Below, in pieces: positions 1 to 64,000 of a DNA stretch of 64,000 bases. Position numbers and translations under genes: made by a program. The stretch comes from Branchipolynoe longqiensis (Eukaryota; Annelida; Polychaeta; Phyllodocida; Polynoidae). Positions within the stretch are counted from its first letter, which is position 1, and each line of letters opens with the position of its first letter. Where the stretch lies: the NCBI GenBank assembly GCA_030323885.1, contig CM059196.1, forward strand, positions 35,504,481 through 35,568,480, in the 5' to 3' direction. The notes under the pieces were generated by a model that saw only the letters and a program-made list of their open reading frames with translations, was not told the origin of the DNA and did no database searches.

Positions 1-270
1 CTCCCCCTCTCCCTCCCCCTCCTCCCCCTCCCCCACCCTCCTCCCCCCTGCTCCCCCCTCCCCCACCCTCCTCCCCCCTCCTCCCCCCTTCTCCCCCTCC
101 TCCCCTTTCTCCCTCCTCCCCTTTCTCCCTCTCCTCCCCCCTCCCCCCTCTCCCCTCCCCCCTCCCTCCCCCTCCCCCCTCTCCCCTCCCCCTCCCCTCC
201 CCCTCCCCCCTCCTCCCCACTTCCCCACTTCCCCACTTCCCCATGCCCCCTTCACCCCACTACCGCGCTC
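1..270. repeat. C-rich polypyrimidine tract
   Basis: About 270 bases of CCCCTCCCC/CTCCTCCCC repeats with almost no purines on the plus strand, possibly extending beyond the left edge. The complementary strand is G-rich. No coding signal. Confidence 0.9.
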
Positions 271-565
271 TCGCCTTTACGGCATGGCGTGCACGGGTGG
301 GTGGGTTGGAAATTATGGGATTAGATCTAGGGGGAAGTCACGTCGGTTACTCTGGGGGACACGGGAGGAAATGATAGGATCAGGCGGCGCACCCTGCCAC
401 GATCTCCGGGGGGCGCGGTCGGAGACCCATGGGGAACCCGGGAGGAAGGGCGCCGGGGACGGGAGGGAGGAGGGACGGGGAGCCGGGAGCAGATTGGTGA
501 GTCAGCAATCAATCTGAGCAACAGTCAGCGCGACTTGTGGCCGTGAGGAGCTGTTCATGTGTAAA

Positions 566-1012
566 GGTCTCAGTGACACCCGCAGTGCCAATTATACTAG
601 TAGGTGTGAAGATTGTTGTAGGGGTCGTTACTGACGGCTGTAGTGACAGTCACACTAGTAGGTGTGGAGATTGTTGTAGGGGTGAGTACTGACAGCTGTA
701 GTGACAGTCACACTAGTACTACTTGTTGTAGGGGTAGGTACTGACAGCTCTAGTGACAGTCACATGCGTATATGTGGAGATTGTTGGAGGGGTGGGTGCT
801 GACAGCTGACAGCTGCAGTGACAGTTACATTAGTAGAATTTACCATAGGGGTTGGTACTGACAGCTGTAGTGACAGTGACACTAGTGGCTGTGGAGATTA
901 TTGTATTGATGGGTACTGACAGCTGTAGTGACAGTGACACTAGTGGCTGTGGAGTTTATTGTAGGGCTGGGTGCTGACAGCTGCAGTGACAGTCACACTA
1001 GTTGGTGTGGAA
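566..1012 (+). repeat. Minisatellite, period about 61 bp, 7-8 units
   Basis: Degenerate units built on 'CTGACAGCTGTAGTGACAGT', then 'CACTAGT', a GTGTGGAGATT-like segment and TTGTAGGGGT. Several units carry a short duplication of CTGACAG. No coding potential seen. Confidence 0.85.
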
Positions 1013-1367
1013 CTTAAGTACTGCTGGGTACAATATTACGTCATGCCTCTACTCTTAGATGGTGGGTTGCTTAATAAGAACCTTCCCAAAGAGCATGCTA
1101 CATTGAGCTCCAGAACCACATCTTCAGTTCTTCCACTCCTACCAGATGATGGATTATTCCTACCACTACCGTCATAGGGCGGGTTGGTAATGGAAATCAT
1201 CTATTAGTCATGGCTTCCTGCTTCTTTTCCTTCTCTTTCTCTTATCTCTTCAGCCAGACCACCCACTCCGAACTCTCCCCCTTTGCACTTCACCTACTTC
1301 CAGCCTTCCAGCCCTAACAGATCTTACAGCAACTCTTCCACCTCGAACCCTCCACCTTCCTTTCCTG
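1013..1367. other. Unique sequence, no gene seen
   Basis: No repeat or convincing coding region. A polypyrimidine run ending in CAG near 1222-1255 resembles a 3' splice site, but the sequence after it is low-complexity Pro/Leu/Thr if translated and runs into the SINE at 1368. Confidence 0.5.
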
Positions 1368-1780
1368 ACGGGATGGCCGAATGAATTGAGAGTCTCTCTC
1401 CCATTTTGGCAGATCATTCGATTCGCACCCATGGGTTTGAACCCTGGTCGAGTCAAACCAATGACTTGAAAATTGATACGTGTCAATTCCTAGCCAGGTG
1501 CTTGGCATTATTAGGATAGGGCGAAGACTGGTTGGCTCAGTGTCAGGATAATGTAACTGCGTGGGATATATGGTCATGGTGCCGGTGGCTTGGTCTCCCA
1601 GTGGGGCAGCACTATAAAGTCACTATGAGTGTGCACTGTCACAAGTCGGTACCCATCCTGATATTTGTTTTAACGTTTTTTATTGAGGCTGTGTTTATAC
1701 TGTCTATAGCATATAAGCTCGAGTACTGATATGACCTTAGATGTTCCCAGGACGTAAAACCCCAACAACCAACAAAGGAA
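1368..1780 (+). mobile_element. SINE-A, full length, type-2 head, with 61-bp internal insertion
   Basis: Reference copy for SINE-A, the commonest repeat in the window. A tRNA-like head with a B-box-like 'GGGTTTGAACCCTGG' is followed by a conserved ~230-bp body. Body landmarks are GAGTCAAACCAATGACTT, CCTAGCCNGGCG, GTGTCAGGATAATGTGACT, GGGGCAGCACTATAAAGTC and CACAAGTCGGTACCC. The element ends CCTGATATGACCTTAGATGTTGC-type sequence, GACGTAAAAC and a CAACCAA tail. The head is of the CGTCTC...TTTTGG type. A 61-bp insertion (1665-1725) splits the tail and is flanked by CTGATAT at 1658-1664 and 1726-1732. SINEs are non-autonomous, Pol III-transcribed and depend on a LINE reverse transcriptase; the partner is not identified. 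Confidence 0.85.
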
Positions 1781-1960
1781 ATAACCAACCTACTTCTTCC
1801 CCATTTTCTCCGCGAGCAAACACAGCTACAAAACCAAGTGCACTACTTTAACAGTGCACCCCAAGCAGGTAGTGTAGTATTTGAGATTTAGAGTGTACTC
1901 GATTTCAAAGCGGACGCTTCCGGCGGCTGACAGAGGTCTGCTGCTAGGCCGTCCTCTCTC

Positions 1961-1982
1961 CCCCCCCCCCCCCCCCCCCCCC
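1961..1982. repeat. Poly-C run
   Basis: About 22 consecutive C residues (with neighbouring CCGCCCCC), one of several long C/G homopolymers in the window. Confidence 0.9.
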
Positions 1983-2089
1983 GCCCCCTCACACACGCGC
2001 AGAGGAGTCCTACAGGCGGCCTGGTTTGTGTGAGATGCGTTTAGTCACACTCGGATTGAGTAATGTTGATGATGGCACCTGTCAACGAG

Positions 2090-2225
2090 CCCTATCCCCC
2101 CTACTCCTCACCCCCGCTCTTCCCCTCCCCCGCCCTCTTCCCCTCCCCCGCCCCACCTTCACCCCCGCCCCACCTTCCTCCCCGCCCCACCTTCACCCCC
2201 GACCCTTCCACCTGCAGCCCTATCA
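2090..2225. repeat. C-rich minisatellite (CCCCGCCC/CACCTTCACC)
   Basis: Short imperfect repeats of CCCCCGCCC(T/C)CTTCC and CCACCTTCACCCC leading towards the CCA block. Open frames here are composition-driven. Confidence 0.7.
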
Positions 2226-2335
2226 ATCACACAGAAAACACTCCTCACTTCTGACGCCTGTCACCCGGGCGCTCAGAAGCCAACGTCTCCGATGTGGCTT
2301 CAAGAGGCCACTCTCCCATCCACGTCCACCTCCTA

Positions 2336-3390
2336 AACTACCACCTCCACTTCAACCTCCACCACCTCCACCCGACCACCATCTCCACCTCCTCCACCTC
2401 CTCCACCTCCTCCACCTCCAACTCCACCACCACCACCACCTCCACTTCAACCTCCAACACCACCACCACCACCTCCATTTCAACCTCCACCACCTCCACC
2501 TGCACCACCTCCACCTCCTCCACCACTACCTCCTCTTCAACCTCCACCACCTCCTCCACCACCACCTCCACCACCACCTCCACCACCACCTCCACCACCT
2601 CCTCCACCACCACCACCTCCACCACCACCTCCATCTCCTCCACCTCCTCCACCTCCTCCACCACCACCACCACCACCACCTAAACTAGCACCTCCACCCG
2701 GACCACGCTCTCCACCTCCTCCACCACCACCTCCATCTGCTCCTCCACCCCCATCTCCACCACCACCACCTCCATCTCCACCACCACCACCTCCACTTCA
2801 ACCTCCACCACCTCCACCACCACCACCTCCACCACCTCCACCACCACCACCTCCACCTCATCCACCAACACCACAACCACCTCCACTTAAACCTCCACCA
2901 CCACCACCTCCACTTCAACCTCCACCACCACCTCCTCCACAACCACCTCCACCACCACCTCCACCACCTCCTCCACCACCACCTCCACCACCTCCTCCAC
3001 CACCACCACCACCTCCACTTCAACCTCCACCACTCCACCACCACCTCCACCACCACCATCTCCACTTCAACCTCCACCACCTCCACCACCATCACCTCCA
3101 CCACCACCACCTCCACCTTATCCACCAACACCACAACCACCTCCACTTAAACCTCCGCCAACACCACCTCCACTTCAACCTCCACCACCACCTCCTCCAC
3201 CACCACCTCCACCACCACCTCCTCCACCACCTCCACTACCTCCTCCTCCACCACCACCACCACCTCCACTTCAACCTCCACCACCACCACCACCTCAACC
3301 ACCACCACCACCACCACCACCATATCCTCCACCACCACCACAACCTCCATTTGAACATCCACCCCGACCACCACCCCGACCACCCTCTTG
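2336..3390. repeat. CCA/CCT triplet block with a 260-bp internal duplication
   Basis: About 1 kb of CCACCA, CCTCCA and CTTCAACCTCC units. Frames stay open on both strands and read as Thr/Ser, His/Leu or Val/Glu homopolymer-like protein, with no motif, so I do not call a gene. The phrase TCCACCAACACCACAACCAC occurs at 2861 and again at 3121, exactly 260 bp apart, with matching flanks. This shows segmental duplication inside the block. A truncated SINE-A tail closes it on the right. Confidence 0.9.
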
Positions 3391-3436
3391 CCATGAGTCC
3401 TGATATGACCTTAGATTTTGCAGGACGTAAAAATCC
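3390..3436 (+). mobile_element. SINE-A 3' fragment with internal deletion
   Basis: 'GCCATGAGT' of the body is joined directly to CCTGATATGACCTTAGATTT and CAGGACGTAAAAA, so about 30 bp of the normal element is missing. Followed by a poly-C run. Confidence 0.7.
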
Positions 3437-3571
3437 ACCCCCCCCCCCCCACCACCACCACCCACGGTGCGGTGCAGCTTCAAAACGAGGCGAATATGAG
3501 GGTGGGGCCGCCTAGATAGACCCTACTCCTTGCCTCCCTTCTCCAGCCCAGCTGGCAGTGCCTGAGTGTGT

Positions 3572-3642
3572 GTCTGTCAGTGTGTGTGTGAGTGTGTGTG
3601 TGAGGGTGTGTGTGAGTGTGTGTATGAGGGTATTTGAGGGGG
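3572..3642. repeat. GT-rich microsatellite
   Basis: Imperfect (GT)n with GTGAGTGTGTGTG and GAGGGTGTGTG interruptions. Confidence 0.85.
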
Positions 3643-4035
3643 GAGGGTCTCTTGGGGGTCCGATGTGTTGGTGAGTGGATTGATGCGTCTTGCACGTAAG
3701 CTTTGGGGTTTTTCCCGGCCTAACAAATAGTCCTCTGGTAGATATGAGAGATATTGCGCTTGGTAAATACGGCGTGCTTGTAATGGAGACCCTCTCCTCC
3801 CGCACCCCCGCCCCCCCCCCCCCCCCCCCCCCCCCCACCGACTGGAGCAGTTTGCCTGTACCCAGATACCTGAGAGGTGGTGGGAGGCGGCGCAGTTTGT
3901 TCTTGTGGTTCCAACTGTGATTGTTGACAATGTACTATATATGTATCTGTCTGAAAAGGGGAGATGTAATGTATGGTAATTGCTAAGGTGATCATGTGAT
4001 CAGTAGCTGAGATGAGGACTGACTAATGAGTAATA
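3643..4035. other. Mostly unique sequence with a poly-C run
   Basis: Contains a ~26-base C run at about 3808-3835. No gene or recognisable element otherwise. Confidence 0.5.
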
Positions 4036-5154
4036 TTAAAAATGCATGGTCCGATGAAAGGATCAAATTTAGAAAACCAAAGCCCTGACCGAGATTTGAT
4101 TCTACAAATCTAATTTAGATACTGGTGCACTTATTAAGCATTTGTTGCTGCATAGAAGGTTGTAATAAGGCAATTTAATAGAACCTGTTATTACGTATGC
4201 CTATGGTGTCAAAGTTTGGGCGTGTTTGCACAAATTAAATAGACTACATCACAGTTCCAGCGGCGCTGTGCATTGTGGGGTGCGTTGGAGAAAAACAAAC
4301 CCACTAGAAGCACATGGCACATGCTAATACACTGGGTGCAGTTATGAAATGTGCTCGTTTCAGCTCATCTCAGCTCTTGTTTGAAACATAGAATACCAAC
4401 TAAAAATATATATATAATAAATTAAGATATTAATCTTTTATCCAGCATTGCATTTACATCAATATCATCAGCACATCTTATGCCATGTGCCTTTAGATTT
4501 AGACAAATCTAGGCACTCAGACTAGTCTTAGAGCCATAGCCAGAGTCAGTTTTACTTATGTTATTCATGTTTTTATTTATATCCTATGGTTAATGACATA
4601 TGTAGAAATAGAAAATGAGTAGGGTTAATCAGATATTGGTTATATATTTCTTTGAAACAAGTTTTTATTTTACACATTTGACATTTTAATATTTAGAACA
4701 AGAATTACTTCTGGCTAATCAATGGTGATGTAAACATCAGCCTGTAAAGTGACTGAAATTGTATGTTTCTTAGATCAAAATGCTTAATTATCGAGAGTTG
4801 TGTCTTAAACATATTCATTATATTATTATTATATTGCATCCTTCCGTTCATGTTTGTGCCACATATTTATGTATTTCTATTAAATTTGAATAAAATGGCA
4901 GTTTTGCCCTACGCGTATCGTCAAACTCAATGGCCGTACACCTTTGCTTTGCTCCCAGCGCCGTCTTTAGTGCATGCGCACTCAGAACCATAATGTAGTC
5001 TATTTGGCATGCTTGCACTTCAAATATCTCAAAAGTTAGCCATTTAAAATACAAGTTACTTCAACCTAAAGTAAGAGAGATTCTAATGATGAACCTAAAA
5101 TATTGATCTCAGAAAGTGACATAAACTCAAAACCATCGGACTAGGTAACTTTAA
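4036..5154 (+). mobile_element. MITE-D copy split by a nested inverted-repeat element
   Basis: Left end TTAAAAATGCATGGTCCGATG and right end CATCGGACTAGGTAACTTTAA are imperfect terminal inverted repeats. The outer parts (4036-4236 and 5006-5154) align with the uninterrupted copy at 52758-53096, sharing TTTGATTCTACA, GCCTATGG(T/G)GTCA and CTTCAAATATCTCAAAAGTT. The insertion lies between the shared phrases CACAAATT and GGCATG. No transposase is present, so this is a non-autonomous DNA element. Confidence 0.75.
4237..5005. mobile_element. Nested 769-bp terminal-inverted-repeat element
   Basis: Begins AAATAGACTACAT (4237-4249) and ends with its exact reverse complement (4993-5005). GTTC/GAAC pair further inside. 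It sits inside MITE-D, so it is younger. A TA target is compatible with the junctions when compared with intact MITE-D copies. AT-rich interior; no long frame resembling a transposase. Confidence 0.65.
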
Positions 5155-5171
5155 TAAAGGTAGTTACAGTA

Positions 5172-5921
5172 CAGGGGCCATATGCATGGAGCAGTGTTAG
5201 GAGGCAAAACGCGTTTAGCGCGGGATTTCTGGTTTAGCGCGGACAAGTTGGTATGCATGGAGCAGTGTTAGGCCTAACACCGAGTGTTTAAACTCGGAAA
5301 TTCTAACTCCTATCATATCTGGTTTACAGCGTGTTAGTGTCAGGATGGAACGCAAATCTACTCAATGCTATCATATTTAACAGAATTAGCTACCCAATAA
5401 GTAAAATTTGATCAATTTAACCCTAATTTCGAAGCGTTATTAAGGCTACCGCCACATTGGCGGCGATATTAATACTTATCTTTTCGAATCGACGAACGTA
5501 AAGTAAACAAATCGCCGCCGGCGCCGCATCGACGTCGCCTTCCATACTGGTGGCGGCGGCGGTTTTGTTTACTGTACCTTCATCGATTCGAAAATATAAC
5601 TCTTAATATCGCCGCCAATGCGGCAGTAGCCTTAATAACGCTTCGAATTTAGGGTTAAATTGATCAAATTTCACTTATTGGGTAGCTAATTCTGTTAAAT
5701 ATGATCACATTTAATATATTTGAGCCTAATATATGGCTACAAATGCACAGGGATTTCCCAAATCTATAAATACATTCATGTTTAGCTAACACTCACCGTT
5801 TAGGCGCCCATCCATATGGCTTGACATAGTTCTCGACGCCGGCGATAAACGGTGATAGCTACCCAGTGTTAGAGGGATAACACCACACGCCTCTAACACT
5901 GCTCCATGCATATGGCCCCTG
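5172..5921. mobile_element. Fold-back DNA element with 29-bp perfect terminal inverted repeats
   Basis: Starts CAGGGGCCATATGCATGG.. (5172-5200) and ends with the exact 29-nt reverse complement (5893-5921). A partial extra copy of the terminal motif (TATGCATGGAGCAGTGTTAG) lies at about 5252-5271. No transposase frame. The CAGGGG terminus recalls hAT-type ends, but I see no 8-bp target duplication, so the superfamily is open. Confidence 0.8.
5371..5705. repeat. Nested near-perfect palindrome (arms about 150 bp)
   Basis: Left arm (5371 to about 5521) runs TCATATTTAACAG.., TAGCTACCCAATAAGT, GATCAATTTAACCCTAA, CGTTATTAAGGCTAC to AGTAAACAAATCGCCGCC. The right arm (about 5552-5705) is its reverse complement with scattered mismatches. 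The ~30-bp GC-rich centre is CGCATCGACGTCGCC-like. Single-stranded DNA or RNA from here would form a very long hairpin. Confidence 0.8.
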
Positions 5922-5992
5922 AGCTCAATGTGTCCATCACATGTATATTGCAATTCTGATCCTACTCCTCTAGTAGGTTTGTGTTCAAGTTG

Positions 5993-6039
5993 AGTGATTG
6001 ATTGGTTGATTGATTGGTGATGGGGTTAATGCCACGTTG
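5993..6039 (-). mobile_element. SINE-M tail fragment
   Basis: On the minus strand this reads ACGTGGCATTAACCCCATCACCAATCAATCAACC-like sequence: a GGCGTTAA-type end plus an (AATC)n tail. It is related to the 7320-7452 repeat. The T-element array begins immediately after it. Confidence 0.5.
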
Positions 6040-6879
6040 GTAGTGTAGTGGTCTGCACTGACCTCTCAGGCAAGGAGTCGCATAGACAGGTAGGTGTGGG
6101 TAGTGTGTTGATATCAGGGAGCCTAGGTGGTACGTGGTGTAATGGTTAGCACACCGGCCCGGAATTCAAAGAGATGTGGGTTCGAGTCCCACTCTAGGCA
6201 TAATATTTCCCATTTTCATCACCCTGTGACACTGGTTGCCATGACCATGATCCTGTACAAGCTACGCGCTGTATAGTTGTTGAACCTACCCTGTGTATGT
6301 AAGTGTGTTGCATTGCCTGAATGTATGTAATTGTAAGCATTAAAATACTTACAATTCCAGGGGGACGAGTGTAGTGGTCTGCACTGACCTCTCAGGCAAG
6401 GAGCCGCATAGACAGGTAGGCATGGGTAGTGTGTTGATATCAGGGAGCCTAGGTGGTGTATTGGTTAGCACACTGGCCCGGAGTGCAAATAGATGTGGGT
6501 TCGAGTCCCACTCTAGGCACAATATTTCCCATTTTCATCACGCCCCGTGACACTGGTTGCCGTGACCATGATCCTGTACAAGCTACGCGCTGTACAGTCG
6601 TTGAACCTACCCTGTGTCTGTAAGTGCGTTGCATTGCCTGAATGTATGTAATTGTAAGCATTAAAAGACTTACAATTCCAGGGGGACGAGTGTAGTGGTC
6701 TGCACTGACCTCTCAGGCAAGGAGCCGCATAGACAGGTAGACGTGGGTAGTGTGTTGATATCAGGGAGCCTAGGTGGTGTAATGGTTAGCACACTGGCCG
6801 GAATGCAAAGAGATGTGGGTTCGAATCCCGTTCTAGGCACAATATTTCCCATTTTCATTCATCACCCCCACGACAGTAG
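6040..6879 (+). mobile_element. T-element array: LTR-internal-LTR-internal-LTR
   Basis: Three ~185-bp direct repeats (6044-6231, 6370-6552, 6691-6875) separated by two 138-bp internals (6232-6369, 6553-6690). Each repeat starts TGTAGTGGTC and ends ..GACA. Each internal starts C-TGGTTGCC and ends AGGGGGACGAG. The whole array is flanked by GTAG at 6040-6043 and 6876-6879. This matches a TRIM (terminal-repeat retrotransposon in miniature) expanded by unequal recombination between LTRs. Each repeat contains a tRNA-like module with a strong B box (GGTTCGAGTCC). No gag-pol coding capacity, so movement would need enzymes from another element. A tandem tRNA-derived SINE or satellite is the alternative; the defined ends and flanking duplication favour TRIM. 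Confidence 0.75.
6447..6518 (+). other. tRNA-like cloverleaf inside the T-element LTR
   Basis: The 72-nt layout fits a tRNA. Acceptor stem GCCTAGG pairs with TCTAGGC (one G-T). D arm GTGT/GCAC has an 8-nt loop, and T arm GTGGG/CCCAC has loop TTCGAGT. The variable loop is 5 nt. The anticodon stem is weak (about 3 of 5 pairs), and loop position 33 is usually C rather than T, so decoding function is unlikely. Equivalent modules lie at 6121 (7-bp insertion), 6768, 40059-40130, 55159-55230 and 55476-55547, and on the minus strand in the 25-26 kb copies. Probably a Pol III promoter derived from a tRNA. Confidence 0.65.
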
Positions 6880-7319
6880 CAATGGCCATACTCATGACAA
6901 AAAGGTAGTGTCATTTATTCTGATACTTTTGTTTCACGAAATATAATGTGTTAATCACGTTCATATGTTTACGTGGAATTTATAGGGAAATCTGAAATGT
7001 TCAGACTTGTGTTACATGACAGCAATTTTGAGGTTCTAAAATTGGTGTCAAATTTAACGATAAAAAAAAAGTAGCCAAAATATAGGATACAGTCCAGTTA
7101 TTCTTAGGAACTTTGTAGTCTGTTTGTGTTTTACATTAGTAAAGCTGTCTGAAATATTATTTCTTTTTTTAAATGGTCGGTGGAAGACTTTGGCATCTAT
7201 CTACATATTCGAGTATGGATTCTATCAATTATTAATAAAACTTTTCTTTTTCTATGGGAATTTGTTTCCCTTGACCACAAATATATGATTGTGATCTTTC
7301 TAATTTAATCAGTGTCTAT
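6880..7319. other. Unique AT-rich sequence
   Basis: No gene, known repeat or inverted structure recognised. Confidence 0.5.
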
Positions 7320-7452
7320 TGGCACATAATTGATTGTCTGCTTTTACATGTAAAAGCGATGGTTTGAACAAAAAACAAACATTTCTCGCCGTGAATATGG
7401 CCTATGCTGCCGACACGGCGTAAAGCAACCACCAATCAATCAATCAATCAAT
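7320..7452 (+). mobile_element. SINE-M copy with (AATC)n tail
   Basis: Core phrases: TTTTACATGTAAAAGCGATG, CTCGCCGTGAATATGGCC, GCCGACACGGCGTAAAGCAA and an (AATC)n tail. It matches 34434-34565 in inverted orientation, with shorter minus-strand pieces at 18778 and 5993. Related '..GGCGTAAA..CAATCAATC' ends are common in molluscan DNA from general knowledge. No clear tRNA head is present, so it may be a 5'-truncated SINE or a LINE tail. Confidence 0.6.
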
Positions 7453-7489
7453 CAAACAACATATTTGATTAGAATGTGTCTGCATCTCA

Positions 7490-7616
7490 GTATGGTGATT
7501 TCATCAGGGAGCCTAGGTGGTGTAATGGTTAGCACACTAGCCCTGGAATGGCAAGAAGTGTGGGTTGGAATCCTGCTCAAGGTGCAATATTTCCCATTTC
7601 CATCACCCCTACAACA
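7490..7616 (+). mobile_element. 5'-truncated, diverged T-element LTR
   Basis: Carries ATCAGGGAGCCTAGGTGG, TGTAATGGTTAGCACACT and ATTTCCCATTTCCATCACCCC, ending CAACA where intact LTRs end ATGACA. The first ~70 bp of the LTR are missing. A LINE fragment starts at its 3' boundary. Confidence 0.65.
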
Positions 7617-8133
7617 CGCGTATAATATGACAGCTACATGTAATAGGAAATTAAGGAAATTCATAAGTGAAAACACTGCACTACTCCTGTACAAGACTAC
7701 AATATTGCCTGTTATAGATTACAATGACATCATATATGAGCTCTTAACAAAACAACAAAAGATCAAACTGCAAAGAATTCAGAACTTAGCACTGAGAACA
7801 GTTTACCAAGGCAAGACACTCAGTGTGGCTGAACTGCACAAGAAAGCAAAATTGGATACTCTCTCAGAACGAAGGGACCTACACCTGATGGCACTAATGC
7901 ACAAACGCGCAAAAGACAAAAAATTCATTGACCGCACAAATAGAATAACAAGAAGAGGAGCCTCCACTCTGCTCAATGTACCACACCCTTCAACAAATAA
8001 ATATATCAGAGCACCAATCTACAAAGGTAGTGTCATGTGGAATGACCTCCCTATCAGAGTCAGAGAAACACAAACAATACTTGCCTTCAAAAATGCATAT
8101 AGAGCCCACCTGGTTATTCAGGCCCTTAAATGA
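7617..8133 (+). pseudogene. LINE reverse-transcriptase C-terminal fragment
   Basis: Open frame of about 170 codons ending with TGA. It shows the pattern typical of the region just after the polymerase core in Jockey/CR1-like non-LTR retrotransposons: LLYKTTILPVIDYNDIIYE, then KLQRIQNLALRTVY, and near the end GSVMWNDLPIRVRE before FKNAYRAHL. The catalytic domains and any endonuclease are absent, so this is a 5'-truncated dead copy, as expected from incomplete target-primed reverse transcription. The upstream methionine in the T-element LTR is fortuitous. The clade assignment is approximate. Confidence 0.8.
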
Positions 8134-8660
8134 CTACTGCAGTAATTACTAGCAAAGCCCTGAGCTGCTGCCACCCCGGATCCTCGCTTGCTCTCCGGTG
8201 GGTTTTTCCCCCGTACCACCCACCCCAATGGGCCCCCCTCCCCTGCCACCACCCTTAACCATCATGAACAAACCATCAACACACCGAACATCCTACACAA
8301 CTATCAATCTGTTTAAACACATCGAAAATTATATAAGACAGACAAAATATCTTGTCAACTCTGAACTTAACTTGTTTCATAAGAGAAAAAATGTAACCCA
8401 CAACGATTATTTGAGTTGTCCCGAGTGTACACCTTCTACTCGGTGCTGCTCCTCATTTTTGCATGAACTACAGTGACTGTTGCTGTACATTATACAGCAG
8501 GAGCCACTCCCTTAATTCTACAGGATCGGTGCTGTAACTAATACAGCACTGATCAAACTTATTCTAACAGTAAGATGGCCGGAAGACCAGTGCCCCGGCG
8601 CTGACAAATGTCATGTTCAGATGAATAAATACTTTACCAAAAAAATAAATAAATATATAT
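8134..8660 (+). mobile_element. LINE 3' untranslated region and tail
   Basis: Follows the reverse-transcriptase stop directly. Near its end it has GACCAGTGCCCCGGCGCTGAC, a 6-bp stem with a 4-nt loop at 8588-8603, then AATAAATAC and an (AATA)n-like tail. The same hairpin context recurs at 58636-58651, which suggests it is the 3' recognition structure of this LINE family. Confidence 0.6.
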
Positions 8661-8705
8661 CATAAGAAAATAGACATGATATATGGAGAGGCAATGAGAT
8701 AACAA

Positions 8706-9445
8706 CTTAGACTTAGAGAGAAAGTGGTATGTGTAAATCTGAGAAAGTGGTAAGTGTAAATGTGAGACAGTGGTATGTGTAAATGTGATAAAGTGGTAGG
8801 TGTAAATGTGAATAAGTGGTAGGTGTAAATGTGAGACAGTGGTAGGTGTAAATGTGATAAAGTGGTAGGTGTAAATGTGAATAAGTGGTAGGTGTAAATG
8901 TGAGAAAGTGGTAGGTGTAAATGTGAGAAAGTGGTATGTCTAAATGTGAGAAAGTGGGAGGTGTAAATGTGAGAAAGTGGTAGGTGTAAATGTGAGAAAG
9001 TGGGAGGTGTAAATGTGAATAAGTGGTAGGTGTAAATGTGAGACAGTGGTAGGTGTAAATGTGATAAAGTGGTAGGTGTAAATGTGAGAAAGTGGCAGGT
9101 GTAAATGTGAGAAAGTGGTATGTGTAAATGTGAGAAGTGAGTGTAAGTAGAAGTGGTAGGTGTAAATGTGAGAAAGTGGTAGGTGTAAATGTGAGAAAGT
9201 GGTAGGTGTAAATGTGAGAAAGTGGTAGGTGTAAATGTGAGAAAGTGGTAGGTGTAAATGTGAGAAAGTGGTAGGTGTAAATGTGAGAAAGTGGTAGGTG
9301 TAAATGTGAGAAAGTGGTAGGTGTAAATGTGAGAAAGTGGTATGTGTAAATGTGAGAAAGTGATATGTGTAAATGTGAGAAAGTGGTAGGTGTAAATGTG
9401 AGAAAGTGTTATGTGTAAATGTGAGAAAGTGGTATGTGTAAATAT
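8706..9445. repeat. 23-bp minisatellite, about 32 units
   Basis: Unit GTGAGAAAGTGGTAGGTGTAAAT with common variants (GATAAAGTGG, GAATAAGTGG, GAGACAGTGG). The minus strand stays open for 179 codons because 3 x 23 = 69 bp gives a 23-residue periodic peptide. I treat that as a repeat artefact. Confidence 0.95.
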
Positions 9446-9770
9446 GTGTGTCTGTCTTAACGAATAAGGATGTGTTCAACCTGCTGTAGTGTTTCCTACC
9501 GAGGATGGATTATGATTGTTATTAGATCTCGGGTTTTGAGCGGTTCATTTGGTGGCCGGGTTTGCAGTTAGCAGTAGCGGGGGGTTGTGGTAAGCCTATC
9601 GGGGAGTAGGTGGGGGTGTGTGACGGAGGGAGGGTGGATAAGTGCGGTGAACAAGGCCTGTGTGGTGGGGGAGTGGGTGGGGGCGTGGGTGTGTGGATTG
9701 GGCCAGGGTGGGGGGATGGGTCTGGGGGTGCTGGAAGGGGTGGGGGAGTGATGGAGGATAAGGGCGATGA
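9446..9770. other. G-rich unique sequence
   Basis: GGGTGG/GGGGGTG-rich from about 9575 to 9765. No coding or transposon signal. Confidence 0.5.
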
Positions 9771-10100
9771 TTGGTTGGTTGGTTGTTGGAGTTTTACATC
9801 CTGGCAACATCTGAAGTCATATCAGGATGGGTACTGACTTGTGACGGTGTGCACTCATGGTGACTTTATAGTGCTGCCACACTTGGAAATCAGGCGTCGG
9901 CACCATGACCCGTTATCCCACCCAGTCACATTATCCTGACACTGAGTTAACCAGTCCTTGCCCTGCCTTATTAATGCACAGTGTGATGCTAGGAATTGAC
10001 AGTTATCAATTTTATAACTAAATATAAGTCATTGGGTTGATTCGACCGGGAACCGAACTCCCGATCTCCCGCATGCGAGGCCCGCGCTTTACTGATTCGG
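9771..10100 (-). mobile_element. SINE-A, full length, type-1 head
   Basis: Read on the minus strand: a tRNA-like head (GCGCGGGCCTCGCATGCGG, then GGGAGTTCGGTTCCCGG), the complete body, and an end GCCAGGATGTAAAACTCCAACAACCAACCAA. The head differs from the 1368 copy although the body is the same. Confidence 0.85.
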
Positions 10101-10324
10101 TGTGTGGGGTGGATGGGTGAGTGGGTGGGGTTGCCAGGGGTGTGGTATGGGTGCGGGGGTGCGGGAGGGGTTGGGGGGGGGGTGAATACCGCTAGATGAT
10201 AGCCGTTTCTAATTTGTTAATTGCTAGGCGGTATTTAAGGTCATTTGTCGCGGTAAATGGATGGAGCACAAGGTAGGGAGGGTTAGTCGTTCCCTTCTGT
10301 AATCAGCTCTAAGAGGCGGGGAGA

Positions 10325-11335
10325 GAAGGAAGGAAGGTGGTGGTGGTGGTGGTGGTGGTGGTGAAGTTGGTGGTGAGGGTGGTAGCGGTGGTGGTCTGGG
10401 GTTGTGGGGATGGCAGGGGCACTGGCGGCTGTGGTGGTGTTCATGGTGGTGGTGGTGTTGGTGGTGGTGGTGAGCGTGGTGGTGGTGGTGGTGCGGGTGG
10501 TGGTTGTGGTGAGCGTGGTGGTGGTGGTGGTGAGTGTGGTAGCGGTGGTGGTCTGGGGTTGTGGGGGTGGCAGAGTTAAAAGGTGCACTGGCGGCTGTGG
10601 TGGTGTTGATGGTGGTGGTGGTGGTGAGCATGGTGTTGGTGGTGGTGATGGTGGTGGTGGTGAGCCTGGTGGTGGTGGTGGTGAGGGTGGTGGTTGTGGT
10701 GAGCGTGGTGGTGGTGAGGGTGGTGGTGGTGGTGGTGGTGAGGGTGGTTGTGGTAGCGCTGGTGGTCTGGGGTTGTGGGGGTGTCAGTGGTAAAGGTGGT
10801 ACTGGCGGTTGTGGTGTTGGTGGTGGTGATTGGTGATTGGTGATTAGTGATGCTGGAGGCAGGGACGTGGTAGTGGCGTAGCAGGGTGTTGTGGCAGGGT
10901 GTTGGACAGTGGTGGTGTTGATGGTGGGGTGGTGGTGGTATTGGTGGTGCCGTTGTGGTGGCGGTGGTTCACTGGTAGTGGGGTTTTAGTGGAACGATGG
11001 TGGTAGTGAGGGCTGTGGCTGCCTGGTGATGGTAGTGGTGGTTCAACGGCGGCGGTGGTAGCAGTGGGGTTGTGACGGCGGTGGTTCACTGGTAGTGTGG
11101 TGGTAGTGGCGCAGTGGTGGTGACGGTAGATAGTGGTGGCGGTGGCAGCGGAATGATGGTGGTTGTGTGGTGGTGGTGGTTGCGGTCGCTGTGGAGGTGG
11201 TGGTGGTGGAAGTATTTGTAATAGGGTATAGGGGGTGGTGGTGGTAGTGGTGGTGGTGGCGTTGGTTCACTGGTAGTGGGGTTTTGGTGGTGGTGGTATT
11301 GGCAGTGGCGGTACCGGATGTAGTCAGTAGATGGC
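10325..11335. repeat. GGT-type triplet block with higher-order repeats
   Basis: GGTGGT/GGTGAGCGT units. A larger module (GGTAGCGGTGGTGGTCTGGG.., then GGCGGCTGTGGTGGTGTT) recurs at about 10381, 10539 and 10752. A second module, GGTTCACTGGTAGTG, recurs at about 10966, 11087 and 11262. Open frames on both strands are Gly/Val or Thr/Pro/His runs without domains, so no gene is called. Confidence 0.9.
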
Positions 11336-11640
11336 GCCCCGCCCCGCCCCTCCCCCCCTCCCTCCCCCTCCCACACCCCCCCTTCCCCTTACCCCCTCCA
11401 CTGCGGGTTGATGAGGGAGGGCTTGAGCATTGGCGACGTTAAGAATACAGGGCTCGACCGCTCGTTAATGCTCCCCGCCAACGCTGGGGCCGTCGGGTAT
11501 TAGGGCTACATAAGCGGGCAGACAGACTGCATGCCCCTCGAGCAGCTCAGGGAGCAGCCCAGCGAGCAGCTCACCACTATGTGTGCTGCACGCCAGGCAC
11601 CAGGCTTACCATGAAATCACCAATCATTGTATGCTAAATT
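11336..11640. other. C-rich tract then unique CpG-containing sequence
   Basis: 11336-11400 is CCCCTCCC-rich. 11530-11575 has repeated GAGCAGCTC/GAGCAGCCC motifs, also seen near 52000-52030. No coding region seen. Confidence 0.45.
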
Positions 11641-11699
11641 AAAATGTTTATTCAGTAAACATAAATTTTGCATCCGTTTAACAATAATAATTTACATCC

Positions 11700-12310
11700 T
11701 TTATTAAATAGTCTATTAAAATATAAAATAACAATAATAATAACTAAAGTATTGTTACGAAAATAACATGGTAACTGTATAATATTAATAATACTTTAAT
11801 AGCAATACTAATAACAATAATAACTGAATTATTGTTACGATAATAACATGGTAACGTTATAGTATTAATAATACTTTAATACTAATAATAGCAATCCTAC
11901 TAGCAATACTAATTGAAGTATTGTTACGATAATAACATGGTCAGGTTATAATATTAATTATATGTTAATAGCAATACAAATAACAATAATAACTGAAGTA
12001 TTGTTACGATAATAAGATGGTAATGTTATTATATTAATACTACTCTAATACTAATAATAACAATCCTACTAGCAATACTAAGTGAAGTATTGTTACGATA
12101 ATAACATGGTAATGTTATAATATTAATAATACTTTAATAGCAATATTAATAACAATAATAACTTACGTATTGTTATGATAATAACATGGTAACATAATAT
12201 TAATAATATGTTAATAGCAATACTAATAACAATAATAACTGAAGTATTGTTACGATAATAACATGGTAACGTTATAATATTAATAATACTTTAATAGCAA
12301 GACTACTTAC
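11700..12310. repeat. AT-rich tandem array with alternating 80/89-bp units
   Basis: ATTGTTACGATAATAACATGG recurs at about 11751, 11831, 11920, 12000, 12089, 12169 and 12246, giving spacings 80, 89, 80, 89, 80 and 77. The alternation means the effective repeat is a ~169-bp dimer, in which long units add a second (CTACTAGCAATACTA) segment. Confidence 0.85.
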
Positions 12311-13274
12311 TTCTAGATCTCATAATATAACTTTTAATATAAATCGCGCGCAGATAACTAACTGACTGAAGCAATTCTCAGGAGATTATATGGTTAACTG
12401 CACTTGGGACAGATTGGAAATAATGTCCGCGAAAAAAAAGCTGAACTGATGTGGGGCGGGGTGGGGGGTATGGGCGTTTAGTGGTAGTGATTTATTTCAG
12501 CAACACGCTATCAGATCAATCAATGTATCAAGTAACTGTAACGAGAATATTGTAACCATCAGAACAACAAAAATACAACACCCACCATCTTCAATCACGG
12601 AAGTGTTGCATTTATTATTTCATTAAAATATATTTGATTTCGGAAAGAAAAAAAAGAGGCAGGATTCGCGGAGTTTTGTTTTTTTCGTTGACTCTGGGCT
12701 GCTGGGTGTTGGGTCCAATTTTGAGAAATTTGCAAAGCGATTAGGCTCGAGGCGGGCTTTCACGGCGGGAAAGCAGTCACTGAAATTGTTCATGGCGTGG
12801 GAGATGGCGGAGAGGGTTCTGAGTGGGGGATGAGGGTGTGGGAAGTTGGTGGGTGGTGAGGGAGGGGGTAGGGATGGAGGGATGGTGGGCGGGAGGGGGT
12901 AGGGAGGGAGTAGGGAGGGAGGGTGGGTCTCCTTTATCGAGGACTTCAGACGGCTGAGTGGTGGTGGTGGTGGTGAGGGTGGTGGGTTTACTTGGGTACC
13001 AGAGTAATCTGAGTAGAGCAGACTTGAGCTGCTCTGAGCAGGTCAGAGAAACAGGACCCAACGTGGAGGGCAGCGGTGTATGTGGCAGTGGTTCGGGGCA
13101 AGAGGTGGTAGAGGGGGGCAAGGGGTAGGGAGAGGATGTAGGGAGAGGGGGTAGGTAGGGTGAGTGTGCCTAGAGTAATGAGCGAAGCGCTGATGCATGC
13201 TGGGAAATATGGAGGCCCTGCTGCTATCTCAGTATCTGCATGCTGGGTCAGTACCTCCCTCCTCTATTTTTTTC
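12311..13274. other. Unique sequence, AT-rich then G-rich
   Basis: Nothing gene-like. 12805-13160 is GGGAGG/GGTGG-rich. GGCGGGAAA at 12764-12772 matches an E2F-type site by eye, but with no gene nearby it may be chance. Confidence 0.4.
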
Positions 13275-13275
13275 C

Positions 13276-13301
13276 CGGAGAGAGAGAGAGAGAGAGAGAG
13301 A
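13276..13301. repeat. (GA)n microsatellite
   Basis: About 13 GA units following CCCGGA. Confidence 0.9.
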
Positions 13302-13763
13302 GTGTGGGGAGTGGTTCTGTATTCCCTGCCGCGCGGAACTTGTTTCTGTAGCACATAGAGATGAAGCAGCGCCATCTGTGTGAGGGTCAGTGTGAACCAA
13401 TCCGCTTGGGGAGGGGCTGGTGTGGGCGAGGGGCGTGGGTGGGGCGGCGGTGGGGGGGGGGGGGGTTGTATATACACAGGGTTGCTCTCCAGCATGCGAG
13501 CTGTTCAGCCTAACGCGATATGGCCTGAGGCGGACCCGGTTTGATTCCCAGTGAACAGGATTCCTTTGGTCCTGGCCACATAGATGGGAGAGGGTCCGTG
13601 TGATAGAGCTAGTGAGCAGATGCGGGCGGTGGCAAGGGTGGGGTGGGGGTGGCGGGGCTTATGGACGAGTAATAATGAGTCGGGTAATAATGAGCGGTAG
13701 GGTAAGGTATTAATTGGCTGTGTACACATATGTGATATATAATGAATTATGGGACATGGGACC
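13302..13763. other. Unique sequence with a poly-G run
   Basis: Poly-G around 13453-13466. No gene recognised. Confidence 0.45.
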
Positions 13764-14059
13764 AGACGGGATTGCTGAATGAGTTCAGCGTCCGTCTCCT
13801 GTTTTGGTAGATCGTGGAATTCGAACCCATGGGTTCAAACCCTGATCGCATCAAACCACTGATTTAAAAATTGATATGTGTTGCTTCCTAGCCAGGCGAT
13901 TGGCATTATTAGGATAGGGCAAGGCCTGGTTGGGTCAGTGTCCGGGTAATGTGACTAAGTGGGATATCAGATTATGGTGCTGGCGGCCTGATCTCCCAGG
14001 GGGCAGCACTATAAAGTCACAGTGTGTGTGCACTGTCACAAGTCGGTACCCGTCCTGAT
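13764..14059 (+). mobile_element. SINE-A, type-2 head, 3' tail missing
   Basis: Head GCGTCCGTCTCCTGTTTTGG with AACCCATGGGTTCAAACCC, then the body to GTCGGTACCCGTCCTGAT. It stops there, without the ATGACCTTAG..GACGTAAAAC end. Confidence 0.85.
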
Positions 14060-14324
14060 GCCAAATTGTGGATAGTTTACACAAGAAGATCTTTTTACTT
14101 GAAATTAAGATGAACGGATAATTTTGAATCCACGTATTGTCATAGTTATCGTTATTGTTTCTTGTACCACCTCTATATACAAATATTGTGGAGTATAAGG
14201 CGAGTTCAGTTAACATAGGCCTACATTGAAAGCCGTATAATTCAAACAATGTCAGTGCCGTTAGAACAGAATGATTACCTACCTCACACGGCGAGGGATT
14301 ACCCAAGGTTGGCATTGGTCTAGT

Positions 14325-14490
14325 AATAAATATATATGTACATATACATATAAATATATACATAGATATATATGCATATCCAATATGCAGAAATGTACAT
14401 ATGTATATGTGCATATATGGATCCATACATATATACTTATTTCCACATAAACATATATACACATATACATACACACACATACATACACGT
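14325..14490. repeat. TATA/CA-type microsatellite region
   Basis: Imperfect ATATATACATATAC and ACATACACACAC repeats. Minus-strand frames rich in Tyr/Cys/Ile here are repeat artefacts. Confidence 0.8.
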
Positions 14491-14836
14491 CGAGCAGCTT
14501 ACTGTATGTAGGTCAGAAGAACCGCCCGGACCTGATACCATCACATCGCATCAGTTGGGGCACTCAACCAACTCTCCGAAGGGTTTATTAATAGCTAATG
14601 GAACAGCTCATGTAAAGCTCACAGACTTCCCCCTATCTGGTTGTGCCCACACACGCCATCTAATGGGGTTCCACTGTGCCCGAGGATAAACCTAATTAAT
14701 GGTGCCCGGATCTTTATTGGAGGAGATACTAATCGCAATGTGAGTGTGTGTGTTGGAGGAGGAAGGGAAGCCGGCGAGTTTCTCGTAGTGTCGTTAAACT
14801 GGTTACTGAGAACATCAGTAATATCGTTATCGTATG
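14491..14836. other. Unique sequence
   Basis: No coding, RNA or transposon signal recognised. Confidence 0.45.
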
Positions 14837-14837
14837 A

Positions 14838-15108
14838 TTTGTGGGGAGAGGGGAAGAGGAGGAGGAAGAGGAGGAGGACGGGGGAGGGAGGAGGGGGGAT
14901 GGGGAGAGGGGGAGGAGGTGGATGAGGGGAAGGGAGGAGGGGTAGAGGGGGGGGGGGAGGATGGGAGGGGTAGGATGGTGGAGGAGTGGGAGAGGATGGG
15001 TAGGGGGAAGGGAGGGGGAGGGAGGAGGAGGGAAGGGAGGAGAGGGTGGGGAGGAGGGGGAGGGGGTAGAGGGGAGGATGGGGAGAGGGGGAGGATGAGG
15101 AGCTGGAG
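14838..15108. repeat. Purine-rich GGGAGG/GGAGGA tract
   Basis: 270 bases with nearly all purines on the plus strand. Frames on both strands are open and low-complexity (Gly/Arg/Glu or Pro/Ser/Leu). Confidence 0.9.
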
Positions 15109-15519
15109 GTAAGGTGATTGTTGCATAAAGTGACTATTTAAGCTACCAACCCCCACCATGTACCCACACACCATGGCTTGTTAATGTGATAACAATCTAT
15201 TATCGCCCGATGTGGTCGCAAATTGATGTGTTGGTTTATATCTAGCAGGATGAAGGGATTGGATTGCTTTTGGTGAGACTGATCGGCTTGCACATGCATT
15301 CCTTTACTTGCTGCTCCTTAGTTGGAACTTGGGCCCCTGCGAGCCGTGTGGGGGATGGGTGATGGGGTGGGTGAGTGGAGGGGCAGGGGGGGCGTGGAAG
15401 TTGGGGGGGGGGGGGGGAGGCAGCGAAGGGCGCGTGTAGGGAATGAGAGACGAAGGGTTAGGGCAGCGGGAGGGCAGATTGGGCGATAATGGGATCAACG
15501 TCCCGTATGTCACGTGGGC
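15109..15519. other. Unique sequence with a poly-G run
   Basis: Poly-G near 15404-15418 within a G-rich stretch. Nothing else recognised. Confidence 0.45.
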
Positions 15520-15665
15520 CGTGATCCGGAGCAGGTCCGCACTGTGGTCGCCCCGCGGCCCCGCCCAGGGAGCGCGCTGATTGGACTATTTACAGGCCGC
15601 CTGTCCGCAGTCGCCACCACGCGGCGCTGATCACCAAACGGCGCGCCGGGCAGGCACGCTCCTGG
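15520..15665. promoter_or_regulatory. CpG-rich promoter-like patch
   Basis: Dense CpG with a GC box (CCCCGCCCAG) and a reverse CCAAT box (GATTGGAC), followed by several GGCGC palindromes. No adjacent exon is visible, so a promoter is only a guess. Confidence 0.2.
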
Positions 15666-15976
15666 TGGGTCGGTTTGTGTTGGGGGGCGGGTGGGTGTAA
15701 AGGTCAGGCGGTGTGGGGGACACGGGACACACACACACACACACCCCGTCCCCCCACACACAGACACTCCAATACACACATACAGACACTCCAATACACA
15801 CATACCAAAGGGTGAGGTTTGAATCCCAGACAAGATGAGCTGGGGGATGCTTCTGAGGTGGGTGGGAACAGGGAACATGGTGCCGGGGGTGGGGGGTGCG
15901 GGGCGAGCGGGGAGGGTGTGTGTGGAGGTCAGGCTGTTTGTGGGGACGTGGGCCCCCTCTCCTTACTCGGCTGCTT

Positions 15977-16153
15977 AGCTCGGTGTCAGGATAATGTGAC
16001 TGAGTGGGATATCAGGTCATGGTGCCGGCGGCCTGATTTCCCAGTGGGGCAGCACTATAAAATCGCCATGAGTGCGTACTGTCACAAGTCGGTACCCGTT
16101 CTGATATGACCTTAGATGTTGCTAGGACGTAAAACAACAACCAACAAACAAAC
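15977..16153 (+). mobile_element. SINE-A, 5'-truncated
   Basis: Starts inside the body at GCTCGGTGTCAGGATAATG and continues to GACGTAAAACAACAACC with a CAAACAAA tail. Confidence 0.85.
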
Positions 16154-16839
16154 CTCTCCCTACTCACACACACTCCAATACACACACATAAGCCGTTGTG
16201 GGGATGATTCTGGCGGGGCGGGGACTGGGAAGATGGTGGCAGTGGGAAGGCGGGTGGTGGGGAAGTGGGGGGGTGGGGGAGGTCAGGCAGGTGTGGGGAC
16301 ATGGGACCCCCCCCCCCCCACACCTCCCTCCCGATGCACACATATTCCAATACACACATACCCCTGTATGGGGATGGTTCGGGCGGAGCGGGAACGGGCG
16401 GTTCGGAGGGAGTTGCGAGGAGAAGTGGCCGTGGGGGCGGGGGGGGGGGGGGTGGAGCGGGGATGTGAGGTGGGGATGGTGTTGGGAAGAGGAGGGGAAG
16501 GGGTGGTGATTATGCTGATGGTGAGGGGGTTGAGTGTCGGGAGACGAAGTGGCGGTGGGGTAAGGAGGTGGTAGTGGGGTTGGGCACTGGTGGATGGAGG
16601 GGTGGTAGGGGTGGGATGGAGAGGGGGTTGAGGGTGGGGAGAGGATGGGGAAGAGGCGGTTGGGGCTAGCGGTTGGGTGACGAGGGTATTTGGGGGTGGA
16701 GGATGGCGGTGATGTGTGGATGGGGGTGTGGCTGCATGGTGGTGGCCGAAGCATAAACAACTGGGCTGAGTGTAAATAGGGCTGGTGGGTGGCAGGTATA
16801 TAGAAGCTACTGCTGGGGTGTCTGTAGACGATGGGCTAT
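16154..16839. other. G-rich sequence with C and G homopolymers
   Basis: C run near 16307-16319 and G run near 16440-16451, otherwise GGGGTGG/GAGGGGG-rich. Overlapping frames on both strands have no motif; no gene called. Confidence 0.5.
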
Positions 16840-16849
16840 AGAGAGCCAG

Positions 16850-16965
16850 TGTGTGTGGTGTGTGTGTAGTGTGTGTGTAGTGCGTGTTGTGTGTCTAGTG
16901 TGTGTAGTGTGTGGTGTGTGTGTAGTATTTGTAGTGTGTGTATTGTGCGTAGTGTGTGTGTGTGG
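16850..16965. repeat. GTGTGTAGT microsatellite
   Basis: Imperfect GTGTGTAGT repeats. Confidence 0.85.
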
Positions 16966-17029
16966 CCGGCATAGCAGAGGCTAGCGGGGTGGGGTATGTG
17001 TGGCAGAGGATGACGGGGTGGGTGAGGTG

Positions 17030-17330
17030 GCTGACAGTACTGAAGTGGGTGGGGGGCGGGCGGAATCGTGGGTGGAGGGTGGCTGACTGCTGTGTTCCTG
17101 CTAAACAGAACACATTGGAAGAAATATGTGGGTATGAGTGTGTGTGGGGGGAGGGGGGGGGGGGGGTTAGTACTAGTAGACGATGGTTGGCACAGTGGTA
17201 GTGCATCAAGTAGACTAAAACGACTGTATGGCGGCGGTTGGTATGCAATACTTCATATAGTCAAAAGGGGGAGGGTGGATGAGGGGGGGGGGGTTGGCAA
17301 AGGGCTAGGGGGTTCAGGGGGGGGGGGGGC
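17030..17330. other. G-rich sequence with several long G runs
   Basis: Poly-G near 17147-17165, 17284-17292 and 17318-17329. No gene recognised. Confidence 0.45.
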
Positions 17331-17626
17331 TTGTCGGAGACCTGAGATGACTATGACGCCTGGGGAAAAGGAAACTCTGGACGTGACGGTGTTGAGGAAC
17401 TGAAGGTTTCGGTGACCAGGAAGGTAGGCGACCAGGACGGGGACTTAACATTGGAAAGGGACCGGAAATGCGGCTTAGATTGAGTCACGTGAGTGTAGGT
17501 TGGTGATCAGGGCAACAACATAGACAGCGCAACAAGATAGTAGTTGAATGGTACATAAACCCTTTTATATAAATATGATTTGTGGTTTGCCAAATACATT
17601 TTTGCCTTGTTCACTATGCACTTCCG

Positions 17627-17974
17627 CCTGGACCGGACGCGGTGGCTCAGTTGGTAGAGCACGGGCTTTCCGTGCGGATGGTTGAGAGTTTGAATCCCAG
17701 CTAAGTCAAACCAATGACTTATGAAGTTGATGATTGTTGCTTCCTAGCCTGGCGCTCTAGCATTAATAGGATAGGACAAGGACTGGTTTGCACAGTATCC
17801 GGATAATGTGACTGTGTGGGACTTATGGTTGTGGTGCTGATGGCCTGGACCCCATTCGGGCAGCACTATAAGGTTGCCATGAGTGTGCACTGTAACAAGT
17901 CGGCACCCATCCTGATATGACCTTAGCTGTTGCTAGGATATAACACACCATACAAACAAACTCCCTGGACCGGA
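17627..17974 (+). mobile_element. SINE-A, full length, type-1 head, 11-bp target duplication
   Basis: The head has an A-box-like TGGCTCAGTTGG and a B-box-like AGTTTGAATCCC. The body is complete, ending TGCTAGGATATAACACACC and CAAACAAAC. The sequence CCTGGACCGGA occurs at 17627-17637 and again at 17964-17974, an exact 11-bp direct repeat. It fits a target-site duplication from LINE-type retrotransposition. Confidence 0.85.
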
Positions 17975-18224
17975 TGTCAGCATGCTACCGGAAGGACTCG
18001 GCACTTCCGGGACCTGGAGGAGGAGCTGCCAACGCAAGGATATAGCTGTCTGTACATGTGCCTGAAACTTTCGCTCGAGCCTGACCTGTTTGGAAGGTGA
18101 GCAAAGTTTCAGGTGTGTGTAAGGGCGGTATGGCAACACGAGCTAACGACAGCATTGGACCAACACCTCACCAGTTAGCGGAATTCTATATGTGGGTTTG
18201 TATAGCAGCTTCAACTTCAGACAT

Positions 18225-18975
18225 TCATAAAGTGGTTTCTCATCCGAAGTGGCTTCTATGTTTTCAGTGGTTTCTTTTTGTAAGAAGTCTCTCTTAGTAA
18301 GCGGCTTGTTTCCCATACGTCGCTTGTATTCCTCATGTGGTTTCTCTCTCTAGTTGATTTCCATTCCTTAAGTGGCTTCTCTCCATAGTTGACTTACATT
18401 CCAAAAATGGCCTCTCTCCTTGAGTGGCTTCCGTTCAGTAAGTGGCTTCTCTCCCGAAGTGACCGCCATTCCTTAAGGGGCTTACATTCCAAAGGTGGCC
18501 TGTCTCATTAAGTGGATTCCGTTCATTAAGTGGCTTCACTCCCGAAGTGACTTAAATTCATTAAGTGGCTTCTCTCCCTAAGTGGCTTGTATTTATTTAA
18601 AGGCTTCTTTCCTTAAGTGACTTCCATTCATTACGTCGCTTCTCTGCCTAAGTGGCTTCTATCAGTTAAACTGGCTTCTCTCCCTATTTGGTTTCGATTC
18701 ATAAGTGGCTGCTCGTCCCAGTTGGCTTCTTTTCATAAGTGGCTTCTTGGTACCTTAATTGTCTTCCTATGTTTTTTGATCGATTGATTAGTGGTTTCTT
18801 TACGCTGTTTTGGCAGCATATGCCATATTCATGGCAAGTCTTCCTATGTAGGTTGTCTTTCTATGTATGTTGTCTTCCTCCTAACTGACACACATTCATA
18901 AGTGGTTTTTTTTCCTGAGTAGCTTCTCTCAATAAATGGCTTCTCTTGCTAAGTGGCTTATTTTCCTATCTGAAT
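18225..18975. repeat. Degenerate AAGTGGCTTCTCTCC minisatellite
   Basis: Dozens of diverged ~18-19 bp units (AAGTGGCTTCNNTCC alternating with CATTCATT). A SINE-M fragment interrupts it at 18778-18836. Confidence 0.8.
18778..18836 (-). mobile_element. SINE-M 3' fragment
   Basis: GATCGATTGATTAGTGG, TTTACGCTGTTTTGGCAGCA and CATATTCATGGC match the reverse complement of 7395-7450. It lies within the GGCTTCTC minisatellite. Confidence 0.6.
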
Positions 18976-19039
18976 GATCATATCCCACTTCTGACCATGT
19001 TTATTTTCTGATTCGGAGCCATAGTGATGTGAACTCAGC

Positions 19040-19675
19040 ATTGAAAAAGATGAAGAAGTGAACAGAATGAAGCACGGAAAAGAGAAACATATTTAACAGA
19101 ATGGTGCATTGAAAAGAAATGCACATTTAATAGGATGACGTATTAAAAAGAAATGCACATTTAACAGAATGCCACATTAAAAAAAGCACATTTAATAGAA
19201 TCACGTATTAAAAAGAAATGCACATTTAACAGAACGACATATTAAAAAGAAATGCACCTTTAACAGAATGGCACATTAAAAAAAGAGCACATTTAATAGA
19301 ATCACATATTAAAAAGAAATGCATCTTTAACAGAATGACACATTAAAAAAAGAGCACATTTAATCGAATCACGTATTAAAAAGAAATGCACATTTAACAG
19401 AATGACACATTCAAAAGAAATGCGCATTTAACAGAATGACACATTTAACAAAAAGCACATTTAATAGAATCACGTATTAAAAAGAAATGCACATTTAACA
19501 GAATGACATATTAAAAAGAAATGCACATTTAACAGAATGACATATTAAAAAGAAATGCACCTTTAACAGATTGACACATTCAAAAAAGAGCACATTTAAT
19601 AGAATCACATATTAAAAAGAATTGCGCACTTAACAGAATGACACATTAAAAAAACAAAACATTTAATACAATCCT
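19040..19675. repeat. 34-bp-class minisatellite
   Basis: Units such as CACATTTAACAGAATGACA then TATTAAAAAGAAATG, repeated about 18 times. Variants TTTAATAGAATCACG and AAAAAAAGAGCA alternate. Confidence 0.85.
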
Positions 19676-20139
19676 TCTCGGACGCACGGTAGTGGGTGGC
19701 GGGGGACAGGGCTCTCTAGAGACCAGGAGTTGAACTCTCTGTTGGGGAAGGCTGTTGTTTTCTCTGCCAGCCTTGCTACAATGGGGAGTCTCCTGGCATA
19801 TCACAAGCGCGGTCATTATGAGGAACTGGCCTCTGATTGGATGATATTCACTCAGCGAGAAGGCCCGAAGCTGGTTACCCACGAGCACAGGTGGGAACTG
19901 TTTTGAACGGTCTCACAGATTCGCTGGTTCTGGCAAGCTGCATCCAAACCACTTTCTCTTTTAAACCAAAGAAATGAAGGCAATTTGTGTGTGCTGCTCT
20001 GTGCTTTACTTTGGAGGGTGAAGATGTGTGTTTTCCGTTTAGCCAGTTTCTCTTCGATGAATGGCGTATGGGTGAATGGTCCCTATTTCCTCCCTGTTAA
20101 TGGTGCATTATTTGTGTGTTTTCTGGTTAGCTAGTTCCT
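19676..20139. other. Unique sequence
   Basis: No gene or element recognised. The right end grades into the 43-bp array. Confidence 0.45.
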
Positions 20140-21480
20140 CTTTGATAATGATGTATTATTCATGGATTTTCTGGTGAATCCTCTTTGATAATGATGTATT
20201 ATTCATGGATTTTCTGGTGAATCCTCTTTGATAATGATGTATTATTTATGGATTTTCTGGTGAATCCTCTTTGATAATGATGTATTATTATTCATGGATT
20301 TTCTGGTGAATCCTCTTTGATAATGATATATTATTTATTGATTTTCTGGTGCTTTGATAATGATGTATTATTCATGGATTTTCTGGTGAATCCTCTTTGA
20401 TAATGATGTATTATTCATGGATTTTCTGGTGAATCCTCTTTGATAATGATGTAATATTCATGGATTTTCTGGTGAATCCTCTTTGATAATGATGTATTAT
20501 TCATGGATTTTCTGGTGAATCCTCTTTGATAATGATGTATTATTCATGGATTTTCTGGTGAATCCTCTTTGATAATGATGTATTATTCATGGATTTTCTG
20601 GTGAATCCTCTTTGATAATGATGTATTATTCATGGATTTTCTGGTGAATCCTCTTTGATAATGATGTATTATTCATGGATTTTCTGGTGAATCCTCTTTG
20701 ATAATGATGTATTATTTATGGATTTTCTGGTGAATCCTCTTTGATAATGATGTATTATTTATGGATTTTCTGGTGAATCCTCTTTGATAATGATGTATTA
20801 TTCATGGATTTTCTGGTGAATCCTCTTTGATAATGATGTATTATTTATGGATTTTCTGGTGAATCCTCTTTGATAATGATGTATTATTCATGGATTTTCT
20901 GGTGAATCCTCTTTGATAATGATGTATTATTTATGGATTTTCTGGTGAATCCTCTTTGATAATGATGTATTATTATTCATGGATTTTCTGGTGAATCCTC
21001 TTTGATAATGATGTATTATTCATGGATTTTCTGGTGAATCCTCTTTGATAATGATGTATTATTTATGGATTTTCTGGTGAATCCTCTTTGATAATGATGT
21101 ATTATTCATGGATTTTCTGGTGAATCCTCTTTGATAATGATGTATTATTCATGGATTTTCTGGTGAATCCTCTTTGATAATGATGTATTAATATTCATGG
21201 ATTTTCTGGTGAATCCTCTTTGATAATGATGTATTAATATTCATGGATTTTCTGGTGAATCCTCTTTGATAATGATGTATTATTCATGGATTTTCTGGTG
21301 AATCCTCTTTGATAATGATGTATTATTTATGGATTTTCTAGTGAATCCTCTTTGATAATGCTGTATTATTTATGGATTTTCTGGTGAATCCTCTTTGATA
21401 ATGATGTATTATTTATGGATTTTTTTGTTAATCCTCTTTGATAATGATGTATATTTATGGATTTTCTTGTGAACTATTTC
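20140..21480. repeat. 43-bp minisatellite, about 31 units
   Basis: Unit: GTATTATTCATGGATTTTCT followed by GGTGAATCCTCTTTGATAAT and GAT. Most units are near-identical, differing only at TTC/TTT before ATGG, which implies recent amplification. A few carry a 3-bp ATT insertion, and edge units are more diverged. Confidence 0.95.
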
Positions 21481-21677
21481 CTCTTTGATAATGGTAAATG
21501 GTGTATTTATAACTATTATTTACTTGGAGAAATAAAAGGTTATGTTCTATGATGTGTATTGTATCCACTATAAATCTAGAGAGAGCTTGTAGACTTGTTT
21601 GTTGTATTTTTAGGTCCCAGCAGCATGTAAGGTCCTATTAGAACGGAGAGCTGTAGTCTAAAAAAGGCTAGTTTATA

Positions 21678-21758
21678 GTACTGTCTCACAGTGGGACAGT
21701 ACTATAAAGTTTCCATCAGTGTGCACTTTCACAAGTCGGTACCCGTCCTGATAAGATC
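21678..21758 (+). mobile_element. SINE-A fragment (distal body)
   Basis: CACAGTGGGACAGTACTATAAAGTTTCC through CAAGTCGGTACCCGTCCTGAT; head and tail absent. Confidence 0.75.
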
Positions 21759-21764
21759 AGGGTA

Positions 21765-22155
21765 TGAAACACATTTATATTAGAAATCAATCAGAAGTAT
21801 TATTACGGTACTATTATTTGTATCGATACCTATTAGAATTCAATAGAAAATATTATCACAGTACAACATTTTATCATAGGGCAATTATGTTTATCATCAT
21901 CTATAAGAACTCATCATCTATACGAAATCAATACAAAATATCATTACACTACAGTTATATGTGGCATAATCTCTTGGAAACCGATGCAAAGTATTATCAC
22001 AGTACAATTATATGTGTCCTAATTTCTAGGAAACCGATACAAAGGAGGATCACAGTATAGCTATATGTATTATCACGTATAAGAATGGACCATCTATAAG
22101 AACTTAATGCAAAGTATTATCACCGTACACCTATCTGTATCATCAGCTATTAGAA
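21765..22155. repeat. Degenerate AT-rich tandem repeat, about 60 bp
   Basis: Repeats of AGTATTATCACAGTACA, TATATGT and CTATAAGAA(C/A)T(C/T)AAT with roughly six units. Drift is high. Confidence 0.65.
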
Positions 22156-22159
22156 ATCA

Positions 22160-22404
22160 ATATACTCTATATGTCCCAATAGAAGCACGCTACCCAATAG
22201 AAGCACCCCTCCCCCCCCATTTCAAGATTGAAAGCACACACAAATTTACGATCATATTCAGACTGAATGCATATAAAATAAAACAATCCCACTTTACTTC
22301 AGAGGCACAACAAAAACAAATACAAATGTACGATCATATTCAGACTGAATGAAAAGAAAATAAGACAATCCCACTTTATTTCAGAGGCATGACAAAAACA
22401 AATC
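22160..22404 (+). mobile_element. MITE-F, 3'-truncated, with internal duplication
   Basis: Begins CTATATGTCCCAATAGAAGC and shares CCATTTCAAGATTGAAAGCA and ATTCAGACTGAATG with the intact copy at 30515. The segment TACGATCATATTCAGACTGA..CTTCAGAGGCA is duplicated in tandem. The right end is replaced by a SINE-A. Confidence 0.65.
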
Positions 22405-22686
22405 CATGAATCCAGCCGAATCAAACCAATGACTTATCAAATTGATACTTGTCGCTACCTAGCCTGGTGCTCGGCATTAATATAATAGGACAATGACTGG
22501 TTAGCACAATATCACTAGCAGGATAATGTGACTGTGAGGGATATCAGTTTAAGGTGCTGGCGGCCTGGTCTCGCAGTTGGACAGTACTATAAAGTTTCCA
22601 TTTAGTGTGCACTGTCACAAGTCGGTACCCGTCCTGATATGATCTTAAATGTTGCTAGGATTTAAAACCACAACAAACAAACAAAA
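22405..22686 (+). mobile_element. SINE-A, head largely missing
   Basis: Starts at CCAGCCGAATCAAACC just after the B-box region and ends AGGATTTAAAACCACAACAA. An extra CACTAGCAGG interrupts the body near 22525. Confidence 0.85.
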
Positions 22687-22689
22687 CGT

Positions 22690-23129
22690 TAAAAATCTCA
22701 CCGATGTTTCTGGATATTCTGAATAGTTATATAAACAATATTAAACATCCATCTTTTGCCATAGAAGGAAAACATGTGCAGGGGTAGCGTGATATATGTG
22801 TGTATATATAATGGAAGTATGCCAAAGATAAAGCTGGGTGGAAATGGTTTATGGCAGAGTGGGGAAGGCCTGGGTGTGCGGCTTTCGTGCAGATTGGCTT
22901 TGTAGCTGGGTGCTTGTAGGTCACGGATGCCCTCAGGCAACTGGATCCAGGAGCGCATTGCAGCAGAAGGGCTTTACAGTGTGTCCTGTAAGTTGGGGCT
23001 GTAATTCAGACGGTTCTGTGAAATGGCGAAGTCTCTTGATTAAAGTTGCACAGCCTAATGGTTTTTGAGCATCTGCATTTTTTTTCTTTTTACATAAATA
23101 TATAAGTGGACCATTATAACCTACTATTC
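22690..23129. other. Unique sequence
   Basis: No gene or repeat recognised. Confidence 0.45.
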
Positions 23130-23452
23130 ATTGTTTGTTGTTATTTCGCGTCCTAGTAACATCTAAGGTCATATCACGATGGGTACTGACTTGTGACAGT
23201 GCACACTCATAGTGATGTCATAGTGCCGCCATCTGGGAAATCAGGCCGCCGGCACCATGACCCAATATCCCACTCCGTCACACTATTGTGACACTGAGCT
23301 AACCAGTCCTTGCCCTATCCTATTATTGCCGAGCGCCAGGCTAGGAAGCGACAAGTACACATTTTAAAGTCATTGGTTTTACTCGACCGAGAACCAAACT
23401 CCCGATCTTCTGCATGCGAGGCCTGTGCTCTACCGATTAGACCACTGCGCAA
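23130..23452 (-). mobile_element. SINE-A, full length, type-1 head
   Basis: Minus-strand copy with head GCCTCGCATGCAGAAGATCGG and GAGTTTGGTTCTCGG, a full body, and a CTAGGACGCGAAATAACAAC tail. Confidence 0.85.
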
Positions 23453-24005
23453 GGTTTATTGGTCTGGAGTAATTTTTATAAAGAACTTCGGAGCAATTTG
23501 AACTCAAAGAACCCAACAATCCGATGGCCTTATTTTTAGATCACTGTATTATATACTGATCGTTTTGATGTAGTTTATTTTAGGCTGGAGTGATTTTGAT
23601 TTAAAATGGTTAACTTGGGAGATAACTGGCATGCATATTGAAATGTGGGATACAATAGGCGTCAGCAGTAACAGGTGTTATTAAATTGATTTAATATTCG
23701 CTTTCATATGGCAGCGAATGTTCAATGGAGGACATCACTATCTGAGTTGGATAAGTAGGGCCAAATCTAAGAGTCTTTTTTTTTTTACTGTCCTCACTTT
23801 ATATATATGGTTAATGCAAAGCCTTAACCAAACCCTTGGCGTCTGCAACTCATTTTGTGCTGGTTTTTGGCCGGTACCAATTAGCTAAGACAAATGGCTA
23901 TTATATAAGGGTACATTAACCAGGAATTGTCCCAGTTAGTGGTCCTATGCCGTTGAAGGCCTGTAATCCTGCTTGATATTGCTGTTTAGATCACCAATCC
24001 CTCGC
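23453..24005. other. Unique AT-rich sequence
   Basis: Nothing recognised. Confidence 0.45.
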
Positions 24006-24330
24006 ACCGGGCGCGTTCGCCTAATTGGTAGAGCGCAGGCCTCGCATGCGGAATGTCGGGAGTTCGGTTCCCGGTCCAGTCAAACCAATGACTTATAAAA
24101 TTGATTATTGTTGCTTCCTAGCCTGGCGATCGGCATGATAGGATAGAGCAAGGACTGGTGAGCTCAGTGTCACGGTAATCTGACTGAGTGTGATATCAGG
24201 TCGTCGTGCCAGTGGCTGAGGCAGCACTATTAAGTCGCCATGAGTGCGCACTGTCACAAGTCGGTACTCGTCTTGATATGACCTTAGATTTTGCCAGGAC
24301 GTAAAACTCCAACAACCAACTAACCAACCA
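24006..24330 (+). mobile_element. SINE-A, full length, type-1 head
   Basis: One of the cleanest type-1 heads: GCGTTCGCCTAATTGGTAG (A-box region), GCAGGCCTCGCATGCGG, and GGGAGTTCGGTTCCCGG (B-box region). Full body, tail GCCAGGACGTAAAACTCCAA. Confidence 0.85.
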
Positions 24331-25013
24331 AGTGCTCGGCTAAAGACGCCTGGATTGATATTTCAACTGTCAACATCCCGTGATTATTTTATTCATTTTT
24401 TAATTAAATTAAATTACTTTATCCCAGCGTCAACTGGGTATTATATGCTGAAGAAGCAAAGGTCACGTGATATTGGATCTGGGGCTGATCTTAATTGAGT
24501 GGGGTAATTAAAGCTATAAATAGGAATCTATTTAGATGTAAGGAGCAGTAATAACATGCACCCTTATTTATGTCGCATCAAGTATCACAAAAAAGATGGT
24601 TAATTCGAACCCACATTTCTAGTAGGCCAAGGCTAGTTTCTTTGCCAATTGATCACAGCCATTTTAAAAATTAGCTTGTGTTTACCCGCGTGTGTGCTAT
24701 CTCCAATGCTGATGGCAATAGTACTTGTGTGAAAATACATTTTAATACATAGATTAGATTAGGCATGATAGTGTCTACGAATATTTCTCATTCGTCACTC
24801 TGCATTTAGATGTATAATTATCGTTTAATCGTACCTCAGTGCCATAAATAGTTGCGATTTCAAACTGCAAACCCATTTATATTAACAAAATATCTAAAGG
24901 GATCTGGTTGGACAACGAGTGCCTCGGCGTTTATAAAAGAGGTTATTTACTGGATAGATATAGGTTTTCCTCCAAAAAGTTTATATTACGTTTGTTCTCG
25001 AGATGGTTTGAAA
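24331..25013. other. Unique AT-rich sequence
   Basis: No coding, RNA or transposon signal recognised. Confidence 0.45.
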
Positions 25014-25244
25014 TAATCATTAGTCACTCGCTTGAGAGCAAATGCTCTCTTGATATAATATGCATAATCCATAATATAGTTAATATATATATATATTAGA
25101 TTTATTAGATTTATTATATATACCATGTATACTATATATGTAATATATCATATAATATATAAAGTAGATAATATGCATGAGGATGTATAATGTAGTATAT
25201 GATATATAATACGTATAATGTAATATATATAATATGTATGATAT

Positions 25245-25747
25245 TGTCATGGGGGTGATGAAAATGGGAAATACTGCGCCTAGAGCGGGACTCGAACCCA
25301 CATCTCTTTGCATTCCGGGCCAGTGTGCTAACCATTACACCACCTAGGCTCCCTGATATCACCACACTCCCCACGCCTACCTGTCTATGTGGTTACTTGC
25401 CTGAGAGGTCAGTGCAGACCACTACACTCGTCCCCCTGGAATTGTAAGTCTTGTAATGCTTAAAATTACATACATACAGGCAATGCACTAACACATACAT
25501 ACACAGGGTAGGTTCAACAACCATACAGCGCAAAGCTTGTACAGGATCCTGATCACGGCAACCAGTGTCGTGGGGGTGATGAAAATGGGAAATACTGCGC
25601 CTAGAGCGGGACTCGAACCCACATCTCTTTGCATTCCGGGCCAGTGTGCTAACCATTACACCACCTAGGCTCCCTGATATCAATACACTCCCCACGCCTA
25701 CCTGTCTATGTGGTTACTTGCCTGAGAGGTCAGTGCAGACCACTACA
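25245..25747 (-). mobile_element. T-element, LTR-internal-LTR (minus strand)
   Basis: LTRs 25245-25426 and 25566-25747 (182 bp each) flank a 139-bp internal region. On the minus strand the LTR reads TGTAGTGG..CCCCATGACA, and the internal starts CTGGTTGCC and ends AGGGGGACGAG. The two LTRs are nearly identical to each other. Target duplications are not clear in this AT-rich context. Confidence 0.75.
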
Positions 25748-26016
25748 ATCATTAGTCACTCGCTTGAGAGCAAAGGCTCTCTTGATATAATATGCATAAT
25801 CCATAATATAGTTAATATATATATATATATTAGATTTATTATATATACCATGTATACTATATATGTAATATATAAAGTATATAATATATATAATGTGCAT
25901 GAGGATGTATAATGTAGTATATGATACGTATAATGTGTATATTATGTGATATGTATAATATATATAATATGTATGATATTTATAATGTATCTAATATGTA
26001 CTATATATGTATATAA

Positions 26017-26524
26017 TGTCGTGGGGGTGATGAAAATGGGAAGTATTGTGCCTAGAACGGGACTCGAACCCACATCTCTTTGCATTCTGGGCCAGTGTGT
26101 TAACCATTACACCACCTATGCTCCCTGATCTCACCATACTGCCCACGGCTACCTGTCTATGCGGCTCGTTTCCCGACAGGTCAGTGCAGACCACTACACT
26201 CGTGCCCCTGGAATTGGAAGTCTTTTAATGCTTACAATTACATACACACAGGTAATGCTCTTATATATACATATACATACACAGGGTAGGTTCAACAACT
26301 ATACAACACATAGCTTGTACAGGATCCTGGTCATGGCACCAGTGTCATGGGGGTGATGAAATTGGGAAATATTGTGCCTAGAGTGGGACTCGAACCCACA
26401 TCTCTTTGCATTCTGGGTCAGTGTGTTAACCATTACACCACCTAGGCTCCCTGATATCACCATGCTGCCCACGCCTACCTGTCTATGCGGTTACTTGCCC
26501 CAGAGGTCAGTGCAGACCATTACA
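26017..26524 (-). mobile_element. T-element, LTR-internal-LTR (minus strand), second unit
   Basis: LTRs 26017-26198 and 26343-26524, internal 26199-26342. Slightly more diverged than the 25245 copy (for example GAACGGGACTCG and CCATTACA), consistent with duplication followed by drift. Confidence 0.75.
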
Positions 26525-26604
26525 ATACTATATATTGTATCTAATATAGACATGTGTCTACACAGGAGGAGACGCGTGAGGTGGGTGGAGTGCCCTCGGG
26601 CGGG

Positions 26605-26625
26605 GGGGGGGGGCGCTATATATAG
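26605..26625 (+). promoter_or_regulatory. TATA-box-like site after a G run
   Basis: GCGCTATATATAGGTCCC directly after a poly-G run. It resembles a TATA core promoter, but no transcribed unit is visible downstream. Confidence 0.15.
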
Positions 26626-26899
26626 GTCCCACCTAATCAGATTATCCCGGCTAATGCTCAATTAATCAAGAGCTTTAATCTGCTGGCCCCAGGCTACCCT
26701 GCCTGCTTGCCAGGCCTGAACGCCGGCGGGTTCATACCAGACGCCCCGACCGACATGAGCTGCACCCAATATTGAGCAGCCCGGAATGGATGGTCGAGGA
26801 CAATTGCTCAGATGGCATTTCTCTCTATTAACTGTCATGTGTGATGAATGGGTATTTTACCGTTATGGACGACGACATTCTGGGTCCACTCCGAGGCTG

Positions 26900-26962
26900 A
26901 GGCGTTGTTGTTATTGTTATTGTTATTGTTGTTGTTATTGTTGTTATTGTTGTTGTTATCTA
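26900..26962. repeat. (GTT/ATT)n microsatellite
   Basis: TTGTTGTTATTG-type trinucleotide repeat. Confidence 0.85.
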
Positions 26963-26992
26963 ATAAGCAGTAGCAGTTCATGAAACGCCACG

Positions 26993-27265
26993 ACTGGATG
27001 TGGTGGCTGAATCGATAGAGCGCAGGCTTTTCCCCCTGTGTGTGTGGAAGGTCGGGAGTTTGAATTCCAGCCGAGTCAAAGTGAGGATTTATCAAATTGA
27101 CACTTGTATCAACATTGAAATTGATACCTAGCCTGGCACTCGGCAATAACATTGATATTTGTCGCTACCTAGCCTGGCACTCGGCAATGACATTGATATT
27201 TGTCGCTACCTAGCCTGGCGCGCGGCAATAACATTGATATGTCGGTATGAGAGGATAAAAATCCC
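26993..27265 (+). mobile_element. SINE-A, 3'-truncated, with a 41-bp tandem amplification in the body
   Basis: A type-1 head (GGCTGAATCGATAGAGCGC..) and body start. Then CATTGATATTTGTCGCTACC plus TAGCCTGGCNCNCGGCAAT(A/G)A is tandemly repeated, with starts at 27150, 27191 and 27232 (exactly 41 bp) and a diverged unit at 27113. The element then fades out and has no tail. Confidence 0.75.
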
Positions 27266-27481
27266 GTGGGTCGGTAAAAGTGTAGGCTCTGGCTTTCTAT
27301 CGACAAACTGTCTAATGGTGAAAACAAGTCTATTCAGACTTATCCATGATAGGCAGTATAAATCTTAAAGAGAAAAAAACAAGAAAAAATGGCAAGTCCT
27401 TCCTTTCTCAGCAGGATGTGGGCAGTAACTGGGACCACAATATAGTTGGTAAGTTTTTGGTTTGACCGGGCACTGAGGGCG

Positions 27482-27528
27482 GGTGGCAGGCAGGCAGGCA
27501 GACAGGCAGGCAGACAGACAGATGGGTG
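27482..27528. repeat. (GGCA)n / (CAGA)n microsatellite
   Basis: GGCAGGCAGGCAGACAGGCA-type repeat. Confidence 0.9.
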
Positions 27529-27639
27529 GTCGGTGGGCGCGCGGGGCTTTGTGGGGCACGGGGATAGATTGTCGGCCAGCTGGGTGGCTGGTGAGCTGGG
27601 TGACATTTGGTGGTCGTGGTAGATCGGAGGGATGTAGTA

Positions 27640-28210
27640 GCGAGGGGTAGGGAGGGGGGAAAGGGAGGAGGGTGGAGGGAGGCAAAGGTGAGGAATGAAG
27701 GGAGGAGAAGGAGGGAGGAGGAGGGAGGAGTGGGGGGGGCAGGAGGAGGAGGCAGGAGGAGGAGGGGGAGGGAGGAGTGGGGGAGGGAGTAGTGGGGGGA
27801 GGGAGGAGTGGGGGAGGGAGGAGGAGGAAGAATAAATGAGGGAGGGAGCGGGTAAGGGTTGTGATAGCGAGGAAAGGGTAGCGAGGATGGGACGGAGGGG
27901 AGATGAGGAGTACAGGGGGGGGGGGGGATGGAGATGTAGGGAGAGACGGGTAGGAAGCAATGAATTGAGATGGGTAAGGAGGGGCGGAAGAAGGGGAAGG
28001 CGTGGGGTAGAACGGAGGCTGGGGGAAGGGTGTAACACTACCAGTGGTGGAAGAGGGTAGGGAGGGAAGGAAGGGGGGGGGGGGAGGAAGGGAGGAGGGG
28101 AGGAAGGGAAGTGTAGGATGCAGAGGATGGAAGGGAAGGGTGGGAGATTGGGAGTGAATAGAGGAAGGAGGGGTAGGGGGGAGAGGGGGGAGGGAGGGGG
28201 GGGGGCACGG
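27640..28210. repeat. Purine-rich GGGAGG/AGGAGG tract
   Basis: About 570 bases of plus-strand purine richness with G runs near 27918 and 28070-28083. Open frames on both strands are compositional. Confidence 0.9.
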
Positions 28211-28351
28211 GCGGGAAGGCCAGGGCGGGCTGCGGTGGCTCTAAATGTCTAAGACTGAGGCTGGCCTTGCCGTCCGCGAACCAGCGCCACGCTCGTCTTC
28301 TAATTGAACGTCGGCACCAATCAGCGTGGTGGGAGGCGGCGGCCCGCCCTC

Positions 28352-28870
28352 CATAACGGCCCCGGCTCCTGTATGTCCCCGCCCGGCTCCTGTATGTCCC
28401 CGCCCCTGGCTCATGTGTCCCCGACCCGGCTCATGTATGTCACCGTCGCGGCTCCTCTATGTCCCCGCCCCGGCTCCTGTATATCCCCGCCCCGGCTCAT
28501 GTATGTCCCCGCCCCGGCTCCTGTATGTCCCCGCCCCGGCTCCTGTATGTCCCCGCCCCGGCTCATGTATGTCCCAGTCCCGGCTCTATGTCCTAGTCCC
28601 GTCTCCTGTATCTCACACTCCCGGCTCATGCATGTCCCCGACCCGGTCATGTATGTCCCAGACCCGGCTCATGTATATCCCAGACCCGGCTCATGTATAT
28701 CCCAGCCCCGGCTCATGTATATCCCAGCCCCGGCTCATGTATATCCCAGCCCCGGCTCATGTATATCCCAGCCCCGCCTCATGTATATCCCAGCCCCACC
28801 TCATGCATATCCCAGCCATGGCTCATGTATATCCCCCAACCCGGTTCCTGTATATCCCCTCCCCGGTGGA
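28352..28870. repeat. 22-bp minisatellite, about 23 units
   Basis: Unit CCCGGCTCATGTATATCCCAG with GTATGTCCCCGCC variants. Left units favour GTCCCCGCC and right units ATCCCAGCC, so the array has two sub-families. 3 x 22 bp gives a 22-residue periodic peptide (PRPGSCMSPP-like) open in two plus frames for 200-250 codons. No signal peptide or domain is seen, so it is probably not a gene. Confidence 0.9.
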
Positions 28871-29249
28871 ATCTCGAGGCTATTCTTCTCGGTGGTGTAT
28901 CGAAGCTAGGCCCCCCTGTAGATATATGGTGAGAGAGGGACAGAGCGAGAGAGAGCGAGAGAGAGAAAGAACATGTATGAGAGTTAGATGCTCTATTATA
29001 TTATGTGAATATACATCGAGGGCACAACCCCATCTAATATATCCCCTCTTCACAATTTACACGGCCGTGCAAGCCTATGCATAGATCCAAAGCCAAACTC
29101 GTTACGTTCTCCCCGCCCAAACTCATATATTGCCTGCCCGGCCAGCCAGGCACGTACTCGGGACCGGGCGGTGGGCGTGTGTGGGGTGGTGTGTGCAGAC
29201 AAACGTGGTGGGTGACTGCCAGCGGGTATTGTACAGTTCATTGTCATGT
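28871..29249. other. Unique sequence with a short (GA)n
   Basis: GAGAGAGCGAGAGAGAG near 28945-28968. No gene recognised. Confidence 0.45.
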
Positions 29250-29257
29250 TTCATCCA

Positions 29258-29603
29258 CTCTCCGCCTGCCCCTCCCCTTCCCTGTCCCTCCCTCTCCCTC
29301 CCTCTCCCTCCCCCCCCCTGTCCCTCTCTGACCATATCTGTCCCTCCCTCTCCCTCCCTGTCCCGCCCTGTCCCTCTCTTCCTCTCTTTCTCTCTTCCTC
29401 TCTTCCTATATCTTCCTCTCTTCCTCTCTCTTCCTCTTTCTCTCTTTCTCTCTTTCTATCTTTCTCTCTTTCTCTCTTTCTCTCTTCCTCTCTCCATCTC
29501 TCCCTCTCTCCCTCTCCCTCTCTCTCTCTCCCTCTCTTCCTATCTTCCTCTCTTCCTCTATTCCCCTCTCTTCCTCTCTCCTCCTCTCTTCCTCTCTTCC
29601 TCT
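29258..29603. repeat. CCCTCT / TTCCTCTC polypyrimidine tract
   Basis: Almost pure pyrimidine on the plus strand: CCCTCCCTCT, then TTCCTCTCTTCC and TTTCTCTC sub-blocks. Frames are Leu/Ser/Pro-rich artefacts. Confidence 0.9.
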
Positions 29604-30034
29604 TAATAAATACACAAGTATCTAAATTGGATATCTAGGTTCAAAGCTAGATATAAGTGTTTTCCTTTCCAAAATTGGATGTGTTGTCGGACTACACAAT
29701 TTGAATCACCACAATGGTTACTACTTAAAAAAAGTGCAAGCAAAGGTTTTTTTAGCAATACAAACAACACAAAAACCCACCGCCTTGTGTTGTTGGATTG
29801 CAAGTAGGCAGCAGGAGCCGAGATAAAAACTACCACAGGGTCACCTTGGACCACCTCCCAAACATTATTCCACTTCCTCAATATACGTAAGTCACACCCC
29901 ACATGTAATCGCCACACTCCTATCTGAACCCGATGCATCGCTCTTCTCTCTCCTCCACTTTGTATTCCTCCTCTCCCATTCCATCACCCACACCTTCGAC
30001 CCTACTCCACACGTAACTTCCTCTCCCAAACTCC
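29604..30034. other. Unique sequence
   Basis: No gene or repeat recognised. Confidence 0.45.
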
Positions 30035-30036
30035 AA

Positions 30037-30074
30037 CCGCCAACCCCCAACCCCCAACCCCCAACCCCCAACCT
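30037..30074. repeat. (CCAACCC) heptanucleotide repeat
   Basis: Five short CCAACCC units. Superficially telomere-like, but not the TTAGGG repeat expected in molluscs, and only ~38 bp. Confidence 0.85.
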
Positions 30075-30514
30075 CACCGTATAGCTACAGAGATGCCAAC
30101 TGCTCCGGTTTTGTATCAAGCCTTTCGATTTTGGCTAATCTCTTCCGATATTACGATTCCATGTGCAAATCTTCCGATTTTCACTTTCACCCGCCTAAAA
30201 CGAAAATTGGCTCATACTGAAGGTAACATTAGCTACTTACAGCAGCTTAAGGACATCATCAACAACTCAAGGTGGCAAGCAGAGCCTAGAAAATGACACA
30301 TAGACACATGGTGCGATAAATGGTGGGATTTGTATGAAAAGTATATAATATAATTATATGAAAGTGAACAGAGTGACAATTGGCTCATGCTGTAGAGTAG
30401 GCGGGGAGGAGAGAATGCCCACTCCGCAGTGAATAGCATGCAGGTTAAGGTGGTTGGAGAGAAACATTAAGGGGCTGCCGTTATTTATATCCACATAATA
30501 AATGATATAGTACA
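30075..30514. other. Unique sequence
   Basis: Nothing recognised. Confidence 0.45.
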
Positions 30515-30755
30515 TACTGTATATATGTCCCAATAGAAGCATGACACCCAATAGAAGCACACCCACCATTTCAAGATTGAAAGCACGCACAACTTTACGA
30601 TTATATTCAGACTGAATGCACATAAAATAAGACAATCCAACTTTATTTCAGAAGCACGACGAAAGCAAATCCATGAAATTATTTACCTTTGAATAGACGC
30701 GGATTCATGTGTCTGTACTCGCGCAGTGTGCATCTATTGGGACATATATACGGTA
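30515..30755. mobile_element. MITE-F, intact, 22-bp terminal inverted repeats
   Basis: Left end TACTGTATATATGTCCCAAT.. (30515-30536) matches the reverse complement of the right end (30734-30755) at 21 of 22 positions. The terminal TA on each side could be a TA target duplication, as for Tc1/mariner-type elements. The 241-bp size and lack of coding fit a MITE. A truncated copy is at 22160. Confidence 0.8.
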
Positions 30756-31219
30756 TTCTATATTGTATGCATATACTATGTCATGATATATGTCTGATTG
30801 TCATGCCGGGTGTTTTAGCACAAACATTCATCTTCCTAATAAAATATTAAAATTGTCCTATGTTTGGTGACGCAGTGTAGCTACACCACCCCCTTACATT
30901 CCCCAGGCTCCCCCCATCACCTACTGCACGGCACAACCTCATTGAATGCCACCATTCAAACTACCAGGTAATAATGCCCCCCCCCCCCCCCCCATGGGCC
31001 TCTACCCAGAATGCATCATTTCATTCTTACCCGCACCCACGTACACAGCCCACCACATACAAACACAGGCATGCGCATTGTCAGCTGTACCTGCACTCTC
31101 CTCCAGGGTGTACAGGGCGGTCAGGCAGGCAGATAAGGCAGGCAGGAAGCCCCGGCCGCACACCGGCTTGACGCCGGCTCAGACAAAGCCTCGGGTAGCT
31201 CTAACTCTAAGGGCGGAGG
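30756..31219. other. Unique sequence with a poly-C run
   Basis: C run near 30977-30993. No gene recognised. Confidence 0.45.
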
Positions 31220-31515
31220 TAAATAAATGGAATAAATAAGTTAATGAAATAAATTAAATAAGTGAAATAGATGAAATAGTTAAATAAATATGAATAGATA
31301 AAAAAAAATTAGTAGATGAAATAGATGACATAGATTACATAAATTACATAGATGACATAGATGACATAGATGGACACAGATTAAATAGATGAAATAGGTT
31401 AAATAGATGGCATATATGACAGATGACATAGATAACATATTAAATAGGTGAAATAGGTGAAATAGATTAAATAGATTAAATATATGAAATAGCTGAAATA
31501 GATGAGCTAGATGAT
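31220..31515. repeat. GATGAAATAGATTAAATA minisatellite
   Basis: Degenerate 9-10 bp units (ATAGATGAA, ATAGATTAA, ATAGATGAC). Confidence 0.85.
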
Positions 31516-31815
31516 GTTATGTATAAACTCTTATGCGTATATTATTCATGCAATGTAATTATCCTATTATCCTTCTCTACTTGTCTTCTCCCCCAACTCC
31601 TGGACAACTTGTAAGTTTACTGTGTTGGGTAGGTGGAGCTGGTGGTTGGTGTGCGGCCTGGAGGGCAGGTTAGCTGCTCCAAGCAGCCCTACTCCCCGCC
31701 TTCCCTCCAGGTGGCCTCCTGCTCCCCCTCCTTCTGCCCACTCCACCTCCTATTTTTGCTCAGTAAAGACGTGTCAGCTGCTCCGCTGCTCAGTTCCGCT
31801 ATCTGACACACTGGT
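31516..31815. other. Unique interruption between two related AT minisatellites
   Basis: About 300 bp of normal-complexity sequence splitting similar GATNAAATA arrays. Nothing recognised. Confidence 0.4.
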
Positions 31816-32275
31816 ACATATAGATGAAATAGATTTAAAAAAGACCAAATACATCAAAATGATCAAATCCATCAAATCCATCGAATAGATCAAACAGATC
31901 AAATAGACTAAGCGGATCAAATTGATATAAAATATAAAAAATATTTAAAAAATAGATCAAGTAGATCCAATAGATTAAATAGATCCAATAGATTTTGTTT
32001 AAAGAAAAAAGTTAATGAAATGAGTGATGTAAATGGTGTAAGTGATGTAAGTGATGTAAGTGATGTAGGTGAAGTGAGTGAAGTGAGTGAAGGGAGTCAA
32101 GTAAATGAAGTGAATACATAAATTAAATAAATTAAGTAAATAAAATAAAATGAATAAATCAAATAAATATTTGTTTGAATAAATAAATCAAACAAATGAA
32201 ACAATAAAACATTAACAAATAAAACATGAAACAAATATAGCAACCAATAAATAACCTAGTTTAGTTTACTTAGAT
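31816..32275. repeat. GATCAAATAGAT / GTGATGTAA / AATAAATCAAA minisatellites
   Basis: Three consecutive AT-rich sub-arrays with 9-10 bp units and changing consensus. Confidence 0.8.
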
Positions 32276-32745
32276 GAATTAGGCGGGTGTGGCGGGTTCG
32301 CTGTGGTGGTGCTTACAGGGTGGCGCCGGTCCGTTCTGTTTCATGGGCATCGCGTCAGGCTGGAGCTGAGTTGGAGGGTAATTGGAAATGTCCCTCCGGG
32401 TCAGTCCGCCAGAGGGCGTGGCGGCCCTGGTGGCCGCGATGGAGTGGGGTGTGTGGGGGCGTGGGTGGGTGTCTATGGTTGTTATATTGGCGGGTTGCTG
32501 ATGTGGTTCTAATGGTCTTGCAAATAGTGGAAGCTGGCGAGGTTAATGGTTTACATGTTTGGTTGTTGGGGTTTTACGTCCTAGCCACCAGTGGTTTACA
32601 TGACGTCGTGGGGATAATAGTTGCGGTGGTGAGTATGAGGGTATGTGAGTAGATGGGTCGGTGTATACAGACTGTCTGGGAATGACTGGCACTAGTGGCG
32701 GAATGGCGGGGGTGGCGGTGGCGGTGGGGTTTGCACTGAAATAAT
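32276..32745. other. GC-rich unique sequence
   Basis: Contains CCGCCAGAGGGCGTGG (32406-32421), close to the CTCF core motif, and a minus-strand SINE-A tail piece. No coding support. Confidence 0.4.
32560..32592 (-). mobile_element. SINE-A 3' tail fragment
   Basis: GGTTGTTGGGGTTTTACGTC plus CTAGCCACC is the reverse complement of the SINE-A end. Confidence 0.6.
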
Positions 32746-32862
32746 ATATAAGATATAACTTTATAATATATAATATATGTTTATTATTTGTAATGTATTA
32801 TGTATTACATATATAATGTCTAATATATTAGACATGTTATATATATGTGTGTATATAATGTA
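32745..32862. repeat. TATA-rich microsatellite
   Basis: AATATATAA/TATATTAGA repeats. Confidence 0.75.
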
Positions 32863-33189
32863 AAGGTCATAGGCAATATATTTAATATGACACAGGTTTA
32901 CTCTCGAGGCGGATGTACGGAAATGAGAGCCGTGCGTTGTTCATATCTGTGGTTCGCATGCTCACTGCCCCTCACTCCTAACTGTCCCCCCCACCCTCCC
33001 TCCCTCCCTCCCTCCCACCCTCCCACCCAGTTCCTCTCACCAGACACACACACATAGCCTTGGAAACAAACAGCTGAACGGCTGACTCTCTCCAAGAATA
33101 GACCGTGTTGCCATCCTGCCGACCAATGAATGCTATATGCAGTGGTTGTGTGTTGAATCATCACCACCACCACCTACACCACCACACAT
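32863..33189. other. Unique sequence with (CCCT)n and (CACCAC)n
   Basis: CCTCCCTCCC near 32993-33018 and CACCACCACC near 33163-33182. No gene recognised. Confidence 0.4.
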
Positions 33190-33585
33190 GATCATCGTCC
33201 ACTGGGCGATTCAGTAGAGTGCCGGCCTCACTTCTGGGATATCGCGAGTTTGGTTCCCAGTCGAGTCAAACCAATGACTTATAAAATTGACATTTGTCAC
33301 TTGCTAGCCTGGTGCTTGGCATTACTAGGATAGAGCAAGGATTGGGTAGTTCAGTGTCAGGATAATGTGACTGAGTGGAATATTGGGTCATGGTGCCGTG
33401 GCCTGATTTCCCAGTGGGGCAGCACTATAAAGTCATCATGAGTGTGCACTGTCACAAGTCGCTGCTTGTCATGTTATGACATTAGATGTTTACAGGACGT
33501 ACAATTCCAACAACCATCCATAGGTCAGTACCCATCCTGATATGATCTTAGATGTTGCCAGGGTGTAAAACTCCAACAACCCACC
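33190..33585 (+). mobile_element. SINE-A with one extra tandem 3' tail
   Basis: Type-1 head (GGCGATTCAGTAGAGTGCCG..) and full body. The last 66 bp are repeated: GTCGCTGCTTG.. starts at 33458 and GTCAGTACCCATCCTGATAT at 33524. This is the same tail unit that is massively amplified at 49097-49635. Confidence 0.85.
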
Positions 33586-33708
33586 ACCCACCACCACCAC
33601 TGCCAGCACACATACACACACGCCCCCCCCCCCCTCCGTATTAATCTGCTCAGGACACGCCCAGTCATGCCCGGTCTCTGCGCGTTGTGCGACCAACCAA
33701 TTAGAGAA

Positions 33709-33723
33709 GCGCCCCCTAGCAAC
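33709..33723 (-). promoter_or_regulatory. CTCF-like motif
   Basis: The minus strand reads TTGCTAGGGGGCGCT, close to the CTCF core consensus. One of several such sites; functional status unknown. Confidence 0.25.
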
Positions 33724-33769
33724 AAAGCCGGCGGGATGTCCGGCCCAGACGCCCCACGTCGGACTCCCC

Positions 33770-33987
33770 GTCCCCTGACCCCCGTCCCCCCATCCCCCCG
33801 TCCCCCCGTCCCCCCGTCCCCCCGTCCCCCCGTCCCCCCGTCCCCCCATCCCCCATCCCCCATCCCGCCCATGCCCCCGGCCCCCTCGTCCACCCGGCCC
33901 CCACGTCCCCCCATCCCCCCCCCCCCCCCCCCATCCCCCGCTCCCCCCATCCCCCGTCCGCCGTCGGCCCCTGCCCCCCCTGCCCGC

Positions 33988-34018
<31 letters not shown>

Positions 34019-34020
34019 CA
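33770..34020. repeat. (CCCCCCGT)n and poly-C
   Basis: GTCCCCCCGTCCCCC units, then C runs near 33913-33930 and 33990-34017. The Pro-rich plus frame and Gly-rich minus frames are artefacts. Confidence 0.9.
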
Positions 34021-34129
34021 CACACGGCGGAAGCCCGGTGAAAGGCGGTAGCAGACGGTGCCAGCTTGGCACCGCCTGCCTCCTCTGGCGGGCACTGCTT
34101 GCCGCCCTGTTTGTTAACCAATTCACCAT

Positions 34130-34760
34130 CGCCCATGTCGTCTGCTCTGAACAAGAATTGTAGTCTGCTGTTCTACAAAGTTGATTAAGCTATTATTATT
34201 TCACAGAAACTCGTCTATTTTGGGTTAAGATAGCACTTGATGTACCTTATAATTATATTCCCGTCAGTGCTGGAAAACAAATATCGTCTGCCGTCCCACA
34301 AATTCGACCAAGCCATTTAGTTTTCCCACCAAGAGCAGTCTGATTTTGCTTTAAAAAGGGACAGAGAAAAAAGAGAAGAAGAAGAAGAAGAATAGACTTT
34401 CTCCCGCAATAAAAGTACATTGTCGTCTGCTTAATGATTGATTGGTGGTTGCTTTACGCCGTGTCGGCAGCATAGGCCATATTCACGGCGAGAAATGTTT
34501 GTTTTTGTTCAAACCATCGCCTTTACATGTAAAAGCATACAATCAATTTTGTGTCAAAGGACACTCATGAATTTTGTAAACTCTGTCGTCTCCTCTGAGT
34601 CTGAGCAAACTTCCTGTCTGCTGTTCTACATATTGGTCAAAACTATATTTCATTTCACATTTACGTCGTCTGCCTTTGCTTAGAAAGACAGTGTACGTGC
34701 ATTTTAACTATACTATCGTCTGGTCTGAGCAATATTGTCGTCTGCTGAACTACACTTGCG
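34130..34760. repeat. Dispersed GTCGTCTGCT-type degenerate repeat
   Basis: CGTCTGCTCTGA, AGTCTGCTGTTCTAC, CGTCTGCCGTCCCAC, CTGTCTGCTGTTCTAC, CGTCTGGTCTGAGC and CGTCTGCTGAACTAC recur at irregular 50-110 bp spacing. A SINE-M is inserted in the middle. Confidence 0.5.
34434..34565 (-). mobile_element. SINE-M copy
   Basis: The reverse complement of 7320-7452 with the same CCGTGTCGGCAGCATAGGCC and TTACATGTAAAAGC phrases. Confidence 0.65.
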
Positions 34761-34982
34761 ACTTAACCTCCTTATTTGTTTCACTGAATGTTGTTTATCT
34801 TTACTTATTTTAATGCACATAAGCTGCAATTATATAAAACGTTGTCAGTTAATGTGTTTTGTGTGTGTTCTCCAGTGTGTGTGGCGCGAGAGGGGGGGGG
34901 GCACCCACCAATTACCCCGACAGCTGGGAGGGGGAGGGGGGTACTTCACCAATGCGCCAAGGAGGACTATATATATAAAGTA

Positions 34983-35125
34983 CAGTAAAACCTCTGTAAA
35001 TCGACCGACCTTGGGACATACTTTAAGTGGTCCATTTAGGGAGGTGGTCGGTTTAGGGAGTTAGAATATGGTCACAATGGTATTGTTGAGACCCAAATAA
35101 AGTGATCGATATAAAACCTGAGTTT
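34983..35125 (-). mobile_element. MITE-J, truncated
   Basis: TA then CAGTAAAACCTCT.., GACTTTAAGTGGTCC-like and TTAGAATATGGT, matching the reverse complement of the intact copy at 54159-54336. The far end is lost. Confidence 0.7.
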
Positions 35126-35139
35126 ACACTTTTATCGAC

Positions 35140-35340
35140 CCAAGGGATTTTTAACCTCCCACACCACATAGACATGGTATGAGAGCAACTGGCCTTTGAT
35201 GTCGCTGTAAGTTATACACAGCGGTAGAAATCCAAATTGGCAGAGTTGGGGGCATGGGGAATCGAATCACCGACCTTCAGATTAGGAGTCGTACCTAGAA
35301 AAAAGTCAGACACTCTAACCACTCAGCCACAGACTTACTT
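35140..35340 (-). mobile_element. tRNA-Ser-like repeat (SINE-S candidate)
   Basis: On the minus strand: TGGCTGAGTGGTTAGAGTGTC (A-box region), a longer variable segment, GGTGATTCGATTCCCC (B box), then a body ending GTGGGAGGTTAAAAATCCC. No cloverleaf end and no terminal CCA context, so this is a SINE or tRNA pseudogene rather than a working tRNA. It is the only copy in the window. Confidence 0.5.
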
Positions 35341-35345
35341 ATTGG

Positions 35346-36422
35346 GGGGTTTGTGACCTAATGGTCACTGGCTGCAGGACTGCAGCATTAATAAACGGTG
35401 CCATTAAAACGGCCCATTTTTGGTGTGTGTTGGTTCTTTTTTTTTTTGGGGGGGGGGGGTCTTTCCTTCTTGCTTTGTCCAGCTTGAGGGGTGGTTGGGG
35501 CTCCTCACGGTGACTTGTGCTGTGGTGCGGCGGTGGCCCATCAGGTGGCAATGCGTTCTTGGGCCCACGGTCCTGTACCTCGACCGGAGATCAAAGCGGG
35601 ATCTGGTGTCATTGGCAGCAGGGCCATGGGCGGCGCGTTGGTCCCCCGTCACAGGGTGGGTGGTCCAGTGCCGATGGCTCTTGGACCGGGGTGAGGTGGG
35701 TGGGTGTGGCTGTATCCCCAGTCCCAGCACCCACAACATCGGTGATCGAAGCCGGAACCGGCGTTGTGGGTGCCACAGAGAACACCACGCCATATATATA
35801 TATTATTAAACGCAGATTGGTTTAGTGTAAAATAGCGCGGCCGCTGGCTCCAACAGCCAGCCTACAGATAGCACTCTAAGCAGTCTTGTTTCTTGGCCAC
35901 CTGGCGTAAATAATACCGAACAGATTATGCAGTATTCTTGGCAGGCTGTGGATGTGGTTGGAACTGGTTGTTGGCGTGAAACTGGTTCATGTTAGAACCG
36001 CTCTTCTAGAATTACTCCTGGTGAGAGTTTTGTCTTCAATTTTTGTTTCTTTTAAATAATTTACTCCCTTTTTCCCTGATGCTCCATTCTGCCGGGAACT
36101 GGTAGCTGATGATTGGTTAATTTTCCGGAAGTTGATCCCCCCTTTAATTCAACTGCCGCCCCATCCCCTTGGTGCGCCCGCATTCTCTCCTGCATCAGTT
36201 TAACATGCACAAGAAATTCAAACAATATGTTATCGATTAAGCAAACAAGATTATATCTTACAAGAAAAACTTCAAAAACAGCTTTTAAAAGTTTGGGTAA
36301 ATGCATGGTATCGATGTGTAAATGTTCACATATTCACTCTGTTACAAATTCATACTAGCTTTTTTTGTTTTTGTTTTACATTTTGTGGGATAGATTGCAT
36401 GCGTGTAATATTACTTACATAC
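35346..36422. other. Unique sequence
   Basis: Poly-G near 35449-35459. Overlapping open frames (up to 129 codons) on both strands between 35404 and 35825 show no domain I recognise. No gene called. Confidence 0.4.
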
Positions 36423-36469
36423 CTGATATGACCTTAGATGTTGCTAGGACGTAAAACAACAAACAAACT
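36423..36469 (+). mobile_element. SINE-A 3' tail only
   Basis: CCTGATATGACCTTAGATGT..CTAGGACGTAAAACAACAAA, with a CAAAC tail. Confidence 0.75.
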
Positions 36470-36932
36470 TATTTACTTAACACACAGATGCATCAATAAT
36501 TGTTCTACTTGCTACAAAAAAAACTATGAATTAATTATCACCATCGTAATGTGGAAACCAAAGATCTAGTGCCCACTTTTAGAGAGTGACATATATATAT
36601 GATTGTTATACTCCGTAAAATTCAACCCATACTGGTGGCGCCATCTCGGCGCACCTCTCCTCAACCGGATGTTGACCAATGTCAGTGGCCCCGGAGGATC
36701 TTTTCTTGGCGTATATAGTTACCGTGAAAGCGAGGCTGTGGCTGAAGCTGTTCAGGTATGCTCGGTGCACGACGTAGGTGTTGCTCGGTAATGCTCGGCC
36801 GTGCTCGCCTAATTCGCGGAAGGCTGAGTGGTGTGTCGGCAATCGATCTCTGCTGATGTTATATGCACATGTCCACAATCCGCAGACCTGGTCAGCGTCC
36901 TACATAGGGAGCACTAGGGCTTTCGTTGTAGT
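36470..36932. other. Unique sequence
   Basis: No gene or repeat recognised. Confidence 0.4.
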
Positions 36933-37256
36933 ACCGGACGCAGTGGCCGAATCGGTAGAGCGCGGGCCTCACGTGCGGAAGGTCCGGAGTTTGGGGTCCC
37001 AGTTGAGTAAAACCGATGACTTATAAAATTGATACTTGTTGCTTCATAGCCTGGTATTCGGCATTAATAGGATAGGGCAAGGACTGGTTGGTTCAGTGTC
37101 CGGTTACTGGGATACCGAGATATTGTGTCATGGTACCAGCGGCCTGATTTCCCAATAGGGCAGCACTATAAAGTCGCCATGAGTGTGCACTGTCGCAAGT
37201 TGGTACCCAACTGATATGACATTAGATGTTGCCCGGATGTAAAACTCCAACAACGA
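36933..37256 (+). mobile_element. SINE-A, full length, type-1 head
   Basis: Head CGCAGTGGCCGAATCGGTAG and CGTGCGGAAGGTCCGGAG. Full body, tail CGGATGTAAAACTCCAACAA. Confidence 0.85.
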
Positions 37257-37500
37257 ACTTTATTTGTAGCAGGAGCAATGTCTTAGTAACGGAGCATGTC
37301 ATAAAACCCAAGTAGTTTGGGGCTTGATTTGAAATATAAACAGTGGGATGTTCCTAATAGTTTGTGGTTTATTTAACATGGATTTTGTAATGGGGCCAAA
37401 TGGTCCTAGAGTATATAAACTATTGATTGTCATCAAAGGATTATGCACCTATTATGGTACATGTATACTCTTACATTCAATATGTGGATTTGTTTCACAT

Positions 37501-38150
37501 TAAAGGGGCTGTCACACTACGACATATGGCCTTAGCGTATGCCTACGTATGTGATTTTCGACCGACATAGGTCGCCTTATGTCGGGGTGCATCGAGGCGC
37601 TAAACAATTTTTGTGCATATTCAAAATTGTCAACATATGTCGACATATGGCTGATATGTTCCTCATACGCTATGTGTACGCTAAGTGTACATTGGCGTAT
37701 GTTAGGAGCATGTTAGGGGTAGGTCGGGGTATGTTGGAACACGTTAGCTGTACATTCAGCCTGTTAGGAACGTGCAGTCCACGTACAGCCAACGGATGCA
37801 TAACATACTCCTAATGTACTCCGAATGTATGCCTGCCGTATCACCAGCATACTTAATGTATATGCCATACTTCTAGCAATGAAGTAACATGTGTAACATG
37901 TACCGTGAGCGTTTTTCAAACGTTTTGTGAACGTTTTGTGAGGCACATGAATGCTCTCATACGCTAGCAATAGGTCAGAGATACGTTCTGCATAGGTTAC
38001 GTACCTTGTGTGTTCGTTGTGTGTATGTTGTGTGTATGCCAATTTTTATCCCCCGCCCATGAAAAGTTCGACGAATGCCGACGTACTGGCAAATTCTCGT
38101 ACGTGGACCATGCGTTGACCCCGTACGTCGTAGTGTGACATACCCTAAAG
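37501..38150. mobile_element. TIR element H with 5-bp flanking repeat
   Basis: Terminal inverted repeats GGGCTGTCACACTACGAC (from 37506) and the complement of GGGTATGTCACACTACGAC (38127-38145). TAAAG flanks both sides (37501-37505 and 38146-38150), a possible 5-bp target duplication. The interior is full of CATATG/GTACG/CGTTAG short repeats, with no transposase. Confidence 0.7.
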
Positions 38151-38625
38151 ACAATTTTTCGGAGTATGGTTCTGCTTGCTACTGGTATGAAAATGCCTCT
38201 TTCCTTCCGTAACTTGGTTGCGAGGATGCTCATCCTCACAGTAGTCTACCAGTGTCAGTACTAATAATATCTATGTAAAACCATGGCGACACGAGCCTCT
38301 TTTCACAGTCAGTTCCAGCGAAACTTGAGCGAGAAAGCCAACTTGCCATCACTGACTAACGGTATAAGCCGTTAACACACCAGGAACCAGTAATTAACAT
38401 AAGTTCCTTCGTTGTTATGTGCTGAATATTATATTATGCGAATGTTTATAACCGGTACCATATCGGGTATATAATATTCTATTATTTGTTGTTGTCTTCG
38501 TTTTTTTGTGTCTATACATTACTTGATTAAAGGGAGGATATTTCAACGGTGACAATTGGTCTTCCCTCATTCCACTGCTCCGTCCCCTATCCCAGCTCAA
38601 GGTGTGTATTGAGGTTTTACATTTG
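38151..38625. other. Unique sequence plus a short dispersed repeat
   Basis: 38545-38595 (GACAATTGGTCTTCCCTCAT..) resembles 56465-56510, a small dispersed family of unknown type. Confidence 0.4.
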
Positions 38626-38962
38626 AACAATGAGTAGAGCGTCCGTCTCCTGTTTTGGGAGATCGGGAGATCCGAACCCATGAGTTTGTGGGTTCGCATC
38701 CTGGTCGAGTCAAACCACTGACTTAAACAATTGATACTTGTCAGTTCCTAGCCTGGCGTTCAGAATTATTAGGATAGGGCAAGGACTGGTTGGCTCAGTG
38801 TCATGATAATGTGACTGAGTGCGATATCAGGTCATGGTTGATGGCGGCCTGGTTTCCCAGTGGGGCAGCACTATAAAGTCGCCATGAGTGCACACTGTCA
38901 CAAGTCGGTACCCGTCCTGATATGACCTGTTGCTAGGATGTAAAACAACAAACAAACAAATA
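38626..38962 (+). mobile_element. SINE-A, full length, type-2 head
   Basis: Head GAGTAGAGCGTCCGTCTCC with a B-box-like GGGTTCGCATCCTGG. Full body, tail CTAGGATGTAAAACAACAAA. The ACCTTAGATG part of the tail is deleted (ATGACCTGTTGC). Confidence 0.85.
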
Positions 38963-38970
38963 CATTTCAA

Positions 38971-39185
38971 CACCACCTAAGGTTATTCATTATCAGGATG
39001 GGTCCACCAGACGAGTGCCACTTTGCAATCATAGCGACTTTATAGTGCTGTCCTATTGGGAGACAATGCCATTATGCACCACGGCCGAATAACATTATTC
39101 TGGTACTGAGCTAACCAGTTCTTGCCCTATGCTATTAACTTTGAGTTCCAGGCTAAGCAGGTAGGCACAACCTGTAAAATATTCC
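38971..39185 (-). mobile_element. Old, diverged SINE-A
   Basis: The minus strand is still recognisable: GGCATAATGG.., CACTATAAAGTCGC, AGCATAGGGCAAGAACTGGT. It is tail-to-tail with the younger copy at 38626. Confidence 0.7.
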
Positions 39186-39977
39186 GATAGTGATGCATTG
39201 GTGGGGGAATGCAAATGTTCTATTTGTGCAACAGGTATATAGGGCCAGGTGCATAGAGGTGTTTATGTGGTTGCTGGTGGCGCTTGCTTGATTGGTAAAT
39301 AGACATTGTGATGCTAGTAAGATAGTGAGTAATGGGCACTCAGAGCCCTACCAACTACCCCCTCCCCCCTCTGCTAGTCATGGATCACCACACACTCAGC
39401 TCAAGGTGGCCAGGGGAGCCACTCCGCTTGGTGGTGGTGGGCAGATCACTGTAATCATGGGGACCGGAAATGCTTCTTTCTTATTGGTGGAGCTAGAAAT
39501 GCTTGTTTCTCATTGGGAGAATGGGGTGAGTTGATACACTATACTGGATCCATGTACTATATAAATAATAAACCTGAGGGCTTGACTCTCTTCTTTCACA
39601 CTTTATACTCTTCCTTTCTCTTTTTGCCTGTATTGATTTCACTATAGCCTACCTACACAACTACAGATTCCAGCCGTGGACTTTACACACCACTTCATTT
39701 TCAAGCCGTCTCAATTTCTCAAGGCGTATTAAAAAATCAAATCAGGTTTCATACAGAATCAAATAGTGGCGACCTATCACATTATACCACTTGTTTAATA
39801 TTGAATAAGGACCCCAATAAAATATATCATTAGGAAGGGCTTAAAGAGCTAAGTAGATTTAATGAGTCATTGGTTTGATCCAGTCAACCAGTGATGGTTC
39901 ATCAAAGTATGGTATGTGCTCTCCTGTCTGTGGGAAAGTGGATACGTTAAAATACCCCTTGCTGCTTATTGGAAAGA
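39186..39977. other. Unique sequence
   Basis: No coding or transposon signal recognised in about 790 bp. Confidence 0.4.
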
Positions 39978-40167
39978 GTAGTGTAGTGGTCTGCACTGAC
40001 CTCTCAGGCAAGTAACCACATAGACAGGTAGGCGTGGGGAGTGTGTTGATATCAGGGAGCCTAGGTGGTGTAATGGTTAGCACACTGGCCCGGAATGCAA
40101 AGAGATGTGGGTTCGAGTCCCACTCTAGGCACAGTATTTCCCATTTTCATCACCCCCATGACAGTAG
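39978..40167 (+). mobile_element. T-element solo LTR with GTAG flanks
   Basis: A single 182-bp LTR (39982-40163), TGTAGTGG..CCCCATGACA, with GTAG immediately on both sides (39978-39981, 40164-40167). A lone terminal repeat with a flanking duplication is what LTR-LTR recombination leaves behind. It contains the best tRNA-like cloverleaf (40059-40130). Confidence 0.8.
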
Positions 40168-40364
40168 CCTATGTGGCGGCAGCAGGTTTACTCCAAAGAA
40201 ATATGTCAGAATGACTATGTTTGACGTCCAATAGCCGATGATGAAATCAATATGCTCTAGAGGCGTTGTTAAATAAAATAACCTTGTTGGATTGATCCAC
40301 TCGGGCATTGACCTCCCATATGGGAAGCTAACCAGTACTATTACTGAGTTGGCTACTGCATCGC

Positions 40365-40772
40365 ATCAAAGACCCTATAACACTAAGTCAGCTCACTATT
40401 TCACTAAGACAGCTCACTCCCTATCTCTCCCATGGTAATGTAAATTTTGCAGTGCCACCTTGTGGTGGGTTTGATCACCCCGGCTGCTGGTTGGTGTTTC
40501 ACATGTAAACACATACAATTATGGTATACATGATATAGGTAAGTATGAATACACATCAATATGAAATTGCTATGAACAAATATGTATCATTATCAGCATT
40601 ATCATCATTATCACCATCATCACATATCTTTCACATTCATATATACATTTATACATATAATATAGCAACTGTGTAATCAAGAGAACAACTAGCGCACCCG
40701 GTGATGGGTTTCATAATTTTGATTACACAGTACAGGCTGAATGAGCCGTCTTAGTGTTATAGGGTCTTTGAT
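40365..40772. mobile_element. TIR element K, 408 bp, 23-bp perfect inverted repeats
   Basis: ATCAAAGACCCTATAACAC.. at 40365-40387 and its exact complement at 40750-40772. Pairing extends loosely further (CAGCTCA against TGAGCCG). The interior is AT-rich and non-coding. No clear target duplication. Confidence 0.75.
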
Positions 40773-41280
40773 CAGATCCATGTCTCATGAATCACGTGGT
40801 TTGTTACAGCATACATAACCTGATCTGTATCTTGACACACTAAATGGCAATGCCAAACTGATTTGATCTGAAATGACATCAACAGGTTGTAAGCAGAAAT
40901 GACTGCTGCAATTGTTGATTTTTTGTTGTTGTCGTTAAAGACATTTTCAGTAGGGTTCTTTCTTTATTCTCACAGATGGAATATTCACCCCCCCCCCCCC
41001 CGTAAATTGTGAAGACAAAAACAAAGGGGTCACACAAAAACTGCCCTGGATGTCATTACGGAAATTGTCCCCCGCGTCGGCTTCTTGTTACTTGCTGCGA
41101 CAAAGAAGTTGAATGTTATTTTAATAAGAATTGACTTAAGCAGGCATCATTGGAATCGAATTAAGAATTTATTAAATAATCAGGAATTAAATAAGAAAGA
41201 CCGTATGTAAAATAATTCTCGGGGGTTAAGAAAGAGGACACACAAAAACCCGGCTGTAGATGATTTAGTTCGCTGATTAG
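40773..41280. other. Unique sequence with a poly-C run
   Basis: C run near 40988-41001. Nothing else recognised. Confidence 0.4.
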
Positions 41281-42112
41281 GGTGTGGGGAGGGTGGGGAA
41301 GAGGGTGGGGGACGGGGGGAGGAAGGGGTGGGAAGGGTATGAGGGGAGGGGGGGTAGTGTGTGGGGAGGGCTTGTGGGAAGGGGTGGGAAAAGGGGTGAT
41401 GGTGGAGGGTTGGGGGTTGGGGTGTGGAGTGGCGTGGGAAGGGGGTGTGGGAAGGGGGTGTGGGGTTTGGGGAAGAAAAAGGTTGTGGGGAATGGTGGAG
41501 GAGGAGTTATGCAGAGCGTTGTGGGAAGGGTGTGGGAGGATGGGGTGGGGAGGGAGGGAGGCGGTGATGGGGAAGGGGGTGTGGGGAGGGAGTGTGGGGA
41601 GAGGGTGTGTGGGAGGGGTTGTGGGGAGGGAGTGTGGGAGAGGATGTGTGGGAGGGCGTGGGGTGGGGAGGGAGTGTGGGGAGAGGCTGTTGGGAGGGGT
41701 TGTGGGTAGGGAGTGTGGGGAGAGGGTGTGTGGGAGGGCGTGGGGTGGGGAGGGAGGGAGGCGGTGATGGGGAAGGGGGTGTGGGGAGGGAGTGTGGGGA
41801 CAGGCTGTTGGGAGGGGTTGTGCGGAGGGAGTGTGGGGAGAGGGTGTGTGGGAGGGCGTGGGGTGGGGAGGGAGGGAGGCGGTGATGGGGGAGGCGATGT
41901 GGGGAGGGAGTGCGTGGAGAGGGTGTTGGGATGGGTTGTGGGGAGGGAGTGTGGGGAGAGGGTGTGTGGGAGGGCGTGGGGTGGGGAGGGAGGCGGTGAT
42001 GGGGGAGGCGATGTGGGGAGGGAGTGTGGGGAGAGGCTGTTGGGAGGGGTTGTGGGGAGGGAGTGTGGGGAGAGGGTGTGTGGGAGGGCGTGGGGTGCCG
42101 GCGTGGGGCATG
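41281..42112. repeat. G-rich GTGTGGGGAGGGAG minisatellite with ~115-bp higher-order units
   Basis: Short GTGTGGGGAGGGA, GTTGTGGGGAGGG and GCGTGGGGTGGGG modules. The marker GCGGTGATGG recurs at 41561, 41761, 41879 and 41993 (spacings 200, 118 and 114). Frames are open for over 300 codons on the minus strand (Pro/Thr/Ser/His) and ~280 on the plus (Gly/Val/Trp) purely from composition. It ends exactly where a LINE fragment begins. Confidence 0.9.
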
Positions 42113-42730
42113 GAGAGATGAGAGCATTGTGTCGACTGCCACTGACATTCAGCGACCACATCCAGGAAGCCACCAACAGAGCTAATGGAATACTGGCTAT
42201 CATTCGAAGATCGTACACATGCCTAGACGAGGATGTTGTACGCAGACTGTACACATCCCTTGCACGTCCACTTTTGGAATATGGAAATGTTGTGTGGTCA
42301 CCACTCTACAGGAAGGATGCTGAATCAATTGAGAGGATCCAAAGAAGGGCAACGAAGCTTGTACATGGATTCGATGCAATACCCTATGAACAACGTATGC
42401 ATCATTTGAAGATCCCAAGCATGTACTACAGACGGGCCCGGGGGGATATGATTGAAGTATTCAAATATCTCCATGGTATCTACAAGACAGGCGGCCCCCT
42501 TATCAGAGACTCCAACACCTGGACCAGAGGGCACTCCCTGAAGCTGAGGAAGCGGTACTCCAGACTTTAGGCTTTAGGGTGGTTGACCTGTGGAATGACC
42601 TGCCGGAGAGTGTCATAGCAGCAGAGTCGGTGAACTGTTTCAAGTCCCAACTGGATGCATACTGGTCAAGCATTACATATATCTTGGAGCCAGTGACAGT
42701 TGCTACGATCGACCACATCTGAACAACTGT
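42113..42730 (+). pseudogene. LINE reverse-transcriptase C-terminal fragment, frameshifted
   Basis: One frame gives LTFSDHIQEATNRANGILA, RPLLEYGNVVWSPLY, RIQRRATKLVHGF and HSLKLRKRYSRL. This is the classic block following the polymerase core in Jockey/CR1-like non-LTR elements. After a stop near 42570 the homology continues in another frame as VVDLWNDLPESVIAAESVN then FKSQLDAYW. The start also looks shifted (VDCH-like in a neighbouring frame). The polymerase core is absent. It belongs to a different family from the 7617 fragment. Not functional. Confidence 0.8.
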
Positions 42731-42844
42731 CTCCATTTCTATTAATTAAGAGCGGCTAACAGGTCCAAGGCCTATTATAGCTGTATCCTATTGATTGATG
42801 TCACTGTTTGTAAATCGTCAGATTCCGGTTTAATTTCACATTGA

Positions 42845-42860
42845 CCCGGCAGGGGGCGCC
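42845..42860 (+). promoter_or_regulatory. CTCF-like motif
   Basis: CCGGCAGGGGGCGCCTA closely matches the bilaterian CTCF core. It lies just after the LINE fragment; binding untested. Confidence 0.3.
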
Positions 42861-43019
42861 TAAGAAACACAGCTAGAAACATGAATTGGGACGAAATTGC
42901 GGCTCAGGCCACAGTCCGGCCGACATAGACATAGTTGTGTGGGTGTGGATGGGGTGGGGGTGGGGTGGGGGTGCTGTCATTGCCTCCCATTAACTCAACT
43001 TGATGCCTGCCGACGGTGG

Positions 43020-43685
43020 TTGCTCCACTGTTTCACCATCACTACCACGTTCCTCCCTCACTCCCCCTCACTGCTCCATCCCTGCTCCCCTCTTGTTCCC
43101 CCACTTAGTCTCCTCTGTTCCCCATTTGTCCCAACATTACTCTTCTGTTCTTCCCTCACTGTCCCTCACTGTCCCTCATTGTCCCTTACTGTTCCCCACT
43201 CTTTTCCTCCACTTCTCCCCTGTTCCTCCAACTGCTCCCCCATTACTTTGTTGTTCATCTACCACTGCTCCTAACTGCTCTCTCCCTGCTACTCACCCTT
43301 CGCCCCACTTCTCCCCTGTTCCCCAACTTCCTCCCCCCCATTACTACCCCGTTCCTCTCTCACTGTCCCTCACTGCTCCCTCACTGCTCCCTCCCTTCTC
43401 CCTCACTGCTCCCTCACTGCTCCTCCACTGCTCCCTTACTGCTCCCCAACTGATCCCTGACTGCTCCCTCACTGCTTCCTCCCTGCTCCCTCCCTGCTCC
43501 TCCCCTGCTCCTACCCTGCTCCCTCCCTACTCCCTCCCTTCTCCCTCATTGCTCCCTCACTGCTCCCTCCTTGCTCCCTCACTGCTCTCTCCTTGCTCCC
43601 TCACTGCTCTCTCCCTGCTCCCTCACTGCTTTCTCCCTCTCTGCTCCCTCCCTGCCCCCTCCCCTGCTCCTCACCAGTTCCCTCA
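43020..43685. repeat. CTGCTCCCTCA minisatellite
   Basis: Units of 10-12 bp (CTGCTCCCTCACTGCTCCCT), becoming regular after 43370. The plus strand is open for about 250 codons of Ser/Leu/Pro/Cys repeats. No gene called. Confidence 0.9.
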
Positions 43686-44220
43686 GTTATCCTCGGTTGT
43701 TCCCAAACTATTCGTACCTTATGTAAATATATATACATGCTGTATAATAATTATACGAGTATAATAACCCAGAATATTCCTCCTTTCACTCATCACTCAC
43801 TCAGCTCCATGGACTGATGGATTCTGTCCTAGTCATCTACTGCTCCAGCCTACCCAGCCTCCTATTTATCAGAATGGCTATTATACATACCTGTGCTGTA
43901 CTGCACAGTAGAGTACACTCTGGTCCGATGTTATATCGGTACAAGCTGGCGCTGCAAAAGCCAACTGAGCAAAGCCTTCTTAGTGTGTACCTAAATGCGC
44001 CAAAGCCTGCCACAGCAGCCCCTTCTGTTGTATTGAATAATAGAAGACCGCCGTTGGTTGACAGATAAGCAGGGCGTGCTGTAAGTGCTGTGCTAGTAGT
44101 AGGATCATATGGGAATCATGACTTCTCACTCCAGTCTCCACATGTTTACTATAATACATACTTCAAATATCTCAGAGTTGATCAGTGTTATTTTCCCAAC
44201 CCACAGCACAACATATAAGG
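43686..44220. other. Unique sequence
   Basis: No gene or repeat recognised. Confidence 0.4.
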
Positions 44221-44708
44221 CCCGGTTATACACACGTTAGTGGACGTAGTTGAACATAGTGGAGGCTAACGTAGTTGAACGTAGTTGAACGTACCGGCAT
44301 CCATACTTCTCCTTGGTAATAATGTGGGTCGTGAGTTCCGATTTAATCTTTGGACATGGCTGAATTTGCATATGTGATGGTAGGTTACTCTAGCATACTC
44401 TAGCGAGCTCTAGCATACTCTAACGTACTATAGCATACTTGGATGAAGCCCTGGTTACATAGCCATTGGTGGACGTAGCTGAACGTAGTAGAGGCTAACG
44501 TAGTTGAACGTAGTTAAACATAGTTGAACGTAACGGCATCCGTACCATAATATTAATCCGTACCATAACGTATTTATCCTTACCCAAACCTGCCATACCT
44601 TAACATATTTCAACATAGTTTAACATACTTACACCACGTTTGAACCATGTTAGCCTTCACTACGTTCACCTACGTTCAACTACGTTCACTAAGGTGTATG
44701 TGACCAGG
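44221..44708. mobile_element. TIR element I with internal GTAGTTGAAC repeats
   Basis: The left end CCGGTTATACACACGTTAGT.. and the complement of the right end (CTGGTCACATACACCTTAGT..) are imperfect inverted repeats. ACGTAGTTGAAC recurs many times near both ends. A second copy of the left terminal segment starts at about 44450 (CCTGGTTACATAGCCATTGG). Non-coding. Confidence 0.65.
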
Positions 44709-45211
44709 GCAATAGAGTGAGTGACTGTCTTGGGGGGCACACTGGTGCACTATCTAAGGACAGGGGTTGGGTGAAAGGATGCTGTAACAAACCAAAATGG
44801 GACGGGATCCTCTCCCGCAAGGCTGCTTGACACCCACGTTGATGTACATAGTAGGCTAAGGTATCATACTCAGATGAGACAAAACTCTGGAAAAATACAA
44901 AGAAACTAACATAGCCTACTAACACCCAAAATCGCAAAAGGTTGGCCTGAGCAGAAACGGGTACACACTCCTGGGCAAGGGACCAGACCAAGACAGCACC
45001 ACAGCTGTCCAGCGTTGAAAACAAGCACCCTCGCAGGAGCTTATACGTTATGGGCAGAGTAAATACCTTGTCAATAAAAAATTTAAAAAAAATATATTGA
45101 GTTTTGGGTTGGGGACATCAAACTTATCAACACTGAGATGGGTTTTATGTACACATACCATATTTTTCTGAAAGTGTACATAGGCATGGTTAATTCGCAG
45201 CCGACGCTGTG
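44709..45211. other. Unique sequence
   Basis: Nothing recognised. Confidence 0.4.
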
Positions 45212-45265
45212 TTGATATGACCTTAGATGTTGAAAGGACGAAATACTCCAACAACCAATCAACCT
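45212..45265 (+). mobile_element. SINE-A 3' tail only
   Basis: TTGATATGACCTTAGATGTT, GAAAGGACGAAATACTCC and a CAACCAATCAACC tail. Confidence 0.7.
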
Positions 45266-46055
45266 AATTTTGAAACCTTCAGCAAAAGGCATTGAACCGT
45301 CGAAAGATCTGTGTACATGGCATAAATGTATATTTTGACTGCATTTAGGGGGGGGGGGGAGTATATAGATGATTACTTCGAATTTATTAGATAGCATTTC
45401 AGTAAAGCACATCGGTCAGAACGTCTTTATTCATTCTTTATCCCAGAATGCATTGTCCATGTTGCCGGAAACATGCATAATTCAAAACCACTGACGACGG
45501 GCGCATATTATGAATACTATAGATACCGTTCGTAGCATGCGTCGCTATGTAAAAAGTTAACTTCCGGTTTTAGATTCAAAGGCTAATCCAGTCCTTACCT
45601 GACCGTCGCTGAAGTCGGTTCATTGGTGTTCAATACTGAAATTTGAATTATATTTAACAGGTAACACACATATAGCAGATTCTAAGCAGGAGTCACAATT
45701 GTTCACATTGTGGTTTATTAGGGTGGTGCGTGTCAAGTTACTTCCGTATTCCCGGTTGTCAGCACTGTAAAGTCAGCATTTGAGTGTCACAAGTCAGTAC
45801 CCGTCATGATCAGCCCTATAATAATGTTGCTAGTGGCTACAAGTGACAACCCCGATCACTCACTCACTTAGTGTTTATTTTGAGACTGTCTGTGTCACAA
45901 AGCGATTGTTTCCTGGCCAAAAACATCTCGTTTCATATGCACTGCATCTTGTGAGATACATCGGTCCGCAGCCTTTCTGTTCCGACAATGTTTACAAACC
46001 TCAATGGTAGCTTTGTGTACCTGTATGTGTAATTGTGTGAGGAGTTCTCTGTATA
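45266..46055. other. Unique sequence with an old SINE-A scrap
   Basis: 45758-45833 (CAGCACTGTAAAGTCAGC.., CACAAGTCAGTACCCG) is a diverged plus-strand SINE-A body piece. Poly-G near 45349-45358. Otherwise nothing. Confidence 0.5.
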
Positions 46056-46059
46056 ACTA

Positions 46060-46110
46060 TATGACCTTAGATGTTGCTAGGACGTAAAACAACAACAAAC
46101 AAACAAAAAC
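46060..46110 (+). mobile_element. SINE-A 3' tail only
   Basis: ATATGACCTTAGATGTTGCT, AGGACGTAAAACAACAAC and a CAAACAAA tail, adjoining a GT-rich array. Confidence 0.75.
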
Positions 46111-46114
46111 AAAA

Positions 46115-46885
46115 CATATATGTGTGTAATTGTGTGACTAACTCTCTGTGCAACTATGTGTGGTTGTGTGTGTATCTATGTAGTTATGTAAGTAGTTGTG
46201 TGTATCTGTGTATATGTGTGTCTAGTTGTGTGAGTAGTGGTGTGTGTAACTGTGTGTAGTTATGTGACTAGCTCTGTGCAACTGTGTTTGGTTGTATGTT
46301 TCTGTCTGTAGTTATGTAAGTAGCTGTATGTATATATGTGTGTCTAGTTGTGTGAGTAGCTCTGTGTGTAACTGTATGTGTAGTTATGTGACTAGCTCTC
46401 TGCGCAACTATGTGTGGTTGTGTGTGTATGTTTGTAGTTATGTAAGTAGTTGTGTGTATCTGTGTATAGGTGTGTCTAGGTGTGTGATTAGCTCTATGTC
46501 TAACTGTATGTGTAGTTGTGTGACTAACTCTCTGTGCAACTATGTGTGGTTGTGGGTGTATCTATGTAGTTATGTAAGTAGTTGTGTGTATCTGTGTACA
46601 TGTGTGTCTAGTTGTGTGACTAGCTCTATGTGTATCTGTGTCTAGTTATGTGACTAGCTCTGTGCAACTGTGTGTAGTTTTGTGTATATGTGTGTCTAGG
46701 TGTGTGAGTATCTCTATGTGTAATTGTGTGTGTAGTTATGTGACTAGCTATGTGCAACTGTGTGTAGTTGTGTGTATCTATGGGTGTAGTTGTCTGAGTA
46801 GTTGTGTGTGTAGTTGTCTGTGTGCAGTTGTGTGTATATATGTAGTTGTGTGAGTAGTCGTCTCTGTTTAACTGTGTGTGTTGTT
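46115..46885. repeat. GTGTGTAGTTATGTGACTAGC minisatellite
   Basis: Variable units of GTGTGTA, GTTATGTGACTAGCTCT, GCAACTGTGTG and GTATCTGTGTA. A higher-order block (CTAGCTCTGTGCAACTGTG..) recurs about every 100-115 bp. Cys/Val/Tyr-rich frames are artefacts. Confidence 0.85.
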
Positions 46886-47019
46886 GTGCATCTACTGCAG
46901 TGGCTTAATGTCTGGTATTAGAATATATTATTTCTGATCTAAAGAATAAAACCGCAGACTTCAGAGCTAGAAGGCGAGGCCAGAAGCCTCGTATTATATC
47001 GCCTCTTTGCTGGCCCTAA

Positions 47020-47360
47020 TGGGTGAGTGTGGCTGTGGATGAGTATGAGTGTGGGTGTGAGTCAGGGGGTTGGTGTGGGTGTGCGTGAGTGTGTGTACGG
47101 GTGAAGGTGTGGGTGATTGTGGGTGTGGGTGGGTGCGGGTATGTGTGGATGAGTGTGGATGGGTGTGGGAGTGTGGGTATGGGTGAGTGAGGGTGTAGGT
47201 GTGGGTATAGGTGAGGGTGGGTATGGGTGAGTGTGGATATGGGTGAGTGTGATTAATTGAGTGGTGGTTTCTTTGGTGAGTGTGAGTATAGGTGAGTGTG
47301 GATATGGGTGAGTGTGGGTAGGGGTGGATGTGGGTGTGGGAGTGAGGATGGGCTATAACC
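47020..47360. repeat. GTGTGGGTGTGAGT minisatellite
   Basis: GGGTGTGGGTGA/GAGTGTGGAT units. A short TTAATTGAGTGGTGGTTTCT segment (47253-47272) resembles a SINE-M tail scrap. Confidence 0.85.
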
Positions 47361-47855
47361 TGTGTGTGTGGGTGGGGGGGGGACACTAAGCTCTGCACAC
47401 AACAGGACTTATACAGACATGAGGAGACTTCTGTGCTCTGAGACCACCATGTGTGTGTGTGTGGGGGGGGGGGGGCTTTTCTGTGTCCTACCGGAGACTG
47501 ATCCTCCTTTCAGCGCGACCCATTCACTTGTAAATGGATACTTCACTAATTACGATTGAATCCGTGAACGCCAGGTGGCGCCACCAGGCCCAGCCTCACT
47601 CATTCACTACCAAGTTGCACTGCACGGCCAAGTGGCTCCCTCTGGTGGAAGCATTTAGGAAGAGGCCAACTGCCTAGCCTGGTCCCCTGGCCTTTGTTTC
47701 AACAGAGGTCGCTACTTTGCTCGTTTCAAAGGCCAGGCACAGAGGTGCATGAGTTTTCTGCTATTATCACTCACTTTTTTCAGCGCCAATCAATACAATG
47801 TCATTAGCAAAATGCCCATTTCAGTGCCCTCTTTAAGCATTGCATGCATAGAGAA
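47361..47855. other. Unique sequence with an inverted repeat
   Basis: CCTGGCCTTTGTTTCAA (about 47686) and TTTCAAAGGCCAGG (about 47724) form a short inverted repeat. Poly-G near 47463-47474. Two CTCF-like GGTGGCGCCACCAGG/CCTCTGGTGG patches near 47574 and 47640. Confidence 0.35.
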
Positions 47856-47957
47856 GTTTGTTTGTTTGTTGTTGTTTTACATCCTAGCAACATCTAAGGT
47901 CATATAAGGATGGGTACCGACTTGTGACAGTACGCACTCATGGCGACTTTATGTTGC
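47856..47957 (-). mobile_element. SINE-A 3' half
   Basis: Minus-strand tail (CTAGGATGTAAAACAACAAC with CAAACAAAC) plus body to AAAGTCGCCATGAG. Confidence 0.8.
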
Positions 47958-48785
47958 AAATATGTCAAGGAATTATTCTGGATTCTGGTTTCATTCAGAA
48001 TATATTGTGAAAGTGATATTTAATGGGATGATCTGAGTCCAAATTGTATAATTTGATTTCTTCTTGGAAAGAATCCACTCCACTTCACATACAGTGTCAT
48101 CAACAGACACTCTAACGTATTGAGACCTTTTTTTCTTAATGACATTGGATGACATATTGTATGAAATAAGTTATGTTACTTTTAGCAAATTCATATCAAT
48201 GAGTGATATTAGGAGTATTTCTCATAGGCACAACTGTAATGGCTTATATTGTCACTTCCACAACACTGTTTCCAGGACAGGTTCCTAAGCAATCAATTAG
48301 AACAAGTGTTGGGAAGCTGGGTTGATATATCCGCATCATTTTGCCATCTACTATCATAAATATATAATATATGATAATTATAAATGATCATCTATCATAG
48401 CCCCTAATTTCAAAATCTGTGTGTGCAGCAGTGATAGATAGTCCTAAAAACATTGTTTTTTAAACCTTTTGACCACTACTCTGTTTACAAAAGTATTAGT
48501 TCAGCAGTTTGCCACTATGCGCTGCCAGCGACCTCTGTGCAGGACCCATGTGGAGGCACAAAGACTGCACCTAGCGGAAAACATGGGAACTGGAACCCGA
48601 CCACCAACTGCCAAGCTGGGTGGTCGGGGTGGGGGTGGGGGTGGAGTTGGGGGTTGGGGTGACTCTCCAGGATTTGGTAAAGACCACTCCTTCGATATGT
48701 TGTGAGCCTTTAAGTTTAGGTGTAGCTCCCAAAAGGAGTTAAAGCCAGACATGCATATATATATGTTATGTATTATATTATATTT
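47958..48785. other. Unique AT-rich sequence
   Basis: A short G-rich stretch near 48622-48660. No gene recognised. Confidence 0.4.
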
Positions 48786-49096
48786 AGAGTGCAGGCCTCC
48801 CATGCAAAAGGCCGGGAGTTCAATTTCCGGTCGAGTCAAACCGATGACTAACAAAATTGATACTTGTCACTTCCTAGCCAGGTGCTTGGCATTGTTAGGA
48901 TAGGGCAAGGACTGATTGGCTCAGTGTCAGGATAATGTGATTGAGTGGGATATCAGGTCATGGTGTCCGCGGCCTCGTTACCCAGTGAGGTAGCACTATA
49001 AAGTTGCCATGACTGCACACTGTCACAAGTTTGTCACCTGTCCTGATATGACCTTAGAAGTTGCCAGAACATAACACTCCAACAACCAACCAACAA
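48786..49096 (+). mobile_element. SINE-A, type-1 head partly truncated
   Basis: Starts within the head (GAGTGCAGGCCTCCCATGC), has GGGAGTTCAATTTCCGG and the full body, and ends CCAGAACATAACACTCCAAC. It leads directly into the tail array at 49097. Confidence 0.85.
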
Positions 49097-49635
49097 GTCG
49101 GCACTGATCCTGATATGACCTCTTACATGTTGCCAGAACATAAAACTCCAACAATCAACCAACAAGTCGGTACCCATCCTGATATGACCCTAGATGTTGC
49201 CAAAACATAAAACTCCAACAGCCAACCATAAAGTCGGTACCCATCCTGATATGATCTTAGATGTTGCCAGAACATAAAACTCCAACAATCAACCAACAAG
49301 TCGGTACCCATCCTGATATGACCCTAGATGTTGCCAAAACATAAAACTCCAACAACCAACCAACAAGTCGGTACCCATCCTGATATGACCCTAGATGTTG
49401 CCATGACATAAAACTCCAACAACCACCCAACAAGTCGGTACCCATCCTGATATGACCCTAGATGTTGCCATGACATAAAACCCCAACAACCAACCAACAA
49501 GTCAGTACCCATCCTGATATGACCCTAGATGTTGCCATGACATAAAACTCCAACAACCACCCAACAAGTCGGTGCCCATCCTGATATGACCCTAGATGTT
49601 GCCATGACATAAAACTCCAACAATCAACAAACCAA
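49097..49635 (+). repeat. 67-bp tandem array of the SINE-A 3' tail, eight units
   Basis: GTCGG(T/C).. starts at 49097, 49166, 49233, 49300, 49367, 49434, 49501 and 49568: one spacing of 69 and six of 67. Each unit runs GTCGGTACCCATCCTGATAT, GACCCTAGATGTTGCCA and ACATAAAACTCCAACAA, then CAACCAACAA. The junctions fall where the tail 'CCAACAAGTCGG' resembles the internal 'GTCACAAGTCGG'. Six-frame peptides here (GWLLEFYV-like) are artefacts. Confidence 0.9.
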
Positions 49636-49969
49636 CCTGATACATACCAACATACACACACCCCATGTGTCGCTCATAATATAGCACTTAGGCGGGGGGG
49701 GGGGGGGGGCGCTTTGAGCTATCGCCGTCTGCCGGAAGTAATGGGAAGTTCTTGTACACCGCGCCCAGGACGTCTCCAAGCCGGCCGTCAATACGCGCCA
49801 GCAGCCACAACCAGATGGGGGAGGGGTGAGGGTGAGGGGTGAGGGTGAGAGGTGAGGGGGGGGGGGGTAGGGGGAGGAGGAATGCTGACGAGGCTAACGC
49901 AGTCGATGTCGTCCTTAGACGCACATTGCACCAGGAGCGAATCGATACCGAGTTCGCACGCCACTCCCA
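49636..49969. other. Unique sequence with G-rich repeats
   Basis: Poly-G near 49694-49709 and GGTGAGGG repeats at 49815-49868. Nothing else recognised. Confidence 0.4.
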
Positions 49970-50025
49970 GCACCGGGCGGCATAGCCGAGTGGGTACAGC
50001 GCTCGTTTCCAGTGTGGGAAGTCAT
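49970..50025 (+). mobile_element. SINE-A head-only fragment
   Basis: GCACCGGGCGGCATAGCCGA and GTGGGTACAGCGCTCG match the start of type-1 heads (compare 24006). The body is missing. Confidence 0.45.
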
Positions 50026-50342
50026 AGGGGAGGGGGTTGAGTTGAATGCTATTATTTTGCTAATCGGCAGTGTTGTGTTCTGTTTTAATGCTGAAACCTT
50101 TCGGGTGATATGTTGTTTTAGTTTTTGGGGAGTTTTCAGTCGCATTGGTGTGCTGAAGGTTGCAAATCTGCAGCACTGAATGGGCAATGCTGAAAGCAGT
50201 CCCATGTCGTCGGGAGTTGGCATCCCATGGGTAGTGATCAGAGGAATTGGGGGGGGGGGGGGTAGTGGTGGGGGGGCAGGAAGGAAAAAGGCAGCCTAAG
50301 GAGCCCAACCACAGTCCTCTGAGAGGGCCGGAGGAGGCTGGG
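50026..50342. other. Unique sequence with a poly-G run
   Basis: G run near 50249-50261. Nothing recognised. Confidence 0.4.
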
Positions 50343-50612
50343 TGGTTGGTGTAGTTTTATGCCCCAGTAAGACCCTAGGTCATACCAGGATGTGCACTGA
50401 CTTGTGACAGTGCACACTCATTGCGACTTTATAGTGCTGCCCCACTGGGAAATAAGGCCGCCGGCACCATGACCCGATGTCCCACACAGTCACATTATCC
50501 TGACACTGTGCACCCAGTCCCTGTCCTGATCTCATAATGCCAAGCACCGAGCAGCAACAGGTACCTATTTTATAAGTCATTGGTTTGACTCAACTGGGAT
50601 CCAAACTTCAGT
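50343..50612 (-). mobile_element. SINE-A, head truncated
   Basis: Minus strand: GTTTGGATCCCAGTTGAGTC into the body, and an end GGGGCATAAAACTACACCAA. Diverged but continuous. Confidence 0.8.
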
Positions 50613-50929
50613 CCCTCCAGATTCACCGGTATGCACAATAGGTCCGGCCAACGCCAGAAGAAGAAGTGAAGTGAGGATGGGATTAGTTTGGCAGTGGGTG
50701 GGGTTATGTGATATGTCGAAGTTATGATGTGTGAAGGTTGGGTTTGCTCAGGGGTGGTGCTGGTGTGGGTGTTATTTGGAATGGAGTGCTTGGGTATCTT
50801 GGTGGTGTTGGCCCAGTCGCAATGCTTATGTTGGGATATTTGATAATCTTATGGTTTTGGGTATTGGTGGTCTCGATGTTGACGCTATATGCATACATGT
50901 GATATATTTTAAAATCTGATACTCTACCA
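50613..50929. other. Unique GT-rich sequence
   Basis: Nothing recognised. Confidence 0.4.
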
Positions 50930-51655
50930 TTGAAATAAGTCCAACCTCAATGTTTAAATTATTCATGTTGTGATATTTGATGTCGCCCAACTTCAATGTT
51001 ATAGCTAAGTGCATAGTGATATTCGAAAGTATGATATTTGCCATCGGTTTTTTCCCAGCCTTAATTTTGAAGCTTTTCACGCAGTGATATTTGAAACTAT
51101 GTTATTTGATGTGCCTCAACTTAAATGTTATAGTTAATTGCATAGTGATATTTGAAACGTTGATACTTAGCCATTGATGTTGGCCCAATTTCAATGTTAA
51201 AGCTTATTGCATACGGATATAAATGATACTTAGCGATTGTTGTTGGCCCAACTTCAATCAATATTAAAGCTACTCATGCAGTGATATTTGAAACTATATC
51301 ACTTGGATGTGGCCCAATTTCAATGTTAAAGCTAATTGTATAGTGATATTTGAAACTGTAATATTTAACCATTGATGTTGGTCCAACTTCAGTGTTAAAG
51401 ATATTCACGCAGTGATATTTAAAACTATCATTTTGATGTGGCCCAATTTCAATGTTAAAGCTAATTGTATAGCCATATTTGAATTTGATCCTTAGCCATT
51501 GATTTTGGCCCAATTTCAACGTTAAAGCTTATAGGATTGGGTTATGTGATACTTTGCCTTTGATGGTTACCTGACTTCAATCAATATTAAACCTACTCCT
51601 GCAGTGATATTTGAAACTATAATACTTTGCCATCGAGGTTGGCCCGACTTCAATG
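50930..51655. repeat. Degenerate AT-rich array of two alternating unit types
   Basis: CAGTGATATTTGAAACTAT (near 51082, 51280, 51410 and 51604) alternates with TAGTGATATTTGAAAC (near 51019, 51144 and 51342). The links are GGCCCAA(C/T)TTCAATGTTA and AGCCATTGATGTTGG. Heavily drifted, so old. Confidence 0.75.
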
Positions 51656-51687
51656 CTCAGCTTAGGGTCATGTTTAGATAACACATT

Positions 51688-51704
51688 TGCGCCCCCTGGT
51701 GGTA
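51688..51704 (-). promoter_or_regulatory. CTCF-like motif
   Basis: The minus strand reads TACCACCAGGGGGCGCAAA, essentially the full CTCF core consensus. It is the best single match in the window. Confidence 0.4.
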
Positions 51705-51939
51705 CTCCCGCCTATGTATCGCTCAGCCGCTACCATGAAGCGCTGACTGACCCGGCACTGTTCCGCCATCGCATTTTCACCGCCTCGACAAGGGCGGGGG
51801 GCCGGGGTGGAGGCGGAGGCAGCGGGTGGAGGGTCGGGCTCGGGGGGGTGGAGCCCGATGCCGACAGGGGGGGGGGGGAGCAGGGTTGCGGCAGTCATTA
51901 TGGGCACTGGGCCGTGGCCGGGTATTTGTCTCGCTCGTG

Positions 51940-51947
51940 TATAAATA
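51940..51947 (+). promoter_or_regulatory. TATA-box candidate
   Basis: TATAAATA in a CpG-containing context, with a GAGCAGTTCGG segment about 35 bp downstream. No transcript evidence. Confidence 0.25.
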
Positions 51948-52050
51948 GACGGTCAGATCTAATCAGGACGCGCTGAGCAGTTCGGAGAAGCTCGAAGCAG
52001 CTCGGGGCACGCCGGAGCAGCTCGGAGCAGCTCGGCTCGAAGAAACTCGA

Positions 52051-52519
52051 TTAAAGGCCGTGGGCGCTGGTTGGTGGCGTGCTGCCAAATATATCGCCAG
52101 TCAATGTCGCCGAACCTGACCGAAATTGAACCATTTTCAGACGGTGCATGTATTCATGTAATGTGGGTGTGCAGTATTTCCCATTTAGCAAATCTGACGC
52201 AGTGTTTCGGTTAGCTCCCTCCCCCCTCCCCACTACCCACTCCCCACTCCCCACCCCCGACACCTACACAAGTAAGTGTTGTTTCAATGTAAGATTGATA
52301 AAGGGGTGCAATTTTCACGAGTTCACAGGCGTTAATACAAAAATGGGTGTCAAATTGCGCATCTTTTGGCTGACAGAGCTAAAAAATAAAGAAATAAAGA
52401 CTTTAAATGAATGGATGAATGAATAAATGAAAATACATCCTCGAAAAGCTCCATGTGTGAAATCTTTAGGACTGCTGTGATTTCTGATACAATTAAGTTG
52501 TGGAGATGCACCGCCTATT
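52051..52519. other. Unique sequence
   Basis: Nothing recognised. Confidence 0.4.
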
Positions 52520-52579
52520 ACCGTCCTGATATGACCTTAGATGTTGCTAGGTCGTAAAGCTCAAACAACCAACCAACTG
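52520..52579 (+). mobile_element. SINE-A 3' tail, left half of an inverted pair
   Basis: CCGTCCTGATATGACCTTAG..CTAGGTCGTAAAGCTCAAAC with a CAACCAACC tail. Confidence 0.75.
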
Positions 52580-52608
52580 CACTGCCTATTCACGGTTTGA
52601 GGTGAATT

Positions 52609-52665
52609 TGTTGGTTGTTGGATTTTTACGTCCTGGCAACATCTAATGTAATATCAGGGCGGGAT
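52609..52665 (-). mobile_element. SINE-A 3' tail, right half of an inverted pair
   Basis: Minus-strand tail facing the one at 52520 (GTTGGTTGTTGG..TTTTTACGTCCTGGCAAC), 29 bp away. The pair can form a ~50-bp stem. Confidence 0.75.
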
Positions 52666-52757
52666 TTGAGTTGGAGTTTGTGTTGTGTTCTTGCAATATA
52701 TGCCAATGCACCACACAAATACCATGGCAGGTATGATAAGCATTTCTTGTATTATTC

Positions 52758-53096
52758 TTAAAGATGCATAGTCCGATGAAAATATGAAATTTTCAAGACC
52801 AAAACAATTATCTAAATTTGATTCTACATATTTAACTTATTAAACATTTGTCACCACATAGAAGGGAATACTGAGGCAATTGAATAAAACCTGTTACTGC
52901 AGAAGCCTATGGGGTCAGAGCTTTGACAAAGTTGCCAAAATTAATTTTGCATGGTTCCACTTCAAATATCTCAAAAGTTAACCACTTAAAATAAAAGTTA
53001 CTTCAAGCTAAAGTAAGGTACATAATAACGATCAACCTATTGCATTTATCTCAGAACATTTCAGAAACTCAAAACCATCAGACTGTGCAACTTTAA
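52758..53096 (+). mobile_element. MITE-D, uninterrupted 339-bp copy
   Basis: TTAAAGATGCATAGTCCGAT.. and ..ATCAGACTGTGCAACTTTAA form ~22-bp imperfect terminal inverted repeats. The interior matches the split copy at 4036 and the copies near 56340 and 61162. Non-coding. Confidence 0.8.
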
Positions 53097-53344
53097 TCGC
53101 CACTAGCTCATGAATGTAACATGTAGCGCATGTTGTGCTGAGCAGTTCGCAGTAGACACCAGACCGGATGAGTGACGGTCCTTTAGTACAACAGGACCAG
53201 TAGCATTAGCGCGAGACTTTGCTAAATCACTCACTGTATTATTAGACGGAGGAAGGAGAACTGGGGGAACTGAAGTCAGGGAGAACCCTGCCCGTTCTCA
53301 TCTCCCAGCTTCTTTTCTTTTTTCCTCTTCTCTAAACCCCCCCC
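53097..53344. other. Unique sequence
   Basis: Nothing recognised; ends in a C run. Confidence 0.4.
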
Positions 53345-53411
53345 CCCCACACACACACACACTCTCTCTCTCTCTCTTTCTCTGTCTCTCTCTGTCTGTC
53401 TCTCTCTCTCG
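53345..53411. repeat. (CA)n(CT)n microsatellite, left part
   Basis: CACACACACACTCTCTCTCT and more. The mirror-order CT then CA microsatellite appears after the SINE at 53739-53778. Confidence 0.85.
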
Positions 53412-53738
53412 ACCAGAGGGGAGTTAGAGCGCCCGTCTCCCGTGCTGGTAGATTGTGGGGTCGTGGGTTCGAACCCTGGTCGAGTCAAACCAATGACTTA
53501 AAAATTGGTACTTGTCGCTTCCTAGCCAGGCGAATGGCATTATTAGGACAGGGCAAGGATTGGTGTGCTCAGTGTCAGGATAATGTGACTAAGTGGGATA
53601 CCAGGTCATGGTGCCAGCGGCCTGGTTTCCCAGTGGGAAAGCACTATAAAGTCGCCATGAGTGCGCACTGTCACAAGTCAGTACCTGTCCTGATATGACC
53701 TTACATGTTGCTAGGACGTAAAACAACACACAAACAAA
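53412..53738 (+). mobile_element. SINE-A, full length, type-2 head, inserted in a microsatellite
   Basis: Head GTTAGAGCGCCCGTCTCCC and CGTGGGTTCGAACCCTGG (strong B box). Full body, tail CTAGGACGTAAAACAACACA. CT repeats flank both sides, so a target duplication cannot be delimited. Confidence 0.85.
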
Positions 53739-53859
53739 CTCTCTCTGTCTCACTCTCTCTCACACACACACACACAACCCAGACAAGCAGTCACTCCAGT
53801 CAGGCCTTATGTAATGCTAGAAGCATGCAGCAAAGCAAACAAGAACGGCCACCAAGTCG

Positions 53860-54115
53860 CAGTTACGACCGCCCTCGATGCTGATTAGTTTAGCGGTGGC
53901 GCTGTAGAGCATCACAGCCAATCAGTGGCGGGCAAAGCGGAGCTTCGATTGGATTAATAAAACTGTCAGTACGCCGCGCGTCTCCGTCTCCAGGGAGCGC
54001 TGTCTATACCTGTCACGTGACCCGCCGCAGCTTACCTCACCCACTGATTGGACGAGATGGATGTGACGTCATGTCGAGGTGGGTCAGACCGAGGTCAGGG
54101 CAGCGGGGCTGTCGT
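53860..54115. promoter_or_regulatory. CpG-rich promoter-like region
   Basis: CCAAT-type boxes (AGCCAATCAG near 53917, TGATTGGACG near 54044), the E-box palindrome GTCACGTGAC near 54012, and a CRE-like GTGACGTCAT near 54063, with many CpGs. These co-occur in housekeeping promoters. No first exon could be identified beside it. Confidence 0.3.
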
Positions 54116-54156
54116 CTGTTTTTCGAACGTTTCGTTTTTTTGTGTGGATATATACA

Positions 54157-54338
54157 TACAGTAAAACCTCTCTAACCGACCACCTCCACAGGTTGACTAC
54201 TCCCCTATATCGATCGTTTTATTTGGGTCCCAACAATACCATTCTAACCATATTCTAACTTCCTAAACCGACACCCTCCCTAAGTGGACCACTTAAAGTC
54301 GGTCCCAAGATCGGTCAATTTAGAGAGGTTTTACTGTA
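54157..54338 (+). mobile_element. MITE-J, intact, TA target duplication
   Basis: TA, then CAGTAAAACCTCTCTAA.. to ..TTTAGAGAGGTTTTACTG, then TA. The 178-bp element has ~17-bp inverted repeats starting CAGT, as in pogo/Tc1-mariner-type elements. Non-coding. Confidence 0.85.
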
Positions 54339-55085
54339 TATATATATATATGTTCTGGCTACAAATAACAAAGAGAACCAAGAGAATAATGGGTTGGCAA
54401 CTTTTATATATCAAGACGTTAGACGTGTAACGTTTTATACGCCCTATATATATTATATATAAGTATATATATATATGTATATATATAGCAAGTTGGACAT
54501 GAATAGCTGGGTGGGTGTGAAAGGTTGGGTGCGATGGAGTGCGGGTAGTAGTAGAGGATGCCTGGTTGTGGAAATATCTGAGCATAGAAAGTGACAAAGT
54601 TTGGTGACCAACTCTAAATTAGGTTATTCACGTAGGTATTTGTGGTGCGTGACATCTATTAAAGTTGATCAATTATGCTTGCAAGTAGGCAGTCTCGTGT
54701 AGCTTTCTGCATGCTGTCATGCATAGATGAACACAATCCTACAGTGTGACTGACACTGCTCAACATCCGGTGGAGGCGAGGTGGGTCATTATGGCGCAAT
54801 CGGTACAGTGTTGCATGTTAAGGAGTATAACAATATAACATTATGTATATGTATGCTTGTATTAACCGTTGTGCATCACATATATGAGGAGCCCAGCTTA
54901 AGATATATATGTAGGTGGTACGCGTACATTTGGCCAATTGAATGAAAAAAACACTTTTGGAATAAAACGTGATGGAATCAAATGCTATGAAGCATCATAT
55001 ATTTTAATAAAAATAAATTGTTAATCTCAGGTGGTACCTCGCAGTGCGCCTGCGTTTCTGGAACCTAGGCCCCTATATATATATA
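54339..55085. other. Unique AT-rich sequence with (TA)n
   Basis: TATA repeats near 54339-54350, 54440-54490 and 55073-55085. No gene recognised. Confidence 0.4.
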
Positions 55086-55087
55086 GG

Positions 55088-55580
55088 AGTCTGCACTGAC
55101 CTCTCAGGCAAGTAACCATATAGACAGGTAGGCATGGGTACTGTGGTGATGTCAGGGAGCCTAGGTGGTGTAATGGTTAGCACACTGGCCCGGAATGCAA
55201 AGAGATGTGGGTTCGAGTCCCACTCTAAGCGCAATATTTCCCATTTTCATCACCCCCATGACACTGGTTTCCGTGACCAGCATCCTGTACAAGCTATGCG
55301 CTGTATTGTTGTTGAACCTACCCTGTATATCTGTAAGTGCACTGCCTGTATGTATGTAATTGTAAGCATTAAAAGACTTACAATTCCAGGGGGACGAGTG
55401 TAGTAGTCTGCACTGATCTCTCAGGCAAGTAACCACATAGACAGGTAGGCGTGGGTAGTGTGGTAATGTCAGGGAGCCTAGGTGGTGTAATGGTTAGCAC
55501 ACTGGCCTGGAATGCAAAGAGATGTGAGTTCGAGTCCCACTCGATGCGCAATATTTCCCATTTTCATCACCCCCATGACA
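55088..55580 (+). mobile_element. T-element, LTR-internal-LTR
   Basis: LTRs 55088-55263 (first ~8 bp missing) and 55399-55580, internal 55264-55398 (CTGGTTTCCGTGACC.. to ..AGGGGGACGAG). tRNA-like modules lie at 55159-55230 and 55476-55547. The second has a T at the anticodon-loop position that is C in most copies. (TA)n flanks obscure any target duplication. Confidence 0.75.
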
Positions 55581-55613
55581 TATATACATATAGACTAATC
55601 ACGCTTTTGCTAT

Positions 55614-55678
55614 TTCCGTCCTGATATGACCTTAGATGTTGCTAGGACGTTAATCAACAAGAAAAAAACAAGCAAGCA
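55614..55678 (+). mobile_element. SINE-A 3' tail only
   Basis: CCGTCCTGATATGACCTTAG..CTAGGACGTTAATCAACAAG with an A-rich CAAGCAAGCAA tail. Confidence 0.75.
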
Positions 55679-56347
55679 ACCCTTTTCCAGTGAATCCATT
55701 GAAAATGAATACGTAACGTGAACAGCGACATTAACCAGTGCCGTGTGACGTCATCAGATAATGCGTACATTTACGATACGCAGACATTTAGTAAACCATT
55801 CACGCCATATGCAGCAGAAATGTTTGGTGTGTGGTTTGTGTGGGGGGTGGTTGGGTGGGGGGATAGTGGGGGTAAGGTGGGAGACATAACCGATGTAGTA
55901 AGTAGATCTGGCAGCTCTGCTTCCTCCTGGGGTACCAGCGGCATGGCCTACGCACGAGCACTTCCGGTATTGTGTCATAGTGACTTCCGGTATTGTGGCC
56001 CAGGTATCCCAGTGTGTACGTACAATGGGGAGTTCATGCGTAAAACCCTGTAAGCGCCAATCCAAGAATTGAGATAAACATTGGGAGTAAAATATTTTTT
56101 TGTTCATTTCTCTGAAAACCTTTTCATCACATGTAAAGTGAAATTTGTGAGAATTAAAATTACCTTCATGTAAAAATCGCTTATTTATTAACATTTTTGG
56201 ATTGGCGCTTGTCGAGTTTTGCGCCTGAACTATTTGTATTCCCCGGACACGGGAGCAGCGAGGGCATACCATCTGGTCACGTGACTGAGCAGACAACTTA
56301 CCTGCTTTGTGTAGTTAGTATGTCTATTATCCAAAGTGGCCTCGCAT
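55679..56347. other. Unique sequence
   Basis: A ~110-codon plus frame and a 180-codon minus frame overlap at 55718-56296. Neither shows a recognisable domain or repeat. The minus frame (start 56296) is the longest low-repeat frame in the window, but its composition and lack of motifs leave it unsupported as a gene. Confidence 0.3.
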
Positions 56348-56732
56348 GAAAGATGCACAGCTTAGTGGTTTTGAGTTTAGGTACATATATTAGATTTTTA
56401 AATTAAAATTTAGTTTTTATTATTTTGGTACATTAGTTGATTAAGCGCACACAATTTCAATTGCGGACAATTAGTCTTCCTCATTCTAACGCTCCACCCC
56501 CTATTCTAGTAAAGCCAGACACCAGGAGGTAGCGACATGTATCAATTCTTAAGTCATTAATTTGACTCGACTAATACGTGAAGTAGCTGCACAACTTATT
56601 GATAGTTATAATCTACTTTGTTTTAGTTAGATCTCACTTCTATTTTAAGTGGTTATCTCTGGAGATATTTGGAATGAAACCATGAACAAAATAAATTTGC
56701 ACAATGCGCCTGTTTTGAGCTTCTGGCATTTG
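56348..56732 (-). mobile_element. Old MITE-D copy broken by other fragments
   Basis: AGATGCACAGCTTAGTGGTT and later TTCTATTTTAAGTGGTTATC with GAGATATTTGGAATG match minus-strand MITE-D. Between them are the 38545-like dispersed repeat (56465-56510) and a minus SINE-A piece (56513-56575). Confidence 0.45.
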
Positions 56733-56911
56733 TCAGAACCGGTTAGCTTAGTATCAGGATAGTGTGACTGAGTGGGATATTAGGGCATGGTACTGACATC
56801 CTGATCTCCCAGTTGGAAACTTTTTCTTTAATAGTGAAATCCACGAGTGCACACTGTCACAAGTCGGTACCCATCCTGATATGTTGCCAGGATGTAAAGT
56901 GACAACAAACA
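56733..56911 (+). mobile_element. SINE-A, 5'-truncated, rearranged
   Basis: Body from AGAACCGGTTAGCTTAGTAT through CACAAGTCGGTACCCATCC. A T-rich insertion replaces the GCAGCACTATAAAG segment, and ATGACCTTAG is deleted from the tail. Confidence 0.75.
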
Positions 56912-57017
56912 AATAAACAAGCCTTCCATGCATGTGAGGTCAGTGCAGCCAGCCCTTTTCCTCACTGCCTTAGTTGAACTGCTCGCCGCCCAGTGGCGTG
57001 GTGGTAGTAGTATAGAA

Positions 57018-57676
57018 ATGGTCCTCAGTGACGGGCGTCCCGCTAGAAAACCAAGGTGACACAGTCACGCCACCTGGTGGGGAAAGGCCTCCACCCTGCA
57101 GAAGGGTCTGGGCAAATGGTCCTCAGTGACAGGCATCCCGCCATAAAACCAAGGTGACACAGTTGCGCCACCTGGTGGGGAAAGGCCCCCATGCCGCAGA
57201 AGGGTCCAGGCAAATGGTCCTCAGTGATGGGTGTCCCGCTATAAAAGCAAGGTTACACAGTCGTGCCACCTGGTGGGGAAAGGCCCCCACCCTGCAGAAG
57301 GGTCTAGGCAAATGGTCCTCAGTGACGGGCGTCCCACTATAAAACCAAGGTTACACAGTCGTGCCACCTGGTGGGGAAAGGCCCCCACCCCGCAGAAGGG
57401 TCTGGGCAAATGGTCCTCATTGACGGGCGTCCCACTATAAAACCAAGGTTACACAGTCGTGCCACCTGGTGGGGAAAGGCCCCCACCCCGCAGAAGGGTC
57501 TGGGCAAATGGTCCTCAGTGATGGGAGTCCCGCTATAAAACCAAGGTGCACAGTCGCGCCACCTGGTGGGGAAAGGCCCCCACCCCGCAGAAGGGTCTGG
57601 GCAAATGGTCCTCAGCGACAGGTGTCCCGGTATAAAACCAAGGTGACACAGTTGCGCCACCTAGTGGGGAAAGTCC
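57018..57676. repeat. 98-bp satellite, seven units, each with a CTCF-like motif
   Basis: GTCCTCAG(T/C)G starts at 57021, 57119, 57217, 57315, 57413, 57511 and 57608 (spacing 98, the last 97). Each unit contains GCCACC(T)GGTGGGGAAAGGC. On the minus strand this is CCACCAGGTGGCGC/CCACCAGGTGGCAC, which fits the CTCF core; the last unit reads CCACTAGGTGGCGC. Also constant are CTATAAAACCAAGGT and CCGCAGAAGGGTCTGGGCAA. Overlapping open frames on both strands are satellite translations. Confidence 0.95.
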
Positions 57677-58600
57677 GGGCGTTCTGGAGCTGCTTTTTTG
57701 TTGTTTTTTGTGATGAATTTATTTACCTTTCCCATAACGGATAAGTGTGTTAACACTTGTTTTCACTTGTTTTCACTGTGGGGCAGCAATACTCCCACTA
57801 GACCAATTTGATTCAAGTCTTTTGAATGTTGTCTTAGTAATAGTAGTAATACATTTGGATTTATTTTGTATGGGTTGTAACTTTTTGTAGATTGCAAACA
57901 ATCCTAAATCGAGCTTTTACGATTCGTTGTGTTAGTCCATTTCCCTTCTTTTTTGTATTTATTATTTATTTGTTGTTATGCATTTCTATTGTAACGTGTT
58001 AATTTCATTAGTTGCTAGTAAGGCCTGAAGGTCTAATCATGTTGGTATGCATATTGATTTTGACAGGTCTATGTAAGTTCCTTGTTTGTGTTATACTAAG
58101 GAAATATATATCGCCAATCAGCATTTCCCCCCTGAACATTAGAGTCATGCCATGCACCCACTCCTTTAGGATCATCCTGGTCATGATTTTGAAATTAGCA
58201 TGTTGTACTCATGAGTTAATCTTTCTAGGTTACATTAGTTTAGTAGTTTCTTTAAAAAAACGCTATGTCAGTGCATGTTTAGGCCCCTGAGTATGTGTGT
58301 GAGGGTGGGGAGGGTGGGGGGGGGGGGGATTAGAGGGGGCTCCTCCTCCCCCTCATACACACATACACTCCTTGGAGTATTCTCACAACCTGGTCACAAA
58401 CACATGGCCGACCACAGGCAAATTAGATGAGAGTGCTCGGAATGTCTGCCTGATGTGTCTATGAGCAGTTCCATATACTCACCGTCCTACTAATAAAACA
58501 CTTGCCAGAACCATCGGCATTTCTCTACAACTGCAATCTGAAATAGGCTGTAGTTATGATGTGTGCAATGCAGTTGTCAATATTATATACCTTTTTGTGT
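57677..58600. other. Unique AT-rich sequence
   Basis: Poly-G near 58317-58329. It may be partly LINE 3' untranslated region given the hairpin that follows, but I cannot delimit it. Confidence 0.35.
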
Positions 58601-58680
58601 GTAACTAACCCTGAATTGAAAAATGTCTGGGAGACCAGTGCTTCGGCACTGACAAAAGACCTAAACATGGCTCAGTTTAG
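58601..58680 (+). mobile_element. LINE 3'-end fragment with UUCG hairpin
   Basis: GAGACCAGTGCTTCGGCACTGACAAAAG-type end: CAGTGC-TTCG-GCACTG forms a perfect 6-bp stem at 58636-58651. It corresponds to the hairpin in the 3' UTR of the LINE at 7617-8660. Confidence 0.45.
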
Positions 58681-58699
58681 CTTGCTTCGAGGGATGTTA

Positions 58700-58937
58700 G
58701 GACCGTCCCAAATATGAAGACTGCTTCCTAATAGGTCCGCCGCATAAACCTACATGTTTGCACCGTCCCATTCTTCATATTTCTCATGAAGACTGTTTCC
58801 TAACAGGTCCGCCGCATAAACCTACATGTTTGCACTGTCCCATTCTTCATATTTCTCATGAAGACTGCTTCCTAACAGGTCCGCCGCATAAACCTACATG
58901 TTTGCACCGTCCCATTCTTCATATTTCTCATGAAGAC
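58700..58937 (+). repeat. 72-bp tandem repeat, three units
   Basis: GGTCCGCCGCATAAACCTAC occurs at 58734, 58806 and 58878. Because 72 is divisible by 3, the frame from 58758 keeps the same 24-residue peptide (ILHISHEDCFLTGPPHKPT-like) in successive units. Too short to call a gene. Confidence 0.85.
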
Positions 58938-59113
58938 CGGCTGTCCGTAATTATCAGTCGCCTCCTCCAGCCTTATATCAATGGACAAATGCGACTGATG
59001 CTTTTCTGTTCGCACCACCTTGTCCCGGCTGTCCGTAATTATCAGTCGCCTCCTCCGGCCTTATATCAATGGACAAATGCGACTGATGCTTTTCTATTTG
59101 CACCACCTTTACG
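58938..59113 (+). repeat. 88-bp tandem duplication
   Basis: GGCTGTCCGTAATTATCAGT at 58939 and 59027, with nearly identical following sequence to GCGACTGATGCTTTTCT. Confidence 0.9.
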
Positions 59114-59291
59114 CATTACGCATTATGCACCGATCGCTACATGGAGCGATCGGGATAATGGATTTCTTTCGCATTCGCATTCGTATTACGCGTGTATGGA
59201 ATGTAGCTCATAGGTTTCAAGGTGTTTCGATTCTTTGTCGCATTTGCATTCCCAGTCGCATTACGCATTACGCGTATATGGAATGCGCCCT

Positions 59292-59545
59292 TTATACTAC
59301 TCCAGGGTCTGGGTGTGGTCAGTTGCTACATGGCGGGTATCTTGTGTGGTGTGTGTTCCAGGTGGTTGGTGCTGGAGGACTGAGGATCTGCCTGATAGCA
59401 GTGAGAAAGATGAGTAACTGAGACGGTCAAACCAGTTATTCTTCACTGGGTTATACTACTCCAGGGTCTGGGTATGGTCAGTGGGTACATGGCGGATATG
59501 CTGTGTGGTGTGTGTTACAGGTGGTTGGTGCTGGAGGACTGAGAG
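59292..59545 (+). repeat. Direct duplication, 159-bp spacing
   Basis: TATACTACTCCAGGGTCTGG..GTGGTTGGTGCTGGAGGACT occurs at 59293-59386 and again at 59452-59545, separated by about 65 bp of different sequence. Before the first copy, GCATTACGCATTACGCGTAT and CATTCGCATTCGTATTACGC are short local repeats. Confidence 0.85.
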
Positions 59546-59719
59546 TTTGGCGGCGAGGCGCTGGTTGGGAGTGATGGCAGGTGTGGTCCTGATCAGAATT
59601 CACTTCTTTGGGCGGCCTAGCCTGCCTGAGAGGGCGGTCATACCGGGGGCTGTCCGGGAGGGCGGGGCCGACTAGAGAATGACAGGTCGCACTGGGCAGA
59701 AGGCGGTAGATGGCAGACA

Positions 59720-60475
59720 TTACACGGTGGGCCCGTCCCCCTTCCCCCTCCCCGACCCCCATCCCCTCCCTCGCCTCTCCCTTCCCACTCCCCGCCCCCC
59801 ATCCTCCCTCCCTCCCCACCCCCTTCCCCCTCCCAGTCCCCGTCGCGCATCCCCCTCCCTCCCCTCCCCCTTCCCCTTCCGTCCCCCTCCCGTCCCCCTT
59901 CCCACTCCCCATCCCCCTCCCTCCCCTCCCCCTCCCTCCCCTCCGCTCCCTCCCCTCCCCTCCCCTCCTCCCCCTCCCTCCCCCTTCCCCCCCTCCCCGC
60001 CCCGCTCCCGCTCCCCCTCCCGCTCCCCCTTCCCGCTCCCCCCCCTCCCCCATCCCCATCCCCCTCCTCCTCCCCCTCCCATCTCCCCGGTCCCTTCCCC
60101 CTTCCTCCTCCCCTTTCCACCTCCCTCCTCCCCTTTCCACCTCCCCCTCCCCCGCCCCCCTCCACTCTCCCCCCTCCTCTCTCCCCTTCCCCCTCCCCCT
60201 TCCCCCTCCCCTCCCCTCCCCCTTCTCCCTTCCGCCTCCCCCCCTCCCCTCCCTTTCCCCTCCCCTCCCTCCTCCCTTTCCCCTCCCTCCTCCCTTTCCC
60301 CCCCTCCCCCTCCTCCCCGCTCCTCTTTCCCCCTCCTCTTCCCCCCTGCTCCCTCCTCCCCCCCCTTTCCCCCTCCTCGGCACCTTCCCCCTCACTGCCC
60401 CCTCTCCTCCTTCCCACCCTCTCCTCCTCCCCACCCCCACCATCCCCTCCCTCCCCACCCCCACCCCAACCCTCG
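59720..60475. repeat. 750-bp polypyrimidine tract (CCCCTCCC / CCTTCCCC)
   Basis: Plus strand almost entirely C and T. Frames of roughly 270-330 codons are open on both strands because stop codons cannot form. Not a gene. Confidence 0.95.
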
Positions 60476-61161
60476 GCGTTGTACGCAGCCGCCGTCAGAA
60501 GATATCGCCGGTCCGAGTATGAATCAATCAAACAAAGCACGTTGCTGATGCTTTTCATGTGTCGCTCCCGCCGGGCTGGTAATATGTTCGTTGCTCACCC
60601 TTTATCCCCACTCACCCACACCCCACACCCCCACTCACCCATATACCACCCCACCCACATACCACCCTCACCCCCACCACCACCACCACCACCAACAACA
60701 ACCACTACCGCAACCACCACCACCACCACCGCCAGCAGCAGCTTGGCGCTGGCCAGCGGGGTAAAGTAAATCGTAATGGATATTCTTGCAAATTTCCCGT
60801 CCAAAATCTTCTCGGCAGCACTGTGTGACCTTCCCTCAAACGCAATTATGTAGCCCTGTGCAACGTAATTACGCGCGGTGTCGCTTCTTATTTCATTATG
60901 CAAATGCGATCACTTCTTGGCCGTGTTCCCGAGGCCAGCAAGTCATTTGCTGCAGGGCGTAATGAGGTTACAATGACCAATCGCATTGCTGGTTGCCGTT
61001 GTCCTGGCAACAAGGGCTATGCGGCTGCGCATTGGCGGGCCCCGGTCGCCGCGCCCCCTGTCAGCGGTTAGAGGAATCAATCCTTTAAGTATTGCAGTGG
61101 TTTGCTTACGGCCACTTTGTCGGCACTTTTTTTATTTTGTATTTTGTATTTGATATTAACA
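60476..61161. other. Unique sequence with CACCC and CCA repeats
   Basis: CACCCACACCCC repeats at 60605-60670 and (CCA)n at 60676-60730. GTTGCC..GGCAAC at about 60993-61012 is an RFX-like inverted motif with a long spacer. GCGCCCCCTGTCAGCGG near 61048 is CTCF-like on the minus strand. No exon recognised. Confidence 0.35.
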
Positions 61162-61633
61162 TAAAAGTTGCATAGTCCGAGGTTTTTTAGTTTATAATTT
61201 TCTTGGATGAAAAATTAGGCGGATTGTTATAATTTACCCTACTTCAGTTTTAAGTAGCATTGATATTAACATTATAGTTGCATAGGCTGATAGTTTTGAG
61301 TTTCTGTCATTGTTCGTACATAAATATATTAGGTTGATCGTTATAATTTATCTTAATTTAATTTGAAGTAGGTTTTATTTTAAATAGCTAAATTTTGAGA
61401 TATTTGAAGTGCAAACATGTCAAATTAGTTTAGGCAAGCACGCCCGAACATTGACACCATAGGCTTATGTAGTAACACGTTCTATTAAATTGATTCAGTG
61501 TTAATGTCATGACAATTTTCTTTTATAATTAAGTACACCAGTATTTAAGTTAGATATGTCGATCTAGAATCAAATCTAGATAATTGGTTTGGTTTTGAAA
61601 ATTTGATGTTTTCATCGGACTATGCATATTTAA
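61162..61633 (-). mobile_element. MITE-D, minus strand, with duplicated end
   Basis: AAAGTTGCATAGTCCGAGG.. and ..CATCGGACTATGCATATTTAA are the inverted termini. The first ~100 bp (TGATATTAACATAAAAGTTG.., GGATTGTTATAATTTACC) is repeated at about 61258-61370 (TGATATTAACATTATAGTTG.., GATCGTTATAATTTATC), so the element has a partly doubled terminus. Confidence 0.7.
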
Positions 61634-62055
61634 CAACAGGTAGTATTGTGTGTATATATAATATAATATACATATATCTATATATTGTAGCAGAAATGCG
61701 CAGCCTATTTGATCCATTGTGAGAATGTGTGGAGAGCTCTTGTGTGCACAAGCTCCATGCCTGATTGGGGGTGGGTGGGTAAAATTGATTATTTCGCGTC
61801 GAATTGGTCAACAAATAGTTAGTAAGTCACAGAGCGGGGTGGCCGACAGACGGCCGCCTAATCATGTCGCTGGGCGGCGGAGGCAGGGGGAGAGGCGGGG
61901 GGGGGGGGGAGAGCGGGGTGCCGGGGAGAGGGAAGGGTGAGGGAGGGGGAGCGGGGAGAGGGAGGGGCGTGGGGTGAGGGAGGGGGGGAAGGGCGGTGGG
62001 AAATTTGACGTGGTTTGCAAAATAAAATGATTGTGACGATTTTTAAGGCGCTCGC
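61634..62055. other. Unique sequence then a G-rich stretch
   Basis: 61870-62000 is GGGAGGGGG-rich. Nothing gene-like. Confidence 0.4.
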
Positions 62056-62060
62056 CCACA

Positions 62061-62106
62061 CCGCTGTCACACAGTGTGACACCGCTGTCACACAGTGTGA
62101 CAGCGG
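62061..62106. repeat. Tandem palindromes CCGCTGTCACACAGTGTGAC
   Basis: CCGCTGTCACACAGTGTGAC occurs twice, one base apart. The second copy is extended by AGCGG into a 25-nt near-perfect palindrome. It could be a dimeric protein-binding site or a cruciform. Confidence 0.7.
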
Positions 62107-62177
62107 CTGACACGTCTGTTTGAATGGATGTCCGACAGAATGGATTAATCCCGTCAGCGCCTTACGCTGCAGGGCAA

Positions 62178-62400
62178 CGTGACGTCACAGGCGTCATTGA
62201 CGTCAGGGTTCTGATCCGCAGTCTGCTGGTGATATTATTAATATTATTATTATGAGGCAGAGATTATCGGGGGCTTAACTTGGGAGACATAAAGTTTTAA
62301 CTACAAAAGTTTTAAGTTGCCGTTGGTGGTGATGATGACGTCACCCACTGCCCTCCTTTCCCCGCGCACGTGTTTGTCGGCGTATAGCGCATGCGCAGTC
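62178..62400 (+). promoter_or_regulatory. Promoter-like cluster: three CREs, E-box, NRF1 site
   Basis: TGACGTCA palindromes at 62180-62187, 62198-62205 and 62336-62343, CACGTG at 62368-62373, and an NRF1-type GCGCATGCGCA at 62387-62397. This combination in 220 bp is characteristic of metazoan CpG promoters. The candidate exon at 63223 lies downstream on the same strand. Confidence 0.4.
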
Positions 62401-62437
62401 AGTCAATTCAGCCTCCTTTCTTAATTCCTTACGGTGG

Positions 62438-62755
62438 GTTGTTGGAGTTTTAAGACCTAGCAACATCTAAGGTCATAGCAGGACCGGAACTGATTTGTGA
62501 TAGTGCTGCCTCACTGGGACTGGAGACCAGGCCATCAGTGCCATGACCTGATTTGACTCAGTCACATTATCATGTCACTGAGCCAACCAGTCCTTGCCTT
62601 ATCCTAATAATGTAGAGCACCTGGCTAGGAAGCAAGAAGTATATATTTTTAAGTCATTGGATTGACTCGACCAGTGTTCTAACCCGTGGATTCGAATCAC
62701 ACAATCTACTAAAATGTGAGATGGATGCTCAACTCATTTGGTCATCCTGTCTGGT
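62438..62755 (-). mobile_element. SINE-A, full length, type-2 head
   Basis: Minus strand: a head with GAGCATCCATCTC and GATTCGAATCCACGGG, the full body, and a tail CTAGGTCTTAAAACTCCAAC. It separates the promoter-like cluster from downstream sequence. Confidence 0.85.
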
Positions 62756-62789
62756 CTAATTCCTTACGTCCTATCTATATATAAATATA

Positions 62790-63045
62790 TATATGAGCCT
62801 GTCTCAAAAGGTGCTAGCTCTTCATTTTTTTGTCCATAGTAACAATTGACACAAAACAGCACAGAAACGGTTACACTGAAAACACAAGGACATTTGCTTC
62901 AAATCAATATGTATTCTATTGGGATTATGAAACACCATGTAAAAAAACAAATCAGTTTATCCTGAGCAAATGCGTGTTGATCGTTACTATGGACAAATTC
63001 TTGTCCCATATTGCTTAGCACCTTTTCAGACAGTCTCATATATAT
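62790..63045. mobile_element. TIR element L with long imperfect inverted repeats
   Basis: GAGCCTGTCTCAAAAGGTGC.. (62795) and the complement of GCTTAGCACCTTTTCAGACA.. (from 63012) pair. A second paired block is TTGTCCATAGTAAC with GTTACTATGGACAA. Arms total about 60 bp around a ~130-bp centre. TATATA on both sides. Non-coding. Confidence 0.75.
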
Positions 63046-63088
63046 ATATACACGTACACATCACACGCCGACCCTTATGTCCATCACT

Positions 63089-63168
63089 ACTTCCGGTTTG
63101 CGATTAGCCGGGTGTCTTTGCTTAGTTTTCTTTTAAGTTGTTGTTTGTTTTTACGCGTGTCACGTGAC
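63089..63168 (+). promoter_or_regulatory. ETS-like and E-box palindrome sites
   Basis: ACTTCCGGT at 63089-63097 and GTCACGTGAC at 63159-63168, just upstream of the candidate exon. Confidence 0.25.
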
Positions 63169-63222
63169 TGGCAGTTAATGGGAACCCCTGCCCTGATAGG
63201 CTGCCGATCTTGTGTCTTGCAG

Positions 63223-63323
63223 GTCCGGCCAGCATCCTACGCCGGACAGGTATCAGTTTAAGAAGGTGTTTCCGGCGTCGGCAGAAAAACTGAGTCTGTT
63301 CCTTCCTCCACATGCGCTTAATG
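63223..63323 (+). CDS. Candidate internal coding exon, function unknown
   Basis: TTGTGTCTTGCAG (acceptor ending at 63222) and GTGAGT (donor 63324-63329) bracket 101 bases that are open in one frame. The translation begins SGQHPTPDRYQFKK and ends LFLPPHALN: about 33 residues, mixed composition and not low-complexity. With the first base left over, the exon would begin completing a codon and end one base into the next. The other two plus frames contain stops. I do not recognise the family. No other exon of the same gene is visible in the window. Chance splice-like flanks are possible. Confidence 0.35.
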
Positions 63324-63384
63324 GTGAGTATGCTCCAGTCACGTTGTTAATTAGCCATATTTAGCCTTATACCGAGCTGACCTC

Positions 63385-63535
63385 TCCCCTCTACCTCCCT
63401 CTACCTCCCTCCCCCTCCCTCCCCCTCCCTCCCCCTCCCCCCTTCCTCCCCCTCCAGCCCTTCCCTCCCACTTCAGCCCCTCCCTCCCCTTGCCCCCCTG
63501 CCCCCCCTTCCCCTTCCGCCTCCCCCTTGCCCCCT
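63385..63535. repeat. CCCTCCCCCT polypyrimidine tract
   Basis: C/T-rich repeats (CTACCTCCCT, CCCCCTCC). Minus-strand Gly/Glu frames are artefacts. Confidence 0.85.
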
Positions 63536-63594
63536 CCAGGCGTCGTCACTCTGCCCCGATATAGGGCCTTTATCCCCGTCATTTATCTTCTTCT

Positions 63595-64000
63595 GCCAGA
63601 CCTGCTTCCTTTCCTACTCGTCCTCTATTCTACAGCCTTTCCTACTATTCCTTAACTCTGCAGCCTTTCCTACTCTTCCTTTACTTTGCAGCCTTTCCTA
63701 TTCTTACTTTACTCTGCAGCCTTTCCTACTCTTCCTTTACTCTGCATCCTTTCCTACTCTTCCTTTACTCCACAACCTTTCCTACTCTTCCTCCATTCTA
63801 CAGCCTTTGCTATTCTTCCTTTACTCCACAACCTTTCCAACTCTTCCTTTATTCCACAACCTTTCCTACTCTTCCTCCATTCTACAGCCTTTCCTACTCT
63901 TCCTCCATTCTACAGCCTTTCCTACTCTTCCTTCACTCCACAACCGTTCCTACTCTTCCTTCACCTCACATCCTTGCCTACTCTTCCTCCATTGTACAGC
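63595..64000. repeat. 28-bp minisatellite, about 14 units, reaching the window edge
   Basis: Unit CAGCCTTTCCTACTCTTCCT plus TTACTCTG, with later variants CCATTCTA and CTCCACAA. It continues past position 64000. Confidence 0.9.

Follow-up and report, generated by a model that had tools for sequence, protein, structure and literature searches.

A dispersed repeat of Branchipolynoe longqiensis with a tRNA-like module in its LTR is very probably a Helenus-type TRIM

The stretch of Branchipolynoe longqiensis DNA analyzed here (64,000 nucleotides; hereafter the window) holds a 182-bp repeat that folds in part like a tRNA and is flanked on both sides by GTAG, raising the question of whether it is a tRNA SINE, a scattered satellite, or the LTR of a retrotransposon without genes. 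A sequence-only reading had proposed the last of these, i.e., a TRIM with a tRNA module inside its LTR. This proposal was borne out both by structure (an LTR-internal-LTR organization, TG..CA ends, a primer-binding site [PBS] for tRNA-His, and a purine tract) and by insertion mode (4-bp target duplications, a palindromic target site, and empty sites), and we consider it very probable that the repeat belongs to a Helenus-type TRIM family, and hence to the non-autonomous LTR retrotransposons. Across the 64-kb window, 11 LTR matches were detected in six places, ten of them at 89-100% identity and one, a relic, at 83%:

39982-40163, + strand: solo LTR, 182 bp, TGTAGTGG..ATGACA
39978-39981, + strand: left target-site duplication, GTAG
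40164-40167, + strand: right target-site duplication, GTAG, as read in the sequence
6044-6875, + strand: tandem array of three LTRs (LTR-INT-LTR-INT-LTR), internals at 6232-6369 and 6553-6690
25245-25747, - strand: complete copy (LTR-INT-LTR), internal at 25427-25565, in AT-rich DNA, without an exact 4-bp duplication
26017-26524, - strand: complete copy (LTR-INT-LTR), internal at 26199-26342, flanks GTAT/TTAT
55089-55580, + strand: copy with a 5'-truncated first LTR and a complete 3' LTR, internal at 55264-55398
7489-7609, + strand: old LTR relic of a related family, 83% identity

Elsewhere, the window includes a mir-87 microRNA precursor (18051-18124, + strand, 59.6 bits in Rfam), which points to a protostome host, and a tandem array of 31 copies of a 43-bp unit (20136-21473, 95% matches), and Pfam returned no family for the six ORFs tried out of the 26 window ORFs of at least 140 aa.

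A complete copy reads LTR(182)-internal(138)-LTR(182) and spans about 502 bp. The repeats of ~182-188 bp with TG..CA ends that had been described are represented by the 182-bp solo LTR between its GTAG flanks; LTRs begin with TGTAGTGG and end in ATGACA or ACGACA. The ~138-bp internals reported between LTRs were likewise recovered, running from CTGGTTGCCGTGACC to AGGGGGACGAG, the latter being a purine-rich tract directly 5' of the TG of the 3' LTR (column conservation 0.94-1.00). By column, conservation averaged 0.971 in the tRNA-like module, 0.954 in the LTR 5' of it, and 0.950 in the LTR 3' of it. The element is short and without mobilisation proteins: in each of five copies or arrays from the window, the longest frame opened by ATG measured 32-89 aa, the frames being judged by their length.

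Genome-wide counts were taken on the 1.85-Gb assembly (1914 contigs), of which contigs C1 to C18, at 48-189 Mb each, make up 95%, C19 being 36 kb long. The 31-nt LTR end occurred 44,082 times at ≤2 mismatches and the 30-nt internal start 13,074 times; the control counts were 0 for both, so neither pattern is a product of chance. No exact match to the 31-nt piece was found in viral contigs. LTR-LTR divergence within 44 two-LTR elements had a median of 2.75% and ranged from 0 to 10.4%, and insertion therefore seems to have gone on until recent times. Older relatives are common too, as judged from sequence identity in seven 10-kb stretches at arbitrary round coordinates: four of these stretches held seven LTR matches, four of which showed 74-80% identity. 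A few copies (L088-L091) carry many single-base losses that may be assembly errors rather than mutations.

Copies of this kind could in principle be units of a scattered satellite DNA, and arrays with up to six LTR ends do exist. The first 100 exact LTR-end places fell into 60 groups, i.e., 31 single places, 22 pairs, five triples, one group of four, and one of six, with 34 of 40 within-group spacings at 319-322 bp. The predominance of single places and pairs speaks against a satellite, with the proviso that the grouping took exact matches alone and that some groups may have further, mismatched LTRs. In addition, among 93 arrays (two LTRs in 66, one in 17, three in nine, none in one), 66 started and stopped exactly at LTR borders, and 4-bp duplications flanked seven of the eight distinct three-LTR arrays with exact ends. 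With such fixed borders and duplications, we rejected the satellite, whose probability we regard as negligible.

The loci behind these arrays came from the best LTR matches, from 40 C1 stretches surrounding the first exact matches of the internal pattern, from the window, and from the seven arbitrary stretches; the choice of good LTRs or exact internals means that decayed and solo copies are under-counted. Identical 4-bp flanks bordered 35 of 49 distinct exact-ended arrays, compared to a mean of 3.1 and a maximum of 9 over 1000 shuffles. In the same set, other flank lengths matched rarely (3 bp, 0; 5 bp, 1; 6 bp, 6, against a shuffled mean of 0.9; 7 bp, 0), and nine of the 14 arrays without a 4-bp match were one base off. 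In a larger set of 64 distinct arrays whose outer ends are exact, 45 had identical 4-bp flanks (two repeats of flanks having been dropped from each set) and 19 had no exact match; by type, duplications were found for 34 of 50 two-LTR arrays, seven of eight three-LTR arrays, and four of six solo LTRs. The three-LTR array in the window is itself bordered by GTAG, at 6040-6043 and 6876-6879. Seven of the 45 duplications read TATA, and in TA-rich tracts the length of a duplication is ambiguous and palindromes come cheaply.

Reconstruction of 45 empty sites yielded a palindromic target, AT-R-[NTAN]-Y-AT, the profile of which correlated with its own reverse complement at 0.82 (n=45). A palindromic target preference is expected of a retroviral-type integrase. 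Direct comparisons with empty sites, which here are paralogous repeats and not orthologous alleles, were obtained by searching with the joined flanks (≤120 bp) of 70 copies: a spanning homologue (≥78%) was found for 20, and 15 of these 20 spanned junctions were ungapped, that of the window copy among them, with L050 and L051, which have common flanks, counted twice. For the window copy, four empty paralogous sites were detected (L081, L017, L036, L083), three of which have one GTAG where the window has GTAG-LTR-GTAG, and the fourth CTAA. Homologues were also available for three copies without an exact duplication. Two of these, L014 and L049, aligned to sites lacking exactly 4 bp, and thus look like duplications altered later; the third, L063, showed a 10-bp gap against its homologue. 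One further copy, L012, sits inside a tandem satellite, the adjacent units of which act as empty sites.

These insertion patterns also bear on the possibility of a tandem or dimeric tRNA SINE mobilised by a LINE, an origin that would fit both the tRNA-like, Pol III-type promoter and the spacing of tandem copies at about 320 bp. Against it stand the exact 4-bp duplications in 45 of 64 arrays, the palindromic target, the TG..CA ends at the outer borders, and empty sites that lack exactly the element plus 4 bp. Moreover, none of 66 exact-end arrays had at least 15 A in the 20 bp after the duplication, the mean A share being 0.37 on the right vs 0.30 on the left; this tail test covered A-richness. 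The SINE, contradicted for the sampled copies, was rejected on the duplications, the fixed borders, the empty sites, and the lack of an A-rich tail, and we hold it to be highly improbable. The sequence-only reading had named missing 4-6-bp duplications or poly-A tails as marks of a SINE or satellite; what was found is duplication in 45 of 64 arrays and an A-rich tail in 0 of 66.

Given a TRIM, what is the tRNA-like sequence in its LTR? The relevant features of the window copy are as follows:

40059-40130, + strand: tRNA-like module, 72 nt, with acceptor arm GCCTAGG/TCTAGGC, D arm GTGT/GCAC, and T arm GTGGG/CCCAC; anticodon stem broken
40066-40076, + strand: A-box-like sequence, TGGTGTAATGG, column conservation 0.97-1.00
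40110-40120, + strand: B-box-like sequence, GGTTCGAGTCC, column conservation 0.96-1.00
40144-40147, + strand: TTTT, a possible Pol III stop, 13 nt 3' of the module

The module occupies LTR positions 78-149; Rfam assigned 51.1 bits to tRNA (RF00005) at 40059-40131, and ARAGORN placed its call at 40059-40132. All ten Rfam tRNA matches in the window fall inside LTR matches, and the eight "tRNA-Ser" calls made there by ARAGORN are these LTR modules. The claim that every LTR embeds such a fold stood for intact copies and failed for older relatives, whose arms have decayed, and for the first LTR of the 6044-6875 array, to which Rfam gives no tRNA. The arms themselves are as had been claimed: across 87 distinct modules of 72 nt, 91-99% form the acceptor, D, and T pairs. 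In the anticodon stem, however, two of five pairs were formed in only 1-2% of these modules, i.e., broken in nearly all of them, which makes a working tRNA unlikely: the module retains promoter boxes and outer arms and is probably not a functional tRNA. Present tens of thousands of times, it could give rise to many spurious "tRNA-Ser" genes when the genome is annotated.

The A and B boxes, which we take to be such by their position, appear only slightly better kept than the remainder in seven older relatives, where conservation was 84% for the A box, 83% for the B box, 80% for the whole module, 76% 5' of the module, and 82% 3' of it. Of 114 LTRs, 111 had a run of four or more T, and in 92 such a run began at LTR position 163; among 67 internals, one had a T4. 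Selection on the run was unsupported, since shuffled copies from the window gave a T4 in 15% of LTRs and a T4-free internal in 81% of cases. From the A and B boxes alone, we infer that the module may be transcribed by Pol III.

Alternatively, Pol II may transcribe the TRIM, whose tRNA-like piece would then be a passenger or serve another role, e.g., as an insulator or RNA signal. This alternative would be compatible with the small conservation excess of the boxes, with a T4 run no better than chance, and with a Pol III assignment drawn from sequence boxes. Nevertheless, the retention of acceptor, D, and T arms and of A and B boxes next to a broken anticodon stem suits a promoter better than a passenger, and boxes are conserved across Helenus families according to the passages of Kojima 2024 (PMC10886601) cited here. 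We regard Pol II transcription as unlikely, and favor a TRIM whose LTR includes a Pol III-type promoter.

The PBS begins one base after the LTR and corresponds to tRNA-His. Six of 30 tRNA-His-like places in the host genome were examined, five of which ARAGORN calls tRNA-His. Five host tRNA-His loci end in GGTCACGGCA, the end of the sixth (L098) being divergent, and a perfect PBS is therefore TGGTGCCGTGACCAGGAT. We scored the 84 internals that start at position 1. When one extra T following TGGT is ignored, one mismatch to the site remains in 72, two in four, and none in one; among those without the extra T, two are perfect and two have one mismatch, and three internals fall outside both types. 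The share with the extra T is biased upward, as internal loci on C1 were picked by a pattern containing it; 28 copies starting with CTGGTTGCCGTGATCAGGATC also have the extra T, though they were not selectable by that exact pattern.

Two older relatives, L087 2539-3026 (- strand) and L068 1618-2034 (+ strand), with an LTR identity of about 74-79%, have a PBS without the extra T, and on this comparison the extra T looks like a younger change. A tentative and rather doubtful extension is that the most amplified lineages of the family prime with tRNA-His via a site whose heritable extra T forms a one-base bulge. If true, the PBS would be passed on through the RNA template without being recopied from the primer tRNA, or else the actual primer would be a tRNA-His variant bearing one additional A; in either case, this would be a specific, testable feature of how a Pol III-type TRIM hijacks Gypsy machinery. 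The module as its own primer was rejected: over the first 40 bases of the internal, it offers at most 5 nt of perfect complementarity, as opposed to 11 nt for tRNA-His.

Sites for tRNA-His were detected at 6,416 places genome-wide at ≤1 mismatch (control 0). Among 12 exact places, seven belong to the studied family or its older relatives (L104, L105, L106, L108, L109, L114, L115), four to one other family (L107, L111-L113), and L110 to neither. This other, dispersed family has a perfect 19-nt tRNA-His site after ..GGTTAAAC, and its LTR-side end is unlike that of the studied family; L107 and L113 could be read up to a run of N. A separate locus, L103 (G000:C1:5350869-5350969, - strand), is a tRNA-His gene that encodes CCA and has inverted TTAAAC-TGGT ends on both sides; these flanking ends correspond to the sequence on the LTR side of the other family primed by tRNA-His, and the locus may record the joining of a primer tRNA to an element.

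A life cycle can be proposed for the studied TRIM. The tRNA-like promoter in the 5' LTR would drive synthesis of an RNA, probably by Pol III, that reads through into the 3' LTR; its R region would start near the beginning of the module and stop at the TTTT (LTR positions 163-166). Reverse transcription would be primed by tRNA-His and carried out with proteins from an autonomous Gypsy-type element, the integrase of which would insert the product. Solo LTRs, the window copy among them, would then result from recombination between LTRs, and arrays of three or more LTRs from unequal exchange.

The autonomous partner was not found among 12 places, inspected in part, of the 34 returned by two pattern searches (21 places with a control of 10, and 13 with a control of 1). 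From the 21 places, ten were taken as 1-kb stretches: L088-L091 are the studied family, L095 holds a studied-family copy beside the pattern match, and L093 a piece of an LTR, 54 bp long. No other LTR element with genes was seen in the portion viewed of each of the ten, about 530 bp; the remainder of these stretches was compared with the studied family alone. Two of the 13 places were examined, L116 being the studied family and L117 having no BLAST match to it; L117 contains a 142-aa open frame that is LINE-like to the eye and has no Pfam match at 0.001.

The idea of a TRIM that carries a tRNA is not new: TRIMs with tRNA-derived sequence in the LTR were published in 2024 as Helenus (Kojima 2024, PMC10886601). 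According to that paper, Helenus elements of animals make 4-bp duplications, some families of bivalves and vertebrates are primed by tRNA-His, tandem arrays occur (LTR-11_DR), and the partner is likely to be Gypsy; Table 1 of the paper places molluscan Helenus hosts in Pteriomorphia only. The present family displays the tRNA-derived LTR sequence, the short gene-less TRIM structure, the tRNA-His PBS, the purine tract, and the 4-bp duplications. On these descriptions, the resemblance extends to a size of a few hundred bp, to A and B boxes in the tRNA-derived sequence, to a PBS and PPT, to 4-bp duplications, tRNA-His priming (in some Helenus families), and tandem arrays, and to a module not complementary to the PBS, whereas the extra T in most sampled PBSs sets the present family apart. 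Its 44,082 LTR ends (31-mer, ≤2 mismatches) are about eight times the largest number in the main text of PMC10886601, 5,575 LTRs, which were counted differently (>90% length and identity). The family looks like a new Helenus family, as compared with the published description of Helenus. In the literature from 2024 on, "Helenus" appeared, among the matches listed, in PMC10886601 only, and TRIMp3 as a transposon term, judged by title, was likewise confined to that paper.

Other TRIMs are more distant. Cassandra of plants and Ajax of nemerteans share a Pol III-type gene piece in the LTR, which is 5S rRNA instead of tRNA, as the cited parts of PMC10886601 describe. The animal biv-TRIM (Satovic 2019, PMC6934838) is similar in its solo LTRs and TDRx_I(x-1) arrays, yet, in the sections cited here, has repeats of 202-218 bp and an inner part of 77-80 bp (here 182 bp and 138 bp), a PPT of GGGGAGA for most (here AGGGGGACGAG), no clear PBS, and no tRNA reported in the LTR.

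Taken together, for a kind of element first described in 2024, the B. longqiensis family provides data of unusual extent and clarity: the sequence itself reveals target preference, the length of the duplications, empty sites, and the primer. The family is also well suited to testing whether Pol III does drive an LTR element in animals.
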